From an uncultured Pelagibacteraceae bacterium (GTDB lineage Bacteria > Pseudomonadota > Alphaproteobacteria > Pelagibacterales > Pelagibacteraceae): a stretch of DNA of 60,231 nt. Made by a program: the position numbers and the translations under genes. How positions within the stretch are numbered: the stretch's first letter is position 1; every line of letters begins with the position of its first letter. The notes under the pieces were generated by a model. It was not told the DNA's origin. It saw nothing but the letters and a program-made list of their open reading frames with translations, and made no database searches. The DNA is taken from NCBI GenBank assembly GCA_902594865.1, contig CACJNV010000006.1, positions 1 through 60,231 on the forward strand. Direction: 5' to 3'. Positions 1 through 60,231 of this stretch are shown piece after piece.

Positions 1-11
1 GATAATAAATA

Positions 12-1691
12 ATGGAAACTAGAAATATAATTGCTGCCATAAGTTTATCAGCTGCTGTAATTATATTATACTCGCTATTTTTTGCACCACCTCCTGTAAC
101 GAAAGAAAATTTAACCGAAAAAACTAAGACTGAACAGAACTCAGATGCGCCTAGTCTTGATCAAAAAGAAAATGTAACCGAAATTTCACGAGAAGAAGCG
201 TTACAACAAAGTGAAAGAATTCAATTTGAAAACCAAAGTATTGTTGGATCTATTTCATTAAAAGGGGCCGCAATAGACGATCTAACTTTCAAAGAATATA
301 ATGTTAGTTTAGAAAGCGATGAAAAAGTAAAATTTCTTGCACCACGAAGCTCTAAAGAAGGCTATATAATAGAAAGTGGTTTTATAACTACTGATAAAAA
401 TATCGATATTCCAAATGCAGATTCAATTTGGTCAGTTTCTGGAAATAAAAAATTAACTGATCAATCTCCTATAAAACTAAGTTGGACTAATGATCAAGGC
501 ATCACTTTTGAAAAAGAAATTGCATTAGATGATAAGTTTTTATTCACAATAAAACAAAGAGTTACAAATTCTACTGATAAAAACTATGACTTCTATTCTT
601 ATGGACAAATTATAAGAAATCAAATCCCAGAAGGTTTAACCGATTTTTACATTCTTCATGAAGGCCCTATCGCTACATTGGACGAAGAATTAATTGAGGA
701 AGATTATGACGATATTGAAGAGAAAAAATTCTCAAGAACCGCCCAAAAAGGATGGTTAGGTCTAGGAGATAAATATTACATATCAACTCTAATTCCACCA
801 AGAGAAAAAGAATTTAAAACTACGATGGATTACAAAAACAAGTACAGAATAAACTTTGTTACAACTGAACCATTAGAGTTAACTGGAAACTCTTCTATAG
901 AAGAAAAATTACAAGTAATAGTAGCTGCAAAAAGAGTTGATGTAATTGATGGGTACGCAGAATCATTAAAAATTGATAAATTTGATCTTACGATTGATTG
1001 GGGATTCTTATACTTTTTAACACGTCCTTTGTTTACTGCTTTAGAATATTTCTTTAAAATATTTGGTAATTATGGATTAGCAATTATTGCTGTTACCGTT
1101 TGTATTCGTTTAGCATTTTTTCCACTTGCTAATTTTTCGTTCAGAAGCATGGCTAAAATGAAAGCTCTTCAGCCTGAGATGGCAAGACTTAAGGAAGTAC
1201 ACAAAGATGACAAGATGAAATTGCAACAAGCAATGATGGCTCTTTACAAGAAGGAAAAAGTAAATCCCATGTCTGGATGCTTGCCAATTCTGATTCAAAT
1301 ACCTGTATTTTTTGCTTTGTATAAAGTTTTATTTGTAACAATAGAAATGCGTCATATGCCTTTTTATGGTTGGATCCAAGATTTAAGTGCTAAGGATCCT
1401 ACTTCTATATTTAATTTATTTGGATTGTTTCCTTATGACGTACCTTCTTTCCTTGTAATTGGAGCATGGCCAGTTGCTATGGGGGTATCAATGTGGGTGC
1501 AACAAAAGTTAAATCCTGCTCCAACAGATCCAATGCAAGCAAAAATATTTATGTTCTTCCCTTTATTTTTAACAGTAATTCTTGCACCATTCCCAAGTGG
1601 TCTAGTAATTTATTGGACAGTTAATAACATTTTAACAATGGCTCAGCAGGTTGTAATAATGAAACGTACAACAGTTAAAACTGCAACCTAA
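12..1691 (+). CDS. yidC: Membrane protein insertase YidC
   Basis: YidC/Oxa1 insertase of the inner membrane, which integrates and folds membrane proteins with or without SecYEG. The 559-residue product has an N-terminal membrane anchor (about residues 5-26), then a long periplasmic beta-rich domain to about residue 330. A C-terminal Oxa1-like core follows from about residue 345 to 550, with several hydrophobic helices and a basic cytoplasmic hairpin rich in K and M (about 385-420). Length and layout are those of a full Gram-negative YidC. The start lies 11 bases from the window edge, so upstream context (often rnpA/rpmH) is not visible. argB follows after 15 bases on the same strand, suggesting cotranscription. 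Confidence 0.97.
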   Translation: METRNIIAAISLSAAVIILYSLFFAPPPVTKENLTEKTKTEQNSDAPSLDQKENVTEISREEALQQSERIQFENQSIVGSISLKGAAIDDLTFKEYNVSLESDEKVKFLAPRSSKEGYIIESGFITTDKNIDIPNADSIWSVSGNKKLTDQSPIKLSWTNDQGITFEKEIALDDKFLFTIKQRVTNSTDKNYDFYSYGQIIRNQIPEGLTDFYILHEGPIATLDEELIEEDYDDIEEKKFSRTAQKGWLGLGDKYYISTLIPPREKEFKTTMDYKNKYRINFVTTEPLELTGNSSIEEKLQVIVAAKRVDVIDGYAESLKIDKFDLTIDWGFLYFLTRPLFTALEYFFKIFGNYGLAIIAVTVCIRLAFFPLANFSFRSMAKMKALQPEMARLKEVHKDDKMKLQQAMMALYKKEKVNPMSGCLPILIQIPVFFALYKVLFVTIEMRHMPFYGWIQDLSAKDPTSIFNLFGLFPYDVPSFLVIGAWPVAMGVSMWVQQKLNPAPTDPMQAKIFMFFPLFLTVILAPFPSGLVIYWTVNNILTMAQQVVIMKRTTVKTAT

Positions 1692-1706
1692 TTAAAAAAA
1701 TAATAA

Positions 1707-2555
1707 ATGGACCTTGAAAAGATATTACCTAATGACGGGCCACCAATTAATGAAGTAACTAAATATATTGAAAAATATAAAAATGATTTAATAGTAATTA
1801 AATACGGTGGAAATGTTTTAATTGATAGAAACGTATTTAATAATTTTATAACTGATCTTAGTGTTTTAAATAAATTAGGCCTTGCAACTGTGGTAATTCA
1901 TGGTGGTGGACCTAGAATTAAAAGAGAGCTAGAAAAATCAAGTATTCAATCAAAATTCATAAGAGGACTAAGAGTAACTGACAAAAATATAATTGATATT
2001 GTTGAATCTGTTTTGATTGATTTTAATAATGACATTGTTAATTCTTTAAAAGACAAAGGCACAGAGGCAATCTCTATTCACACAAAAAATAATAATGTTA
2101 TAAAAACTATACCAGAAGCAGAAGAGCTAGGATTTGTAGGAATACCAAATGAGATTAATAATGAACAAATATTAAATATAATTAATCAACATAAAATTCC
2201 TATAATTTCTCCATTAGGATTAGGTAAAGAAAACCAAACATTTAATATTAATGGAGATACAGCTGCGATGGCTATAGCAAAGTCTTTAAAATCTAGAAGA
2301 CTATTGTTAATGACGAATGTTGATGGTGTTCTAGATAAAAATAAGAAATTAATAGAGGAAATATCTTCATCTGAGGTTATTGAAATGATTAAAGATGAAA
2401 CTATTACAGAAGGTATGATACCAAAAATAAACGCATGCTTAGATGCAGTGAATAATGGTGTAACAGCGGTTGGTATAATTAACGGCACAAAGCCACATTC
2501 ATGTTTGTGGGAAATATTCTCTGATAAAGGTTCTGGAACCCTAATAAGACAATGA
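1707..2555 (+). CDS. argB: Acetylglutamate kinase
   Basis: Phosphorylates N-acetyl-L-glutamate with ATP, the second step of arginine biosynthesis, in the cytoplasm. The 282-residue protein shows amino-acid-kinase signatures: IKYGGNVL near residue 32, VIHGGGPRI near 63, NINGDTAAMAIAKSL near 180 and TNVDGVLDKNKK near 205, with a GMIPKI segment near the C-terminus. Length is normal for the family. It sits directly behind yidC and its stop overlaps the start of the next gene (HAD hydrolase) by 4 bases, so it is inside a compact forward operon leading to dapD and dapE. Confidence 0.97.
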   Translation: MDLEKILPNDGPPINEVTKYIEKYKNDLIVIKYGGNVLIDRNVFNNFITDLSVLNKLGLATVVIHGGGPRIKRELEKSSIQSKFIRGLRVTDKNIIDIVESVLIDFNNDIVNSLKDKGTEAISIHTKNNNVIKTIPEAEELGFVGIPNEINNEQILNIINQHKIPIISPLGLGKENQTFNINGDTAAMAIAKSLKSRRLLLMTNVDGVLDKNKKLIEEISSSEVIEMIKDETITEGMIPKINACLDAVNNGVTAVGIINGTKPHSCLWEIFSDKGSGTLIRQ

Positions 2556-3223
2556 AAGAATTAAAGAATATAAAAAACATATTATTTGATTGTGATGGGG
2601 TACTCTACAGTGATCTTAAAGGAGTATTTGGTCAAGTAAGTAAAAAAATGACTCAATATATTTCAAATAAATTAAATGTAGATTTAAAAGAGGCAAAAGA
2701 ATTACAAACAAATTATTTTCATAAATATAACACTAGTCTTAGTGGTTTAATGATACATCACGATATACCTCCAAGAGAATTTTTAGACTACGTGCACGAT
2801 ATTAATTTAGATTTTTTAGAAAAAGATACTGCTTTAAGGAATGAGCTTGAAAATATTAATCTAAACAAATTTGTGTTTACAAATGGTAGTAAAGAACATG
2901 TTAAAAATATTACTACTCATTTAGGAATTGATGATCAATTTGACGGTGTATTTGACATTGTTGATGCTGAGTACAGTCCAAAACCTGAGGCAAAAACATT
3001 TGATCTGATGGTCAAAAAATTTCAAATTGATCCAACTGAGACACTTTACATTGAAGATATCGCAAAAAACTTATCTATTGGAAAAGAAAGAGGAGCAAAA
3101 ACAGTTTGGTTAATCAATGATGAATACTGGGGGAAAAAAGAGTCTGATGAAGAGTATATTGATTACAAAATTGAAAATCTTTCTTTATTTTTAAAAGAAA
3201 TAAGGTTATTAAAAAACTCATAA
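2552..3223 (+). CDS. HAD-family hydrolase, pyrimidine 5'-nucleotidase-like
   Basis: Haloacid-dehalogenase-fold phosphatase of 223 residues. Motif I is FDCDGVLY (nucleophile Asp about residue 13, acid/base Asp 15). Motif II is the threonine in VFTNGS near 108, the lysine of SPKPEAK (about 144) is motif III, and IEDIAKN near 168 carries the motif IV acidic pair. The overall pattern resembles the SDT1/PHM8 pyrimidine 5'-nucleotidase group often found beside argB in alphaproteobacteria. The actual substrate cannot be read from sequence. Start overlaps the argB stop by 4 bases; dapD begins 4 bases after its stop. Confidence 0.87.
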   Translation: MKELKNIKNILFDCDGVLYSDLKGVFGQVSKKMTQYISNKLNVDLKEAKELQTNYFHKYNTSLSGLMIHHDIPPREFLDYVHDINLDFLEKDTALRNELENINLNKFVFTNGSKEHVKNITTHLGIDDQFDGVFDIVDAEYSPKPEAKTFDLMVKKFQIDPTETLYIEDIAKNLSIGKERGAKTVWLINDEYWGKKESDEEYIDYKIENLSLFLKEIRLLKNS

Positions 3224-3227
3224 AACT

Positions 3228-4055
3228 ATGAGTATTGAAAAAATTATAAATGAAGCTTGGGAAAATAAAGACCAAGTAAGTCAAAATTCAGATAAATCTT
3301 TAAAGGATGCTGTTAATCAAATTATTAATGATTTAGACAGTGGAAAAGCAAGAGTAGCTGAAAAGATCAATGACGAATGGGTTACTCATCAACATCTAAA
3401 AAAAGCTATCATGTTAAGCTTTAGAATGTACCCAATGGAAAATTTAAATGGTCCATACAGTAGCTGGTATGATAAAGCTCACTTGCTTAAAGGAAAAACA
3501 GCAGGATGGACAAAAGAAGATCATGAAAAAGCTGGTTTTAGAATGGTGCCTAATTCACCAGTAAGAAAAGGATCATTTGTAGGAAAAAATGCCGTTTTAA
3601 TGCCCTGTTATGTAAATATCGGAGCATATATTGATGAAGGGACGATGATGGACACGTTTAGTCGTGCTGGAAGCTGTTGTCAGATTGGAAAAAATTGTCA
3701 TATCTCAGCTGGTACTGGAGTTGGAGGTGTATTAGAACCTGCTCAAGCATTACCTACAATTATTGAAGACAATGTTTTCTTAGGAGCAATGTCTGAAGTA
3801 GTAGAAGGCGTAATAGTTGGGGAAGGCTCTGTTCTTAGTATGGGAATGTATATTGGACAATCAACAAAAATAGTTAATAGAAAAACTGGTGAAATAACTT
3901 ATGGAAAAATCCCACCTTATTCAGTGGTAGTTCCAGGATCCTTGCCAGACAAAAACAATCCACAAGCGCCATCTTTGTATTGTGCGGTAATAATTAAACA
4001 AGTTGATGAAAAAACAAGATCAAAAACATCAGTTAACGATCTTTTAAGAGATTAA
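3228..4055 (+). CDS. dapD: 2,3,4,5-tetrahydropyridine-2,6-dicarboxylate N-succinyltransferase
   Basis: Transfers succinyl from succinyl-CoA to tetrahydrodipicolinate in the succinylase branch of lysine and meso-diaminopimelate synthesis. The 275-residue protein has the DapD-type N-terminal helical domain. From about residue 105 it runs into imperfect left-handed beta-helix hexapeptide repeats (for example VRKGSFVGKNAVLMP and IGAYIDEGTMMDT). Length matches E. coli DapD. The gene lies 2 bases upstream of dapE, so consecutive lysine-pathway enzymes (the aminotransferase DapC acts between them) are made from one message. The product also feeds peptidoglycan synthesis. Confidence 0.97.
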   Translation: MSIEKIINEAWENKDQVSQNSDKSLKDAVNQIINDLDSGKARVAEKINDEWVTHQHLKKAIMLSFRMYPMENLNGPYSSWYDKAHLLKGKTAGWTKEDHEKAGFRMVPNSPVRKGSFVGKNAVLMPCYVNIGAYIDEGTMMDTFSRAGSCCQIGKNCHISAGTGVGGVLEPAQALPTIIEDNVFLGAMSEVVEGVIVGEGSVLSMGMYIGQSTKIVNRKTGEITYGKIPPYSVVVPGSLPDKNNPQAPSLYCAVIIKQVDEKTRSKTSVNDLLRD

Positions 4056-4057
4056 AC

Positions 4058-5215
4058 ATGCCAATAATAAATGAATTACAATTAGCTAAAGAGCTAATTA
4101 GGTTTCCATCTGTTACAAAAACTGACGCTGGTGTTATTAAATTTTTAGAAAAAAAATTAAAAAAAATCGGCTTTAAAACTAAAATACTCGAGTTCAAAGA
4201 TAAAAATAGTTATCCCGTAAAAAATCTTTATGCAAGACTTGGTACCGCAAGTCCAAATTTTTGTTATGCAGGTCATTTAGATGTGGTACCACCTGGTAAT
4301 TTAAATGATTGGACTGTTAATCCATTTAAACCCGCTATTAAGAAAGGATACTTAATTGGCAGAGGCGCAAATGATATGAAAAGCTCAATAGCTGCATTTG
4401 TTGCTGCGGTAAGCAATTTTTCTAAGGAAAATAAAAAATTTGTTGGCTCCATCAGCCTTCTAATTACTGGCGACGAAGAAGGAATTGCAATTAATGGAAC
4501 AAAAAAAGTTGTTGAGTATTTGAAAAAAAGAAAAGAAAAAATAGATTTTTGCTTGGTAGGAGAGCCTACGAATCCAAATAAATTAGGAGAAATGATAAAA
4601 ATTGGTCGTAGAGGTAGTATGACTGGAAAGTTATCTGTCATTGGTATTCAAGGTCATGTCGCTTACCCGAATAGAGCTAACAATCCGTCAACAGCTTTAG
4701 TCCAAATACTAAAAGAATTAAAAGAAATTAAATTTGATAAAGGAACAAAAGCTTTTCAACCTACAAATTTAGAAATAACAAAAATTAACATTGATAATAA
4801 TGCTGATAATGTAATTCCAAGATTAGCTAGTGCATCCTTTAATATTAGATTTAATAATAAACACACATCTTACAAATTAAAGAATAAAATAAATAAAATA
4901 ATAAAACAAATTTGTAATAAAAATAAATCAAAATATAAAATTGAATATAGTGTTTCTGGTGAGGCCTTTTTAACTAAGCCTAACAAAACCACATTTATGA
5001 TACAAAATACAATTAAGAGAATTACCAAAATTAAACCAAAACTATCTACAACTGGTGGTACGTCAGATGCTAGATTTATAAGAAAAATAGCTCCATGTTT
5101 AGAATTTGGGTTAGTAGGAAAAACTATGCATAAGGTAGGAGAATGTGTGTCCTTATCTGATTTAAAAAGATTAACTTTAATTTATACTAAAATCTTAGAC
5201 AACTACTTTAAGTGA
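4058..5215 (+). CDS. dapE: Succinyl-diaminopimelate desuccinylase
   Basis: Zinc-dependent M20-family hydrolase that releases succinate from N-succinyl-LL-diaminopimelate, following DapD in the pathway. In the 385-residue protein the metal-binding motifs are in order: AGHLDV (about 71-76), GRGANDMK (101-108), TGDEEG with the catalytic and bridging glutamates (137-142) and GEPT (168-171). A TTGGTSDARF segment and a C-terminal TMHKVGE histidine motif follow. Length is typical for DapE. Its TGA stop is interleaved with the GTG start of the following HDAC-family gene, so the two are probably translationally coupled. Confidence 0.96.
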   Translation: MPIINELQLAKELIRFPSVTKTDAGVIKFLEKKLKKIGFKTKILEFKDKNSYPVKNLYARLGTASPNFCYAGHLDVVPPGNLNDWTVNPFKPAIKKGYLIGRGANDMKSSIAAFVAAVSNFSKENKKFVGSISLLITGDEEGIAINGTKKVVEYLKKRKEKIDFCLVGEPTNPNKLGEMIKIGRRGSMTGKLSVIGIQGHVAYPNRANNPSTALVQILKELKEIKFDKGTKAFQPTNLEITKINIDNNADNVIPRLASASFNIRFNNKHTSYKLKNKINKIIKQICNKNKSKYKIEYSVSGEAFLTKPNKTTFMIQNTIKRITKIKPKLSTTGGTSDARFIRKIAPCLEFGLVGKTMHKVGECVSLSDLKRLTLIYTKILDNYFK

Positions 5216-6141
5216 AAACTGGTTTAATTACATCAGATACATCTCAAAATCACGATACGGGTCCTGGACATCCAGAACAAATAGCTAGAGTATCAGTAAT
5301 AGTAGAAAATTTTAAAAAACTTAATAATAAAAATCTTATATGGAAGAAACCATCAAAAGTTTCAGATGATGTTCTATTAACCACACATGAAATAAATTAC
5401 TTAGATTTAGTAAAAAGTTCTTTTCCAAAAAAAGGTTTTTCTTCACTTGATGGTGACACAATCATTTCGCCTGGAAGCAAAGACGCAACTTTCGATGCAG
5501 TTGGATCAATAATTACTGCAATTGATGGAGTAGAAAAAAAAGAATTTAGAAATGCGTTTTGTGGTGTACGACCTCCTGGACATCATAGCTCGCAAAATAA
5601 GGCCGCTGGTTTTTGCATTTTAAATTCAGTGAGTATTGGTGCAAATTATTTGTTGAAAAAATATAAATATAAGAAAGTTGCAATAATAGATTTTGATGTA
5701 CATCATGGTAATGGAACACAGGATATTTTTTATGAAAATGAAAATGTTCTTTTTATATCAACTCATCAATATCCCTACTATCCAGGAACTGGTTCTGAAC
5801 AAGAAAGAGGCAAATTTAACAATATCTTTAATATACCTTTACCAGCTGGCATAAGTTCAAAAGAATATTTAAACGTATTTGACCGTGTATTAAAGAAATT
5901 AGAAGAATTTAAACCAGAGTTTATATTGATTAGTGCTGGTTTTGACGCCCATGAAGATGACCCTCTCGCTCAATTTAATTTAAAAACAGAGGATTATTTT
6001 ACTATTACCAAAAGAATATTACAGGCTTCTAAAAAGTTTTGTAATGGAAAAGTTGTTTCAATTTTAGAGGGCGGTTATGACCTAAACGCACTTCGAGACA
6101 GCACTAAAAGACATGTTGATGCTCTTTTAGAATTTAATTGA
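5212..6141 (+). CDS. Histone deacetylase-family (HdaH/AcuC-like) amidohydrolase
   Basis: A 309-residue arginase/deacetylase-fold protein. The class II HDAC-type zinc site is intact: RPPGHH (120-125) supplies the catalytic histidine pair, DFDVHHGNGTQ (160-170) gives metal-binding Asp and His, and SAGFDAH (241-247) gives the third metal ligand. LEGGYD lies near the C-terminus. Bacterial members deacetylate acetyl-lysine, acetylpolyamines or acetoin-pathway targets, so the substrate here is undetermined. The start is a GTG overlapping the dapE stop by 4 bases. A SET-domain gene follows after 33 bases on the same strand. All catalytic residues are present, so activity is expected. Confidence 0.9.
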   Translation: MKTGLITSDTSQNHDTGPGHPEQIARVSVIVENFKKLNNKNLIWKKPSKVSDDVLLTTHEINYLDLVKSSFPKKGFSSLDGDTIISPGSKDATFDAVGSIITAIDGVEKKEFRNAFCGVRPPGHHSSQNKAAGFCILNSVSIGANYLLKKYKYKKVAIIDFDVHHGNGTQDIFYENENVLFISTHQYPYYPGTGSEQERGKFNNIFNIPLPAGISSKEYLNVFDRVLKKLEEFKPEFILISAGFDAHEDDPLAQFNLKTEDYFTITKRILQASKKFCNGKVVSILEGGYDLNALRDSTKRHVDALLEFN

Positions 6142-6174
6142 TAAATCTTAATAAAACTCTAAATAAAAATCTTC

Positions 6175-6666
6175 ATGAAATTATATAAAATAAAAAAGTC
6201 TGGAATTGATAATAAAGGTAGAGGACTTTATGCAACTCGTGACATTAAAGAGGGAACCAAAATAATTGACTATGTCGGAAAACTTATAACAAAAAAACAA
6301 ACACAAGATTCTGATAAATACGATAATAGTAAACCAATATATTTATTCACAATAAATAAAAGATACGATCTAGATGGAGATTTTCCATGGAATACCGCGG
6401 GTCTAATAAACCATTCTTGTGATAATAATTGTGATTACGATGGAAAGGGATTGAAAATTTGGGTCAAATCAATCAAAGATATTAAAAAAGGTGAGGAGTT
6501 TACCTGTGATTATGGATTTGGTTATGATGAAAACTACAAACAATTTCCTTGTAAATGTAGATCAAAAAACTGTTGCGGGTATATTGTAAGAGCTGAGTCT
6601 AGATGGCGAATAAATAAAAAGTTTGCTATGAGCAATAAAAATAAATTAATAAAGAACTCTGAATAA
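6175..6666 (+). CDS. SET-domain protein, predicted protein-lysine methyltransferase
   Basis: A 163-residue stand-alone SET protein. GRGLYATRDI (15-24) matches the S-adenosylmethionine-binding N-terminal SET motif, LINHSCDNNC (77-86) is the NHSC core, and EEFTCDYGFGY (107-117) carries the catalytic tyrosine. CKCRSKNCCGYI (126-137) resembles the post-SET zinc-binding CxC-x4-C found in eukaryotic histone methyltransferases. Family members methylate lysine side chains in proteins; the target here is unknown. The gene lies just after an HDAC-family deacetylase. Its last 21 bases overlap convergent truA. Alternatives such as Rubisco-LSMT-like or ribosomal-protein methyltransferase functions remain possible. 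Confidence 0.88.
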   Translation: MKLYKIKKSGIDNKGRGLYATRDIKEGTKIIDYVGKLITKKQTQDSDKYDNSKPIYLFTINKRYDLDGDFPWNTAGLINHSCDNNCDYDGKGLKIWVKSIKDIKKGEEFTCDYGFGYDENYKQFPCKCRSKNCCGYIVRAESRWRINKKFAMSNKNKLIKNSE

Positions 6667-7386
6667 AAATAAACCACTTGGTGGTGCTGGAGGAGCACAC
6701 AATGTTCTTTTTTTTGACTTAAATCTCTTTTCAAAAGTTTTCAAATCCCATTTAGTTTCTCCCAAGTATTTTAAACAACCAACCATAGATCTAACCTGGT
6801 GTTGTAAAAATGATTGAGAACTAAATTGAAATTCAATTTTATTTTTTGATGATTTAATTTTAATTGATTTAATAGTTTTTATTGGACTTTTAGCGTGACA
6901 GCTTGAAGATCTAAAAGTTGAATAATCATTGGTTCCTAATAACTTTTTTGCACCCTTTTTCATTAATTCTAAATTTAAAGGCCTACGAACATGCCATGCT
7001 CTATTTTTTTCAATTATTGGTTGGCTTATTTGATTAAAAATAAAGTATTTATAAATTCTTTGTTTTGCTGAAAATCTAGCGTGAAATTTATTATTTCTTT
7101 TTTTAATATTTTTAATTGCAATGTCCTTTAAATTTAAAAAATGATTAATGGATTTTAAAAATTTAATTTTATCCGTTATTTTATTTTTGCAATCAAAGTG
7201 TGCAGATTGCTCAAATGCATGAACCCCTGCGTCAGTTCTTCCTTGACCATGTAAAACAATTTTTTCTTTTAATAATTTTGATAATTTTTCTTGGATTAAT
7301 CCTTGAATTGTTGAGCCCTTTTTTTGAATTTGCCATCCTCTAAAATTTGTCCCTACATACTCAATAAGTATTTGGTATCTATTCAT
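6646..7386 (-). CDS. truA: tRNA pseudouridine(38-40) synthase TruA
   Basis: Isomerises uridines 38-40 in the anticodon arm of tRNAs. The 246-residue protein has the TruA signature GQGRTDAGVHAFEQ (about 47-60), with catalytic Asp at residue 52. A second conserved block (RSSSCHAKSP, about 160) and a C-terminal FLQHQVRSMVG segment follow. Length matches bacterial TruA. Its start overlaps the fmt stop by one base (TAATG arrangement), placing it last in a def-fmt-truA operon for translation and nascent-chain processing. The 3' end overlaps the convergent SET gene by 21 bases. Confidence 0.97.
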   Translation of the reverse strand: MNRYQILIEYVGTNFRGWQIQKKGSTIQGLIQEKLSKLLKEKIVLHGQGRTDAGVHAFEQSAHFDCKNKITDKIKFLKSINHFLNLKDIAIKNIKKRNNKFHARFSAKQRIYKYFIFNQISQPIIEKNRAWHVRRPLNLELMKKGAKKLLGTNDYSTFRSSSCHAKSPIKTIKSIKIKSSKNKIEFQFSSQSFLQHQVRSMVGCLKYLGETKWDLKTFEKRFKSKKRTLCAPPAPPSGLFLFRVLY

Positions 7387-8309
7387 TATAAAAATGAACC
7401 CTTTTTAATTTGTGTTCCTAAAACAAATTCTCCAATACTTTGAGACTTTTTTCCTTGTCTTTGTATTTCTTTAATTTTTATTGATTTTTTATCTCCACAT
7501 GAAATTTCCAAATGTTCAGATAAAACCTCACCTGGTTTTCCATGTGCTTGTCCAATTTCTGCTTTTAATATTTTATATCTCTCACCGTTAAACATGAAAT
7601 AAGCACCTGGAACTGGATAAAGTCCATTTATTTTACCAATTATAATTTTAGCATCTTCTTTCCAATTAATCTGCCCCTCTAATTTTTGAATTTTTAATGC
7701 GTATGTAGCTGATGAGTGATCTTGTTCTATAAAGTTTGCTTTATCCTCATATATATTATCTATATTATCTAAAATTTTCTCTGCAGCCAAACTTGATAGC
7801 TTTTCATTAATATCTTCAGCATTTAAATTATTTTCTATATTAATTTTATAAACATTACATACCGGTCCTGTATCTAATTCCTCCCCTATTTTCATAATAC
7901 TAATTCCTGTCTCTTTATCTAAATTCATAATTGATCTTTGAATAGGAGCAGCGCCTCTCCATTTTGGAAGAATAGATGCATGTATATTAATAAATCCTTT
8001 TTTAGTTAAATTTAAATATGACTTTGGTATAATTTGACCATAAGCAACAACAATTGCCAAATCTGCTTCTAAAGATTTAAAATATTCTAATTCATCTATA
8101 TTTTCTTTTAATGAATTTGGTGTTCTAAATTCTATATTTAAAGTCTCTGAAATTAATTGAATTGGTGACTTGTTAATTTTTTGACCTCTTTTAGATTTTT
8201 GAGGTGGTTGTGTATAAACACAAGAAATAGGATATCCATTTTGATAAAGTGATTTTAAAATTGGAACAGCGAACATGGGAGTACCCATAAAAACTATTTT
8301 TTTTAACAT
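7386..8309 (-). CDS. fmt: Methionyl-tRNA formyltransferase
   Basis: Formylates methionyl-initiator tRNA using 10-formyltetrahydrofolate. The 307-residue protein begins with VFMGTPMFAVPIL, the N-terminal Rossmann strand. It carries the formyltransferase active-site block INIHASILPKWRGAAPIQ (about 106-123) and the catalytic aspartate in ELDTGPV (about 145). The C-terminal tRNA-binding beta-barrel includes GKINGLYPVPGAYF. Length is as expected. It is two bases downstream of def, so the enzymes that add and remove the formyl group are made together. Confidence 0.97.
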   Translation of the reverse strand: MLKKIVFMGTPMFAVPILKSLYQNGYPISCVYTQPPQKSKRGQKINKSPIQLISETLNIEFRTPNSLKENIDELEYFKSLEADLAIVVAYGQIIPKSYLNLTKKGFINIHASILPKWRGAAPIQRSIMNLDKETGISIMKIGEELDTGPVCNVYKINIENNLNAEDINEKLSSLAAEKILDNIDNIYEDKANFIEQDHSSATYALKIQKLEGQINWKEDAKIIIGKINGLYPVPGAYFMFNGERYKILKAEIGQAHGKPGEVLSEHLEISCGDKKSIKIKEIQRQGKKSQSIGEFVLGTQIKKGSFL

Positions 8310-8311
8310 GT

Positions 8312-8830
8312 TTAAAGAATTGCTGCTGTAGATTTTTTCTTAGATAATTTTTTAATTATCATTGATCTTTTTAATTTTGAAAGATAATCAATAAATAGTA
8401 TCCCCTCTAAATGGTCCATTTCATGCTGAATACATGTTGCCAGAAGACCATCAGCCTTTAGCAATTTCTTTTCTCCATTATAATCAAGATATTCTACTTC
8501 ACACTTACTAGGTCTATCAATTTCTGCAAACTGATTTGGTACAGAAAGACATCCTTCCTCATAGGTTGCTTTTTCTGGATCTTTATTTTTGATAACCGGA
8601 TTTACGAAATATCTTGGCTCTTTTTTACTCTCATCTTTACTTATATCCATTACAATAATTCTCTTTGGTACACCAACTTGTATCGCCGCGAGACCAATTC
8701 CGTTTGCGTCATACATTGTCTCTAGCATATCATCCATCAATTTTTTCTCTTCTTTACCAACACTATTGACTGGTTTAGATATTTGCCTAAGTAATTTATT
8801 GGGTTCTGTTATTATAGTTCTGATAGACAT
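8312..8830 (-). CDS. def: Peptide deformylase
   Basis: Removes the formyl group from nascent N-terminal formylmethionine. The 172-residue protein has all three PDF motifs: GIGLAAIQVG (44-53), EGCLSVP (92-98, metal-binding Cys 94) and QHEMDHLEG (135-143, metal-binding histidines 136 and 140 with catalytic Glu 137). It is a type I enzyme of normal length. It heads the def-fmt-truA set on the minus strand and starts 21 bases after the stop of a large predicted secreted protein, so the upstream pair of genes may be transcribed with it. Confidence 0.97.
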   Translation of the reverse strand: MSIRTIITEPNKLLRQISKPVNSVGKEEKKLMDDMLETMYDANGIGLAAIQVGVPKRIIVMDISKDESKKEPRYFVNPVIKNKDPEKATYEEGCLSVPNQFAEIDRPSKCEVEYLDYNGEKKLLKADGLLATCIQHEMDHLEGILFIDYLSKLKRSMIIKKLSKKKSTAAIL

Positions 8831-8851
8831 AACTTGATTTTATTATAATTT

Positions 8852-10615
8852 TTATACTTTTAAAGGAAGAACTTTTAGCAATAGTTTGTTTCTAATTAAA
8901 TCAACATTTAATTGATTTAAAGTATTGATAATAAAATAAACTGTATCTTCATCAATATTTTCAATTTTGTCAGGTCCAATTACCTCAATTATTCTCAACA
9001 ATGCGGCACCAATCTCATTATTATCTATCATTGTTTGAATATCAGCAGGCATTTCTGATTGCTTTACCTCATAAAGACCGTCATATTTTTTTGAAATTTC
9101 AACTCCATCAGATTTAAGCGCCTCTAGAAAAATTATATCTTTTTTTGATAAAAAATATTTTTTATCTTTTTTAATTTTCTTTAAAAATTTATCTAGATCC
9201 TCTTCAATTTTAGATTTTGCATAGTCCCCATTGAAATAATTTATAAGTTTTGATTGATGTAAAATTTTACTATTATATTTAATCTTTTTATCTGATGTCT
9301 CTTTATTGTTTATATTACTATTATAAAATGTTGTAAAATTTGAAGGAACATCCTCAACGTTAATTTCACCTAAAAATTTTTTTAATTCTAAATCAAAGGC
9401 ATCGCCTATATCATCAGATATAAATAGATCCTTTAAAATCTTTATAAATTCTAATTTGATTTTTGGCTCTTCTGTTAAAAGAGTTCTTTGATATAAAAGA
9501 GCACGTCCCTCGATTGAAGATAAAGATTTATACGCCTGTTTTGCGTTTAAAAATTGATTAATATTAAATTGGAATTTTTTATAAAATTCAAATAACTCAT
9601 CTTCAGAATAATTTTTATCATTAACAGCTTTTTCTATTGTAGAAATTTTTTCTACATCAGTAATTTCTATATCTTTAATTTTAAAAAGTAAATTAGCAGC
9701 TGAAAGATATTTCCAAATTATTTTAGGTGTATCTTCTTTTGGTTCATAAGAAAACTCAGGGTTAGTTCTATGAGCTAAATGAAAATCTAAAATTGAATTT
9801 ATTGATATTTCTTTATCTGCCTCATCTAGATATCCAAATAAATAATTTATTTTGTTTTCGTAATAACTGTCTTCGAAACCTAACTCTTTTTTTAAATCTA
9901 AAATTAGTTGTGCCTCTTCATTTTTTCCATAATTGATTAAACAATATAAATTAAATTTTGATAGATATTCATCTCGAAGAGGTTCTGTATTTTTAGAAAA
10001 AATCTCACATGATTTTTTTACGTTTGATTCTGATAAATAAGTATCTACCAAATATCTTGCCAAATTTGGATGTAAATTTATTATTTGATTTTTAATTAAA
10101 TATTCTTCTATTAATTCTAAGTTTGCATCCTTTATTAACCAATCAGATTTAAGGCTCAAAAATTCTTGCTCAGTAATATTTTGAGTTGGAGAATAAGCAT
10201 TGGTTAATAAAGATATGTGCATTATATCAGATGCATCCTCAGAAAGATTAAACTTATTAATATTCTGAAATAAATTTTTTAATTTAGTGCCATCTGAGTT
10301 TGACCACATATCCATACTTAAGCCATATTCACTTGGATCATATAACCCAACAATTTTAATTTCTTTTGATGAAAATTCTTTATCTAATTTAATTGTATCT
10401 GTTTGTTTATTTGTTTGTAATTCGTAAACACTATTTTGAGTAGTACCACTAGAATTTTCACTTGAAATATTTGTTTCTGAAATAACCTGATTATCTTTTT
10501 TTTCTATATTCCAAATATCAATTGGTTTCTCTTCTGCAAATACAGGTATAAAAAAAACAAGACAAACTAATGTAATTGAAAGAATTTTCTTATTTAACAA
10601 TTTTAAAATTTTCAT
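8852..10615 (-). CDS. Predicted secreted, helix-rich protein of unknown function
   Basis: A 587-residue protein with no family that I recognise. The chosen ATG at 10615 gives a clean signal peptide (basic MKILKLLNKK, hydrophobic core, small-residue end near residue 27). An upstream in-frame start would add 15 residues of low-value sequence. After a polar linker rich in S, T, N and Q (about 28-70), the rest is mostly alternating hydrophobic and charged helices, suggesting a TPR-like alpha-solenoid exported to the periplasm. Its 5' end overlaps the preceding small membrane protein gene by 26 bases, implying translational coupling. def follows 21 bases downstream. Being in front of def-fmt-truA suggests a conserved but uncharacterised role. 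Confidence 0.7.
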   Translation of the reverse strand: MKILKLLNKKILSITLVCLVFFIPVFAEEKPIDIWNIEKKDNQVISETNISSENSSGTTQNSVYELQTNKQTDTIKLDKEFSSKEIKIVGLYDPSEYGLSMDMWSNSDGTKLKNLFQNINKFNLSEDASDIMHISLLTNAYSPTQNITEQEFLSLKSDWLIKDANLELIEEYLIKNQIINLHPNLARYLVDTYLSESNVKKSCEIFSKNTEPLRDEYLSKFNLYCLINYGKNEEAQLILDLKKELGFEDSYYENKINYLFGYLDEADKEISINSILDFHLAHRTNPEFSYEPKEDTPKIIWKYLSAANLLFKIKDIEITDVEKISTIEKAVNDKNYSEDELFEFYKKFQFNINQFLNAKQAYKSLSSIEGRALLYQRTLLTEEPKIKLEFIKILKDLFISDDIGDAFDLELKKFLGEINVEDVPSNFTTFYNSNINNKETSDKKIKYNSKILHQSKLINYFNGDYAKSKIEEDLDKFLKKIKKDKKYFLSKKDIIFLEALKSDGVEISKKYDGLYEVKQSEMPADIQTMIDNNEIGAALLRIIEVIGPDKIENIDEDTVYFIINTLNQLNVDLIRNKLLLKVLPLKV

Positions 10616-10772
10616 TTGGAATAATTTTTTCAATTTCTTTTTTAGGTGCAGGAAAATCAATTGTACTTAGAAAAAAAATAATACCTAAAATAACCCCTAA
10701 TCCGATTAAAGATTTAATCACAAGTCCTATGATGCTTGCTTTGCCTGAACTTGTGTTTTTAATGAATTGCAT
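10590..10772 (-). CDS. Small single-helix membrane protein
   Basis: A 60-residue protein with one strongly hydrophobic segment (about residues 14-36, SIIGLVIKSLIGLGVILGII) and a short polar tail containing a DFPAPKKEIEK motif. The proline- and lysine-rich tail looks conserved in style rather than random. The gene directly precedes and overlaps the secreted helical protein gene and is divergent from aroK (57 bases between start codons). No function can be assigned. It could be a membrane tether or partner for the exported protein encoded next to it. Confidence 0.65.
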   Translation of the reverse strand: MQFIKNTSSGKASIIGLVIKSLIGLGVILGIIFFLSTIDFPAPKKEIEKIIPNENFKIVK

Positions 10773-10829
10773 ATACTTTTAGATAATTTCAAATTAAGAC
10801 ATATTTATGTTTTTTCAATAAAGAAACTT

Positions 10830-11342
10830 ATGAAATCAAAAGAAAATCTAGTTTTTTTGGGGATGATGGGTTCTGGTAAGAGCTCTATTGGATCTTTAGT
10901 AGCTAAGAGATTAAAGTTAAATTTTGTCGATATCGATAAAGAAATTGAAAAAAATTTAAACATTACAATAAAAAAAATCTTTGAAGTTAAGGGTGAGAAT
11001 TATTTTAGAAAAATTGAAGAACAAACAACTTTAAAAAAACTTAAATTAAATTCTACTGTGATTTCACTTGGTGGGGGAGCTTTTACAAATAATAATATTA
11101 GGAAAGAAATTTTAAAAAATCATTTATCTTTTTGGCTAAATTGGGATGATAAAACATTGTTAAATAGAATTAAAAACAGTAAAAAAAGGCCATTAGCGAT
11201 TAATGCAACAGATACTGAATTAATTGATTTAATTAAGAAACGATCTAACATTTATTCTAAAGCTTTATATGAGATAAAGTGTGATAATCTTACTAAAATT
11301 GAAATAGTAAAAAAAATTGTAGAAATTTATGAAACAAACTAA
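10830..11342 (+). CDS. aroK: Shikimate kinase
   Basis: Phosphorylates shikimate at O3 with ATP in the chorismate pathway. I start it at ATG 10830 (170 residues), because an upstream TTG at 10767 would add 21 residues that do not belong to the family. The Walker A loop is GMMGSGKSSIG (about 11-21), the shikimate-binding DIDKEIE follows near 35, and LGGGAF lies near 78. KKRPLA marks the lid region near 116. Length is typical. It overlaps aroB by 14 bases, so two shikimate-pathway steps are co-expressed. Confidence 0.95.
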   Translation: MKSKENLVFLGMMGSGKSSIGSLVAKRLKLNFVDIDKEIEKNLNITIKKIFEVKGENYFRKIEEQTTLKKLKLNSTVISLGGGAFTNNNIRKEILKNHLSFWLNWDDKTLLNRIKNSKKRPLAINATDTELIDLIKKRSNIYSKALYEIKCDNLTKIEIVKKIVEIYETN

Positions 11343-12435
11343 ATTAAATATAGTAACTAAAACTGAAAAATATCCAATAATTATTGGATCAAATTTGACC
11401 TCAAGTTTATCAAAAATTTTTAAATCAAATTCAATTGATTTTAATAAATGTTTAATTGTTGTTGATAAAAATGTTCCAAAAAAATTTGTCTCAAATATTA
11501 AAAAGTCTTTAAAAAATAAAAGTATTTTTGTGTTATTTTTTAATGCTAGTGAAAAAAATAAAAATATTAATAGTGTTAATAAAATTCTAGAAGTTTTATT
11601 AAATAAAAACTTTTCAAGGAATGATGTTTTAATTTCTTTAGGAGGAGGAATTACAGGCGATGTTAGTGGTTTTGCGGCTAGTCTTTTCAAAAGGGGCCTA
11701 AAGTTTGCAAATATTCCAACAACTCTTTTAGCTCAAGTTGATTCATCAATAGGTGGAAAAACTGGAGTTAATTCTAAGTATGGTAAAAATTTAATAGGAA
11801 GTTTCTATCAACCATCATTGGTTCTCTCTGATATTCAATTTCTTAAATCTTTATCAAAAAGAGAAATAATTTGTGGATATGGAGAAATATTGAAGCATTC
11901 ATTAATTGAAAATAAAAAATTTTTTATTTTCTTAAATAAAAATTTTAAAAAGATTTTAAGTCTTTCATCTCCATTTATTGAAAAAGCTATCTATGAAAGT
12001 TGTAAAATTAAAAAAAAGATAGTCGAAAGAGACGAAAAAGAAACAGCATTAAGAAAAGTATTAAATTTTGGTCATACATTTGGCCATGCTTATGAGGCAG
12101 GTTTAGGGTACAGTCATAAACTAAATCATGGTGAAGCTGTGATACTTGGAATGAAGACAGCACTTAATTTTAGTTTAAGCGAAAATATGCTCAGTAAAAA
12201 TGAGTATAATTTAATTATAAATCATATTGATAATTCTGGCCTACCATCTTCAATAAAAAAACATTTTTCTATAAAAGATTTAAATAAGATTTTATCTTTT
12301 ATGATTAAAGATAAAAAAAATAATTCTAAAAAAATCAATTTAGTTTTATTAAAAAAAATTGGTAAGCCAATTTTCAACAAACAATACTCGAAAAAAAAGA
12401 TAAATTTATTTTTAAGAAAATTTTTAACTAATTAA
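11329..12435 (+). CDS. aroB: 3-dehydroquinate synthase
   Basis: NAD- and zinc-dependent cyclisation of DAHP to 3-dehydroquinate, the second step of aromatic amino acid synthesis. The 368-residue protein has the NAD-binding LGGGITGDVSGFAAS block (about 104-118), IPTTLLAQVDSSIGGKTGVN (about 129-148) and metal-ligand histidines in LNFGHTFGHAYE (about 245-256) and KLNHGEAV (about 264). Length is normal. It overlaps aroK upstream and converges with bolA, overlapping its 3' end by 12 bases. Confidence 0.97.
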   Translation: MKQTKLNIVTKTEKYPIIIGSNLTSSLSKIFKSNSIDFNKCLIVVDKNVPKKFVSNIKKSLKNKSIFVLFFNASEKNKNINSVNKILEVLLNKNFSRNDVLISLGGGITGDVSGFAASLFKRGLKFANIPTTLLAQVDSSIGGKTGVNSKYGKNLIGSFYQPSLVLSDIQFLKSLSKREIICGYGEILKHSLIENKKFFIFLNKNFKKILSLSSPFIEKAIYESCKIKKKIVERDEKETALRKVLNFGHTFGHAYEAGLGYSHKLNHGEAVILGMKTALNFSLSENMLSKNEYNLIINHIDNSGLPSSIKKHFSIKDLNKILSFMIKDKKNNSKKINLVLLKKIGKPIFNKQYSKKKINLFLRKFLTN

Positions 12436-12684
12436 AATTTGGATTGAGTGAATAAATTCTTTTAATTCTTGATCTAAAATCTTGTAAATTTTTTTATTAC
12501 TTTCAATTTTATTCATTTTTTTTAGTTCTTTTGAAACAATAATTAATTTTAAATGATATTTTCCCTCTTGATTTCCTTTGTGGTTTTTATGAAGAAAAGA
12601 TTTATCTTCAATATTTATACTTTCAATATTTATTTGATTTAATAATTTATTTTTTACAATTGTAATTAACTCATTTATATCCAT
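12424..12684 (-). CDS. bolA: BolA-family protein
   Basis: An 86-residue BolA-domain protein. It has the class II KH-like fold pattern, with a histidine-bearing segment (SFLHKNHKGNQEGKYHLKLI, about 29-48) followed by two amphipathic helices. BolA proteins usually bind [2Fe-2S] clusters together with monothiol glutaredoxins and act in iron handling or stress responses; no glutaredoxin gene is adjacent here. It starts 17 bases from the likely start of the DnaJ-like gene on the opposite strand, an alphaproteobacterial arrangement with DnaJ-cobS-cobT. The specific BolA subtype is not assigned. Confidence 0.88.
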   Translation of the reverse strand: MDINELITIVKNKLLNQINIESINIEDKSFLHKNHKGNQEGKYHLKLIIVSKELKKMNKIESNKKIYKILDQELKEFIHSIQILIS

Positions 12685-12701
12685 ATATGCTATTATATAT
12701 C
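12685..12701. promoter_or_regulatory. Very short divergent start region, bolA / DnaJ-like
   Basis: Only 17 bases separate the two start codons, and they are almost pure A/T with TATATGCTATTATATAT-like -10 content. The promoters of both genes must therefore lie inside the opposing coding sequences or overlap each other. No individual -35/-10 pair is convincing. Confidence 0.35.
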
Positions 12702-13235
12702 ATGAAAAATATTTGTGACTGGAATAATTGTAATGAAATAGGTGAATATAAGGCACCCGTAGAAAAAGATAATAGCAGAAAATTTAGAATGCTTTGCCTT
12801 GAGCATGTAAAAGAATTTAATAAAAATTGGAACTATTTTTCAGGAATGAATGATGACCAAGTAATGGATTTTTTAAAATCTGACATGACTTGGCACAAAC
12901 CCACACAAAGCTTTAGCTCTTCAGATAATTTTTTCAAAGTGTTATGGAATACAACTTTGAGAGATGAGTTCGATAAAGAAAAAATAAATGGAGATTATGA
13001 TCATATGCGTCAATTTAAATTTGATCATAAAGATATAAAAGCTTTTGGAATATTGGGGGTTTCTGTAGGTTTAAAGTGGAAGAAAATACAAGATAAATTC
13101 AAATTACTTGTGAAAAAATTTCACCCTGATATGAATTCTGGAAATAAAAAATACGAGGAAAAACTTAAACTTATAACTTTAGCTTATACCCAATTAAAAA
13201 ATACCTATAGAGAAAAAATTGACACCAAATCTTAA
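12702..13235 (+). CDS. DnaJ-domain protein with N-terminal Cys/His motif
   Basis: A 177-residue protein when started at ATG 12702; an ATG at 12687 would add only five residues. The C-terminal half has a J-domain ending with HPD at 141-143 in [12 protein letters not shown], the motif that stimulates Hsp70 ATPase. The N-terminal part has conserved cysteines C5, C10, C32 and H35 that could bind a metal, and a WNYFSGMN segment typical of alphaproteobacterial proteins encoded before cobS. It is therefore an accessory J-protein rather than canonical DnaJ. It overlaps cobS by 17 bases and is likely co-translated with it. Confidence 0.85.
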
Positions 13236-14193
13236 CACAGAGCCGGATATAAAAGTTTCTTTAAAACAAACTTTTGGAATTGATTCAGAAATGGAAGTTG
13301 ACGCATTTTCAAAAAAAAATGAATACGTTCCTGAAATTGATAAAAACTACAAGTTTGATAGAGATACTACTTTAGCCATTATTTCAGGATTTGCGTTTAA
13401 TAAGAGAGTTTTAGTTCAAGGTTATCATGGCACTGGAAAATCTACTCACATTGAGCAAATAGCTGCAAGATTAAATTGGCCTTGTATCCGTGTAAATTTA
13501 GATAGTCATGTAAGTAGAATTGATTTGATTGGAAAAGATGCGATCGTTCTTAAAGATGGTAAACAAGTAACACAATTTAACGAGGGAATTTTACCTTGGT
13601 CTATACAAAATCCAGTTGCACTTGTTTTTGATGAATATGATGCTGGTAGACCTGATGTAATGTTTGTAATTCAAAGAGTTTTGGAAGCTGAGGGAAATTT
13701 TACATTACTAGATAAAAACAAAGTAATTAAACAAAATAAATTTTTTAGATTATTTGCAACTTCAAATACTGTTGGACTTGGTGATACGACAGGTCTTTAT
13801 CATGGTACGCAGCAAATTAACCAAGGTCAGATGGATAGATGGAATATTGTTACAACTTTAAACTATCTTAACCTAGATAGAGAAATGGACATTGTTTTGT
13901 CTAAAAATAAAAATTTAAATAACGCAAAGGGAAAAGAAAAGGTTGCTAACATGATAAAAGTAGCATCTTTAACACGAAAAGGATTTATTGCAGGAGATAT
14001 TTCAACAGTGATGAGCCCAAGAACAGTGTTACATTGGGCAGAAAATGCAGAGATATTTAAAGACACTGGTTACGCTTTTAGAGTAACTTTTCTTAATAAA
14101 TGTGATGATATTGAAAAAAATACTATCGCAGAATATTATCAAAGATGTTTTGGTGAAGAGTTGCCCGAATCTTTGATTAATATTCAAATCTAA
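13219..14193 (+). CDS. cobS: CobS-like AAA+ ATPase (cobaltochelatase small subunit family)
   Basis: A 324-residue MoxR/CobS-type AAA+ ATPase. Walker A is GYHGTGKST (68-76), Walker B is [10 protein letters not shown] (134-143), and sensor-like [11 protein letters not shown] follows near 186-196. In aerobic B12 synthesis CobS works with CobT and CobN to insert cobalt. No cobN or other cob genes are in view, so the function may differ. The start is a TTG inside the end of the DnaJ-like gene; the residues from this start ([19 protein letters not shown]) fit the family N-terminus. The cobT ATG overlaps its stop by one base. Confidence 0.92.
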
Positions 14194-15992
14194 TGAGCAC
14201 TAAAGAAAATAATTTAAAAGAAAAATTCAAAATTGCTTTAACTTCTACAGCAAAAGTAATTGCTGATGATTTTGATGTGAAAAAAACAAATTCTGAAGAA
14301 AAAAAAATAAAAGAATTTAATTTTTTAGAGATTGATAATTTAACTAGTCCAGCTGATTTCATAAGATTACGTGCAGAAACAGACTCTTCTGCTTTGAAAA
14401 AAAAATTTTGTAATGAAACAATTTACAAAAAAAACCTTCCCTCAAATACATCTTCTAGATCACTTTATAATATCGCTGAAAAAATACGTTATGAGACTCT
14501 GGGAGGAAAAATGTTAAAAGGAATTGAGAAAAATTTTCAAGAAAATTATAATCAAATAATAAATCGTAAACGAAAAGATCAATTAAAAACTAAAGAAGAT
14601 GTATCTGTATCAGAGGCATTCGAGCTATATATGCTTAAGAATTTTCATAAAATTAAGCTAAATCCTCTAACAACAAAAATGCTTAATTTTTGGGAAAAAG
14701 ACTTTGAGGAAGCCATAGAAAAACATAAAGAATTTTTACTCAAAAATCTTGAAGATCAAAACATTTATAGTTCAAAGTTTTTAGAAATATTGGAAGAAAT
14801 GGACATTTTTCAAAGTGAAGATGAGGATGAAAGAAAAGAAGAAAATCAAGATCAAGGACAAGATAATCCATCAAATGAAGATGAAAATAATGACAAAGAA
14901 GATAATAAAGATGAAAAAGATGAAAATGTATCTGAGGCTTCATTGGATGCTGATTTTAGCGTTGACGAATTTAATTTTGACGAACAGTTATCAGACACAG
15001 AGTCAGATGAACAAAGTTCAGAACAAGTAGCTCAAAAAAAAATAGATAATATCAATTTAGATTATAAAATATTTACAACTCAATTTGATGAAGTTGTAAA
15101 AGCTGAAAATCTCGAAAATGCAGATGAAGCAACAAAACTAAGAAGAAATTTAGATCAACAATTAATAGGCTTTCAAGATATTATAACAAAACTTGCTAAT
15201 AAACTTCAGAGACAATTGCTTGCAAAACAAAATAGAGCATGGGAATTTGATTTAGAGGAGGGATTATTAGACAGTTCAAAACTTCCAAGAATTATTATGG
15301 ATCCATATAATTCTTTGTCATTCAAAAAAGAAAAAGATTTAGATTTTAAAGATACAGTAGTGACTCTACTTATTGATAATTCAGGATCCATGAGAGGAAG
15401 ACCAATCACCATTGCAGCTATTTGTGCAGATATTTTATCCAGAACGCTAGAAAGGTGCTCTGTTAAAGTTGAAATTTTAGGTTTCACAACTAAAAATTGG
15501 AAGGGTGGACAGAGTAGAGAATTATGGACCAAAAATTCCAAACCTAAAACACCAGGAAGATTAAACGACCTAAGACATATAATTTACAAAGGAGCAGATA
15601 CCCATTGGAGACAGGCAAAAAATAATTTAGGGCTAATGCTTAAAGAAGGATTGCTCAAAGAGAACATCGATGGAGAAGCTATATCGTGGGCTTATAACAG
15701 AATAAAAAAGAGAAAAGAGGAAAGAAAAATATTAATGGTTATTTCTGATGGAGCTCCTGTAGATGATTCAACTCTCTCTGTAAATTCAGGTGATTTTTTG
15801 GAAAAACATTTAAAAAAGATTGTAAAATTTATTGAAAATAAATCGGATATTGAAGTTTTAGCTATAGGAATTGGTCACGATGTTTCAAGATATTACAATA
15901 AAGCTATTAAAATTACTGACGTAAATGAATTGGGAGATGTTATGATATCTCAATTAAGCTCATTATTTGAAACAAAGAACAAATACCATTAA
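14193..15992 (+). CDS. cobT: CobT-like VWA-domain protein (cobaltochelatase CobT family)
   Basis: A 599-residue protein with the CobT layout. An N-terminal helical domain is followed by a very acidic, low-complexity linker (about 206-285, runs of E, D, N and K) and a C-terminal von Willebrand A domain. The MIDAS motif is [13 protein letters not shown] near 394-406, with a second acidic metal-site region [10 protein letters not shown] near 513. CobT normally partners CobS as the AAA+/VWA chelatase motor. The gene starts immediately after cobS, as in other alphaproteobacteria. It converges with regB, sharing 4 bases at the stops. Confidence 0.92.
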
Positions 15993-17269
15993 ATATTAAA
16001 TAATTCTTTATTCTTCCATCTAATAATAACTTCAGCACCACTACGTGTTTTCGAATTTCTACAATTGACTGATGCAAAATTTTTTTCTAATAAAGTTTTT
16101 CCAATAAACAGCCCTAGTCCTAAACCCTCTTTAGACTTATCTTTTGAATAATTTGATTTTAAGTACGGTTCTCCAATTTTTGATATGATATCTCGTGGAT
16201 AACCATTACCATCATCTTCTACTGTGAGCTCTGTAAATTCACTGTCACTTTTTAAATTAATAAAAATAGAATTTTTGGCAAATTTGTTTGCATTTCCTAT
16301 AAAGTTTCTTAATCCATAAACTATTTCAATAGATTTACTTATTTTTTTGGGGTTGGAATCTTGATCAAAATTAAAAACAAATTCCTTTTTACTTATTTCC
16401 TTAAATGAAGAGATAATTTCATGCAAATAATCTCGAATATTAATATCTTTATCAATAAATTCATCTTCCTCCACAGGATTTAAAGTTAATCTCTTTAAAA
16501 TTGCATTACATCGCTCAACTTGGCTATTCAATAGCTCTATATCTTTCTCTAAATCTTTTTGCCCTTTAAATTGTTTCATTAAATCATGTGCAATTATTGT
16601 TATTGTGGAAAGTGGTGTACCTAAAGAATGTGCAGCTGCAGCAGCTTGTCCACCCAAAGATAAAAGCTCATGTTCTTTAGCCATTACCTCTTCCATTTTT
16701 CCTAATGCCTCTTTTCTTAATCTAGATTGTGAACCAAACGTCATTGCAAAATAATTTAAAAATACTAAAGCGATAATCAAAGAAACCGGGATAGAGTAAT
16801 AAAAATAATGATTGTTATGAAAATCACTATTTAAATTAATTGGCAAATCTTTATAATTAAAAGTTAAAAATACGATTATAATTATTGTTAACATTACTAA
16901 CAAAGTATTAGTTCTTAAGCTTAAATTTGATGAAGAAAAAACGCTTGGTATTAATATAAAAATTACAAATGGATTAGTTATTCCCCCTGACAAATAAAGA
17001 AGAACACCTAATTGCAAAATGTCTATAAACAGGAAGATAAAAGCAGATCTATCTGATAATTGTGTTTTTTTATAAATAAATATTAAATATAAATTACTTA
17101 ATATTCCTAAAAATATAACTAAATTTGAAGTTATAAAATCAAAACTAGAATTTAAAAATAAATATACAAAATTTACTGCAATAAGTTGTCCAATAATTCC
17201 AATCCATCTCAGAGTTATATAAGTTGATTTTTTAAAAGAATGATATTTTGAAGTTTCAAAAAACTTCAT
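15989..17269 (-). CDS. regB: Redox-sensing histidine kinase RegB/PrrB/ActS family
   Basis: A membrane sensor kinase of 426 residues with about six hydrophobic helices in residues 18-182. Between helices lies GGITNPF (95-101), matching the ubiquinone-responsive loop of RegB. The phosphoacceptor H-box is [17 protein letters not shown] (206-222, His 214), and Cys 254 in VERCNAILK lies where the redox-active cysteine of RegB is expected. The ATPase domain has [17 protein letters not shown] and GLGLGLF. RegB controls energy and redox genes through RegA, which is not in the window. Residue 215 is Ser where many kinases have an acidic residue. The gene starts 2 bases after gyrB ends. Confidence 0.93.
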
Positions 17270-17271
17270 TT

Positions 17272-19389
<2,118 letters not shown>

Positions 19390-19450
19390 TTATCTTAACA
19401 AAAAAAATGTAAAATGCCTCAATTACGCTTGAAAAATAAAGCTTATTTAA

Positions 19451-19540
19451 TGGCGGAGAGAATGGGATTCGAACCCATGAAAGAATTGCTCCTTTACACG
19501 CTTTCCAAGCGCGCGCCTTAAACCACTCGGCCACCTCTCC
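19451..19540 (-). tRNA. tRNA-Ser (GGA)
   Basis: The 90-base minus-strand sequence begins GGAGAGGTGGCCGAGTGG and ends with an encoded CCA. The acceptor stem GGAGAGG pairs with the 3' TCTCTCC. The anticodon stem CGCGC/GCGTG encloses the loop TTGGAAA, giving anticodon GGA. A long variable arm is present, and the T-arm has GGTTCGAATCC. It reads UCC and UCU serine codons. It lies upstream of gyrB on the same strand and is divergent from a methyltransferase-like gene. Confidence 0.97.
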
Positions 19541-19584
19541 AAGCATAATTTGATTATTTGGTATTACTTTTATAACCTTATTTA

Positions 19585-20466
19585 ATGAAGCTAGGAAGAA
19601 AAATAAAAAAATTTAAATACAAATTTTTATTTTTTTTAAGGTCACATCTTCATATCTTTATCTATAATTATATAATTCTTAATTTATCAAAAAAAAAATT
19701 TAAAAAATGTATTAGCTCTAAGAAAATAAGAATTATAAAATCTAAGAATTTAGATTATATCAATAAATTTGAATATAAAATTACATCTCAAAATAATGAA
19801 GATGGAATTATCGAATATTTAAGTAGTAAAATAAAAAAACCAGATAATTTTTTTTTTGAAATAGGTTTTGACTTTAACGAATTCAATTCATTTAATTTAA
19901 TTAAAAAAAATTGGTCTGGAACTTTAATTGATGGCGATCAAATAAAATGTGATAAATTAAAAGTATGTATAAATAGATACTACAGAAAAAAAAAAATTAA
20001 TGTCAGTAGCAATTTTATAAATTATAAGAATATAAATCAAATTATTAAAACTTATATATCAAAAAAAAACTTTGATTTTTTTTCTTTAGATACTGATGGA
20101 ATGGATTATTGGATATTAGAGAAACTCAATTTTAGACCTAAAATAATATGTCTTGAATTTAATCCGTGGCTAGGAAAATTTAAAAAATTAGTCATACCAA
20201 AAAAATTAAAATTTAATTATAATTCAGATATGTACTATGGTGCTTCTTTAAAAGCATATATTTATTTATTAGATAAAAGAAATTATAAGCTAGTTGCTAT
20301 AGAGAGTAGCGGTAACAATGCCTTTTTTATTAAACAGAACGAATTTAAAATTAAATTTAATGAACTTGATATCAATAAAAGCTTTAAACTTGATCCTAAA
20401 TTTTCAACTGCAGAGTACAACAAAGTCTACGCTAGATTAATTAAAAAAAAATGGATTGGAAAATAA
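19585..20466 (+). CDS. FkbM-like methyltransferase-family protein
   Basis: A 293-residue protein with weak but recognisable similarity to FkbM-type SAM-dependent methyltransferases. SQNNEDGIIEYL (68-79) precedes the first Rossmann strand FFFEIGFDFNEFNS (89-102), and DGD (116-118) follows strand 2. DFFSLDTDGMDYWILEKL lies about residues 164-181. The first 60 residues are very basic with a hydrophobic stretch. The gene is even more A-rich than its surroundings. It sits alone between tRNA-Ser and a convergent second methyltransferase (6-base gap). The substrate is unknown; FkbM proteins often modify polysaccharides or lipids. Confidence 0.6.
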   Translation: MKLGRKIKKFKYKFLFFLRSHLHIFIYNYIILNLSKKKFKKCISSKKIRIIKSKNLDYINKFEYKITSQNNEDGIIEYLSSKIKKPDNFFFEIGFDFNEFNSFNLIKKNWSGTLIDGDQIKCDKLKVCINRYYRKKKINVSSNFINYKNINQIIKTYISKKNFDFFSLDTDGMDYWILEKLNFRPKIICLEFNPWLGKFKKLVIPKKLKFNYNSDMYYGASLKAYIYLLDKRNYKLVAIESSGNNAFFIKQNEFKIKFNELDINKSFKLDPKFSTAEYNKVYARLIKKKWIGK

Positions 20467-20472
20467 TTTTAT

Positions 20473-21258
20473 TTATATGTTTTGAAAAAAACACATTGAA
20501 GTATTTTTTATATGATAAATTTTTCTTTCTTTAGAGATCTTATTTAAATATTTCACTATATCTTTTGATGATTTTTTACCAGGTACATAGTCATGCCATA
20601 AAATAATTCCGTTTGGTTTAATCATTTCAAAAGATTTTTCAGTATCATTTTTAACTACAGAATAAGTGTGTCCTCCATCAATAAAAATTAAATCAATTTT
20701 GCTTTTGTAAGCAAAATGCTCAAATTCTAATGAATTTTCAAAAATAACATCAATTTTTTTTTCAACATCAGTCCCTGAAAATAAAAATTTTTCATAAATG
20801 CTCTCATTTACAATATTTCTATGAGAAACTTTGTTGTCCAAGTTACCTCTTTCGAGTTTATTAATATTTCTTGGATCTAATGTTAATGATGTAATTTTTG
20901 TGTCTTCTGAAGAATTTAATGCCATTAAATAAGTAGTTTTTCCACTACAAGTTCCAAACTCAAATATATTTTTGCTAGTTTTGCTTAAAGTTGAAAGTAT
21001 CCATGCTTCATATTCTGAAGTCATTCCAACTATTGTGTTATCACTTGAAATACTAAAACTTTTTATAAGCGCCTCCTTCTTTGGTCCTTTAAGATTTTTT
21101 GATATTTCGTTGAGTTCAAAAGATTGGTGTAATTTTGTAATATCTTCTTCTTTTATATTATTTTTATGTAAATATTTTTTAATTTTTTTTTTATTAAGTA
21201 AAAAAAATAAAACTAAATTTAAAATGATAGAAGATAAAACTAAAATTTTTATAATCAT
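20473..21258 (-). CDS. Membrane-anchored class I SAM-dependent methyltransferase
   Basis: A 261-residue protein beginning with a hydrophobic anchor (about residues 2-21) and a basic stretch (KKKIKKYL). A class I methyltransferase domain of the Methyltransf_24 type follows: motif I is [15 protein letters not shown] (98-112), and a later strand with [17 protein letters not shown] (about 188-205) is typical of CmcI/cephalosporin-hydroxylase-like enzymes. The C-terminal [10 protein letters not shown] motif also fits that group. The substrate is unknown. The start overlaps the lepA stop by 4 bases, so it rides on the end of the translation operon. Confidence 0.75.
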
Positions 21259-23063
21259 TTCTCCTTACTTATTTTTAATACACCAATAAAGGCATCTTGA
21301 GGAATTTCTACTCTACCAAATTGTTTTGATCTGGCTTTTCCTTTTTTCTGTTTTTCTAGAAGCTTTCTTTTTCTATCAGTTGCTCCACCACCATGAATTT
21401 TAGTTAAAACATCCTTTTTAAAGCCTTTAATTGTTTCTCTTGCAATAATTTTACCTCCTATTGCAGCTTGAACTGGAATCATAAAGTTGTGTCGAGGTAT
21501 CAAATCTTTTAATTTTTCGCAAACCTCTCTTCCAGTTTTCTGTGCAAAATCTTTATGTATCATCATTGCTAAAGCATCAACTGGTTCTCCATTAACTAGA
21601 ATACCAAGTTTTACCAAATCTCCCTCCCTATGCTCAATGATTTCATAGTCAAAACTAGCATAGCCACTAGTCATAGATTTTAGTCTATCATTAAAATCAA
21701 AAACAACTTCATTCAATGGTAACTCATAATTCACTACAGCTCTATTACCTGAATAACTTAAATTAGTCTGAATTCCTCTTTTATCCTGACACATTTTTAT
21801 AATTGAGCCCAAATATTGGTCGGGAGTAATGATTGTAGCTTTTATCCATGGTTCTTCTATATATTTTATTAAAGTTGGATCAGGCAAACTTGATGGATTT
21901 TGAAGATCAATTATTTTTTCATTATTAAGATAAACTTTATAAACAACACCAGGTGTAGTTGTTAATAAATTAACATCAAATTCTCTTTCTAATCTTTCTG
22001 TCACTATTTCCAAATGAAGTAATCCTAAAAATCCACATCTAAAACCCAAACCTAAAGCAGATGATGACTCTGGCTCAAATGAAAAACTTGCATCATTCAA
22101 TTGCAATTTAGCTAATCCATCTTTAAGTTTTTGAAACTCAGAACTATCTACTGGAAACAGCCCGCAGAACACTACTGGCTTACTTGGTTTAAATCCTGGC
22201 AAAGCGTCTTTTAAAGGTTTTGAAGCATCACAAATTGTATCTCCAACTTTTGTTTCAGACAAAACTTTAATTCCTGTTGTAATAAATCCAATTTCACCTG
22301 TTTTTAATTCATTTATGTCTACTGGCTTTGGAGTAAAAACCCCAACTTTTTCAACAATATACTCCTGATTAGTAGACATCATTTTTATTTTCATATGTTT
22401 TGAAAGTTTGCCATCTATCACTCTCACTAAAATTACCACACCTAGATATGTATCATACCAACTATCAACCAATAAACATTTTAGATCTGCAAAACTTTCT
22501 CCTTTTGGAGCTGGTAATGTTGTAATAATTTGTTCTAAAATATCTTCTATTCCTTCTCCAGTTTTACCTGAGCAAGGAATTGCATTTTCGGTATCAATTC
22601 CTATAACTTCCTCAATTTGTTTTTTTGTTCTATCTAAATCTGATGCGGGTAAATCAACCTTATTTAAAACTGGTACTATCTCATGGTTAGTATCTAAAGC
22701 TTGGTAAACATTTGCTAAGGTTTGAGCTTCTACCCCTTGTGTACTATCTACGATCAAAATTGAGCCTTCACATGCATATAAAGATCTACTTACTTCATAA
22801 CTGAAATCTACATGACCTGGGGTATCAATAATATTTAAAATATAATTTTTCCCATTTTTAGCTTTATAATTTAATTTTACAGTTTGAGCTTTAATTGTGA
22901 TTCCTCTTTCGCGCTCAATATCCATAGAGTCTAAAACTTGAGCTTTCATTTCTCTTTCAGTTAATCCACCACAACTATGAATAATTCTATCGGCTATTGT
23001 AGATTTTCCATGATCAATATGCGCTATTATTGCAAAATTTCTTATATTATCAATTGAACTCAT
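21255..23063 (-). CDS. lepA: Elongation factor 4 (LepA)
   Basis: A ribosome-associated translational GTPase implicated in back-translocation and 30S assembly or initiation. The 602-residue length is typical. The G domain has AHIDHGKST (14-22), the switch [14 protein letters not shown] (about 82) and NKVD (about 134). Domain II, EF-G-like domains III and V, and the LepA-specific C-terminal domain ([19 protein letters not shown] near 574) follow. It begins 9 bases after pheT and overlaps the next methyltransferase gene by 4 bases. Confidence 0.97.
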
Positions 23064-23071
23064 TAATTATT

Positions 23072-25480
23072 TTAGGAACGAATTTTAGCACCAGTTTTAT
23101 TTTCAACCGTTTCTATTATCAAATTATTAGTTTTTTCTAAATCATTATCTGTTAATGTTTTTTCCAATGATTGAATAGTAACGCTAATAGCAACTGATTT
23201 TTTATTTGCAGGAATATTTTCTCCTTCGTAAACATCAAATACTTTAATGTTTGAAATTAAATTTTTATCAATATTTGATATGACGCTTACTAAATCTTGC
23301 ACACTTATTTTTTTATCAACAATAAATGCAAAATCTCTTTCAGATTTTTGAAAGTCGGATACTGAATATTTTTTTTTTTGATCTTTTAATGGTTTTTTCG
23401 GCAGTTTTAAATTATCTAGGAATATTTCGAATCCTACTAAAGCCTCTGTTTTAATATCTAGCGTTTTGACAATGTTTGGATGAATTTCACCAAAATAAGC
23501 AGCTACCTTATCTTTTCCTTTATTTAAAAATACTCTACCTGATTTTCCTGGATGATAATAATTGGGGCTTTCATCATCAATATAAAATTTTTCTGAGTCA
23601 TAACCAGCTTCCACTAAAGTTTGGATAACATCTCTTTTAATATCAAAAACATCTATATTTCTCTCTTTTTCAATCCAAGAAAGTCTAGATTTTTTTCCAG
23701 CTGACAAACCACAAACAATTGTATTCTGTTCGCCAGGTTGTGAACCGTAAAATATTGGCCCTATTTCAAATATTGATAAATCTTTAATTCCTCTATCTAA
23801 GTTTTTGCTCATGTACATTGCTAAATTTGAAAAAATAGAATTTCTTAATACTCCCAATTCAGAGCTAATTGGATTGACAATTTTTATTTCTTTACTGGCC
23901 TCTTTAAAGTGATCATTATATTTAGAGTCTGTAAAAGACCAAGTAATTGCCTCTAAATATCCTTTGGATGCAACTGCCCTTTGAAGAAAATGAAATAACT
24001 TTTGAGTTGGATTTAAAGTATTTTTTGATCTGTCTTTAACAGGATTTTCTATTTTTATTTTATCATAGCCACTAATTCTTACAAGTTCCTCAACTATATC
24101 AATTTCTTGAACAATATCTGGTCTCCAAGATGGAACTGATAATTTAAAGAAGTTTTTTTCTTTTTTTAATTTAAATCCAAGTTTTTCTAAAATGATTATC
24201 ATTTCTTTGGTTGAAATTTTAAAACCAGTAATTTTTTCAAATGTTTTTGGTTCAAATTTTATTATTTTGTTTTTATAAGACTCGATTTTTTGAATATCTA
24301 TTTTACTTATTTCACCACCACAAATTTCCTTAATTAAAAAAGCTGCTTTATTTAATCCATCTTCTATAGATAACTGATCAATACCTCTTTCAAATCTAAA
24401 TTTAGCATCTGTATCGATATTCAATTTTTTAGCAGTTTTTCTAATTGATCTTGGATCAAAATAAGCTGACTCTAATAAAACATTTTTTGTATCTAACTCT
24501 GTACCAGATCTTGTTCCTCCAATAATTCCTCCTAGGCCCAAGACACCTTTGTTATCACTTATTACACACATTCCATCATCTAGTTTATAATTTTTATTAT
24601 CTAGAGCAGTAAATTCTTCTCCTGATTTTGAATTTCTAACAATTATTCCCTTATTAATTTTATCAGCATCATATGCGTGCAAAGGACGATTAATATCAAT
24701 CATGACATAATTTGTGATATCTACAATTGCAGATATTGGTTTTTGGCCTATAGAAATTAATTTATCTTTCAGCCATTTAGGACTTTCTGTATTTTTGACG
24801 TTAGTTATCAAGCAGCTACCAAAAGATAAACAACCTTGAATTTTTTCTTTTGTTATTTTTACTCTTAAGGTCTGTTTTTTATTAGATTTAATTTTTTTAT
24901 CTTTTTCTGGTTTTAAGTTTCCAAAACCTGCGGCTGATAGATCTCTCGCTATCCCCCGAACACCAAGACAGTCTGGTCTATTTGGTGTAATTGATAAATC
25001 GATAAGATTAGAACTAGATTTAGAAAAATAACTTTTTCCAATATTTTTCGCATATTTTGAAGATGATAATTCAGTAATTCCATCACTTTCATCTGATAAA
25101 TTCAATTCAGATTCAGAACAAAGCATTCCATAAGATGTAACATCTCTAATTTTAGCAACAACAAGTTTAGTTTTGTTTTTTGGGATTATTGCACCTGGTG
25201 GAGCATATACAGTAATAAGACCCTCTCTTGCATTTGCAGCCCCACAAACAACTTTTTTAATTTCTTTGTTACCAACATCAACATCACAAACTTTAAGTCT
25301 GTCTGCATTAGGATGTTTTTCTGTTTTAATGATTTTTGCTACTCTAAATAAGTCTAATCCCTCAGATAAATTTTCTATACTCTCAACCTCAAGACCTATG
25401 TCTGTTAGTTTATCAAGAAGTTTATCTTCTTTAGCACTTATTTTTAAATGATCTTTTAACCAATCATATGTAATCTTCAT
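23072..25480 (-). CDS. pheT: Phenylalanine-tRNA ligase beta subunit
   Basis: The 802-residue beta subunit of the alpha2-beta2 synthetase that charges tRNA-Phe. Domains in order are: an N-terminal tRNA-binding EMAP-like domain (about 40-150), the B3/B4 editing module (about 210-380, with TRSGTELDT), B5 (about 400-470), the catalytic-like core, and a C-terminal FDX-ACB anticodon-binding domain (about 705-800, [15 protein letters not shown]). Length is normal. Its start overlaps the pheS stop by 4 bases, giving coupled production of the two subunits. Confidence 0.97.
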
Positions 25481-26544
25481 CTGCTTAAACCTCTGTAATT
25501 TGAAGGGACATCAAGCGGATCAAAACCAAAATGATTTAGCCATCTGTAATCACAATCAAAAAACGCTCTTAAATCATTAATCCCATATTTAAGCATTGCT
25601 AATCGGTCTATACCTATGCCAAAGGCATATCCTTGATATTTAGAAGGATCTACTTTTACATTTCTTAAAACATTAGGATGCACCATGCCACAGCCTAAAA
25701 TTTCAAGCCACTTATTTCCTTCTCCAATAATTATTTTGCCCTCTTTTATTTCATAACCAATATCAACTTCTGCAGATGGTTCTGTAAATGGAAAATGACT
25801 AGGTCTAAATCTCATTTTAATTTTTTCGACTTCAAAAAATTCTTTAATAAAATAATTCAAACATCCTTTTAAATGTCCCATATTAATATTTGTATCAATA
25901 TGCAAACCTTCTACTTGATGAAACATTGGTGCGTGTGTTTGATCACTATCAGATCTATAAGTTCTCCCAGGAGCAATGATCTTAAATGGAGGTTTGTCTT
26001 TTAGCATAGTTCTAATTTGAACTGGTGAAGTATGAGTTCGCAACAAAATCTCTTTGTTTTCATCTAAGTAAAATGTATCATGCATATCTCTTGCTGGATG
26101 ATTGTCCGGTGTGTTTAAAGCAGTAAAGTTGTTATATTCATTTTCAACATCAGGGCCCTCCTCAACACTAAATCCTATTTCAGAGAAAATAGATGAAATT
26201 TCATCAATAGTTTGTGATACTGGATGAACTTTTCCTCTAACGAATGGTCTTTCAGGTAAAGTTATATCAACTTTTTCCTTTTCTAATTTTTCGTTTATCT
26301 TTTTTCCTTCTATCTCGTTAATTTTAGAAGTTATCAAATTCTGAAGCTCATCTTTAACTTGATTTAAATCTGATGCAAATTTTTTTCTATCAGTCTCTGG
26401 AATTGACCCTATTGTTTTAAATTTTGATGAAATTAAACCATTTTTACCAAAGAGATCGGTTTTGATTTCATTAATTTGATCAATGCTTAAATCATTTTCT
26501 AGCTTTGATATAAACTGATCTCTAATATTTTTTATCTCTGACAT
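25477..26544 (-). CDS. pheS: Phenylalanine-tRNA ligase alpha subunit
   Basis: The catalytic alpha subunit (355 residues). An N-terminal coiled coil of about 90 residues precedes the class II synthetase core. That core has [14 protein letters not shown] near 107, motif 2 in [20 protein letters not shown] (about 190-209) and motif 3 in [13 protein letters not shown] (about 311-323). Length is as expected. The gene follows rplT after 43 bases and overlaps pheT, in the classical infC-rpmI-rplT-pheS-pheT order. Confidence 0.97.
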
Positions 26545-26587
26545 ATTAGTAGATTATTTCCTTAAGAAATAAAAACAATAGCGAAGA

Positions 26588-26944
26588 TTAATTTAAAGCT
26601 GATTGAGCTTTTTGTACAATTGTTTTAAATGCTTCTGGGCTATCGTAAGCAATTTCAGCAAGAATTTTTCTATCTATTGCAATACCACATTTATTTAATC
26701 CATTGATAAATTTTGAATAAGTTAAGCCTTCAGCTCTTACTCCAGCATTGATTCTCTGTATCCACAATGATTTAAAATCTCTTTTTTTATTTCTTCTGTC
26801 TCTGTAAGCGTATTGCATGGATTTTTCCATAGCTTGCTTAGCAACTCTAATGGTATTTTTTCTTCTGCCCCATTGACCCTTTACAGCTTTTAAAACTTTT
26901 TTATGTTTAGCTTTACTAGTTACACCTCTTTTAACTCTTGCCAT
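26588..26944 (-). CDS. rplT: 50S ribosomal protein L20
   Basis: The 118-residue L20 binds 23S rRNA early in large-subunit assembly. The basic, Arg/Lys-rich N-terminal extension ([16 protein letters not shown]) and the globular C-terminal half with [20 protein letters not shown] are diagnostic. It lies two bases after rpmI. In E. coli, L20 represses its own operon through a leader structure; the spacer upstream of rpmI here is only 53 bases, and I see no clear equivalent. Confidence 0.98.
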
Positions 26945-26946
26945 TA

Positions 26947-27153
26947 TTAACCTCTTAAACTGTAAGGCATGTATGACTTAACAATTTTTCCATCTTGTTT
27001 AGACAATGTTGTGGTGCCTCTAAGTTTTCTTATTTGTGAATTCGTTCTTTTGATCATGCCATGTCTTTTACCTGCTTGAGCAGAAATAACTTTACCCTTA
27101 GCGGATATTTTAAATCTTTTTTTTGCTGAGCTTTTTGTTTTTAGTTTTGGCAT
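26947..27153 (-). CDS. rpmI: 50S ribosomal protein L35
   Basis: A 68-residue, very basic ribosomal protein of the large subunit. The N-terminus [20 protein letters not shown] is the standard L35 signature, and the C-terminal half ([22 protein letters not shown]) fits the family. It sits between infC and rplT on the minus strand with gaps of 53 and 2 bases, as in most bacteria. Confidence 0.98.
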
Positions 27154-27206
27154 AATTCTGCGGACTTATACAAAGAAAGATATAATTTTACAACCTCTAT
27201 TAAAGC

Positions 27207-27752
27207 TTATAAAGGCTGAATTACCATGATCATTTGCTTACCATCAAACTTGGGATGCAATTCTACCTTGCCAATATCCTTCATATCTTCTTTAATTTTA
27301 CCCATTAGTTCATTTCCTAGATGGGAATGCTGAAGCTCTCTACCTTTAAATCTTATAGTAAATTTGACCTTATCTCCTTTAGCTATAAATTTTTTAGCAT
27401 TTTTAACTTTAAACTCATAATCATGAGTTTCAGTAACAGGTCTCATTTTAATTTCTTTTAAAGAAACAATTTTTTGTTTTTTCTTTGCAAGATTAGCTTT
27501 TTTTTGGGCATCATACTTATATTTACCCATATCCATTATTTTACATACAGGAGGATTTGCGTTGGGTGCTATTTCAATTAAATCTAAACCTTGATTTTTT
27601 GCCATGGAAATAGCTTCATTGGTATTCATCACTCCAAGATTTTCTCCATCACTTGCTATAACCTGAACATCAGGAGAAGAAATTCTATTATTAGATCTTG
27701 GACCTCTGTCCTTAGTTCTTCTTTGAAAATAATTTTGTTTGAAGTCTGCCAC
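27207..27752 (-). CDS. infC: Translation initiation factor IF-3
   Basis: The 181-residue IF-3 binds the 30S subunit, prevents premature 50S joining and proofreads start codons. The N-domain (NTNEAISMAKNQGLDLIEIAPNANPPVCKIMDMGKYKYD, about 43-81) and C-domain (KVKFTIRFKGRELQH, about 132-146) are intact. The start is GTG at 27752, immediately after the thrS stop. Many bacteria use a rare start (AUU) here for autoregulation, and a GTG discriminated by IF-3 would be a milder variant. The first about 25 residues are variable in the family. Confidence 0.96.
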   Translation of the reverse strand: MADFKQNYFQRRTKDRGPRSNNRISSPDVQVIASDGENLGVMNTNEAISMAKNQGLDLIEIAPNANPPVCKIMDMGKYKYDAQKKANLAKKKQKIVSLKEIKMRPVTETHDYEFKVKNAKKFIAKGDKVKFTIRFKGRELQHSHLGNELMGKIKEDMKDIGKVELHPKFDGKQMIMVIQPL

Positions 27753-29669
27753 TTAGTTTGATGATGCTTTATTTAAAGCAGAGAATGTTTTTAAGAATTG
27801 ATCTATACCCATATTTTCTTGTTTATTAGAGTCTAATCTTCTAATCGTTACTGAATTGGAGTCAACTTCTTTTTTACCACAAATTAATAAAAGCGGTATT
27901 TTTGCTAAAGAATGATCTCTAATTTTATAATTTAAATTATGATTTTTTAAATCTACTGCAGAACTTATGCCTGAATTTTTAATTTTATTTGATACTTCGA
28001 CTGCATAGTCATTAAATTCTTCTGAAATAGGTATTACCATAGTCTGTAAAGGAGATATCCAAAATGGAAACTTGCCTGCATAGTTTTCAATTAAAATTCC
28101 AATAAATCTCTCTAGAGAACCAAATAATGCTCGGTGCAACATAACAGGAACTTTTTTAGTACCATCTTTATCAACATAAGAAGCATCTAATCTTCCAGGT
28201 AAATTTAAATCTACTTGTAAAGTTCCACATTGCCAATCTCTGCCAATAGCATCTCGTAAAACAAATTCAATTTTAGGACCATAAAATGCTCCCTCACCTT
28301 TATTTATAGTATATTCTAATTTAGAAGCTTTAACGGCTTCAAGCAAAGAGGCTTCTGCTTTATCCCAAACTGAATCATCACCAACTCTTACTTCTGGCCT
28401 ATCTGCATATTTTAGAATCACATTTTCAAAACCAAGGTCCTTATAAATATCTAGTATTAGATTTGTAACAATTAAACATTCGCTAGTAATTTGATCTTCA
28501 GTGCAAAAAATATGGGCATCATCTTGAGTAAAGGCTCTTACTCTTAATAACCCGTGTAAAGCGCCTGATGGCTCATAACGATGAACTTTCCCAAATTCAG
28601 CAAAACGTAACGGAAGATCTCTGTAACTTTTTAAGCCTTGATTAAATACCTGAATATGACCAGGGCAATTCATTGGTTTAATTGCAAAAACCTTCTCGTC
28701 TGGTGTTTCAGAAGTATACATGTTTTCTCCATATTTTTCCCAATGCCCAGATTTTTCCCATAGTTGTCTATCTAGTACCTCTGGAGTATTGACCTCTTTA
28801 TAACCAGCTGCATCTTGTCTACTTCTCATGTAGTTAATGAGCTTTTGAAACAAACTCCATCCTCTTTCATGCCAAAATACTGAGCCAGGGCTTTCTTCCC
28901 TAAAATGAAATAAATCCATTTCTCTACCTAATTTTCTGTGATCTCTTTTTTCGGCTTCTTCTATTCTTTTCAAATATTCATCTAGGTCTTTTTGAGTTGC
29001 CCAACTCGTACCATATATTCGTTGCAACATTTCATTATTAGAGTCTCCTCTCCAATATGCTCCTGATACTTTTGTAAGTTTAAAATATTTCCCTATTTTA
29101 CCTGTAGAGGATAAATGTGGGCCTCTACATAAATCATGCCATTCTCCGTGAAAATAAATTGATACATCTTCATTTTCAGGTATCGCTTCAATTAGCTCGG
29201 CTTTATAAATTTCTCCTTTTTTTTTAAAATGGCTAATTGCTTTGTTTCTATCCCAAACTTCTCTTTTTGTTGTTTCATTCCTATCGACAATCTCTTTCAT
29301 TTTATTTTCAATTTTAACAAGATCATCCTCAGTAAATGGTTCTTTTCTAGCAAAGTCATAATAAAATCCATTTTCAATCACGGGTCCAATTGTAACTTGT
29401 GTTCCAGGAAATAATTCTTGAACAGCCATAGCTAAAATATGAGCTGTGTCATGCCTTATAGTTTCCAAGCCCTCAGGATTTTTTGAGGTAAAAATTTTTA
29501 CAGAACAATCATTTTCAATTAGAAAATCAAGATCTTTAAGCTCACCATCAACACTCATGACCATGGCTTGTTTAGCTAATGATTTACTAATTTTATCAGC
29601 TACTTCCAGTCCAGTAACTTTATTAGGAAAATCAATATTGTTTCCGTCAGGTAATGTTATTATCGGCAT
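27753..29669 (-). CDS. thrS: Threonine-tRNA ligase
   Basis: The 638-residue threonyl-tRNA synthetase charges tRNA-Thr and edits serine. Domains in order: TGS (about 1-60), editing domain with the HDTAHILAMAVQELFP zinc/editing motif near 73, and the catalytic class II core with MNCPGHIQVF near 332 (zinc-binding Cys). Motif 2 is FGKVHRYEPSGALHGLLRVRAFTQDD near 358 and motif 3 is HRALFGSLERFIGIL near 510. The anticodon-binding domain is C-terminal. It heads the translation genes and begins one base after the stop of a glycosyltransferase gene. Confidence 0.97.
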   Translation of the reverse strand: MPIITLPDGNNIDFPNKVTGLEVADKISKSLAKQAMVMSVDGELKDLDFLIENDCSVKIFTSKNPEGLETIRHDTAHILAMAVQELFPGTQVTIGPVIENGFYYDFARKEPFTEDDLVKIENKMKEIVDRNETTKREVWDRNKAISHFKKKGEIYKAELIEAIPENEDVSIYFHGEWHDLCRGPHLSSTGKIGKYFKLTKVSGAYWRGDSNNEMLQRIYGTSWATQKDLDEYLKRIEEAEKRDHRKLGREMDLFHFREESPGSVFWHERGWSLFQKLINYMRSRQDAAGYKEVNTPEVLDRQLWEKSGHWEKYGENMYTSETPDEKVFAIKPMNCPGHIQVFNQGLKSYRDLPLRFAEFGKVHRYEPSGALHGLLRVRAFTQDDAHIFCTEDQITSECLIVTNLILDIYKDLGFENVILKYADRPEVRVGDDSVWDKAEASLLEAVKASKLEYTINKGEGAFYGPKIEFVLRDAIGRDWQCGTLQVDLNLPGRLDASYVDKDGTKKVPVMLHRALFGSLERFIGILIENYAGKFPFWISPLQTMVIPISEEFNDYAVEVSNKIKNSGISSAVDLKNHNLNYKIRDHSLAKIPLLLICGKKEVDSNSVTIRRLDSNKQENMGIDQFLKTFSALNKASSN

Positions 29670-30824
29670 TTAATTTAATAATCTCTTATACTCTGAATAA
29701 GTAGAAAAGCACATTTTTTCAACATTAAATTTTTGGACTATGTTTTTTCTTCCCTCATTACCAATTGATTTTAATAGAGTTTCGTCCATGTTAAGAGTTT
29801 TTAAAATTTTATTACTTAATGATTTAGCATTTCCTGCTTCGTATAAAAAACCAGTTTTTTCATCAATTATTGTTTCATTAGAACCTCCAATGTTACTTGC
29901 TATAATTGGTTTTTCCATCGATTGTGCTTCTACAGCAACTCTACCGAAAGCCTCTGGTTCAGTTGAGGCGGAAACAATAATGTCAGAAACTTTATAAGCT
30001 AATGCCATATCTTTACAATGATCTATAAATCTTATTTGTTTAGACAGTCGATATTGCTCAGCCAGTCTTATTAATTTTTTCTTATATAAATCTCTACCTT
30101 GATCACTACCTAGAATGACAGCATAAAAAGCTTCATAACCCAGTTCTATATTCACTAAATTAATTGCCTCTATAAAAACTTCCTGTCCTTTCCAGGAAGT
30201 TAATCTACCAGGTAAAAGAATAATTTTTTTATCTTTTTCAATGTCCCATTTTTTTAATAATTTTTTTTCGTCAATTTCAATTTTGGAAGTTGGGTCAAAG
30301 TAGTCGACATTTATTCCTCTAAAAATAACCATTAATTTTTTTTTCTCATTTAAATATTTTGAATAATTTTTTTTAATATGAGAAAAAATAAAATTAGATC
30401 CTGCAATTATTAAATCTGCTCTAGTCATTACTGAATTATAAACTTTTTTTATATTGCTTTTAAAATTGTATGTTCCGTGAAATGTAGTTACAAATTTTCG
30501 TCCTGTGATTTTTGTTGCTAACAAACATGACCAAGCAGGCGCTCTGCTTCTCGCATGAACAAGAGAAATATTACAAACTAAAATTATTCCAATTAAGATA
30601 AAAGAATTAATTAAAATTAATAAAGGATTTTTACTCTGTACCGGAAGTCTAAATACCTTAACTTTTTTTTTATCTACAAATTTAAGTAATTCACCACCAC
30701 TTGTTACAATAAATGATTTGCAATTATTTTCTGGTAAATAATGCGCAATATCATAACAACCTGTTTCGGCTCCTCCATAACCTAACCTTGGAATTACTTG
30801 TAAAACTTTTAAATCAGATGACAT
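29670..30824 (-). CDS. Glycosyltransferase family 4 protein
   Basis: A 384-residue GT-B-fold, retaining-type glycosyltransferase. The N-terminal VIPRLGYGGAETGCYDIA (about 10-27) is the acceptor-side glycine-rich loop. The C-terminal donor domain has LLPGRLTSWKGQEVFIEAI (about 204-222) and the GT4 signature SASTEPEAFGRVAVEAQSMEKPIIAS (about 286-311). Such enzymes build lipopolysaccharide or other surface glycans; the sugar is not predictable. A hydrophobic segment near 67-86 may be membrane-associated. It abuts thrS with no spacer, which is unusual for a thrS operon. Confidence 0.9.
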   Translation of the reverse strand: MSSDLKVLQVIPRLGYGGAETGCYDIAHYLPENNCKSFIVTSGGELLKFVDKKKVKVFRLPVQSKNPLLILINSFILIGIILVCNISLVHARSRAPAWSCLLATKITGRKFVTTFHGTYNFKSNIKKVYNSVMTRADLIIAGSNFIFSHIKKNYSKYLNEKKKLMVIFRGINVDYFDPTSKIEIDEKKLLKKWDIEKDKKIILLPGRLTSWKGQEVFIEAINLVNIELGYEAFYAVILGSDQGRDLYKKKLIRLAEQYRLSKQIRFIDHCKDMALAYKVSDIIVSASTEPEAFGRVAVEAQSMEKPIIASNIGGSNETIIDEKTGFLYEAGNAKSLSNKILKTLNMDETLLKSIGNEGRKNIVQKFNVEKMCFSTYSEYKRLLN

Positions 30825-30866
30825 TTGATATGATTATATATTAATAGACAAAACTTATAAACGATT

Positions 30867-31610
30867 ATGGCAAATTTCAGATTTCATCAAATATCGAATA
30901 CAAAGAAAATTAGACATATTTCTAAAATTTTTAAAAATAGTTCTTTTATAGTTTTTTTGCATGGTTTTATGTCAGATCTTGAAGGCAAAAAACCGAATGC
31001 ATTTTTGAAATTTGCCAAAAAAAATAAAGTAAGTTTTTTAGCACTAGAATACTCTGGTCATGGAAAATCTTCTGGAAAATTTGTAAATGGAAATATTTCA
31101 AAATGGAGCAAAGAGACGTCAATTTTAATTAGAAAATACGTTAAAAAAAAAGAATTTGTGCTAATTGGTTCAAGTATGGGCGCATGGATTTCGCTCAACC
31201 AATTCAAAATTTTCAAAAAACAGATTAAAGGATTTTTAGGAATAGGGGCTGCTCCTGAATTTTTAGAAAATTTAATGTGGAAAAAATTTACCAAAAAAAT
31301 GAAAGCGGAAACAATACGCAAGGGTATTTATCAATTAAAACATGGTAATTATGAATATCCAATTACTCTACAATTAATAAAAGATGGAAGAAAAAACAAA
31401 GTCTTAAATAAGAAAATAAATTCGAATATTAAAGTAACAATGGTACATGGTGAAAAAGATGAGGCAGTTCCTGTCTCATATTCAAGAAAAGTTTTAAGAT
31501 TATTTCCAAAAGCAAAGAAAAAATTAAATATTATAAAAAAAGGTGATCACAGTTTATCAAATAAAAAATGGTTAAATATAATTTTAAAAGAGCTTAAATT
31601 ATTAATTTAG
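30867..31610 (+). CDS. Alpha/beta-hydrolase
   Basis: A 247-residue alpha/beta-hydrolase. FLHGFMSD (30-37) is the oxyanion-hole HG motif. The nucleophile elbow is GSSMG (101-105, Ser 103), the acid is likely the Asp in HGEKDEAVP (about 195-203), and the histidine is in KGDHSLS (about 225-231). The arrangement resembles the ABHD10-type thioesterase/esterase group. The substrate is unknown. It is divergent from the glycosyltransferase gene (42 bases between starts) and converges with gltB with a 4-base overlap of stops. Confidence 0.86.
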   Translation: MANFRFHQISNTKKIRHISKIFKNSSFIVFLHGFMSDLEGKKPNAFLKFAKKNKVSFLALEYSGHGKSSGKFVNGNISKWSKETSILIRKYVKKKEFVLIGSSMGAWISLNQFKIFKKQIKGFLGIGAAPEFLENLMWKKFTKKMKAETIRKGIYQLKHGNYEYPITLQLIKDGRKNKVLNKKINSNIKVTMVHGEKDEAVPVSYSRKVLRLFPKAKKKLNIIKKGDHSLSNKKWLNIILKELKLLI

Positions 31611-34600
31611 CTAACTTTTTTTATATCTTTTTTCAAAGTAATTGGATTTTTTAATTTATCCAACATTTCTTTAGGACACACCTGAACAAAATTATTTACT
31701 TGATCTTCAAAGTTTTCAATTATTTTTTTCGATAATTGAGACTCAGTTTCTTTAAAGTGCTCACTGACTAAATTTTTTAAATATTCTCTCCAATAATCTG
31801 TCTCTACATTTTGCCAAACTACTGACTCTGGATTTACTTTCTTTTCAAATTGTTGAGATTTGTCATATATAAAAGCCATTCCACCTGTCATACCAGCTGC
31901 AAAATTATCACCAACATCTCCTAAAATTACTACAGTTCCACCAGTCATATATTCACATCCATTAGAATCGCATCCTTCAATTACTGTAACTGCACCAGAA
32001 TTTCTAACTGAAAATCTTTCACCAGCTTGGCCAGCAGCAAAAAGTTTTCCTGAAGTAGCTCCGTAAAGAACAGTATTTCCTAAAATTGTGTTCTCATTTG
32101 AAACTAAATTGCTCTCTTCAGGTAATTTTATTGAAATAGTAGCTCCTGACAAACCTTTACCAACATAATCATTTGCATCTCCCTTTAATACAAGTTTTAA
32201 ACCTTTAGAAGAAAATGCTCCAAATGATTGACCCGCTGAACCTTTAAAATTTAAAACTAAAAAGTTTTCATCAAGTTTTTCATAACCATATTTTTTATAC
32301 AAATGATGAGAAATTCTTGTGCCTACTGCTCTGTGAGTATTTTTTATTTGATATTCTTTCTCAATTTTTTTAGAATTATCTAAAGATTGTTCAATTTCTG
32401 GCCAAATTTGTTGGTCAAGAGTATCTGGTACACTATTTATTTCTTGATCCTCACAATACCTTGGATTATTTCCAGTATCAGCTTGAACAAATAAGGGATT
32501 TAAATCTAAATCGTCTAAATTTGGAGAACCTTTACTAACCTGTTTTAACAAGTCTGTCCTACCAATCACTTCATTTAATGATTTAAAACCTAAATTTGCT
32601 AATATTTCTCTTACTTCACGGGCTATAAATGTGAACAAATTAACTACTTTTTCTGGAGTTCCAGTAAATTTTTCTCTGAGCTTTTCATCTTGAGTACAAA
32701 CGCCTACGGGACATGTATTTGAATGACACTGCCTTACCATTATACATCCCATTGCAACTAATGCTGTAGTAGCAACACCATATTCCTCAGCACCCATCAT
32801 TGCAGCTATCACTACATCTCTTCCAGTTTTAATTCCACCGTCCGTTCTTAATGTAACTTTATGTCTAAGATTATTTAAAGTTAATACTTGGTTTGCTTCT
32901 GTCAAACCCATTTCCCATGGTATTCCAACATACTTAACACTAGTCTGTGGTGTTGCTCCTGTTCCACCATTATGTCCAGAAATTAATATTATATCTGCTT
33001 TTGCTTTAGCTACACCAGCTGCAATTGTTCCTACTCCTGAGGAAGCAACAAGCTTAACTCCAATTCTTGCTTTAGGATTTATTTGTTTCAAATCATAAAT
33101 TAGTTGTGCAAGGTCTTCTATTGAATAAATATCATGATGTGGTGGTGGTGATATTAAAGTTACTCCAGGAGTTGAATGTCTAAGTTTAGCAATTTCTTCA
33201 GTAACCTTAAATCCTGGTAACTGACCCCCTTCACCCGGCTTAGCGCCTTGTGCAATTTTAATTTCTATCTCATTACAATTATTAAGATAATTAACTGTAA
33301 CTCCGAATCTTGCAGAAGCTATTTGTTTTACTCTTGAGTTTGCGCTGTCACCATTATCTAAAACTTTAAATCTACTTGCGTCTTCACCACCTTCACCGCT
33401 ACATGAGGCACCTTTGATCCTATTCATACCAGTTGCCAAAGTTTCATGTGCCTCTTTAGATAAGGCTCCATGAGACATGCTCCCACTTCCAAATCTTTTT
33501 AAAATATTTTCTATTGGCTCAACCTCAGAAATATCTATTGGCCCACTTAATTTTTTTTCTCTGAAATCAATTAAGTCTCTAAGATTAATAGGTGGTAAAC
33601 TGTATATTCCATCCGAATATCTTTTATAAGCATCATAAGAATTAGATCCTACTGCACTTTGAAGTAAATGAATTAATTTTCCTTGATATTGATGAGTTTC
33701 ACCATTTTTACGATATCTATATATACCGCCTATCGGCAATATGGTTTCAGAACTTTCAAATGCCTCTTTATGGATTTCTCTGATTTTTTTCTCTATACCT
33801 GTAAGTCCAATACCTGAAATTTTAGAGACAACTCCTGGAAAATAATCTGCAACAATTGTTCTACTTAAACCTACGGTTTCAAAGTTACATCCACCTCTAT
33901 AAGAACTTAGAACTGAAATACCCATCTTAGACATGATCTTTAATAAACCTGCGTTTACTGATTTTATGTATCTCTCTACACATTCATCAAAGCTAAATTT
34001 TCCAAATAACTTCTTTTCATGACGCTGGAATAAACTATCAAATGCTAAATATGGATTTACAGTAGTTGCTCCAACTCCTATTAAGGTTGCAAAAGAGTGT
34101 GTATCTAAAGCCTCTCCAGATTGTACATTTATTGATACATATCCTCTTAGTTTTTTTTCAATAAGGAACGAATTAATTGATCCAACTGCTAAAAGCATTG
34201 GTATTGGAAGTTTTAAGCTAGAAAGCTCTTTGTCACTTAAAATCAATTGAGTAACTCCCTGTCTTACTGCAATTTCAGCTTCTTTTTGAATTTTTTTAAT
34301 TGAGTCAAACAAAGTCTCTTCTTCAGAAAAAGTACAATCAATTATAGATGAGTTATTGCCAAAAAAATTTATAAATTTTTCAAACTGTGAATTTGATAAT
34401 ATTGGACTATTTAAAACATAAATATTTTGCTTTGTTAAATTATCAAAATTTAAAATATTTCCAAGATTTCCAAATCTTGTTTTCAAACTCATAACCTTGT
34501 TTTCTCTTAAAGAATCTATTGGTGGGTTGGTGACTTGGCTAAAATTCTGTCTAAAAAAATGGTATAATGGTCTATATCTATCTGACAAAACAGCCAATGG

Positions 34601-36112
34601 TGTATCGTCACCCATAGATCCAGTTGCTTCTTTAGCATCTTCTGCCATAGGATGCAGTATGAGCTCAAGGTCTTCTAAACTTATTCCAAAAGTATATTGC
34701 CTTCTTCTTAAATCATCTCCCGAAAAAGAATTTTTTTCATCTGAAATGGTTAACTTATCATCTAGGTCGATAATTTGTGAATTAAAGTGTTTATATTCTT
34801 TCGCTAAATAATCTTTTATCTGCTTGTTAGTAAATACTTTACCTTTTTCTATTCTAACTCCAATTATTTCCCCAGGACCCAATCTTCCCTTTGACAAAAT
34901 TCTTTTTTCATTTAATTCAATCATTCCTGTTTCAGAACCTGCAAATAATAATTTATCTTTTGTAATTGCGTATCTTAAAGGTCTTAATCCATTTCTATCA
35001 TTTGCAGCTATAACCCACTCATTATCAGTTCCAGCAATAGCTGCTGGTCCATCCCATGGCTCCATAGTACTGTTTAAAAAATTAAATAATTGTTGGTGAT
35101 CTTTTGGTAGAGTTTTATTTTTTTTAGACCATGCGTCTGGAACTAACATAAGCTTCGCCAAAGGCGCAGGCTGACCAGATATATTTAATAATTCAAAAAC
35201 ATTGTCTAATGCAGCAGAGTCTGATGCTCCCTGTTGTATAACAGGTTTTAAGTTTTCAACATCTTCAAAAAGGGGACTGTTCATCTCTTGTTCATGAACT
35301 TTCATCCAATTTTTATTTCCTCTATAAGTATTAATTTCTCCATTATGTGCTATAGCTCTAAAGGGTTGAGCTAAATTCCAGCTAGGTGCTGTGTTTGTTG
35401 AAAATCTTTGATGAAAAATAGCAAACCTTGAAACAAATCTCTCATCTTTTAGATCAAGGTAGAAATCTGAGATAGCTTCAGCTAAAAACATTCCCTTGTA
35501 AATGACGGATTTAGAACTCAATGAACAAATATAAAAATTGTTTAAAGACTTTTTAAAAGCTTCATTTTCTATCTTTCTTCTAGTTTCATAAATTTTTCTT
35601 TCTAAATCTTTATTTGTTAATTCTGGATCATAAGGTTTAAACAATACTTGAATAATTTCAGGCATTGTTTGGAATGCCTTTTCTCCTAAAACTTTTGGAT
35701 TAACTGGAACTTGTCTCCAGCCATAAATACTAAAATCATTTTTTGTTAATTCACTTTCAACAATAGTTTTGCAACTTTCTTGTGCTGCGTAATCATTCCG
35801 AGGTAGAAATATCATGCCCACACATATTTCAGAATTGTCATGTGTGTGTCCTGTCACTTCTATCTTTTCAATGAAGAAATCTTTTGGTATTTCAACATGA
35901 ATCCCAGCTCCATCACCAGTTTTTCCATCGGCATCTACAGCGCCCCTATGCCAAACTGCTTTTAATGCTTCAATGCCATACTCTACAACTTTACGGGATT
36001 TTTTACCCTCAGTTGATGCAATTATACCAACACCACAAGCATCATGCTCCATGTCTTCTGAATAAACATTATTTTCTTTTAAAAAGTTAAGATTTTTTTT
36101 ATAATTTTCCAT
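31607..36112 (-). CDS. gltB: Glutamate synthase (NADPH) large subunit
   Basis: The 1501-residue GltB makes two glutamates from glutamine and 2-oxoglutarate. After an about 25-residue propeptide, Cys 26 in EHDACGVGI is the N-terminal nucleophile of the class II amidotransferase domain. A central domain and the FMN-binding synthase domain follow (SSGVGTIAAGVAKAKADIILISGHNGGTGATP, about residues 1025-1055). The 3Fe-4S cluster motif is CHSNTCPVGVC (around 1125) and a C-terminal GXGXG beta-helix follows. Length is standard. It overlaps gltD by one base and is transcribed after it. Confidence 0.97.
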   Translation of the reverse strand: MENYKKNLNFLKENNVYSEDMEHDACGVGIIASTEGKKSRKVVEYGIEALKAVWHRGAVDADGKTGDGAGIHVEIPKDFFIEKIEVTGHTHDNSEICVGMIFLPRNDYAAQESCKTIVESELTKNDFSIYGWRQVPVNPKVLGEKAFQTMPEIIQVLFKPYDPELTNKDLERKIYETRRKIENEAFKKSLNNFYICSLSSKSVIYKGMFLAEAISDFYLDLKDERFVSRFAIFHQRFSTNTAPSWNLAQPFRAIAHNGEINTYRGNKNWMKVHEQEMNSPLFEDVENLKPVIQQGASDSAALDNVFELLNISGQPAPLAKLMLVPDAWSKKNKTLPKDHQQLFNFLNSTMEPWDGPAAIAGTDNEWVIAANDRNGLRPLRYAITKDKLLFAGSETGMIELNEKRILSKGRLGPGEIIGVRIEKGKVFTNKQIKDYLAKEYKHFNSQIIDLDDKLTISDEKNSFSGDDLRRRQYTFGISLEDLELILHPMAEDAKEATGSMGDDTPLAVLSDRYRPLYHFFRQNFSQVTNPPIDSLRENKVMSLKTRFGNLGNILNFDNLTKQNIYVLNSPILSNSQFEKFINFFGNNSSIIDCTFSEEETLFDSIKKIQKEAEIAVRQGVTQLILSDKELSSLKLPIPMLLAVGSINSFLIEKKLRGYVSINVQSGEALDTHSFATLIGVGATTVNPYLAFDSLFQRHEKKLFGKFSFDECVERYIKSVNAGLLKIMSKMGISVLSSYRGGCNFETVGLSRTIVADYFPGVVSKISGIGLTGIEKKIREIHKEAFESSETILPIGGIYRYRKNGETHQYQGKLIHLLQSAVGSNSYDAYKRYSDGIYSLPPINLRDLIDFREKKLSGPIDISEVEPIENILKRFGSGSMSHGALSKEAHETLATGMNRIKGASCSGEGGEDASRFKVLDNGDSANSRVKQIASARFGVTVNYLNNCNEIEIKIAQGAKPGEGGQLPGFKVTEEIAKLRHSTPGVTLISPPPHHDIYSIEDLAQLIYDLKQINPKARIGVKLVASSGVGTIAAGVAKAKADIILISGHNGGTGATPQTSVKYVGIPWEMGLTEANQVLTLNNLRHKVTLRTDGGIKTGRDVVIAAMMGAEEYGVATTALVAMGCIMVRQCHSNTCPVGVCTQDEKLREKFTGTPEKVVNLFTFIAREVREILANLGFKSLNEVIGRTDLLKQVSKGSPNLDDLDLNPLFVQADTGNNPRYCEDQEINSVPDTLDQQIWPEIEQSLDNSKKIEKEYQIKNTHRAVGTRISHHLYKKYGYEKLDENFLVLNFKGSAGQSFGAFSSKGLKLVLKGDANDYVGKGLSGATISIKLPEESNLVSNENTILGNTVLYGATSGKLFAAGQAGERFSVRNSGAVTVIEGCDSNGCEYMTGGTVVILGDVGDNFAAGMTGGMAFIYDKSQQFEKKVNPESVVWQNVETDYWREYLKNLVSEHFKETESQLSKKIIENFEDQVNNFVQVCPKEMLDKLKNPITLKKDIKKVS

Positions 36113-37551
36113 TAAGCCACTCTTTTTTCCACTTTAGATTTACTCTCTAGATAAGTTTTAATTGAAGCTGCTGCATCCCTTCCATCTTTTATCGCCCAAA
36201 CAACTAATGAAGCTCCTCTAACTATATCACCAGCAGCAAACACCCCTTTTATATTTGTTTCCATAGTATCAAAATCTGTTTTAATAGTTCCCCACTTTGT
36301 TACTTGTAATTCACTACTATCAAATAAATTTGGTAAATCTTCAGGATCAAAACCTAGTGCTTTGATAACCATATCTGCTTTTGTTTCGTAACTAGAGCCT
36401 TCTTGTACTTGTGGCTTTCTTCTTCCTGTCTCGTCTGGATCACCTAGTTTAATTTGATCTACAATTATTTTTTCTACTTTATTTGTACCTTTAAATTCTT
36501 TAGGACTTGATAACCAAACAAACTCAACACCTTCTTCTTCTGCATTTGCAACTTCTCTAGCAGATCCTGGCATATTTTCTTTATCTCTTCTATACAAACA
36601 TTTAACAGATTTTGCCTTCTGTCTTATAGAAGTTCTTACACAATCCATTGCTGTATCACCTCCACCGATTACAACAATATCTTTACCTTCTGCATTTAAA
36701 ATTCCTTTATCAAACAACTCAACATCATCTCCTAGACCTTTTTTATTAGATGCTGTTAAAAAATCCATTGCAGGAAAAATATTATCAAGATCATTTCCAG
36801 GTAAGTTTACTTCTCTTGCTTTGTAAACTCCTGTAGCAATTAAAATTGCATCGTGTTTTTTTCTCAATTGGTCTAGGCTTGCATCCTTACCAACTTCAAA
36901 ATTTTGAACAAATTCAATTCCTCCATCCTTTAAGAGTTTTGTTCTTCGCTCTACAACTTCTTTTTCTAATTTAAAATTTGGAATTCCATAAATTAATAAT
37001 CCTCCTGCTCTATCATATCTATCATAGACAGTAATTTTATATCCATTTTTTCTTAATTGTTCTGCAGCAGCTAAACCAGCAGGACCTGCTCCTATAATTC
37101 CTACGCTTTGATTTTTTTCATTTGTTACCTTAATTGGTTTTACCCAGCCCTCAGCCCAAGCATTATCTGTAATATATTTTTCTACTGATCCGATAGTTAC
37201 TGTTCCATGACCAGATTGTTCAATTACACAATTTCCCTCGCATAATCTATCTTGGGGACAAATTCGACCACACACTTCAGGCATATTGTTTGTGCTTTGG
37301 GATAATTCATACGCCTCTTTTAATCTTCCCTCTGCTGTCAGTTTAAGCCAATCTGGAATGTTATTACTTAAAGGACAATGAACTTGGCAAAAAGGTACTC
37401 CACACTGCGAACACCTACTCGACTGTTCTTTGGCTTTTTCATTGATATACTCGTCATAAATTTCCTTAAAATCTTTCTTTCTCTTATCAACTTCTCTTTT
37501 AGGTGGAGTTTGTTGACCTATTTTAACAAATTTGAGCATTTTATCGGGCAT
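36112..37551 (-). CDS. gltD: Glutamate synthase small subunit
   Basis: The 479-residue NADPH-oxidising subunit supplies electrons to GltB. The N-terminal domain has two cysteine sets for 4Fe-4S clusters: C47, C50, C55, C59 and C94, C98, C104, C108. FAD-binding VGIIGAGPAGLAAAEQL (about 149-165), NADPH-binding VVIGGGDTAMDCVR (about 296-309) and a final GVFAAGDIVRGASLVVWAI (about 436) follow. It is the first gene of a gltD-gltB pair and has a 183-base upstream region with a clear inverted repeat. Confidence 0.96.
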   Translation of the reverse strand: MPDKMLKFVKIGQQTPPKREVDKRKKDFKEIYDEYINEKAKEQSSRCSQCGVPFCQVHCPLSNNIPDWLKLTAEGRLKEAYELSQSTNNMPEVCGRICPQDRLCEGNCVIEQSGHGTVTIGSVEKYITDNAWAEGWVKPIKVTNEKNQSVGIIGAGPAGLAAAEQLRKNGYKITVYDRYDRAGGLLIYGIPNFKLEKEVVERRTKLLKDGGIEFVQNFEVGKDASLDQLRKKHDAILIATGVYKAREVNLPGNDLDNIFPAMDFLTASNKKGLGDDVELFDKGILNAEGKDIVVIGGGDTAMDCVRTSIRQKAKSVKCLYRRDKENMPGSAREVANAEEEGVEFVWLSSPKEFKGTNKVEKIIVDQIKLGDPDETGRRKPQVQEGSSYETKADMVIKALGFDPEDLPNLFDSSELQVTKWGTIKTDFDTMETNIKGVFAAGDIVRGASLVVWAIKDGRDAAASIKTYLESKSKVEKRVA

Positions 37552-37608
37552 AATATTATTTAAGTTTCGGCAAATTATACCCTGATTTATGTATATAAAG
37601 CATAAAAT

Positions 37609-37627
37609 AGGTCATATATATTGACCT
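37609..37627. promoter_or_regulatory. Perfect inverted repeat AGGTCA-N7-TGACCT
   Basis: The two 6-base arms are exact reverse complements around a TATATAT spacer. The site lies 57 bases upstream of the gltD start codon, a good position for a dimeric regulator or a promoter-overlapping operator. The regulator is not identified. Confidence 0.5.
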
Positions 37628-37671
37628 TAATTTTTAAATTATTACCGCCAATTAACACGTTTTTAATTATT

Positions 37672-37686
37672 GCATAGCTATTATGC
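37672..37686. repeat. Small inverted repeat GCATA-N5-TATGC
   Basis: Arms of five bases surround GCTAT, and the 8-base ATAGCTAT is itself palindromic within it. It lies 48 bases before the uppP start. In A/T-rich DNA such a small repeat could be chance. Confidence 0.25.
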
Positions 37687-37734
37687 TTAAATCGAATTGT
37701 TTTAAATAAATACTTTATAAGTTACGAAGAAACA

Positions 37735-38499
37735 ATGTTTCAAAATATTATAGAAGTTTTAATTCTCTCTGCAATTCAAGGAATATCTGAATTTCTTCCT
37801 ATTAGTTCTTCTGCTCATTTAATTTTGGTTTCTACTTTATATGAATTTAAATCTAGTTCTTTACTTATTGATATCAGCCTCCATCTAGGTTCACTAATAG
37901 CTATAATTTATTTTTTTAAAGATGAATTGTTTGATATCAGAAAAAATAAAAGAATTTTAAATTTAATTGTATTAGGATCTATTCCATTAATAATTATTGG
38001 ATACATACTTTATAATACAAATTTAATTTATCAGTTAAGAAATTTAGAAGTCATTGCTTGGACTACTTTAATATTCGCAATTATTTTATACATCTCAGAC
38101 AAAAATCGATTTGATAAAAAAATTTCCTCAAATTTAAATTTTCAGTCAATAATATTTATAGGTGTTTTCCAAATTTTCTCACTTGTACCTGGAGTGAGTA
38201 GGGCAGGAATTACTATAACAGCTGCGAGAATTTTAAAATTTAACAGAGTAGACTCAAGTAAGATATCTTTTTTACTTTCAATCCCAGCGTTGGCTGGAGC
38301 TAGTGTCTTAAGCTTGAAAGATGTTGTTGAACAATCAATTCAGTTTAATTACTTAGTTGTTATCGCAATTATATCTTCTTTTATTTTTTCTTTTCTAACA
38401 GTTAAATTCTTTTTAATTTATATAAATAAATTTTCAATGAATGCGTTTGTAATTTATAGAATAATAATTGCTTTGATTTTATTTAGTTTAATATATTAA
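37735..38499 (+). CDS. uppP: Undecaprenyl-diphosphatase UppP/BacA
   Basis: A multi-pass inner-membrane phosphatase that recycles undecaprenyl pyrophosphate for peptidoglycan and other envelope polymers. The 254-residue protein shows the two active-site regions: EFLPISSSAHLILV (about 18-31) and LVPGVSRAGITITAARIL (about 148-165). Around seven hydrophobic segments are visible. Length is close to the family norm. It is divergent from gltD and its stop overlaps the convergent transporter gene by 4 bases. Confidence 0.95.
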   Translation: MFQNIIEVLILSAIQGISEFLPISSSAHLILVSTLYEFKSSSLLIDISLHLGSLIAIIYFFKDELFDIRKNKRILNLIVLGSIPLIIIGYILYNTNLIYQLRNLEVIAWTTLIFAIILYISDKNRFDKKISSNLNFQSIIFIGVFQIFSLVPGVSRAGITITAARILKFNRVDSSKISFLLSIPALAGASVLSLKDVVEQSIQFNYLVVIAIISSFIFSFLTVKFFLIYINKFSMNAFVIYRIIIALILFSLIY

Positions 38500-39389
38500 A
38501 TATATTTCTTTTTAATTAAAGGGAGTAATTGAGACAAGAGAACTCCACATAGAATAAAAAAACATCCAAGTAAATTATTAACATCTAGAATTTGATTTAA
38601 AATAAACCAAGCAGCTATAGTCGCAAATACACCTTCAAGAGAAAAAATTATAGCTGCAGGTGCTGGAGTAATATTACGCTGGGCATAAATTTGTAATACA
38701 AATGCAAATCCACCAGATAATATGCCTGCATATAAAATTGAATAAATTTCCATTAAAATATTACTTAAAATAAATTCTTCATAAATAATTCCAATTATAA
38801 ATGAAAAAATAGCCACAATTAAAGTCTGTACAGCTCCTAAGGTAAGTGGAAGATTGTATTTAGTTATAATGATCCCAGTAAAAATAATATGAGTACTCCA
38901 AAATAAAGCTCCTAGAACAACTAAAGTATCTCCTAATCTTACTGTTGCATCATGAAAATTTGTTAATAAATATCCTCCAATTAAACATAGAACTACAGAT
39001 GGCCATACACTCCAATGCATTGATTTTTTACCAAACAAAAAAATGATAATCGGTACCATTGGCACATAAAAAATTGTAAAAAAAGCAGCATTTGCAACGT
39101 CTGTGTAAAGCAAAGCAACTTGTTGAAGTGCAGAGCCTAAAAATAAAGAAATTCCAATTAACAATGAATAAATTATGAAAGTTTTTTTATCTAATTTAAA
39201 TTCTGATTTAAAATTTTTTAATTCAAATAAAATCAAAAGTGGAGTTATGGCTAAAAAACCAACAAAAAACCTCACAGCATTAAATGTAAAAGGTCCAATA
39301 TTATCCATGCCTGTGTCTTGGGCAATAAAAGTTGTTCCCCAAATGAAAGTGCACAATAAGGCACTAAATAATGATATGGATTTACTCAT
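38496..39389 (-). CDS. DMT-superfamily (EamA) transporter
   Basis: A 297-residue membrane protein with about ten hydrophobic helices arranged as two EamA repeats. FIWGTTFIAQDTGMDNIGP near the N-terminus and LEGVFATIAAWFILNQ near residues 248-263 are typical of drug/metabolite exporters of the RhaT/YdcZ/EamA kind. The substrate is not predictable; amino acids and small metabolites are common. Its start lies 6 bases after the E2 gene stop, so it may be transcribed with the pyruvate dehydrogenase genes. Confidence 0.9.
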   Translation of the reverse strand: MSKSISLFSALLCTFIWGTTFIAQDTGMDNIGPFTFNAVRFFVGFLAITPLLILFELKNFKSEFKLDKKTFIIYSLLIGISLFLGSALQQVALLYTDVANAAFFTIFYVPMVPIIIFLFGKKSMHWSVWPSVVLCLIGGYLLTNFHDATVRLGDTLVVLGALFWSTHIIFTGIIITKYNLPLTLGAVQTLIVAIFSFIIGIIYEEFILSNILMEIYSILYAGILSGGFAFVLQIYAQRNITPAPAAIIFSLEGVFATIAAWFILNQILDVNNLLGCFFILCGVLLSQLLPLIKKKYI

Positions 39390-39395
39390 TTTTAA

Positions 39396-40658
39396 TTAGA
39401 CAGCTAGTTTATAAGCAAAATTTTTGCCTAAGTTTTCTTTTAGATCATTATTAAACCTAGCTGCTTCTGCACCATCAATAATTCTGTGATCATAAGATAA
39501 AGAAATCGGGAGCATAGTCCTGGTTTGAAACTTACCATTCATAAAAATTTGTTTTTTTTCTGATCTTCCTATTCCTAATATAGCAACTTCAGGATAATTA
39601 ATTATAGGGGTAAAAAACGAACCCCCTATACCACCTAAACTCGTAATCGTCATCGAGCCACCAAACAATTCTTTTTTATCAATTTTTAAATTTCTACAAA
39701 GTTCACTTACCTCTTTTAATTCTTTACTTATGAGAGAAATTTTTTTGTTATTTGCATTTCTTATTTTTGGAACCATTAATCCATTTGGTGTGTCAACTGC
39801 TATCCCAATATGGTAATATTTTTTTAAAGTCATTTTTCCAGTCTCAATTTCGTCGATAGAAGAATTAAAACTAGGAAATTTCTTAAGAGATGCAACTAAA
39901 GCCTTTATTATAAATGCTAGAGGTGTAATTTTAATTTTTTCTCCAGTATACATATCTGTTAATGAACTTCTAAAACTTTCCATCTCCGTTATGTCTGCTT
40001 CATCGTGATTTGTAACATGAGGAATTGTTGTCCATGAATTTGTAAGATATTTTGATGATAATTTTTTTACTCTTGGTATGTCTTTAATTTCTATTTCACC
40101 AAAATCAGAATGCTCAAATTCGTTTTTAATTTTATCTGGTTTACTATCTTTTACTACAACGTTGTTTTTTGAATTAGATGAAATAAATTTTTTAATATCA
40201 TCTTCAACAACCCTGCCATCTTTCTGACTTCCCGCAACTTGATTAATATCTACACCAAGTTCTCTCGCAAATTTTCTAGCTTTTGGACTTGCAGATGAAA
40301 TGTCTGAAATATTATTTTTAGAAAATGTTTTTTCTTGGATTTCAGGTTTTATTGCCTCAATATTTTTTGACTCTTTTTCAATTTCTGGTTTTTCTTTAAC
40401 CTCTTCCTTTTTAACTTCTGAAACACTATCTAAAGTTAAAATTAAGTCGCCCTCAGAAACTTTGTCTCCTACTTTTATTTTTAAATTTTTAATTTTGCCT
40501 TCTAAATTTGATGGAATCTCTACGCTAGATTTATCACTTTCAATTGTTATTAGAGCATCATTTTTTTTAATTGATTGACCTTCAGTAACTAATACCTCGA
40601 TAACCTCAACATCTTTAAAATCTCCAATATTAGGTACTTTAATCTCAGTTTCTGACAT
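39396..40658 (-). CDS. aceF: Pyruvate dehydrogenase E2 (dihydrolipoamide acetyltransferase)
   Basis: The acetyltransferase core of the pyruvate dehydrogenase complex. The 420-residue protein has one lipoyl domain (1-78, lipoyl Lys 43 in ESDKSSVEIPS), a charged linker, a peripheral subunit-binding domain (122-159, ASPKARKFARELGV) and the catalytic domain. The active-site motif SYDHRIIDG lies near residue 391. Many E2 proteins paired with a homodimeric E1 carry two or three lipoyl domains, so a single one is notable. The gene overlaps the E1 gene start/stop by one base. No E3 gene is in view. Confidence 0.94.
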   Translation of the reverse strand: MSETEIKVPNIGDFKDVEVIEVLVTEGQSIKKNDALITIESDKSSVEIPSNLEGKIKNLKIKVGDKVSEGDLILTLDSVSEVKKEEVKEKPEIEKESKNIEAIKPEIQEKTFSKNNISDISSASPKARKFARELGVDINQVAGSQKDGRVVEDDIKKFISSNSKNNVVVKDSKPDKIKNEFEHSDFGEIEIKDIPRVKKLSSKYLTNSWTTIPHVTNHDEADITEMESFRSSLTDMYTGEKIKITPLAFIIKALVASLKKFPSFNSSIDEIETGKMTLKKYYHIGIAVDTPNGLMVPKIRNANNKKISLISKELKEVSELCRNLKIDKKELFGGSMTITSLGGIGGSFFTPIINYPEVAILGIGRSEKKQIFMNGKFQTRTMLPISLSYDHRIIDGAEAARFNNDLKENLGKNFAYKLAV

Positions 40659-43600
40659 TATAATTTTGTTGGCATTGGTTTGTTAGTATCAATATTATAC
40701 TTCTTCATTGCATCTTTTGCGTGTTTAGAAGTAATAAGCTGTTCTTTTGCTAAAATACTTAAACCATAAGCAACCAAATGTTCTTTATCTACCTCAAAAA
40801 ATTTTCTTAAATTTTTTCTTGTATCACTTCTTCCAAAACCATCTGCTCCTAATGAATAAAAGCTTTTATTAGTATAAGGTCTGATTTGATCTGAATTCAT
40901 TCTCATATAATCAGATGCAGCCATAATTGGGCCCTCTGTTTGGTCCAGGCATTGCTCAACATAAGATTTTTTAGGTTCTTTATCAGGATTCAAAAGATTA
41001 AATCTTTCTACCTCCATTCCATCTTTTCTTAATTCATTAAAACTTGTTACACTCCATATCTCACTGTCAATTTGATAATCATTTTGTAAAATCTCTGCAG
41101 CAGACATCATTTCTCTTAAGATTGTTCCTGATCCTAAAAGTTGGATTTTAGTTTTTTTGTATTTGTTAAATTCTTTTATTTTATACATGCCCTTTAAAAT
41201 GCCTTCCTCACAATTTTTATCTTTTGGCATTTCTGGGTGTGAGTAATTTTCATTCATTGTTGTAATATAATAAAAAACATTCTCATTTTTCTCATGCATT
41301 CTTCTTAGACCTTCTCGAAAAATTACCGCTAATTCATAATGAAATGTAGGATCATAAGTTACACAATTTGGAATAGTTGATGCAATTATATGACTATGCC
41401 CATCCTGGTGTTGTAAGCCTTCTCCAGCTAATGTTGTTCTTCCAGCTGTTGCACCTACCAAAAATCCTCTAGCCTGACTATCCCCAGCTGCCCAAGCTAG
41501 ATCTCCTATTCTTTGGAAACCAAACATTGAATAAAAAATATAAATTGGGATCATTTCGATATCATGATTAGTATATGCAGTGGCAGCAGCAATCCATGAA
41601 GACATGGCACCAGCTTCATTGATACCTTCCTCTAAAACTTGACCACTTTTGTCTTCTCTGTAAGAACTTAATTGAGCTGCATCCTCAGGTTCATATTTTT
41701 GTCCTTCATGAGCATAAATACCTATTTTTTGAAAAAATCCTTCCATGCCAAACGTTCTTGCTTCGTCAGGAATAATAGGAACCAGTCGAGGAGATATATT
41801 TTTATCCCTTAATAAATTTGTTAACATTCTTACTAAGGCCATAGTAGTAGACATTTCTTTTTCACCAGTTGATACTTTCATGAAATCGAAAATATCTTTT
41901 GAGGGTGCTTTGATTGGTTTAGCGAAAGTCGAACGTTCGGGTAAATATCCACCTAATTTAATTCTTCTGTCTTTTATGTATTTTATTTCTGGAGATTTTT
42001 CGTCAGGCCTAAAGTATTCAATATTTCTCACTTGTTCATCTGTTAAGGGAACATCAAATCGATCTCTATAGTACATCAAGTCATCAACATCTAATTTTTT
42101 CGTTTGATGAGTAGTATTTACACTTTCTCCTGATTTTCCCATTCCATAACCTTTAATAGTTTTTGCAATTATCACTGTTGGGCTTCCTTGATGTTTAGTC
42201 GCTTTATCATATGCAGCAAAAACTTTGTGAGGATCGTGACCACCTCTATTAAGTCTCCAAATATCTGTATCTGACATACTTGAAACTAATTCTAATGCTT
42301 CAGGAGATTTCCCAAAAAACTTTTCTCTTACATAAGCACCGTCTCTTGCTTTCATTGCTTGGTACTCACCATCTACTGTCTCGTTCATAATTTTTATTAA
42401 GTGACCAGTTTTATCATTAGCAAGCAACGAATCCCAATATGACCCCCAAATAACTTTAATTACATTCCAGCCAGATCCTCTGAAACTTCCCTCAAGCTCT
42501 TGAATAATTTTTCCATTACCCCTAACGGGACCATCTAATCTTTGAAGATTACAATTTATTACAAATATTAAATTATCTAAATTTTCTCTAGCAGCTAATC
42601 CAATAGCTCCCATTGACTCAGGCTCATCCATCTCCCCATCACCTAAAAAGGCCCATACTTTTCTTCCTTCATCTTTAATCAAACCTCTATTGATTAAATA
42701 TTTCATGTATCTAGCTTGATATATAGCAAGCATAGGACCTAACCCCATGGATACAGTGGGGAACTGCCAAAAGTTTGGCATTAGCCATGGATGTGGATAT
42801 GACGATAGACCCCCAGGTTTTACCTCCTGTCTGAAGCTATCTAATTGTTTTTCATTTAATCTACCTTCTAAGAAAGCTCTTGCATACATTCCTGGAGCAC
42901 TATGTCCTTGAAAATAAATTAAATCTCCACCAAATTTGTTATTTTTTGCTCTCCAAAAATGATTCATCCCAACATCATATAATGTTGCAGCAGATGCAAA
43001 TGTACCAATGTGTCCACCAAGCTCAGGATATTTTTTATTTGCTCGAACTACCATTGCTGCTGCATTCCATCTAATCAACGATCTAATTCTTCTTTCAATA
43101 TTTTGATCGCCACCAGACTTTACTTCAGCCTCAGGAGGTATTGTGTTAATGTATGGTGTATTTTGAGTATAAGGAATATTTGCTCCTTCACGATAAGCTT
43201 TGTTAATTAGTTCTTTAATTAAAAAATGAGCTCTTTGATTTCCATCTTTAGAAATAACTGCAGATAAAGATTCCAGCCAATCTTGAGTTTCAAGTGGATC
43301 AATATCAGCCCCATTAACTACTTGAATTGTAGATTGTTTTTTTTCAATTATAGGTTCAGATATAATTTTATTTTCCTCTTTTTTTTCAGACATTGCTTCT
43401 TCAGCTTGTTTAATTATATTTTCTGTATCTTTTGGAAGAGTGCTTTCTAATGATGTTTTTGATGATGGTGTAAGATTAAGCAACAAATCTCCCTTAGAAA
43501 CTTTATCACCAATTTTAACTGCTAAACTATCTACTTTTCCAGCTATGCTAGAAGGAATTTCAACACTTGATTTATCACTTTCAATTGTGACTATTGGATC

Positions 43601-43696
43601 ATTTTGTTTAATTTGATCACCAGGTTTTACAAGTATCTCTATAACCTCAACATTTTCAAAGTCACCAATGTCAGGAACAAGTAATTTTTCGCTCAT
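40658..43696 (-). CDS. aceE: Pyruvate dehydrogenase E1 with N-terminal lipoyl domain
   Basis: A homodimer-type AceE that decarboxylates pyruvate using thiamine diphosphate, here 1012 residues instead of the usual about 890. Residues 1-76 are a complete lipoyl domain with Lys 42 in ESDKSSVEIPSS, nearly the same as the E2 lipoyl domain. A charged linker leads to the E1 part from about 135. This shows GHSAPGMYARAFLEGR, the ThDP motif beginning GDGEMDE (about 352) and ending near NCNLQRLDG, and a C-terminal transketolase-like region. The extra domain is in frame with no break. It leads the operon E1-E2-EamA. Confidence 0.94.
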   Translation of the reverse strand: MSEKLLVPDIGDFENVEVIEILVKPGDQIKQNDPIVTIESDKSSVEIPSSIAGKVDSLAVKIGDKVSKGDLLLNLTPSSKTSLESTLPKDTENIIKQAEEAMSEKKEENKIISEPIIEKKQSTIQVVNGADIDPLETQDWLESLSAVISKDGNQRAHFLIKELINKAYREGANIPYTQNTPYINTIPPEAEVKSGGDQNIERRIRSLIRWNAAAMVVRANKKYPELGGHIGTFASAATLYDVGMNHFWRAKNNKFGGDLIYFQGHSAPGMYARAFLEGRLNEKQLDSFRQEVKPGGLSSYPHPWLMPNFWQFPTVSMGLGPMLAIYQARYMKYLINRGLIKDEGRKVWAFLGDGEMDEPESMGAIGLAARENLDNLIFVINCNLQRLDGPVRGNGKIIQELEGSFRGSGWNVIKVIWGSYWDSLLANDKTGHLIKIMNETVDGEYQAMKARDGAYVREKFFGKSPEALELVSSMSDTDIWRLNRGGHDPHKVFAAYDKATKHQGSPTVIIAKTIKGYGMGKSGESVNTTHQTKKLDVDDLMYYRDRFDVPLTDEQVRNIEYFRPDEKSPEIKYIKDRRIKLGGYLPERSTFAKPIKAPSKDIFDFMKVSTGEKEMSTTMALVRMLTNLLRDKNISPRLVPIIPDEARTFGMEGFFQKIGIYAHEGQKYEPEDAAQLSSYREDKSGQVLEEGINEAGAMSSWIAAATAYTNHDIEMIPIYIFYSMFGFQRIGDLAWAAGDSQARGFLVGATAGRTTLAGEGLQHQDGHSHIIASTIPNCVTYDPTFHYELAVIFREGLRRMHEKNENVFYYITTMNENYSHPEMPKDKNCEEGILKGMYKIKEFNKYKKTKIQLLGSGTILREMMSAAEILQNDYQIDSEIWSVTSFNELRKDGMEVERFNLLNPDKEPKKSYVEQCLDQTEGPIMAASDYMRMNSDQIRPYTNKSFYSLGADGFGRSDTRKNLRKFFEVDKEHLVAYGLSILAKEQLITSKHAKDAMKKYNIDTNKPMPTKL

Positions 43697-43822
43697 TTTT
43701 AAATGTTTTATATACCCAAAAAAACATTATTGGATTTTATTTTATCACATTAATAAGGTTTTTTCGTTAATCTTATGTTTTTATTATACAAAAAATAAAA
43801 AAATAAATGAATATTAAGCCTT

Positions 43823-45013
43823 TTAGCTTCTCTCAATACACATAGCTATTCCCATACCACCACCAATACAGAGTGCCGCACAACCTTTTTTTTTATCTTG
43901 CTTAATCATTTCATGGACAAGTGTAACCAAAATTCTTGCCCCAGAAGCTCCAATTGGATGACCTAAGGCAATTGCTCCTCCATTAACATTAACTTTTTGT
44001 TCAGGAATTTTTAATTCTTCAATTACCGCAATACTTTGTGCTGCAAAGGCTTCATTAATTTCAAATAAGTCTACTTCATCTATTTTCCAATTTGCTTTAG
44101 ATAAAGCTTCTTGAATTGAGGGTATAGGTCCCAATCCCATTAATGAAGGCTCAACCCCACAAGTAGCCCAAGATACAATTTTAACCAATGGCTCTAATGA
44201 TTTTTTTTCTGCTTGTTCTCTAGACATTAAAACTAAGGCTGCAGCACCATCGTTTATGCCTGAGGAATTTCCAGGTGTTACAGTCCCATTTTCTCTAAAA
44301 ACTGTTTTTAATTTTTTTAAATCATCTATACTTAAATTTTCTCTAGGATGTTCATCTTTTTCAAAAATAAATTTTTTATCACCATCTTCAATTTGTAATT
44401 TAATCAGCTCATCCTGAAATTTATTTTCACTATATGCTTTTTCTGTTTTTTTCTGAGAATTTAAAGAAAAATTATCTTGTTCATCTCTTGAAATTTTATA
44501 TTTATCGGCAACATTCTCAGCTGTGACACCCATATGATAATCATTAAATGAATCTAGCAGACCATCTTTTATCATTGTATCTACTAATTTATTTTCAGAA
44601 AATTTTTTATCTTCTCTATAATAAATTGCATGAGTTGCTCTAGACATATTTTCTTGTCCACCTGCAATTACTATTTGGTTTTCTCCTAACTTAATTGATT
44701 GATATCCCGATACAACAGATCTTAATCCAGATCCACAGACTTGATTAACAATGTGAGCAGGTTTTGAAACTGGTACTCCAGCACCAATTGAAGCTTGCCT
44801 AGCAGGATTTTGACCGAGTCCAGAGGTTAAAACGTGCCCCATAATCACTTCATCGATCTCCTCCTCTATATCTAATTTTGATTTATAAATTACTTCTTTA
44901 ATTACTATTGAACCTAATTTTGATGCGCTGAGATTTTTTAATGAACCTTTATATCTTCCAATTGGGGTTCTTAGTGCTGAAGTAATTACAACATCGTTAG
45001 AGTTTTTGCTCAT
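43823..45013 (-). CDS. Acetyl-CoA C-acetyltransferase (thiolase)
   Basis: A 396-residue thiolase-family enzyme, most like biosynthetic acetoacetyl-CoA thiolase. The acylated cysteine is Cys 93 in QVCGSGLRSV, the NEAF block EINEAFAAQ lies near 315, the GHP motif ALGHPIGASGARIL near 350, and the second catalytic cysteine is in ALCIGGGMG near 382. It condenses or cleaves acetyl-CoA units. It stands alone upstream of the E1 gene promoter region, with tRNA-Arg divergent on the other side. Roles in ketone body or short-chain degradation are possible. Confidence 0.93.
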   Translation of the reverse strand: MSKNSNDVVITSALRTPIGRYKGSLKNLSASKLGSIVIKEVIYKSKLDIEEEIDEVIMGHVLTSGLGQNPARQASIGAGVPVSKPAHIVNQVCGSGLRSVVSGYQSIKLGENQIVIAGGQENMSRATHAIYYREDKKFSENKLVDTMIKDGLLDSFNDYHMGVTAENVADKYKISRDEQDNFSLNSQKKTEKAYSENKFQDELIKLQIEDGDKKFIFEKDEHPRENLSIDDLKKLKTVFRENGTVTPGNSSGINDGAAALVLMSREQAEKKSLEPLVKIVSWATCGVEPSLMGLGPIPSIQEALSKANWKIDEVDLFEINEAFAAQSIAVIEELKIPEQKVNVNGGAIALGHPIGASGARILVTLVHEMIKQDKKKGCAALCIGGGMGIAMCIERS

Positions 45014-45086
45014 AAAGTAATTAACATAATATTTTATAAGTTAAATTACATCAAAAACTTTGATATATGGAATATATTATTTAAAT

Positions 45087-45163
45087 GGACCGCTGGCCAA
45101 ATTGGATAAGGCGCTCGGCTACGAACCGGGAGATTCCAGATTCGAGTTCTGGGCGGTCCACCA
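45087..45163 (+). tRNA. tRNA-Arg (ACG)
   Basis: A 77-base gene starting GGACCGCTGGCC and ending with discriminator A and encoded CCA. The anticodon stem CTCGG/CCGGG encloses loop CTACGAA, giving anticodon ACG (normally edited to ICG by TadA). The T-arm has GAGTTCTGG-like pairing and TTCGAGT. It is divergent from the thiolase gene. A tiny ORF and a thioesterase gene follow. Confidence 0.97.
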
Positions 45164-45177
45164 ACAAGGAAATGGAA

Positions 45178-45276
45178 ATGTTTAATTGGCTTTTAAAAGC
45201 ATCTTTACAAAAATCAGTAATTTATTTTTTTATAATAATTTTTATTATTTTATTAATTTTAACTTTTGTATTATAA
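45178..45276 (+). CDS. Possible 32-residue membrane peptide
   Basis: An ORF of 33 codons starts at ATG 45178, 7 bases after an AAGGA Shine-Dalgarno-like sequence (45166-45170) right behind tRNA-Arg. An ATG at 45172 in the same frame is too close to that site. The product has a short amphipathic start (MFNWLLKASLQKS) and one strongly hydrophobic helix, about residues 14-32. The thioesterase start is 6 bases after its stop. It could be a genuine small membrane protein cotranscribed with the thioesterase, or chance A/T-rich coding. Confidence 0.4.
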   Translation: MFNWLLKASLQKSVIYFFIIIFIILLILTFVL

Positions 45277-45282
45277 AAAATT

Positions 45283-45708
45283 ATGAGCAAAGAATTTGAG
45301 CAAATAAGTATTAAACCTGGGTTTATGAAACACAATGGGGGTGTTTTATTTAGAACTATTTCAGAGACTGAATACGAATTTAAATCTACAATTAGTGAAA
45401 ACCATTTAAATGCTGCAGGAATAACTCACGGAGGCTATTTATCCGCATTAATAGACGCAGGAGCAGGAACAGCTGCACATAGAGCTGCAGGAAATGCTCC
45501 ATGTGTAACTATCTCATTAGATATAAAATTTATAGGCGCCTCAAAAGTTGGAGATGAAATTATTGGACATGCAAAAATTTTAAAAAAAACAAATACTCTT
45601 ATCTTTTTATTTTGCGAGCTAAAGTGTAATGATAAAACAATTACTTCTGCATCTGGAGTATGGAAAATTATTAAAATAAAGCCCTCCAATTTAGGACCTG
45701 GTGGATAA
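45283..45708 (+). CDS. PaaI-family hotdog thioesterase
   Basis: A 141-residue single hotdog-fold protein. The core helix region GITHGGYLSALIDAGAGTAA (about 47-66) contains the HGG motif used by PaaI-type acyl-CoA thioesterases, and the domain ends near VWKIIKIKPS. These enzymes hydrolyse CoA esters such as phenylacetyl-like or medium-chain acyl-CoA; the true substrate is unknown. It begins 6 bases after the tiny membrane ORF and converges with the TRAP permease gene (2-base gap). Confidence 0.88.
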   Translation: MSKEFEQISIKPGFMKHNGGVLFRTISETEYEFKSTISENHLNAAGITHGGYLSALIDAGAGTAAHRAAGNAPCVTISLDIKFIGASKVGDEIIGHAKILKKTNTLIFLFCELKCNDKTITSASGVWKIIKIKPSNLGPGG

Positions 45709-45710
45709 TT

Positions 45711-48032
45711 TTACTCTTTTCTTTTTAAGTTAAAGTAGCCAAATACTACTAATAATAATATTGCTATAGGATAAACAATATTTTTTGATGGCCTATCTGA
45801 ATTTTCAATTTTAAATTCACTTATATAGTCTCCCATTTCAAAACCATTTCTTTTTGCTTGTCCATTCCATTTCAAATTATCAACAACAAATTTGTCATTT
45901 TGTTTCAATAATGTAATTCCATAGTCCTCTAAAGTAAATTTATCTTCAAAAGTATTTTTTGATATCACAAATAACTTGTATCTTTCACCATATAAACTGG
46001 GCCTTGTTATTTTAATTTGAATTTCTTTTGTTGAGTCTAATTTTATTGAATTAATTTTAGTAATATCTTCATAATTATATTTTGGGTAAAATTTGTTTAA
46101 AGCAAAATCAGGTGACAACAAAGAAATAGAGATAACTAAAAAAATAATTATTTCATACCATTTAAGTTTATTAAAAAACCAGCCTTGAGTAGCTGAGGTA
46201 AAAACTAAAATCCCAATTAAAGAAGTAATAATTACAATCAACCCATGCCAAATGTTTTCAATGCCAATAAGTAAAAGTTCATGGTTAAATAAAAATACAA
46301 TTGGTAAAATTCCTGTTCTTAAACTGTACCAAAAAGCTTGCACCCCTGTTCTTAAAGGATCTCCACCAGATATCCCTGCGGCTGCATAAGAGGCAAGTCC
46401 GACAGGTGGTGTTACATCAGCCATTAAACCAAAATAAAAAACAAATAAATGAACTGCAATTAACGGAAAAATAAAGCCTGAAGCATTTCCAACATCTACT
46501 AAAACAGTCGCCATTAAAGAAGCAACAACAACATAATTTGCAGTTGTAGGTAAACCCATTCCTAAAAGCAGACATAGAATGATTGTTAAAAACAATAAAA
46601 TAGTAACATTATCCTTGGCTATAGATTCTATAACTATTATTAAATTAGTACTTAAACCAGTAGATCCAACCGCTCCCACTATAATACCTGCAGTTGCTAT
46701 TGCTATACCAACTGCAACCATATTTAGAGCACCTTTTTCAAAACCAACTATTGTTTGATTAAACCATTCTTTAAGAGCATTTTTTTTGAATTCGTTTTTT
46801 ATTAATAAATTTATTAAATTTACTAAAACTAAAGTAATTGTCGCATAAAAAATTGAATAAGAGGCAGTAAATCTTAAATAAACCAAAGTATAAATTAAAA
46901 CAAAAATTGGTATTAAAAAATGTATCCCAGATAAAAAAGTTTTTTTTAAATGAGGAACATCTGCATCATCCATTCCTTTAAGATTTAATTTTAAAGCTTC
47001 TAAATGTGAAATATAAAATAATGCTATATAAGAAATAATTGCTGGTAAGAAAGCATGTTTAACTATTTCAAAGTAAGTTACGCCAATAAAACTTGCCATT
47101 ACGAATGCTGCCGCGCCCATGACAGGTGGCATGATCTGACCATTGACTGATGAGGAAACCTCAATAGCACCAGCTTTTTCTTTTGAAAAACCAGTTTTTT
47201 TCATAATTGGAATTGTAAATGTTCCAGTAGTAACTGTGTTTGCAATTGAAGATCCTGAAATTAATCCAGTCATACCTGAACCTAATATTGCTGCCTTTGC
47301 CGGTCCTCCTCTCATTTTTCCAACCATTGCAAAAGCAAGATCTAAAAAATATTTTCCACCACCAGCAGTTTCAAGCAAAGCACCAAATAATACAAATAAG
47401 AAAATAAAATCTACCGATACCCCAATCGGAATTCCAAAAATTGCTTCTTGATCAAGCCACTGGAAGCCTACAAGTCTATTTAAAGATAAACCACCATGCG
47501 ATATTATTTCAGGCGCATACCTTCCAAAGTATGAAAACAATAGAAAACAACTAGCAATAATTACCAAAGGTAACCCAATTGCTCTTCTGGTAGCCTCTAA
47601 AAGAATTAAAATTCCACATCCTCCCAAAATCAATTCTAACGGAAAATTTAATGTTTCTGATATCTTTAAATTTAAAAGAACACCTCCTCTTTCAACCAAC
47701 TGATCATAAAAAAAATAAATATAAAGACACGATATCGCTCCCATAAAACTAATCAAAACATCAAAAAACGAAATTTTCTTTCCCTTTGAAATTGGGTAAA
47801 TTAAAAATGCTAAAGTTAAAGCAAACCCTAAATGAATTGCCCTTGCTGGCAATCCCTTGAACATTCCAAAATTTAACATAAATGGAAATGGTGAAGCGTA
47901 CCAAAGTTGAAATAATGACCAAATAATTGCTATTGCTGAAACAATTTTCAAATGAAAACCAGTAATATTTCTAGTTGGTGATAAGTCTTCGCTTATTTTA
48001 TTTTTAATTTTACTACTGATTGAGTCGCTCAT
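45711..48032 (-). CDS. TAXI-type TRAP transporter fused permease (4TM-12TM)
   Basis: A 773-residue membrane protein combining the small and large TRAP permease subunits, as usual for TAXI systems. The first about 180 residues hold the DctQ-like helices. Then comes the DctM-like domain with glycine-rich GSGMTGLISGSSIANTVTTGTFTIP (about 250-274), VNGQIMPPVMGAAAFVMASF and LLLGMGLPTTANYVVVASL (about 489-507). The last about 130 residues form a DUF3394-like soluble tail and a final helix. It imports an organic anion with sodium. It follows the binding protein gene behind a hairpin terminator. Confidence 0.93.
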   Translation of the reverse strand: MSDSISSKIKNKISEDLSPTRNITGFHLKIVSAIAIIWSLFQLWYASPFPFMLNFGMFKGLPARAIHLGFALTLAFLIYPISKGKKISFFDVLISFMGAISCLYIYFFYDQLVERGGVLLNLKISETLNFPLELILGGCGILILLEATRRAIGLPLVIIASCFLLFSYFGRYAPEIISHGGLSLNRLVGFQWLDQEAIFGIPIGVSVDFIFLFVLFGALLETAGGGKYFLDLAFAMVGKMRGGPAKAAILGSGMTGLISGSSIANTVTTGTFTIPIMKKTGFSKEKAGAIEVSSSVNGQIMPPVMGAAAFVMASFIGVTYFEIVKHAFLPAIISYIALFYISHLEALKLNLKGMDDADVPHLKKTFLSGIHFLIPIFVLIYTLVYLRFTASYSIFYATITLVLVNLINLLIKNEFKKNALKEWFNQTIVGFEKGALNMVAVGIAIATAGIIVGAVGSTGLSTNLIIVIESIAKDNVTILLFLTIILCLLLGMGLPTTANYVVVASLMATVLVDVGNASGFIFPLIAVHLFVFYFGLMADVTPPVGLASYAAAGISGGDPLRTGVQAFWYSLRTGILPIVFLFNHELLLIGIENIWHGLIVIITSLIGILVFTSATQGWFFNKLKWYEIIIFLVISISLLSPDFALNKFYPKYNYEDITKINSIKLDSTKEIQIKITRPSLYGERYKLFVISKNTFEDKFTLEDYGITLLKQNDKFVVDNLKWNGQAKRNGFEMGDYISEFKIENSDRPSKNIVYPIAILLLVVFGYFNLKRKE

Positions 48033-48053
48033 TAAAATTATTCATACCATAAA

Positions 48054-48086
48054 AAAAAGGCCCGGTAAAAATTACCAGGCCTTTTT
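48054..48086. terminator. Hairpin terminator/attenuator between TAXI binding protein and permease
   Basis: AAAAAGGCC-C-GGTAA, loop AAA, TTACC-A-GGCC-TTTTT form a long stem with one C/A mismatch. A- and T-tracts flank it on both sides, so it can work in either direction. It lies 18 bases after the binding-protein stop and 22 bases before the permease start on the minus strand. Partial read-through would give far more binding protein than permease. Confidence 0.85.
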
Positions 48087-48103
48087 AATTAATAAAAATT
48101 GGA

Positions 48104-49108
48104 TTACATTAATCCAGCTTCTTTATAGTATTTTATTGCTCCTGGATGTAATGGAGCAGATAAACCATCTTTAATCATGTTTTTCTTTTCCAAGAATCCA
48201 AATGCTGGATGTTGTTTTTTGAAGTCATCAAAATTTTCCATTACAGCTTTTGTAACTAAATAAACAAGCTCTTCAGAAACATCTGCAGAAGTAACAACAG
48301 TAGCTTTTACACCAAAAGTTGTAGCATCTTTTTTCTGACCTGTGTAAGTTCCTTTAGGTATTACTGCCTGTGCATAATAGTCAGCACCATCAATTAAACC
48401 TTGAACTTCAGAACCTGTTAAATTAATTGGAGAAGCTTTAGCTGCACAAGTTGCTGCTTGTTCCATAGCACCATTTGGAAATCCAACAGAATAACCAAAT
48501 GCATCTATTTTTCCGTCACATAGCGCTTTAACTTGTTCTGAAGAAGTAAGTTCAGTTGTTGATTTAAAGAAACTATTATCAACACCCATAGCTTTCATCA
48601 GTTCTTCCATAGTTCCTCTTTGACCTGAACCAGGATTACCGATGTTAACTACTTTTCCTTTTAATCCAGCAAAATCTTTGATTTTTGCTTTTTTTCTAGC
48701 CCAAATTTGAAAAGGCTCATTGTGAACTGAAAACACTGCTCTTAAATTGCTAAATTGTTTTCCTTCCCATTTACTAGATCCATTAACAGCATGATACTGC
48801 CAGTCTGATTGTGCTACACCAAATTGGAATTCTCCAGCTGCTATCTGACCAATGTTGTAGTTAGATCCACCAGTTGATGGAGCAGTACACCTATAAGCTT
48901 TAGCTGTACCTTTTTTTCTACCATGTTCAGCACTAATTGCTGATTTATGCAGCATTTTACATATAGCGTTTCCTGTTTGGAAATATACTCCTGTAGGTCC
49001 GCCTGTTCCTATCGTAAAGAACTCTGCTGATTTAGCAACAGTTATCAAAGACAATGATGCAAATAAAATCAGTAAAGCACTTGATAGAGATGTGATTATT
49101 TTTTTCAT
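48104..49108 (-). CDS. TAXI-family TRAP substrate-binding protein
   Basis: A 334-residue periplasmic binding protein with a clear signal peptide (basic MKKIITS, hydrophobic core, cleavage near AKSA-EFF at about 28). FFTIGTGGPTGVYFQTGNAIC (about 30-50) is the TAXI family signature. Interior blocks AQSDWQYHAVNG and LKGKVVNIGNPGSGQRGTME also match. Several cysteines may form a disulfide. The ligand is unknown (glutamate-like and dicarboxylates are known for the family). It is the promoter-proximal gene of the transporter unit. Confidence 0.94.
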   Translation of the reverse strand: MKKIITSLSSALLILFASLSLITVAKSAEFFTIGTGGPTGVYFQTGNAICKMLHKSAISAEHGRKKGTAKAYRCTAPSTGGSNYNIGQIAAGEFQFGVAQSDWQYHAVNGSSKWEGKQFSNLRAVFSVHNEPFQIWARKKAKIKDFAGLKGKVVNIGNPGSGQRGTMEELMKAMGVDNSFFKSTTELTSSEQVKALCDGKIDAFGYSVGFPNGAMEQAATCAAKASPINLTGSEVQGLIDGADYYAQAVIPKGTYTGQKKDATTFGVKATVVTSADVSEELVYLVTKAVMENFDDFKKQHPAFGFLEKKNMIKDGLSAPLHPGAIKYYKEAGLM

Positions 49109-49187
49109 TATTTACCCCTCTATTTATATGTCGTTATTTTTATAAGTTTATTCTAACAAAAAATTATCATAGGTGTACAGAGTGATT

Positions 49188-50414
49188 TTATAAGTTTTCT
49201 GACCAATTCTTAAGCTTATTAACACCTTCAACTACTTTTGGTGCAAACTTATTAATTAAATTTTCATCAATTTTTTTGGTTTCATCAATATTTTTCATAA
49301 ACTCTTGTCCATCAAAATCTGTAAAACTTAACCTTGCTAACATTTTATCTGGATTAAATCCAAAATCAGAACCTGGTAATAAAGTAACTCCAGTACTATT
49401 TAATATATCACTACACATTTCTGATGAAGATTTAAATTTATTGTTTAAAAATTCTGGCATCAAATAAAACCCCCCCTGAGGCTCATTAATCAATACATTA
49501 TTTGATTTTAAATTTAAAAAAACATATTTACCAACTGCATTTAAAATATTTATTGATTTTGTAATATAATTTGAATGATCATTTTCGTAAGCTTTAATAG
49601 CTGCATACTGAATGGGTGCGCTCACTGCAGAAAAAGTTTCACTAGCTAATACATTGATCATATTTTTTATTTTATTCAGTTCATCTGGAATTATAAAATA
49701 ACCAAGTCTCCATCCCCCAGCACCACACCATTTACTAAGTCCTGTACTAATAATAGTTTTTTCAGGACAATAGCTTGAGATAGATTTGAAATTTTTTGAA
49801 AATGTTAATTCTGAATATATTTCATCTGATAAAATTATAAGATTATACTTTTTGGCAATTTCTGAAATTTCTTCTAGTTTATCACAAACCTGCCCAGAGG
49901 GATTATTCGGTGAATTTAAAAATAATAAATAATTTTTATTTTTATCTTTTGAAATGACTTTCTCAATTTGTTCTCCAGAAGGAAACCAGTTGTTCTCTCT
50001 TTCTGTTTGAAGAATTTGAATTTTATTTCTCCCTAAAATAGCTTGTGGCGCATATGAAACCCAACTAGGTGCTGGTAATATAATTTCACCATCAAATATT
50101 ACATGTAATAAAAACATTAATTCTTTAGATCCTGGTCCAATTATTACATTGTGCGCTTTATAATTATAATTTTTCTTTTTAGATGAGTATTTTGCTACAG
50201 ACTCTCTTAATTCCTCAAGACCCTGGATAGGTAAATATTTATTTTGATAAGCATTATTTTTTAATTCTTCAACAATATCATCAGGTACCTTAAATGGTGA
50301 TTGTCCAAAACCAAATTTATAAATTTTCTTTCCTTGATCTTCCAATTTTTTTGACGTCTCGTTGATTAAAAGTGTAGAAGATGGCTTTAGATTTTTAACT
50401 AATTTTTTTAACAT
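49188..50414 (-). CDS. Class I/II pyridoxal-phosphate aminotransferase
   Basis: A 408-residue fold-type I aminotransferase. GPGSKELMFLLHVIF (about 92) is the phosphate-binding loop, NSPNNPSGQVCD (about 167-178) gives the conserved Asn, and SDEIYSEL (about 196) gives the cofactor Asp and Tyr. The PLP lysine is in STGLSKWCGAGGWRLGYFI at about residue 227. The C-terminal RLSFTDFDG supplies the substrate-binding Arg. Specificity (aspartate, alanine or aromatic) cannot be fixed. It is divergent from the helicase gene across 168 bases. Confidence 0.9.
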   Translation of the reverse strand: MLKKLVKNLKPSSTLLINETSKKLEDQGKKIYKFGFGQSPFKVPDDIVEELKNNAYQNKYLPIQGLEELRESVAKYSSKKKNYNYKAHNVIIGPGSKELMFLLHVIFDGEIILPAPSWVSYAPQAILGRNKIQILQTERENNWFPSGEQIEKVISKDKNKNYLLFLNSPNNPSGQVCDKLEEISEIAKKYNLIILSDEIYSELTFSKNFKSISSYCPEKTIISTGLSKWCGAGGWRLGYFIIPDELNKIKNMINVLASETFSAVSAPIQYAAIKAYENDHSNYITKSINILNAVGKYVFLNLKSNNVLINEPQGGFYLMPEFLNNKFKSSSEMCSDILNSTGVTLLPGSDFGFNPDKMLARLSFTDFDGQEFMKNIDETKKIDENLINKFAPKVVEGVNKLKNWSENL

Positions 50415-50582
50415 TAAATTATTTTATTATTATAGGATTAAACTTATTTATGATAATCTCACTAAGTTTAAAAAGAAAATGAGAACTTTTAACCATCCGA
50501 TTCGGTCATGTTTTAGTCTATGTTTGTTCTTTAACAGCAACAATATCTGGTAGGTAAAAAAAAAGAAGCACAAAAGATAGAA
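50415..50582. promoter_or_regulatory. Divergent upstream region, aminotransferase / helicase operon
   Basis: This 168-base spacer separates the two start codons. It contains a small palindrome CCGATTCGG (50497-50505) in otherwise A/T-rich DNA and a purine-rich A-run just before the helicase start. No promoter pair, tRNA or known RNA was recognised, but a leader RNA for the helicase operon is possible. Confidence 0.35.
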
Positions 50583-53063
50583 ATGACTAAAAATAAGATT
50601 ACAGCTGTTCTCGGTCCGACCAATACAGGTAAGACCCATCTTGCTATTGAAACTATGCTTTCTTTTGAGAGTGGAATGATTGGATTTCCACTTAGATTAC
50701 TCGCAAGAGAAGTATATGACAAAGTAATCAAGAAAATAAATTTAGATAAAGTTGCATTAATAACTGGTGAGGAAAAAATCATTCCATCTAATGCTAAATA
50801 TTTTTTATGTACAGTTGAGTCTATGCCAATTGATAAACATCTAGAGTTTGTTGGTGTGGATGAAATTCAAATGTGTGCTGATCATGAAAGAGGTCATATT
50901 TTTACTGATAGACTTTTAAATATGAGAGGAGAAAAACTTACAATGTTGATGGGTTCAAGTACCATTAAAAATATTATTTCAAAATTAGATGGAGATATTG
51001 AGTTCATTAATAGAGAAAGACTATCTAAACTTACTTACGCTGGTCATAAAAAAATATCAAGAATTAACAGAAAAACAGCAATCATTGCATTTTCAGCAGA
51101 GGAGGTTTATGCCATTGCTGAATTAATAAGAAGACAAAAGGGTGGTGCCGCTATTGTAATGGGATCACTAAGTCCAAAAACAAGAAATGCTCAAGTTGAA
51201 TTATATCAATCTGGGGATGTTGATTTCTTAGTTGCAACAGATGCTATTGGAATGGGAATAAATATGGATTTAGATTTTGTTTACTTTTCAAATATTAAGA
51301 AATTTGATGGAAAAAAATTGAGAAGGTTAAATCTATCTGAAATAGGTCAAATAGCAGGTAGAGCTGGTCGATACCTGAACGACGGTAGTTTTGGTATTAC
51401 TGGTGATTGTAAAGAAATAACTCCAGAAGAAGTAGAGTTGTTAGAAAATCATAAATTTGAAGAAATTCGAACTTTGTTTTGGAGAAATTCAAATCTTAAT
51501 TTCAATAATCCAAATAGTTTAATTAAAAGTTTAGAAGAAAAACCTCAGGTGGGATGGCTAAGAAAAATTCATGAATGTGAGGATGAAAAAGCGCTTAAAT
51601 ATTTTTTAAAAGATCAAAAAATTTTGAATAAAGGATTTGATAAGAAAACTCTAATACTTTTATGGGAATGTTGCCAAATACCTGATTTTGTTAAAAAAAC
51701 TTATGGAAATCATTTTGAGGTTATTGGAAATGTATTTAAATTTTTAACAACCAAAAAAGGACTAATTTCTGAAGATTATATGAGGTTACAGCTAATGAAA
51801 CTTGATAAATTAGACGGAAATGTAGATTCTTTATCAAATAGAATTGCAAATGTCAGAACTTGGTCATATGTTTCAAATAAAAATAATTGGGTAGAAAATC
51901 AAAGTTATTGGATAGAAAAAACTAAATATTTAGAAGACAGACTTTCAGATAGATTACATGAAGAACTTACTAAAACTTTTATTGACAAAAGAGCAAGTGT
52001 ACTCGCTAGAGGTTTAAAACAAGATATGGAATTTAAAACTGAAATTTTACAAAACAATGACGTTAAAATTGATGATCAATTTATTGGAAAGATTAAAGGA
52101 CTAAAATTAGAACTAGATCTAAAAAAAGGTGCTTTAGAAACTGATATTAAATCTTTAAAAAAAGCAGCCAGACAAACTATTGGTCCGGAATTAGAAAAAC
52201 GTGTTCAATCAATAATTGATACAGGACTAATAAATTTGAATGAAGATTTTAAAATTTATTGGAATGATTTCCCAATTGCCAAATTAACAACAGGTAGTGA
52301 CTATTTAAATCCTAATTTTGATTTAGTTGTTGATGATATTATTGAACAAAACACTAAACAAAAATTAAATGATTACATTAACAAATGGATACATGCAAAA
52401 ATAAATAATGTTCTTAAAAGTTTAATTGATTTAAAAAATATAAAAGAAAATAATTCATCAATTAAAGCACTGGCATACCAGCTCTATGAAAATAATGGGG
52501 TATTAAAACGAGACCAAGTTTCTGAGTACTTAAAAAACCTAGAACAAAATGAGAGAAAAATTCTTAGAGACTTAGGGGTAAAGTTTGGAAGATACCATGT
52601 TTTCCTTTATCAATTGATTAAGCCAGAAGCAGTATCTTTACGAACATTGTTATGGAAAAATTTTTATCAAAAATTCCATAATTTAAAACCACCTACCTTT
52701 GGTTTAAATTTTTTAGACAATAAAGAAATAAAAAATAAAAACTTTATGCTTTTATGTGGATTTGAAAGATTTGATAATTTTTTTGTAAGAATTGATATTT
52801 TGGAAAGATTATTTGTATTAATAATAAATTCTAGTTCAAAGGAAAATTCTGAAATAAAATTAATTCCAGAAATGTTAAATCTTTTAGGATGTAGTAAAGA
52901 TAATTTTAAAAAATTACTTCAAAAAATGAGTTATAAAATATTTGAAAAAGAAAATGAAACCTTTTTTAAATATAGTCCTACTAAGAAATTTAAAAAAATT
53001 ACTTCAAAGAAGATCTCAAATGAAAATCCATTTAAAATATTAAAAAATTTAAATTTAAGTTAA
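50583..53063 (+). CDS. Suv3-like superfamily II RNA helicase
   Basis: An 826-residue helicase of the SUV3 type known from alphaproteobacteria and mitochondria. Walker A is GPTNTGKT (11-18), motif II is DEIQ (93-96) and motif VI is QIAGRAGRY (256-264), with ATDAIGMGINMDLD (about 218-231) as motif V. The long C-terminal half (280-826) is family-specific and of unknown role. In mitochondria SUV3 works in RNA degradation with a 3' exonuclease. TerB-like, fdxA and carD follow closely, so the gene heads a four-gene operon. Confidence 0.9.
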   Translation: MTKNKITAVLGPTNTGKTHLAIETMLSFESGMIGFPLRLLAREVYDKVIKKINLDKVALITGEEKIIPSNAKYFLCTVESMPIDKHLEFVGVDEIQMCADHERGHIFTDRLLNMRGEKLTMLMGSSTIKNIISKLDGDIEFINRERLSKLTYAGHKKISRINRKTAIIAFSAEEVYAIAELIRRQKGGAAIVMGSLSPKTRNAQVELYQSGDVDFLVATDAIGMGINMDLDFVYFSNIKKFDGKKLRRLNLSEIGQIAGRAGRYLNDGSFGITGDCKEITPEEVELLENHKFEEIRTLFWRNSNLNFNNPNSLIKSLEEKPQVGWLRKIHECEDEKALKYFLKDQKILNKGFDKKTLILLWECCQIPDFVKKTYGNHFEVIGNVFKFLTTKKGLISEDYMRLQLMKLDKLDGNVDSLSNRIANVRTWSYVSNKNNWVENQSYWIEKTKYLEDRLSDRLHEELTKTFIDKRASVLARGLKQDMEFKTEILQNNDVKIDDQFIGKIKGLKLELDLKKGALETDIKSLKKAARQTIGPELEKRVQSIIDTGLINLNEDFKIYWNDFPIAKLTTGSDYLNPNFDLVVDDIIEQNTKQKLNDYINKWIHAKINNVLKSLIDLKNIKENNSSIKALAYQLYENNGVLKRDQVSEYLKNLEQNERKILRDLGVKFGRYHVFLYQLIKPEAVSLRTLLWKNFYQKFHNLKPPTFGLNFLDNKEIKNKNFMLLCGFERFDNFFVRIDILERLFVLIINSSSKENSEIKLIPEMLNLLGCSKDNFKKLLQKMSYKIFEKENETFFKYSPTKKFKKITSKKISNENPFKILKNLNLS

Positions 53064-53064
53064 A

Positions 53065-53475
53065 ATGTTTTTTAAAAAAGAAGAAATAAAAAATGATAAT
53101 TTTCTTACAAAAGTTTGTGCTTTATTAATTCACGCTGCTAAAATAGATGAGAATTATACTGATAAAGAGGAAGAAATTATTAAAAAAACACTTAAAGAGC
53201 TTGGTGTAGAAGATGAAAATATTCCTAAAACAATTGAAGATGCAAAAGTAATTGAAGAAAACTCAAATCAAATTTTAGATTTTACTAAAGAAGTTAAAAA
53301 TTTACCTGAACAAGACAAAATTAAAATCATAGAGGCTTTATGGTCTATCATTTACTCAAACAATGATGCCGATATATACGAAACTAATTTAATGAGACGA
53401 CTTGCGGGATTACTTTATATTGACAATAAAACCATGGGCGATATTAAAGAAAAAATTAAACAAAATTCAAAATGA
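53065..53475 (+). CDS. TerB-family protein
   Basis: A 136-residue all-helical protein with the TerB tellurite-resistance-like pattern: [26 protein letters not shown] (about 14-39) with an acidic metal-binding-like loop, then [32 protein letters not shown] (about 91-122). TerB proteins bind divalent metal ions and are widespread outside tellurite resistance; the role here is unknown. It starts one base after the helicase stop and overlaps fdxA by 4 bases. Confidence 0.83.
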
Positions 53476-53798
53476 CTTATATCGTTAACGACAATTGTAT
53501 TAAGTGCAAACTAACAGACTGTGTTGATGTCTGCCCGGTTGATTGCTTTTACGAAGGTAAAAATATGCTTGTAATTAAACCCGATGAGTGTATAGATTGT
53601 GGCGTTTGCGAGCCAGAATGTCCTGTCGATGCCATAAAAGCAGACACCGAACCTGGAAGTGAAAAATGGTTAGAGATCAATAAAAAGTATTCTGAAATCT
53701 GGCCTAACATAAGTGAAAAAAAAGATCCACCTGCGGATCACGAGAAATTTAAAAATGAGCAAAATAAGTACGAAAAATATTTTAAAGAAAATCTTTAA
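53472..53798 (+). CDS. fdxA: 7Fe ferredoxin FdxA
   Basis: A 108-residue bacterial ferredoxin with two cysteine-rich motifs. C9, C12, C17, C21 and C25 lie in the first ([17 protein letters not shown]), and [12 protein letters not shown] (about 40-51) forms the second. This layout fits a 3Fe-4S plus 4Fe-4S electron carrier of the FdxA type with a C-terminal extension of about 45 residues. The redox partners are unknown. Its last 44 bases overlap the start of carD, and it overlaps terB by 4 bases. Confidence 0.94.
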
Positions 53799-54633
53799 AA
53801 GCAAAACAAACAAAAAAGTGAAAAAAAAAGTTTCTAAAAAGAAGGTTGTAAAAGCTAAAAAAGCAAAAAAAATAATTTCAAAAAAAGTCAAAAAAGTTGT
53901 TAAAAAAGTTTCACCTAAAAAAAGTAAAATAAAAAAAACTGTTAAAGTTGCAGAAACAACAGCTGAGCCAAAAGTAGATAATTTAAGAATTTCAAAAACA
54001 AACGAAGTTAAGCCTGAGATAAAAAAAGTTAAAAAGCAAGAAACCGAAAAAAGAGAATACAAAATTAAAGATCATGTTGTTTATCCAAAACATGGGGTGG
54101 GGCAAATTACTGAATTTAAAAAAATTAACATTGGCGGAATTGATGTTGAAACATATGTTATTAAATTTGAAAAAGATAAAGCTAATGGAATGGTCCCTGT
54201 AAACAAACAATCTCACCTAAGGCCGTTAGCAACTATTAACCAAGTTAACAAGTGCATTTCAATATTAAAAAGCAAACCAAAAATAAAAAGGTCAATGTGG
54301 AGTCGAAGAGCACAAGAATATGAAGCTAAAATCTCTTCAGGAAAAATATATGAGTTGGCTGAAGTTGTTAGAGATTTAAATAAAGGTGATGATCTAATGG
54401 TTGATCAATCTTATAGTGAAAGACAATTGTTTGAAAAAGCCTATGAAAGGATTTTGTCTGAATTTCAGATTGTTTTGAATGTTTCTTTAGAGGATACTCA
54501 GAAAAAATTAGATAAAGCATTAAAAAGGAATTTAGGTGGACAGCCCCAACCAGTAGCAACTCCAAAAAATCCAACTAGTGAGCTACCTGTAGACGAGCCA
54601 ATTTCTGATAGCGACGAGCCAATTGAAGAGTAA
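53755..54633 (+). CDS. CarD/CdnL-family regulator with lysine-rich N-terminal tail
   Basis: A 292-residue protein from ATG 53755 (an upstream in-frame start would lie deeper inside fdxA). Residues 102-260 form a CarD domain ([19 protein letters not shown] onward), which binds RNA polymerase beta and stabilises open promoters, especially of rRNA and growth genes. Residues 7-64 contain 30 lysines, with valine, serine and alanine between, resembling a histone H1 tail. A short acidic tail ends the protein. CarD without this extension is about 160-190 residues, so the tail is a striking addition. Confidence 0.88.
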
Positions 54634-54675
54634 AAAAAACGCCTCTCACACAAACTGTAATGAGAAGCGTTTTTT
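54634..54675. terminator. Bidirectional hairpin terminator behind carD and the basic small ORF
   Basis: AAAAAACGC-C-TCTCA and TGAGA-A-GCG-TTTTTT pair with one mismatch around a 12-base loop. It starts right after the carD stop and ends 18 bases before the stop of the opposed small basic ORF. Its A- and T-runs allow use from both directions. Confidence 0.85.
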
Positions 54676-54693
54676 GTAAAGAATACTAAGTTA

Positions 54694-54786
54694 CTATTTT
54701 CTTCTTCTTTTTTTTGCTTTTTTCTTAGCTTTTTTCTTAGCTTTTTTCTTAGTTTTCTTTGCCGCTTTTTTTCTTTTCTTAGGCAT
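54694..54786 (-). CDS. 30-residue extremely basic histone H1-like small protein
   Basis: A 30-codon ORF ending in TAG with 18 Lys and 4 Arg of 30 residues, arranged as K-K-K-A repeats and closing with KKRRRK. The start has a strong GGGAG Shine-Dalgarno 6 bases before the ATG. A TTGACA -35 (54862-54867), a perfect hairpin in the leader and a terminator behind the stop frame it. The composition is that of a DNA- or RNA-binding tail rather than an enzyme. Codons repeat as GCT-AAG-AAA-AAA, so it contains a 12-base tandem repeat. It lies opposite carD, whose N-terminus is also lysine-rich. Confidence 0.72.
   Translation of the reverse strand: MPKKRKKAAKKTKKKAKKKAKKKAKKRRRK
54716..54752. repeat. 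12-base tandem repeat inside the basic ORF
   Basis: The unit AGCTTTTTTCTT (plus strand) is repeated about three times with the last unit diverging. It encodes the K-K-K-A periods of the small protein. Such units can change number by slippage, which would alter the protein by four residues per unit. Confidence 0.7.
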
Positions 54787-54810
54787 CTTTAGCTCCCTTT
54801 TTTAGTTAAA

Positions 54811-54827
54811 CGAATCAAAATGATTCG
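54811..54827. promoter_or_regulatory. Perfect 7-bp hairpin in the leader of the basic ORF
   Basis: CGAATCA-AAA-TGATTCG is a perfect inverted repeat. It lies between the presumed promoter and the Shine-Dalgarno of the small basic ORF, about 25 bases before its start codon. It may be an operator or a 5' mRNA stem. Confidence 0.5.
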
Positions 54828-54861
54828 CTGTTAACATATTTTTATTTTTTTCTATAAGTTA

Positions 54862-54867
54862 TGTCAA
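54862..54867 (-). promoter_or_regulatory. -35 element TTGACA upstream of the basic small ORF
   Basis: The minus strand reads TTGACA exactly, 76 bases before the start codon. The -10 is uncertain: A/T-only sequence such as TAAAAA sits at 17 bases, and TATGTT at 23 bases is too far. The surrounding DNA from 54787 to 54987 has no ORF. Confidence 0.45.
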
Positions 54868-54987
54868 TTCTTTAATTAAAAGTTAAATTTTATAAAAATT
54901 ATTTTTAACTTTTTATTTTTTTATAAAACTTTTTTTATTAATTTAGTTAATGTTTATGCGGTTAATAAACAATTTTAATTAAATAGT

Positions 54988-56718
54988 TTAATAAAGATTT
55001 TCTAGCTGATTTTTATATTTTTCTGTAACTTTTTTTCTTTTTACTTTCATTGTTGGTGTCATTAAACCATTTTCAATAGAGAAATTTTCATCTATTAATT
55101 GAATTCTTTTTATCTTTTCTATTAAAGTTAATTTTACATTTATTTTTTCAATTACTTTATTTATTTTTTCTTTTTCATTTAAAAAATCTTTATTAGGAAC
55201 AATTAAAGCAACTAAGTAATTTTTTTTATCACCATAAACCATACATTGATCTATCTCAGGCTCATTTGAAATCATATTTTCGATTTTAGCAGGTGAAATG
55301 TTATCTCCGCCAGCACTTACTATGATATCTTTTTTTCTATCAGTAATTTTTAAATAACCATCATTTGGATCTATCTCTCCAATATCACCTGTATGTAACC
55401 ATCCATTTATAATTACTTTGTCAGTTTCTTCTTTTTTGTTCCAATATCCTAGCATTACATTTTCGCCTTTGACTAAAATTTCTCCATCTTCAGCAATTTT
55501 AACTTCATTTCCTTTAAATGGAGGGCCTACAGTTTCCACTTTTATTTTGTGTATTGGATTGCAACTTACTACTGGTGATGTTTCTGTTAAACCATAACCT
55601 TGAAGAGTAGGCAGCCCGACAGAATTCAAAAATTCTCCTATTTCTTTGTCTAGCGCCCCACCACCTGAAACAAAAGCTTTCAAGTTTCCACCGAACTGTT
55701 TTTTTATTTTTTTTCTTACCAATTTATCAACTATAGAATTAAGTAATTTTTCAAAAAATGACATTTTTTGATTTAATAGTTTTTTTCTTCCTAGACGAAG
55801 TGTTGCTTCAATTAATTTTGCTTTAAAACCTGTCTGCTTTTTCAAATTCATGTTTATTTTATTGTAAAGGTTTTGGTAGAACCTTGGAACAGCTGTCATA
55901 ATTGTAGGTTTTGCTTCAGATATATTTTCTAAAAGTTTTTCTATTTTTTCTGCATAGAATACTTTTGCCCCAACAGCTATCTGTGCAAATTGAACACTAT
56001 GCTCATAAGAATGTGAAAGAGGAAGCCAAGTTAAAAATACTGGTCTTGAGTTAAATAACGGTTTCATAATTTCGCATGCTCCTACGAGATTATTTAAAAT
56101 TCCACCATGACTTAATATTACTCCTTTAGGATTACCTCCAGTCCCAGAAGTATAAATAATACAAGCAGGAGAATTTCTTTTTAATTTATTATTTTCAATT
56201 TTATCTTCTTCTAATAAATTATTCTTTAGAATTGAATTTAAATCTAAATATTTTTCTTTTTTAATTATATTTAAACTATTTGTTGCCTTGGCTTTTTCAT
56301 CTAGAGTAATAACTTTTTTGATAAAGTCTTTTTCATTAATTGAATTATTTAATTTTTTTAACATTTCATTGTTTGAAACAACAACTAAGCTAGGCTCGCA
56401 ATCTTTTATCAAGTACTTATAATCATCTTCTGTATAAGTTGTATATGCTGGAACTGTAATTCCACCAGCCACCATAATAGCTAAATCAGAAACAAACCAC
56501 TCTGGTCTATTCTCCGAAACTAAAAGACATCTGTCGCCTTCTTTTATATTTTCTTTAATTACTTTTGATAATTTTAAAATATTCTTTTCAGTTTGTTCCC
56601 ATGTATATGTTTTTTTATCGCTTGGATTTAGCCATTCTAAAAAAATATCTTTTTTATTTTGTTTATTTGCTTGATTAACAAATAATTCGATCAAATTATT
56701 TAAATTATTTAAATTCAT
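54988..56718 (-). CDS. Long-chain fatty acid-CoA ligase (AMP-forming)
   Basis: A 576-residue adenylate-forming enzyme that activates fatty acids as acyl-CoA. The AMP-binding signature ACIIYTSGTGGNPKGVILSHGG (about 187-208) and YGLTETSPV (about 371) are present. WLHTGDIGEIDPNDGYLKITDRKKD (about 441-465) marks the hinge, and a short basic C-terminus carries the catalytic lysine region (NGLMTPTMKVKRKKV). Length is in the FadD15/ACSL range. It begins 7 bases from tRNA-Leu, which is transcribed just ahead of it. Confidence 0.93.
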   Translation of the reverse strand: MNLNNLNNLIELFVNQANKQNKKDIFLEWLNPSDKKTYTWEQTEKNILKLSKVIKENIKEGDRCLLVSENRPEWFVSDLAIMVAGGITVPAYTTYTEDDYKYLIKDCEPSLVVVSNNEMLKKLNNSINEKDFIKKVITLDEKAKATNSLNIIKKEKYLDLNSILKNNLLEEDKIENNKLKRNSPACIIYTSGTGGNPKGVILSHGGILNNLVGACEIMKPLFNSRPVFLTWLPLSHSYEHSVQFAQIAVGAKVFYAEKIEKLLENISEAKPTIMTAVPRFYQNLYNKINMNLKKQTGFKAKLIEATLRLGRKKLLNQKMSFFEKLLNSIVDKLVRKKIKKQFGGNLKAFVSGGGALDKEIGEFLNSVGLPTLQGYGLTETSPVVSCNPIHKIKVETVGPPFKGNEVKIAEDGEILVKGENVMLGYWNKKEETDKVIINGWLHTGDIGEIDPNDGYLKITDRKKDIIVSAGGDNISPAKIENMISNEPEIDQCMVYGDKKNYLVALIVPNKDFLNEKEKINKVIEKINVKLTLIEKIKRIQLIDENFSIENGLMTPTMKVKRKKVTEKYKNQLENLY

Positions 56719-56725
56719 AGTTACT

Positions 56726-56810
56726 TGGTGGGCGAAGAGAGAATCGAACTCTCACTTCTTGCGAAACACGATTTTGAGTCGTGCGCGTCTACCAGTTCCG
56801 CCATTCGCCC
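56726..56810 (-). tRNA. tRNA-Leu (CAA)
   Basis: An 85-base minus-strand gene beginning GGGCGAATGGCGGAACTGG and ending with discriminator A plus encoded CCA. The anticodon stem CACGA/TCGTG encloses loop CTCAAAA, giving anticodon CAA for UUG codons. It has the class II long variable arm, TTTCGCAAGAAG region, and a T-arm with GTTCGATTC. It lies directly upstream of the acyl-CoA ligase gene on the same strand. Confidence 0.96.
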
Positions 56811-56872
56811 TCCTTGCTTATTTAAATTATATTTAAATAGTATAAGAACTAAATTTATATTAAAACCAAAAA

Positions 56873-57478
56873 ATGTTTCAAACACTCTATAAAAAATGTT
56901 TAGAATTAGCTGCACATAAAAGTTCTAAGTTTTATTTAGGACTAATATCTTTTTTAGAAAGTTCTTTTTTTCCTATACCTCCAGATGCAATGATAATCCC
57001 TATGGTTATTGCCAAAAAAAAGGAATATTTAAATATATTTTTAATTGCATCAATATTTTCAGTGCTTGGAGGAATATTTGGATATTTGATAGGTTATTTA
57101 TTTTTTGATTTAGCAATATATGTAATCGAATTTTATGGTTATCAGGATAAAGTTGAAAATTTAAAATTAAGCATGTCTCAAGGAAGTGGATTCCTGGCAT
57201 GGCTGAGTATTCTTTTTTTAGCGGGCTTTACTCCATTACCTTATAAAGCCTTTACGATTTCAAGTGGTCTAATTGCTTTTAATCTTCCTGTTTTTATAAT
57301 TGTTAGTTTAATTTCAAGAGGTCTGAGATTTTTTATTGTTGCCTATTTGTCTTATAAATTTGGAGAATTATTTACAAAGTTCATGGAAAAACATGGATCA
57401 AAATGGTTCACCATAATTGGAATTATTATAGTTATAATATTTATTACAATTTATTTATTTTTAAAATTTAATGGTTGA
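56873..57478 (+). CDS. YqaA/DedA-like membrane protein
   Basis: A 201-residue membrane protein of the YqaA branch of the VTT/DedA (SNARE-associated) superfamily. ESSFFPIPPDAMIIPMVIAKKK (about 29-50) is the re-entrant-loop signature, and GFTPLPYKAFTISSGLIAF (about 118-136) is the second. About four to five hydrophobic segments are visible. DedA proteins are linked to lipid scrambling or flipping, including undecaprenyl phosphate recycling. It overlaps dsbB by 8 bases. Confidence 0.88.
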   Translation: MFQTLYKKCLELAAHKSSKFYLGLISFLESSFFPIPPDAMIIPMVIAKKKEYLNIFLIASIFSVLGGIFGYLIGYLFFDLAIYVIEFYGYQDKVENLKLSMSQGSGFLAWLSILFLAGFTPLPYKAFTISSGLIAFNLPVFIIVSLISRGLRFFIVAYLSYKFGELFTKFMEKHGSKWFTIIGIIIVIIFITIYLFLKFNG

Positions 57479-57956
57479 GATTAACAAAACAATTACATTA
57501 AAGTTAATTTTTTTAATTAGCATTATTGCTTTATCTTCAGCATTTTTCATTGAATATGTTTTAGGTCATCAACCTTGTAACTTATGTGTACTGGAAAGAA
57601 TTCCATACTTATTATCATTAATAATTATTTTATTAAATTATAAATTTATTAATCTTGAAAAATATTTCATTCTTTCTCTTATTTTAATTTTTTTAGCAGC
57701 TACTATTTTATCTTTATATCATTTAGGTATTGAGCAAGGTTTTATTGAAGAATCATTGGTTTGCGATTTAAAAAATGGCTCCAATTTACTATCAAAAGAA
57801 GACATCTTAAGACAGTTACAAGAAAAAAATGTTAGCTGCAAAGATGTTACATTTAAAATTTTAGGATTATCGCTTACAAGTTACAATATTATAATATCAA
57901 TATTAATAATATATTTTACGACAAGAGTTTATTTAAGTTATGAGAACAATAAATAA
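57471..57956 (+). CDS. dsbB: Disulfide bond formation protein B
   Basis: A 161-residue four-helix membrane protein that reoxidises DsbA-type enzymes using ubiquinone. The first redox pair is C36-C39 in HQPCNLCVLERIPY, and the second periplasmic pair is C98 and C123 in the loop between helices 3 and 4. The R in the ERIPY segment fits the quinone-binding arginine. No dsbA is in view. It overlaps the YqaA-like gene by 8 bases and coq7 by 17 bases. Confidence 0.92.
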   Translation: MVEINKTITLKLIFLISIIALSSAFFIEYVLGHQPCNLCVLERIPYLLSLIIILLNYKFINLEKYFILSLILIFLAATILSLYHLGIEQGFIEESLVCDLKNGSNLLSKEDILRQLQEKNVSCKDVTFKILGLSLTSYNIIISILIIYFTTRVYLSYENNK

Positions 57957-58473
57957 AAAGAAAATAGAAGAATTTATTAGAGTTGATCATGCCGGGGAGC
58001 GTGGTGCTGTTAAAATTTATGAAGGACAGTTGCTCGCTCTAAATACATTAGTTAAAGATGAAGCTTTAAAAAAAACAATTGAAGAAATGAAAGTTCATGA
58101 AAAAGAGCATTCTGATTTTTTTGAAGAAGAAATTAAAAAAAGAAATATAAAACCGACAAAATTTTTACCTTTATGGGATTTATTAGGTGTAGGATTAGGT
58201 TTTGGTTCAACTATACTTGGTAAGAAAGCGGCTATGCTTTGTACTGCTTCTGTTGAAGAAGTGATAGATGAACATTATTTAAACCAAATAAAACAACTTG
58301 ATAATAGTGAATCAAAACTTAAAAAAAAAATAATTAAATTTAGAGAAGATGAATTAAGTCATAAAGATATTGCTTATGAAAAGGGTGCAACAAAAGAAGG
58401 TCCTTACTCTATATTAGATAAAATTATTAAAACTGGATCAAAAATTGCAATAAATATTTCTGAGAAAATTTAA
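57940..58473 (+). CDS. coq7: 3-demethoxyubiquinol 3-hydroxylase Coq7
   Basis: A di-iron monooxygenase for the last hydroxylation in ubiquinone synthesis. The 177-residue protein carries the ferritin-like iron ligands: Glu 20 in RVDHAGERGAV, the ExxH pair E54-H57 (KVHEKEHSDF), a glutamate in SVEEVIDEHY (about 104-113) and a final ExxH in REDELSHKD (about 142-150). Length and order match Coq7. The gene overlaps dsbB by 17 bases, so the quinone-linked DsbB and a quinone-synthesis enzyme share an operon. It converges with the HNH gene (4-base overlap). Confidence 0.95.
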   Translation: MRTINKKKIEEFIRVDHAGERGAVKIYEGQLLALNTLVKDEALKKTIEEMKVHEKEHSDFFEEEIKKRNIKPTKFLPLWDLLGVGLGFGSTILGKKAAMLCTASVEEVIDEHYLNQIKQLDNSESKLKKKIIKFREDELSHKDIAYEKGATKEGPYSILDKIIKTGSKIAINISEKI

Positions 58474-59039
58474 GACTCTAGTTCTACATCCCAATATAAG
58501 TAATCCATCCAGCTTTTGTGTAAAAAATTTGGTGGAAAATGTTTACCATTTTTATGGAGATCCTCTGTTGATGGTCGATAAGGGTGCTGATATAATTTCA
58601 TACCTGAATGTTTTAATAGTTTTCCACCCTTTTTTACATTGCATGCAGAACAAGCTGTTACAACATTATCCCAATTAGTTTCACCCCCTTTTGATCTAGG
58701 TAATAAATGATCAAAAGTTAGCTCTTCATTGCTTCCGCAATATTGACAGGAAAATTTATCTCTTAAAAACACATTAAATCTCGTAAAACTTGGTTTGCTT
58801 TGAGGAACAATATAATCCTTTAGTGCTATAACACTTGGTAATTTCATATTAAATGATGGACTTCTTATAGTTCTATCATAATTACTAACAATAATAACTC
58901 GATCCAGAAAAACTGATTTAACTGTATCCTGCCATGACCACAAAGATAAAGGGTAGTAACTCAGAGGTCTATAATCTGCATTGAGGACTAATGCAGGGCA
59001 CTTTTCTAATGAAACATTATGTTCAATAAAATTATTCAT
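58470..59039 (-). CDS. HNH endonuclease family protein
   Basis: A 189-residue protein with an HNH_5-type nuclease fold. CQYCG (98-102, zinc Cys) precedes DHLLPRSKGG (110-119, catalytic His) and NWDNVVTACSACN (122-134), completing the beta-beta-alpha-metal site with C130 and C133. The N-terminal half (about 1-85) is not obviously a nuclease and has LNADYRPLSYYPLSLW, seen in alphaproteobacterial HNH proteins. The DNA target is unknown; such genes are widespread and vertically inherited. It overlaps coq7 by 4 bases at the stop. Confidence 0.87.
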   Translation of the reverse strand: MNNFIEHNVSLEKCPALVLNADYRPLSYYPLSLWSWQDTVKSVFLDRVIIVSNYDRTIRSPSFNMKLPSVIALKDYIVPQSKPSFTRFNVFLRDKFSCQYCGSNEELTFDHLLPRSKGGETNWDNVVTACSACNVKKGGKLLKHSGMKLYQHPYRPSTEDLHKNGKHFPPNFLHKSWMDYLYWDVELES

Positions 59040-59087
59040 TAAATTAATTTTAACTTAGTTGAACAATTTTATCAATGATAAGAGATG

Positions 59088-59738
59088 TTAAATTTTTTTT
59101 AAAATAAAATTTAAAGCTGTACTTGATGCTTCAATAGGAATATGATGATCACAATTTTTTATTAATAGTGTATCAACTTTAACATTATTTCTAATTAAAA
59201 AATCTTTTGCTTCCAGTAAATGGGTAGATGGGACAATTTGATCAGCTTCACCGTGTATAAGTAATGTTTCAGTTTTATTTTTGATTCTATTTTTTAAATC
59301 ATTTTGATTTATTATCTTTCCAGAAAAACCGACTATACATAAAAAATTTTCTCCAAATGTAAGACCAACATTTATAGACATCATGCATCCTTGGCTGAAA
59401 CCTGATAAACATATTTGATTATTTGATAAGTTGAACTCTTTTTTTATTTCATTAATAAATTTTTTTAAGACTTCTTCAGCTTTAATTGATTGCTCTAATA
59501 TGTAATCAGAGTCCTCTTTTGTTAAATCAAACCATTGATAACCAGAGGGATTTATAGCACATGGCTCGTGACCATTTGGACAAATAAAGACTGTATTAGG
59601 CATATGTCTCTTCCAGTTTAAAGATAACATGCTAATATCCTTTCCATCACCTCCATAACCATGAAGCAAAATAATTGCATTTTTAATTTCAACACCATTT
59701 TCTGGTTTAATAATTATGGAATCTAGGCAAAATGTCAT
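59088..59738 (-). CDS. Phospholipase/carboxylesterase-family hydrolase
   Basis: A 216-residue alpha/beta-hydrolase of the carboxylesterase 2 family. LLHGYGGDG (24-32) forms the oxyanion hole, GFSQG (113-117, Ser 115) is the nucleophile elbow, the acid is the Asp in HGEADQIVP (about 161-169) and the histidine lies in CDHHIPIEA (about 196-204). These enzymes split short- to medium-chain esters or lysophospholipids. Its start is 49 bases from the divergent twin-helix gene. Confidence 0.9.
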   Translation of the reverse strand: MTFCLDSIIIKPENGVEIKNAIILLHGYGGDGKDISMLSLNWKRHMPNTVFICPNGHEPCAINPSGYQWFDLTKEDSDYILEQSIKAEEVLKKFINEIKKEFNLSNNQICLSGFSQGCMMSINVGLTFGENFLCIVGFSGKIINQNDLKNRIKNKTETLLIHGEADQIVPSTHLLEAKDFLIRNNVKVDTLLIKNCDHHIPIEASSTALNFILKKI

Positions 59739-59787
59739 AGTAGATAAATTATGTTTTTTATGTCAAAACACAATCTAAAATAAAAAA

Positions 59788-59991
59788 ATGATTTCAGGAA
59801 TATTAGTAAAAGTTTTATCAATAGCCCTTTTGATAGCTGTAGGGATAGTTTTAATCTTAGGTATTGGGACTCTATTTAAGGGAGGAGAGACAAGTAAAAA
59901 ATATTCAAATAAATTAATGCAGTTAAGAGTTATTTTACAGTTTATTGCTATTATTGCTTTAGTTGGCTTTGCTTATTTTTTTAAAAATTAG
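59788..59991 (+). CDS. HIG1-type twin-transmembrane small protein
   Basis: A 67-residue protein with two hydrophobic helices (about 5-27 and 46-65). A polar loop contains the basic KLMQLRVILQ motif characteristic of HIG1 domain proteins, found as small assembly factors of respiratory complexes in alphaproteobacteria and mitochondria. The specific partner is not known. It is divergent from the esterase gene and overlaps the convergent truncated thioredoxin gene by 4 bases. Confidence 0.83.
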   Translation: MISGILVKVLSIALLIAVGIVLILGIGTLFKGGETSKKYSNKLMQLRVILQFIAIIALVGFAYFFKN

Positions 59992-60231
59992 TTATATTTT
60001 TTTATCCAATTAATAAAATTTTTATCTTCAAAATCAATTGAACCTATTACTCTAGCAAATTCTTGGCCTTCTTTATTAATTAGAATTGTTGTAGGGACAC
60101 CTCTTAAAGAAAACGTTTTTGCTAATGTTGTAGGTGGATCAAAATAAGGTTCAAAATTTTTAATGTTAAGATCTATAAAAAATTTATTAACTTTATCTAA
60201 AGTTTCTTTCCCAATATTAATTGCGAAAATT
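59988..60231 (-). CDS. TlpA-like thioredoxin-fold protein (truncated at window end)
   Basis: The C-terminal 80 residues of a thioredoxin-fold protein run off the right edge. The cis-proline motif GVPTTILINKEGQEF and the preceding ...PYFDPPTTLAKTFSLRG identify a TlpA/ResA-type thiol-disulfide protein. The CxxC active site would lie beyond the window. Stop is TAA at 59988-59990. It may be the reductant for cytochrome c assembly. The protein may be exported, but the N-terminus is not visible. Confidence 0.8.
   Translation of the reverse strand, partial: IFAINIGKETLDKVNKFFIDLNIKNFEPYFDPPTTLAKTFSLRGVPTTILINKEGQEFARVIGSIDFEDKNFINWIKKYN

Follow-up and report, generated by a model that had tools for sequence, protein, structure and literature searches.

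SAR11 genomes almost certainly carry, throughout the order and at a fixed place beside carD, a protein gene which can be followed by its sequence features and which encodes a very small and extremely basic peptide. This peptide (~20-60 residues, almost all Lys, Arg or Ala) is likely to adhere to DNA or RNA. We consider it somewhat probable that it is a stand-alone polycation, a miniature counterpart of histone H1 or protamines, which binds nucleic acid and most likely the nucleoid. SAR11 bacteria are among the most abundant cell lineages of the ocean and possess strongly streamlined genomes. The peptide gene is likely important, since it has been kept beside carD in 98 of the 99 readable neighbourhoods, which belong to two families.

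The window, that is, the whole 60,231-nt stretch of DNA analysed (G+C 29%), holds the following features at this locus:

54786-54694, minus strand: peptide ORF of 30 codons plus stop, with the product MPKKRKKAAKKTKKKAKKKAKKKAKKRRRK.
54797-54793, minus strand: Shine-Dalgarno sequence GGGAG, 6 nt upstream of the ATG.
54827-54811, minus strand: leader hairpin CGAATCA-TTT-TGATTCG, an exact 7-bp dyad with GANTC in both arms.
54844-54839, minus strand: candidate -10 box TAAAAA, proposed from the sequence, with a 17-nt spacer to the -35 box.
54867-54862, minus strand: -35 box TTGACA.
54634-54675, bidirectional: terminator hairpin located between the stop codons of carD and of the peptide ORF, with a T-run on each strand.
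53755-54633, plus strand: carD, with CarD_TRCF_RID and CarD_C domains; convergent neighbour and synteny anchor.
54988-56718, minus strand: AMP-binding (acyl-CoA synthetase-like) gene, which flanks the peptide gene on the side away from carD and has the same orientation.

The TTGACA box, the perfect 7-bp hairpin in the leader, the strong Shine-Dalgarno sequence and the shared terminator, which together formed the basis of the original prediction, were all located in the sequence. The terminator at 54634-54675 is common to carD on the plus strand and to the peptide gene on the minus strand. A downstream hairpin was likewise found in 9/9 loci among those listed, the one of L118 having no T-run directly after it, and a run of five T lies within 90 nt downstream of the peptide gene in 95 of 98 cases. 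The AMP-binding neighbour is present in 45/45 stretches of the window's genus and in 32/32 from other genera of its family, but in 0/19 from the second family (stretches longer than 1000 bases), so that the linkage to carD is the constant one. An RNA-family search of the window returned three tRNAs only.

Several other features surround carD itself. The open-reading-frame list contains an alternative longer start for this gene (GTG at 53713), and upstream of it, on the same strand (50583-53798), are encoded a Suv3-like helicase, a TerB-domain protein and the ferredoxin FdxA. In the window's genus, CarD has a Lys-rich N-terminal extension with 34 Lys or Arg in its first 85 residues (53755-54060, plus strand). 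The open frames around CarD reach ~270-325 codons in most of this genus (186 in G164) versus 210-247 in genus g4, and CarD may possibly have gained an H1-like tail of its own.

The composition of the peptide is unusual in its simplicity. In the window, 73% of the residues are Lys or Arg, and neither acidic residues nor Val, Leu, Ile, Phe, Tyr or Trp occur. The 79 peptides sampled in the same family are 20-36 residues long, use only Met, Lys, Arg, Ala, Thr, Pro, Gly and Ser, and carry no further domain; all 79 lack Asp and Glu and contain 15-25 Lys plus Arg, while Pro is found 32 times in total, 28 of them as residue 2. The charges are unevenly distributed, Lys filling the middle and Arg the ends: Arg accounts for 1% of the peptide middle, and the last six residues include three or more Arg in 68/79 peptides. 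As Arg is concentrated at the ends although both residues are positive, the choice between Lys and Arg appears to be held by position. From its chemistry, a peptide lacking negative and bulky hydrophobic residues should bind polyanions rather than fold alone.

Direct BLAST with the 30-mer gave matches in 23 of the 197 genomes of the family, which is an undercount judged by the synteny search. Since BLAST with 30 low-complexity residues finds little, carD was taken as the anchor; it was found in 162/197 family genomes, 101/117 order genomes (these sets overlap) and 129/144 class genomes. The DNA following carD was taken from same-genus genomes (48), from other genera of the family (ten genera, 32 genomes), from the second family of the order (20 genomes) and from other families of the class (40 genomes), and was scanned in six frames for an ATG-initiated ORF of 12-119 residues with more than 40% Lys plus Arg, and misses were inspected. 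In the window's genus, an intact K/R-rich ORF, convergent with carD and directly downstream of it, was present in all 48 readable neighbourhoods (the window included; L062, at a contig end, left out). In the ten other genera, 31 of 32 neighbourhoods carry an intact ORF so placed and oriented (with a GTG start in L102), as do 19/19 readable ones in the second family of the order, L108 being cut and left out. Together with the coding constraint described below, these counts bear out the proposal of a stand-alone, overlooked gene. Frame breaks in close relatives, on which this proposal had been staked, were seen in 0/48 same-genus loci and, among the 32 loci of other genera, in L075, whose frame overruns. 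L075 (G006:C5), in which the frame runs past its usual end, is the sole disrupted copy among the 99 readable ones and may reflect a real loss or an assembly error alike.

Outside these two families, the 40 genomes from other alphaproteobacterial families showed no ATG ORF with more than 40% Lys plus Arg at that place beside carD, and five K/R-rich ORFs of 12-14 residues located elsewhere in these 40 stretches look like chance. Independently of carD, a scan of the collection with the leader-Shine-Dalgarno-start pattern matched at least 120 stretches, of which 80 loci were listed, one of them (L255) being 'Candidatus Pelagibacter ubique' SCGC AAA795-O20. Among those listed, 51/51 loci titled SAR11 or Pelagibacterales continue into the peptide (72-83% Lys plus Arg), versus 0/29 of the unrelated, otherwise-titled loci (7-33% in all 29). 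A chance ORF in A-rich DNA could be invoked, AAA codons being common at 29% G+C, but this explanation is refuted both by the latter comparison and by a place conserved through two families, and its probability is vanishingly small.

Searches by sequence similarity at larger scale were less informative. A profile search of 241 alphaproteobacterial genomes recovered the window alone (E 0.2) and missed the carriers G003 and G009, the 27-position low-complexity profile having little power. With the second-family protein as query, 69/241 genomes showed matches at an E-value of 1 or below, the best being 0.001; many of them lie in long or stop-containing frames, and they were read as shared composition. 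For the other alphaproteobacterial families, the absence of the gene thus applies to the place next to carD. Viral contigs contained 0 exact matches to one peptide pattern, which is a narrow test of a phage origin.

Base changes between nearest relatives (n=98) are distributed over codon positions 1:2:3 as 11:25:62, with 55 synonymous and 28 non-synonymous changed codons, these figures being simple counts which are uncorrected for mutation bias and in which AAA/AAG transitions weigh heavily. In addition, each of the 12 groups of equal-length copies gave a pN/pS lower than 1 (0.00-0.60), some of these groups holding one to few changes. At the sequence level, the substitutions show coding constraint on the peptide ORF, and the amino-acid pattern, i.e., composition and Arg placement, is stronger coding evidence than the substitution counts.

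The length of the product varies widely. In the second family, the gene has 40-99 codons (MEELKVIFAKARKKAKKKAAPKKKRKAAKRKP...) with KAAPKKK repeats, and its product resembles a histone H1 tail. It has been called orthologous on the basis of the same place, orientation and leader, whereas amino-acid similarity alone would not decide. Within the window's own family, G022 has a 38-residue form and G040 (L308) a 58-residue form (MAKKRKKAAKKKVAKKPAKRKVAKKKPAAKKRKPAAKKKAPAKK...) with KPAA repeats and Val; the latter was met via the promoter pattern only and appears to bridge the gap from the short to the H1-like form. The resemblance to an isolated H1 tail, already pointed out in the original prediction, is strengthened by these longer orthologues. 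Across the order, peptide length spans 20-99 residues and repeat number varies, which speaks for a tail-like role more than for a fitted one.

This length variation bears directly on the possibility that the peptide is a very small basic protein bound to the ribosome and seated in rRNA, like bTHX or eL41. Such a role would agree with a size of mostly 20-36 residues, with the extreme basicity, with the presence of GGGAG or GGAGG in 97/99 leaders and with the occurrence of the gene in all readable loci of the window's genus and of the second family. It would also agree with the structured leader, as reported before some SAR11 ribosomal genes (PMC2704228). However, a repeat-driven spread from 20 to 99 residues could hardly be borne by a fitted ribosomal protein, aromatic residues are absent from all 79 family peptides, which thus have no aromatic anchor, and no PDB chain matched in a weak search. 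A ribosomal role is accordingly regarded as unlikely, and is placed next after nucleoid binding.

The region ahead of the gene is strongly conserved. CGAATC is present in 99/99 leaders (98 genes and L075), within or at the foot of the hairpin. TTGAC starts 38-42 nt before it in 97/99 leaders (L053 and L067 are shortened by contig ends). GGGAG or GGAGG, where present (97/99), lies within 16 nt of the start. Every distinct leader folds to a hairpin holding or adjoining CGAATC, and of the 79 distinct 40-nt leaders, 75 equal or exceed 95% of their own dinucleotide shuffles in stability. The 3' arm of the hairpin reads GATTCG in all 48 loci of the window's genus. Of the 26 other unshifted family loci, 18 have GATTTG (with a G.U pair) and 8 have GATTCG, while the 19 second-family loci carry GATTCA or GATTCT. 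The stem has moved 3' in six loci (L083-L086, L102 and L103), mostly as AUCAC.../...GUGAU. Since the G.U and shifted forms keep the RNA hairpin and break the DNA palindrome, an RNA role for the hairpin is favoured. The invariant 5' arm leaves little compensatory change to be counted, and the invariance of this CGAATC arm calls for a second reason besides the hairpin.

Pattern counts across genomes make the leader element look specific for the peptide gene. The leader dyad is the sole match to CGAATCAN{1,9}TGATTYG in the window's genome, and the pattern occurs in 12/41 relatives, in 11 of them as one palindromic copy ahead of the peptide gene; in G203, the match is imperfect and is not ahead of this gene. 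The 29 relatives without the pattern include G078, whose own leader reads CGAATCG (L045). Similarly, TTGACN{33,37}CGAATC was found at the peptide gene in 14/14 genomes searched, 11 of which have no other match, while the extra matches in G000 (one), G197 (one) and G198 (two) do not precede such an ORF; the reversed-pattern control gave 0-4 matches per genome. A SAR11-wide regulon motif was therefore rejected, the dyad and the promoter-CGAATC pattern being nearly confined to the peptide gene. A leader peptide or attenuator was also discarded, as no same-direction gene precedes the terminator and convergent carD comes next. The order-wide distribution, the position-locked CGAATC and carD as constant neighbour go beyond what had been predicted from the window.

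In the leaders of the second family (L105-L124), the segment between hairpin and start consists of ACCTCTAAC(T/G)AAAC, CCC, a few nucleotides, GGG and the Shine-Dalgarno sequence. In L111 and L112, CCC/GGG is replaced by CGC/GCG, which is a two-sided change. Pairing of these triplets could hide the Shine-Dalgarno sequence and makes the element a candidate translation switch.

Alternatively, the transcript might act mainly as RNA, either with a dual function or as an antisense on the 3' end of carD, the peptide being secondary. The invariant leader CGAATC and the convergence with carD, including the terminator in common, would agree with this proposal; it is nonetheless highly improbable in view of the codon-position bias (11:25:62), the placement of Lys and Arg, the conserved Shine-Dalgarno sequence and the lack of overlap between the ORF and carD. 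Known SAR11 RNA motifs are located before the S2, S12 and SRP-protein genes, and for four weaker motifs other flanking genes are given, carD not being named in the available portions of that report (PMC2704228).

The GAATC present in 99/99 leaders matches GANTC, the sequence targeted by CcrM, and gives the peptide gene a GANTC site in its promoter region, a trait of CcrM/GcrA-controlled genes. By position, CGAATC falls just inside the expected transcript, and the bases flanking GAATC on both sides are also conserved. Among 41 relatives, the GcrA model was over cut-off in 35 and the N6/N4-methylase model in 34, the latter for the most part in frames with ~330-410 codons, about the size of CcrM; neither model was found in the window's own genome, which is 82% complete. 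SAR11 is reported to have a CcrM homologue (PMC3973325), and GcrA binding to depend on N6-adenosine methylation (PMC3667746). The window contains 83 GANTC sites versus ~159-169 expected (128 for the control CTNAG), a scarcity reported as a known bias of CcrM-bearing genomes (PMC3973325). Nine of these sites are outside ORFs of at least 100 codons, five being in tRNA genes and two in the leader hairpin. As such, methylation control of the peptide gene is at most suggested. A broader scheme, in which a mini-histone would package the SAR11 chromosome and its synthesis would be gated in the cell cycle by CcrM methylation of the invariant GAATC together with the hairpin, is doubtful, and somewhat more so than a ribosomal role.

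Returning to nucleic-acid binding, which we favour, we infer that the peptide is expressed and, from its composition, that it binds nucleic acid, its principal target being DNA and not RNA. A promoter of its own, of the sigma-70 type, would give rise to a short mRNA starting with a stable hairpin and ending at the terminator shared with carD. The hairpin could serve mRNA stability or translation control, and GAATC methylation could set timing. The Lys/Ala core of the peptide, predicted to be unstructured or weakly helical, would together with the Arg-rich ends neutralise phosphate and bind nucleic acid without sequence preference, most likely in the nucleoid, beside HU/IHF-type proteins. HU-family genes are present in 41/41 relatives, with two or three in 36 of the 41; compaction is thus already served, which counts against a nucleoid role, and the peptide would add to HU rather than replace it. 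Binding of rRNA, mRNA or polyphosphate fits the composition equally, which also counts against it. Collectively, nucleoid binding is ranked first, the ribosome second and other polyanions third.

Other polyanions, such as polyphosphate or mRNA, could be bound by a peptide organising granules or condensates, as does AlgP (also named AlgR3). The KAAPKKK repeats of the second family and the KPAA repeats of G040 resemble the KPAA repeats of AlgP. AlgP has been reported to bind DNA and to localise to polyphosphate granules (PMC9239181), and thereby offers both as targets. Against this, most SAR11 forms are bare tails while in AlgP the tail forms part of a larger protein as one of its domains, and no polyphosphate gene is among the neighbours examined at the locus; such a role is improbable, more so than the methylation-gated scheme.

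Database searches were of little power for so short and low-complexity a query, and Pfam, NCBIfam, PHROGs and PDB gave no match to the peptide, so that DNA as the target has no support from a homologue of known function. With six representatives and an E-value limit of 10, Pfam and NCBIfam gave either nothing or unrelated weak matches, again with limited power, and the peptide showed no Pfam match to PF00216 (HU/IHF). None was found either among PDB chains at E up to 10, with the 27-position low-complexity profile that recovers its own locus only at E 0.2. No report naming the peptide gene was found among the literature matches listed, by titles and abstract starts.

A gene which is both tiny and of low complexity is easily missed. 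Gene callers commonly use a 90-nt floor, and 57 of the 98 intact peptide genes are below 90 nt, in agreement with the earlier remark that the gene is too short for normal gene calling; moreover, in 74 of the 98 proteins none of the fully tryptic fragments exceeds 3 residues. Many copies would therefore be missed by callers with such a floor and by trypsin proteomics, and the peptide gene exposes this blind spot of both approaches. It also opens SAR11 nucleoid biology to test.

Comparison with known systems places the peptide among several families of small or repetitive polycations. bTHX of Thermus and the eukaryotic and archaeal eL41 are tiny ribosomal proteins of ~25 residues and are highly basic, and the SAR11 peptide is alike in size and basicity. 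Unlike these proteins, which have a nearly fixed length and non-basic anchor residues, it varies in length by repeats. Eukaryotic sperm protamines are short, with arginine-rich clusters and few other residues. The SAR11 peptide shares this shortness, the Arg-rich clusters and the few other residue kinds, but is bacterial, has a Lys core with Arg ends and gave no Pfam match. At 20-36 residues, such a bare polycation would to our knowledge be the smallest bacterial protein of the H1-like kind. AlgP of Pseudomonas has a histone-H1-like tail of the KPAA type (compare G040), for which DNA binding is reported; this 154-residue tail is however the C-terminal domain of a larger protein (PMC9239181), whereas the SAR11 forms are mostly bare peptides of 20-36 residues. 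The histone-H1-like proteins Hc1 and Hc2 (HctA and HctB) of Chlamydia and its relatives are likewise Lys/Ala-rich, very basic and variable in repeat number. Hc2 is longer, its 165-237 residues varying by lysine-rich repeats (PMC2848022), and the SAR11 locus differs by its place beside carD. The Hc1/Hc2-like Pfam model gave no match at E up to 10, HMMER filters dropping most weak matches. Variable-copy Lys/Ala-rich repeats, a trait of Hc-type proteins, are present in the forms of 20-36 residues (79), 40-99 residues (19) and 58 residues (one), and the KAAPKKK repeats of the second family and the 58-residue form of G040 are the nearest in style to Hc1 and Hc2.
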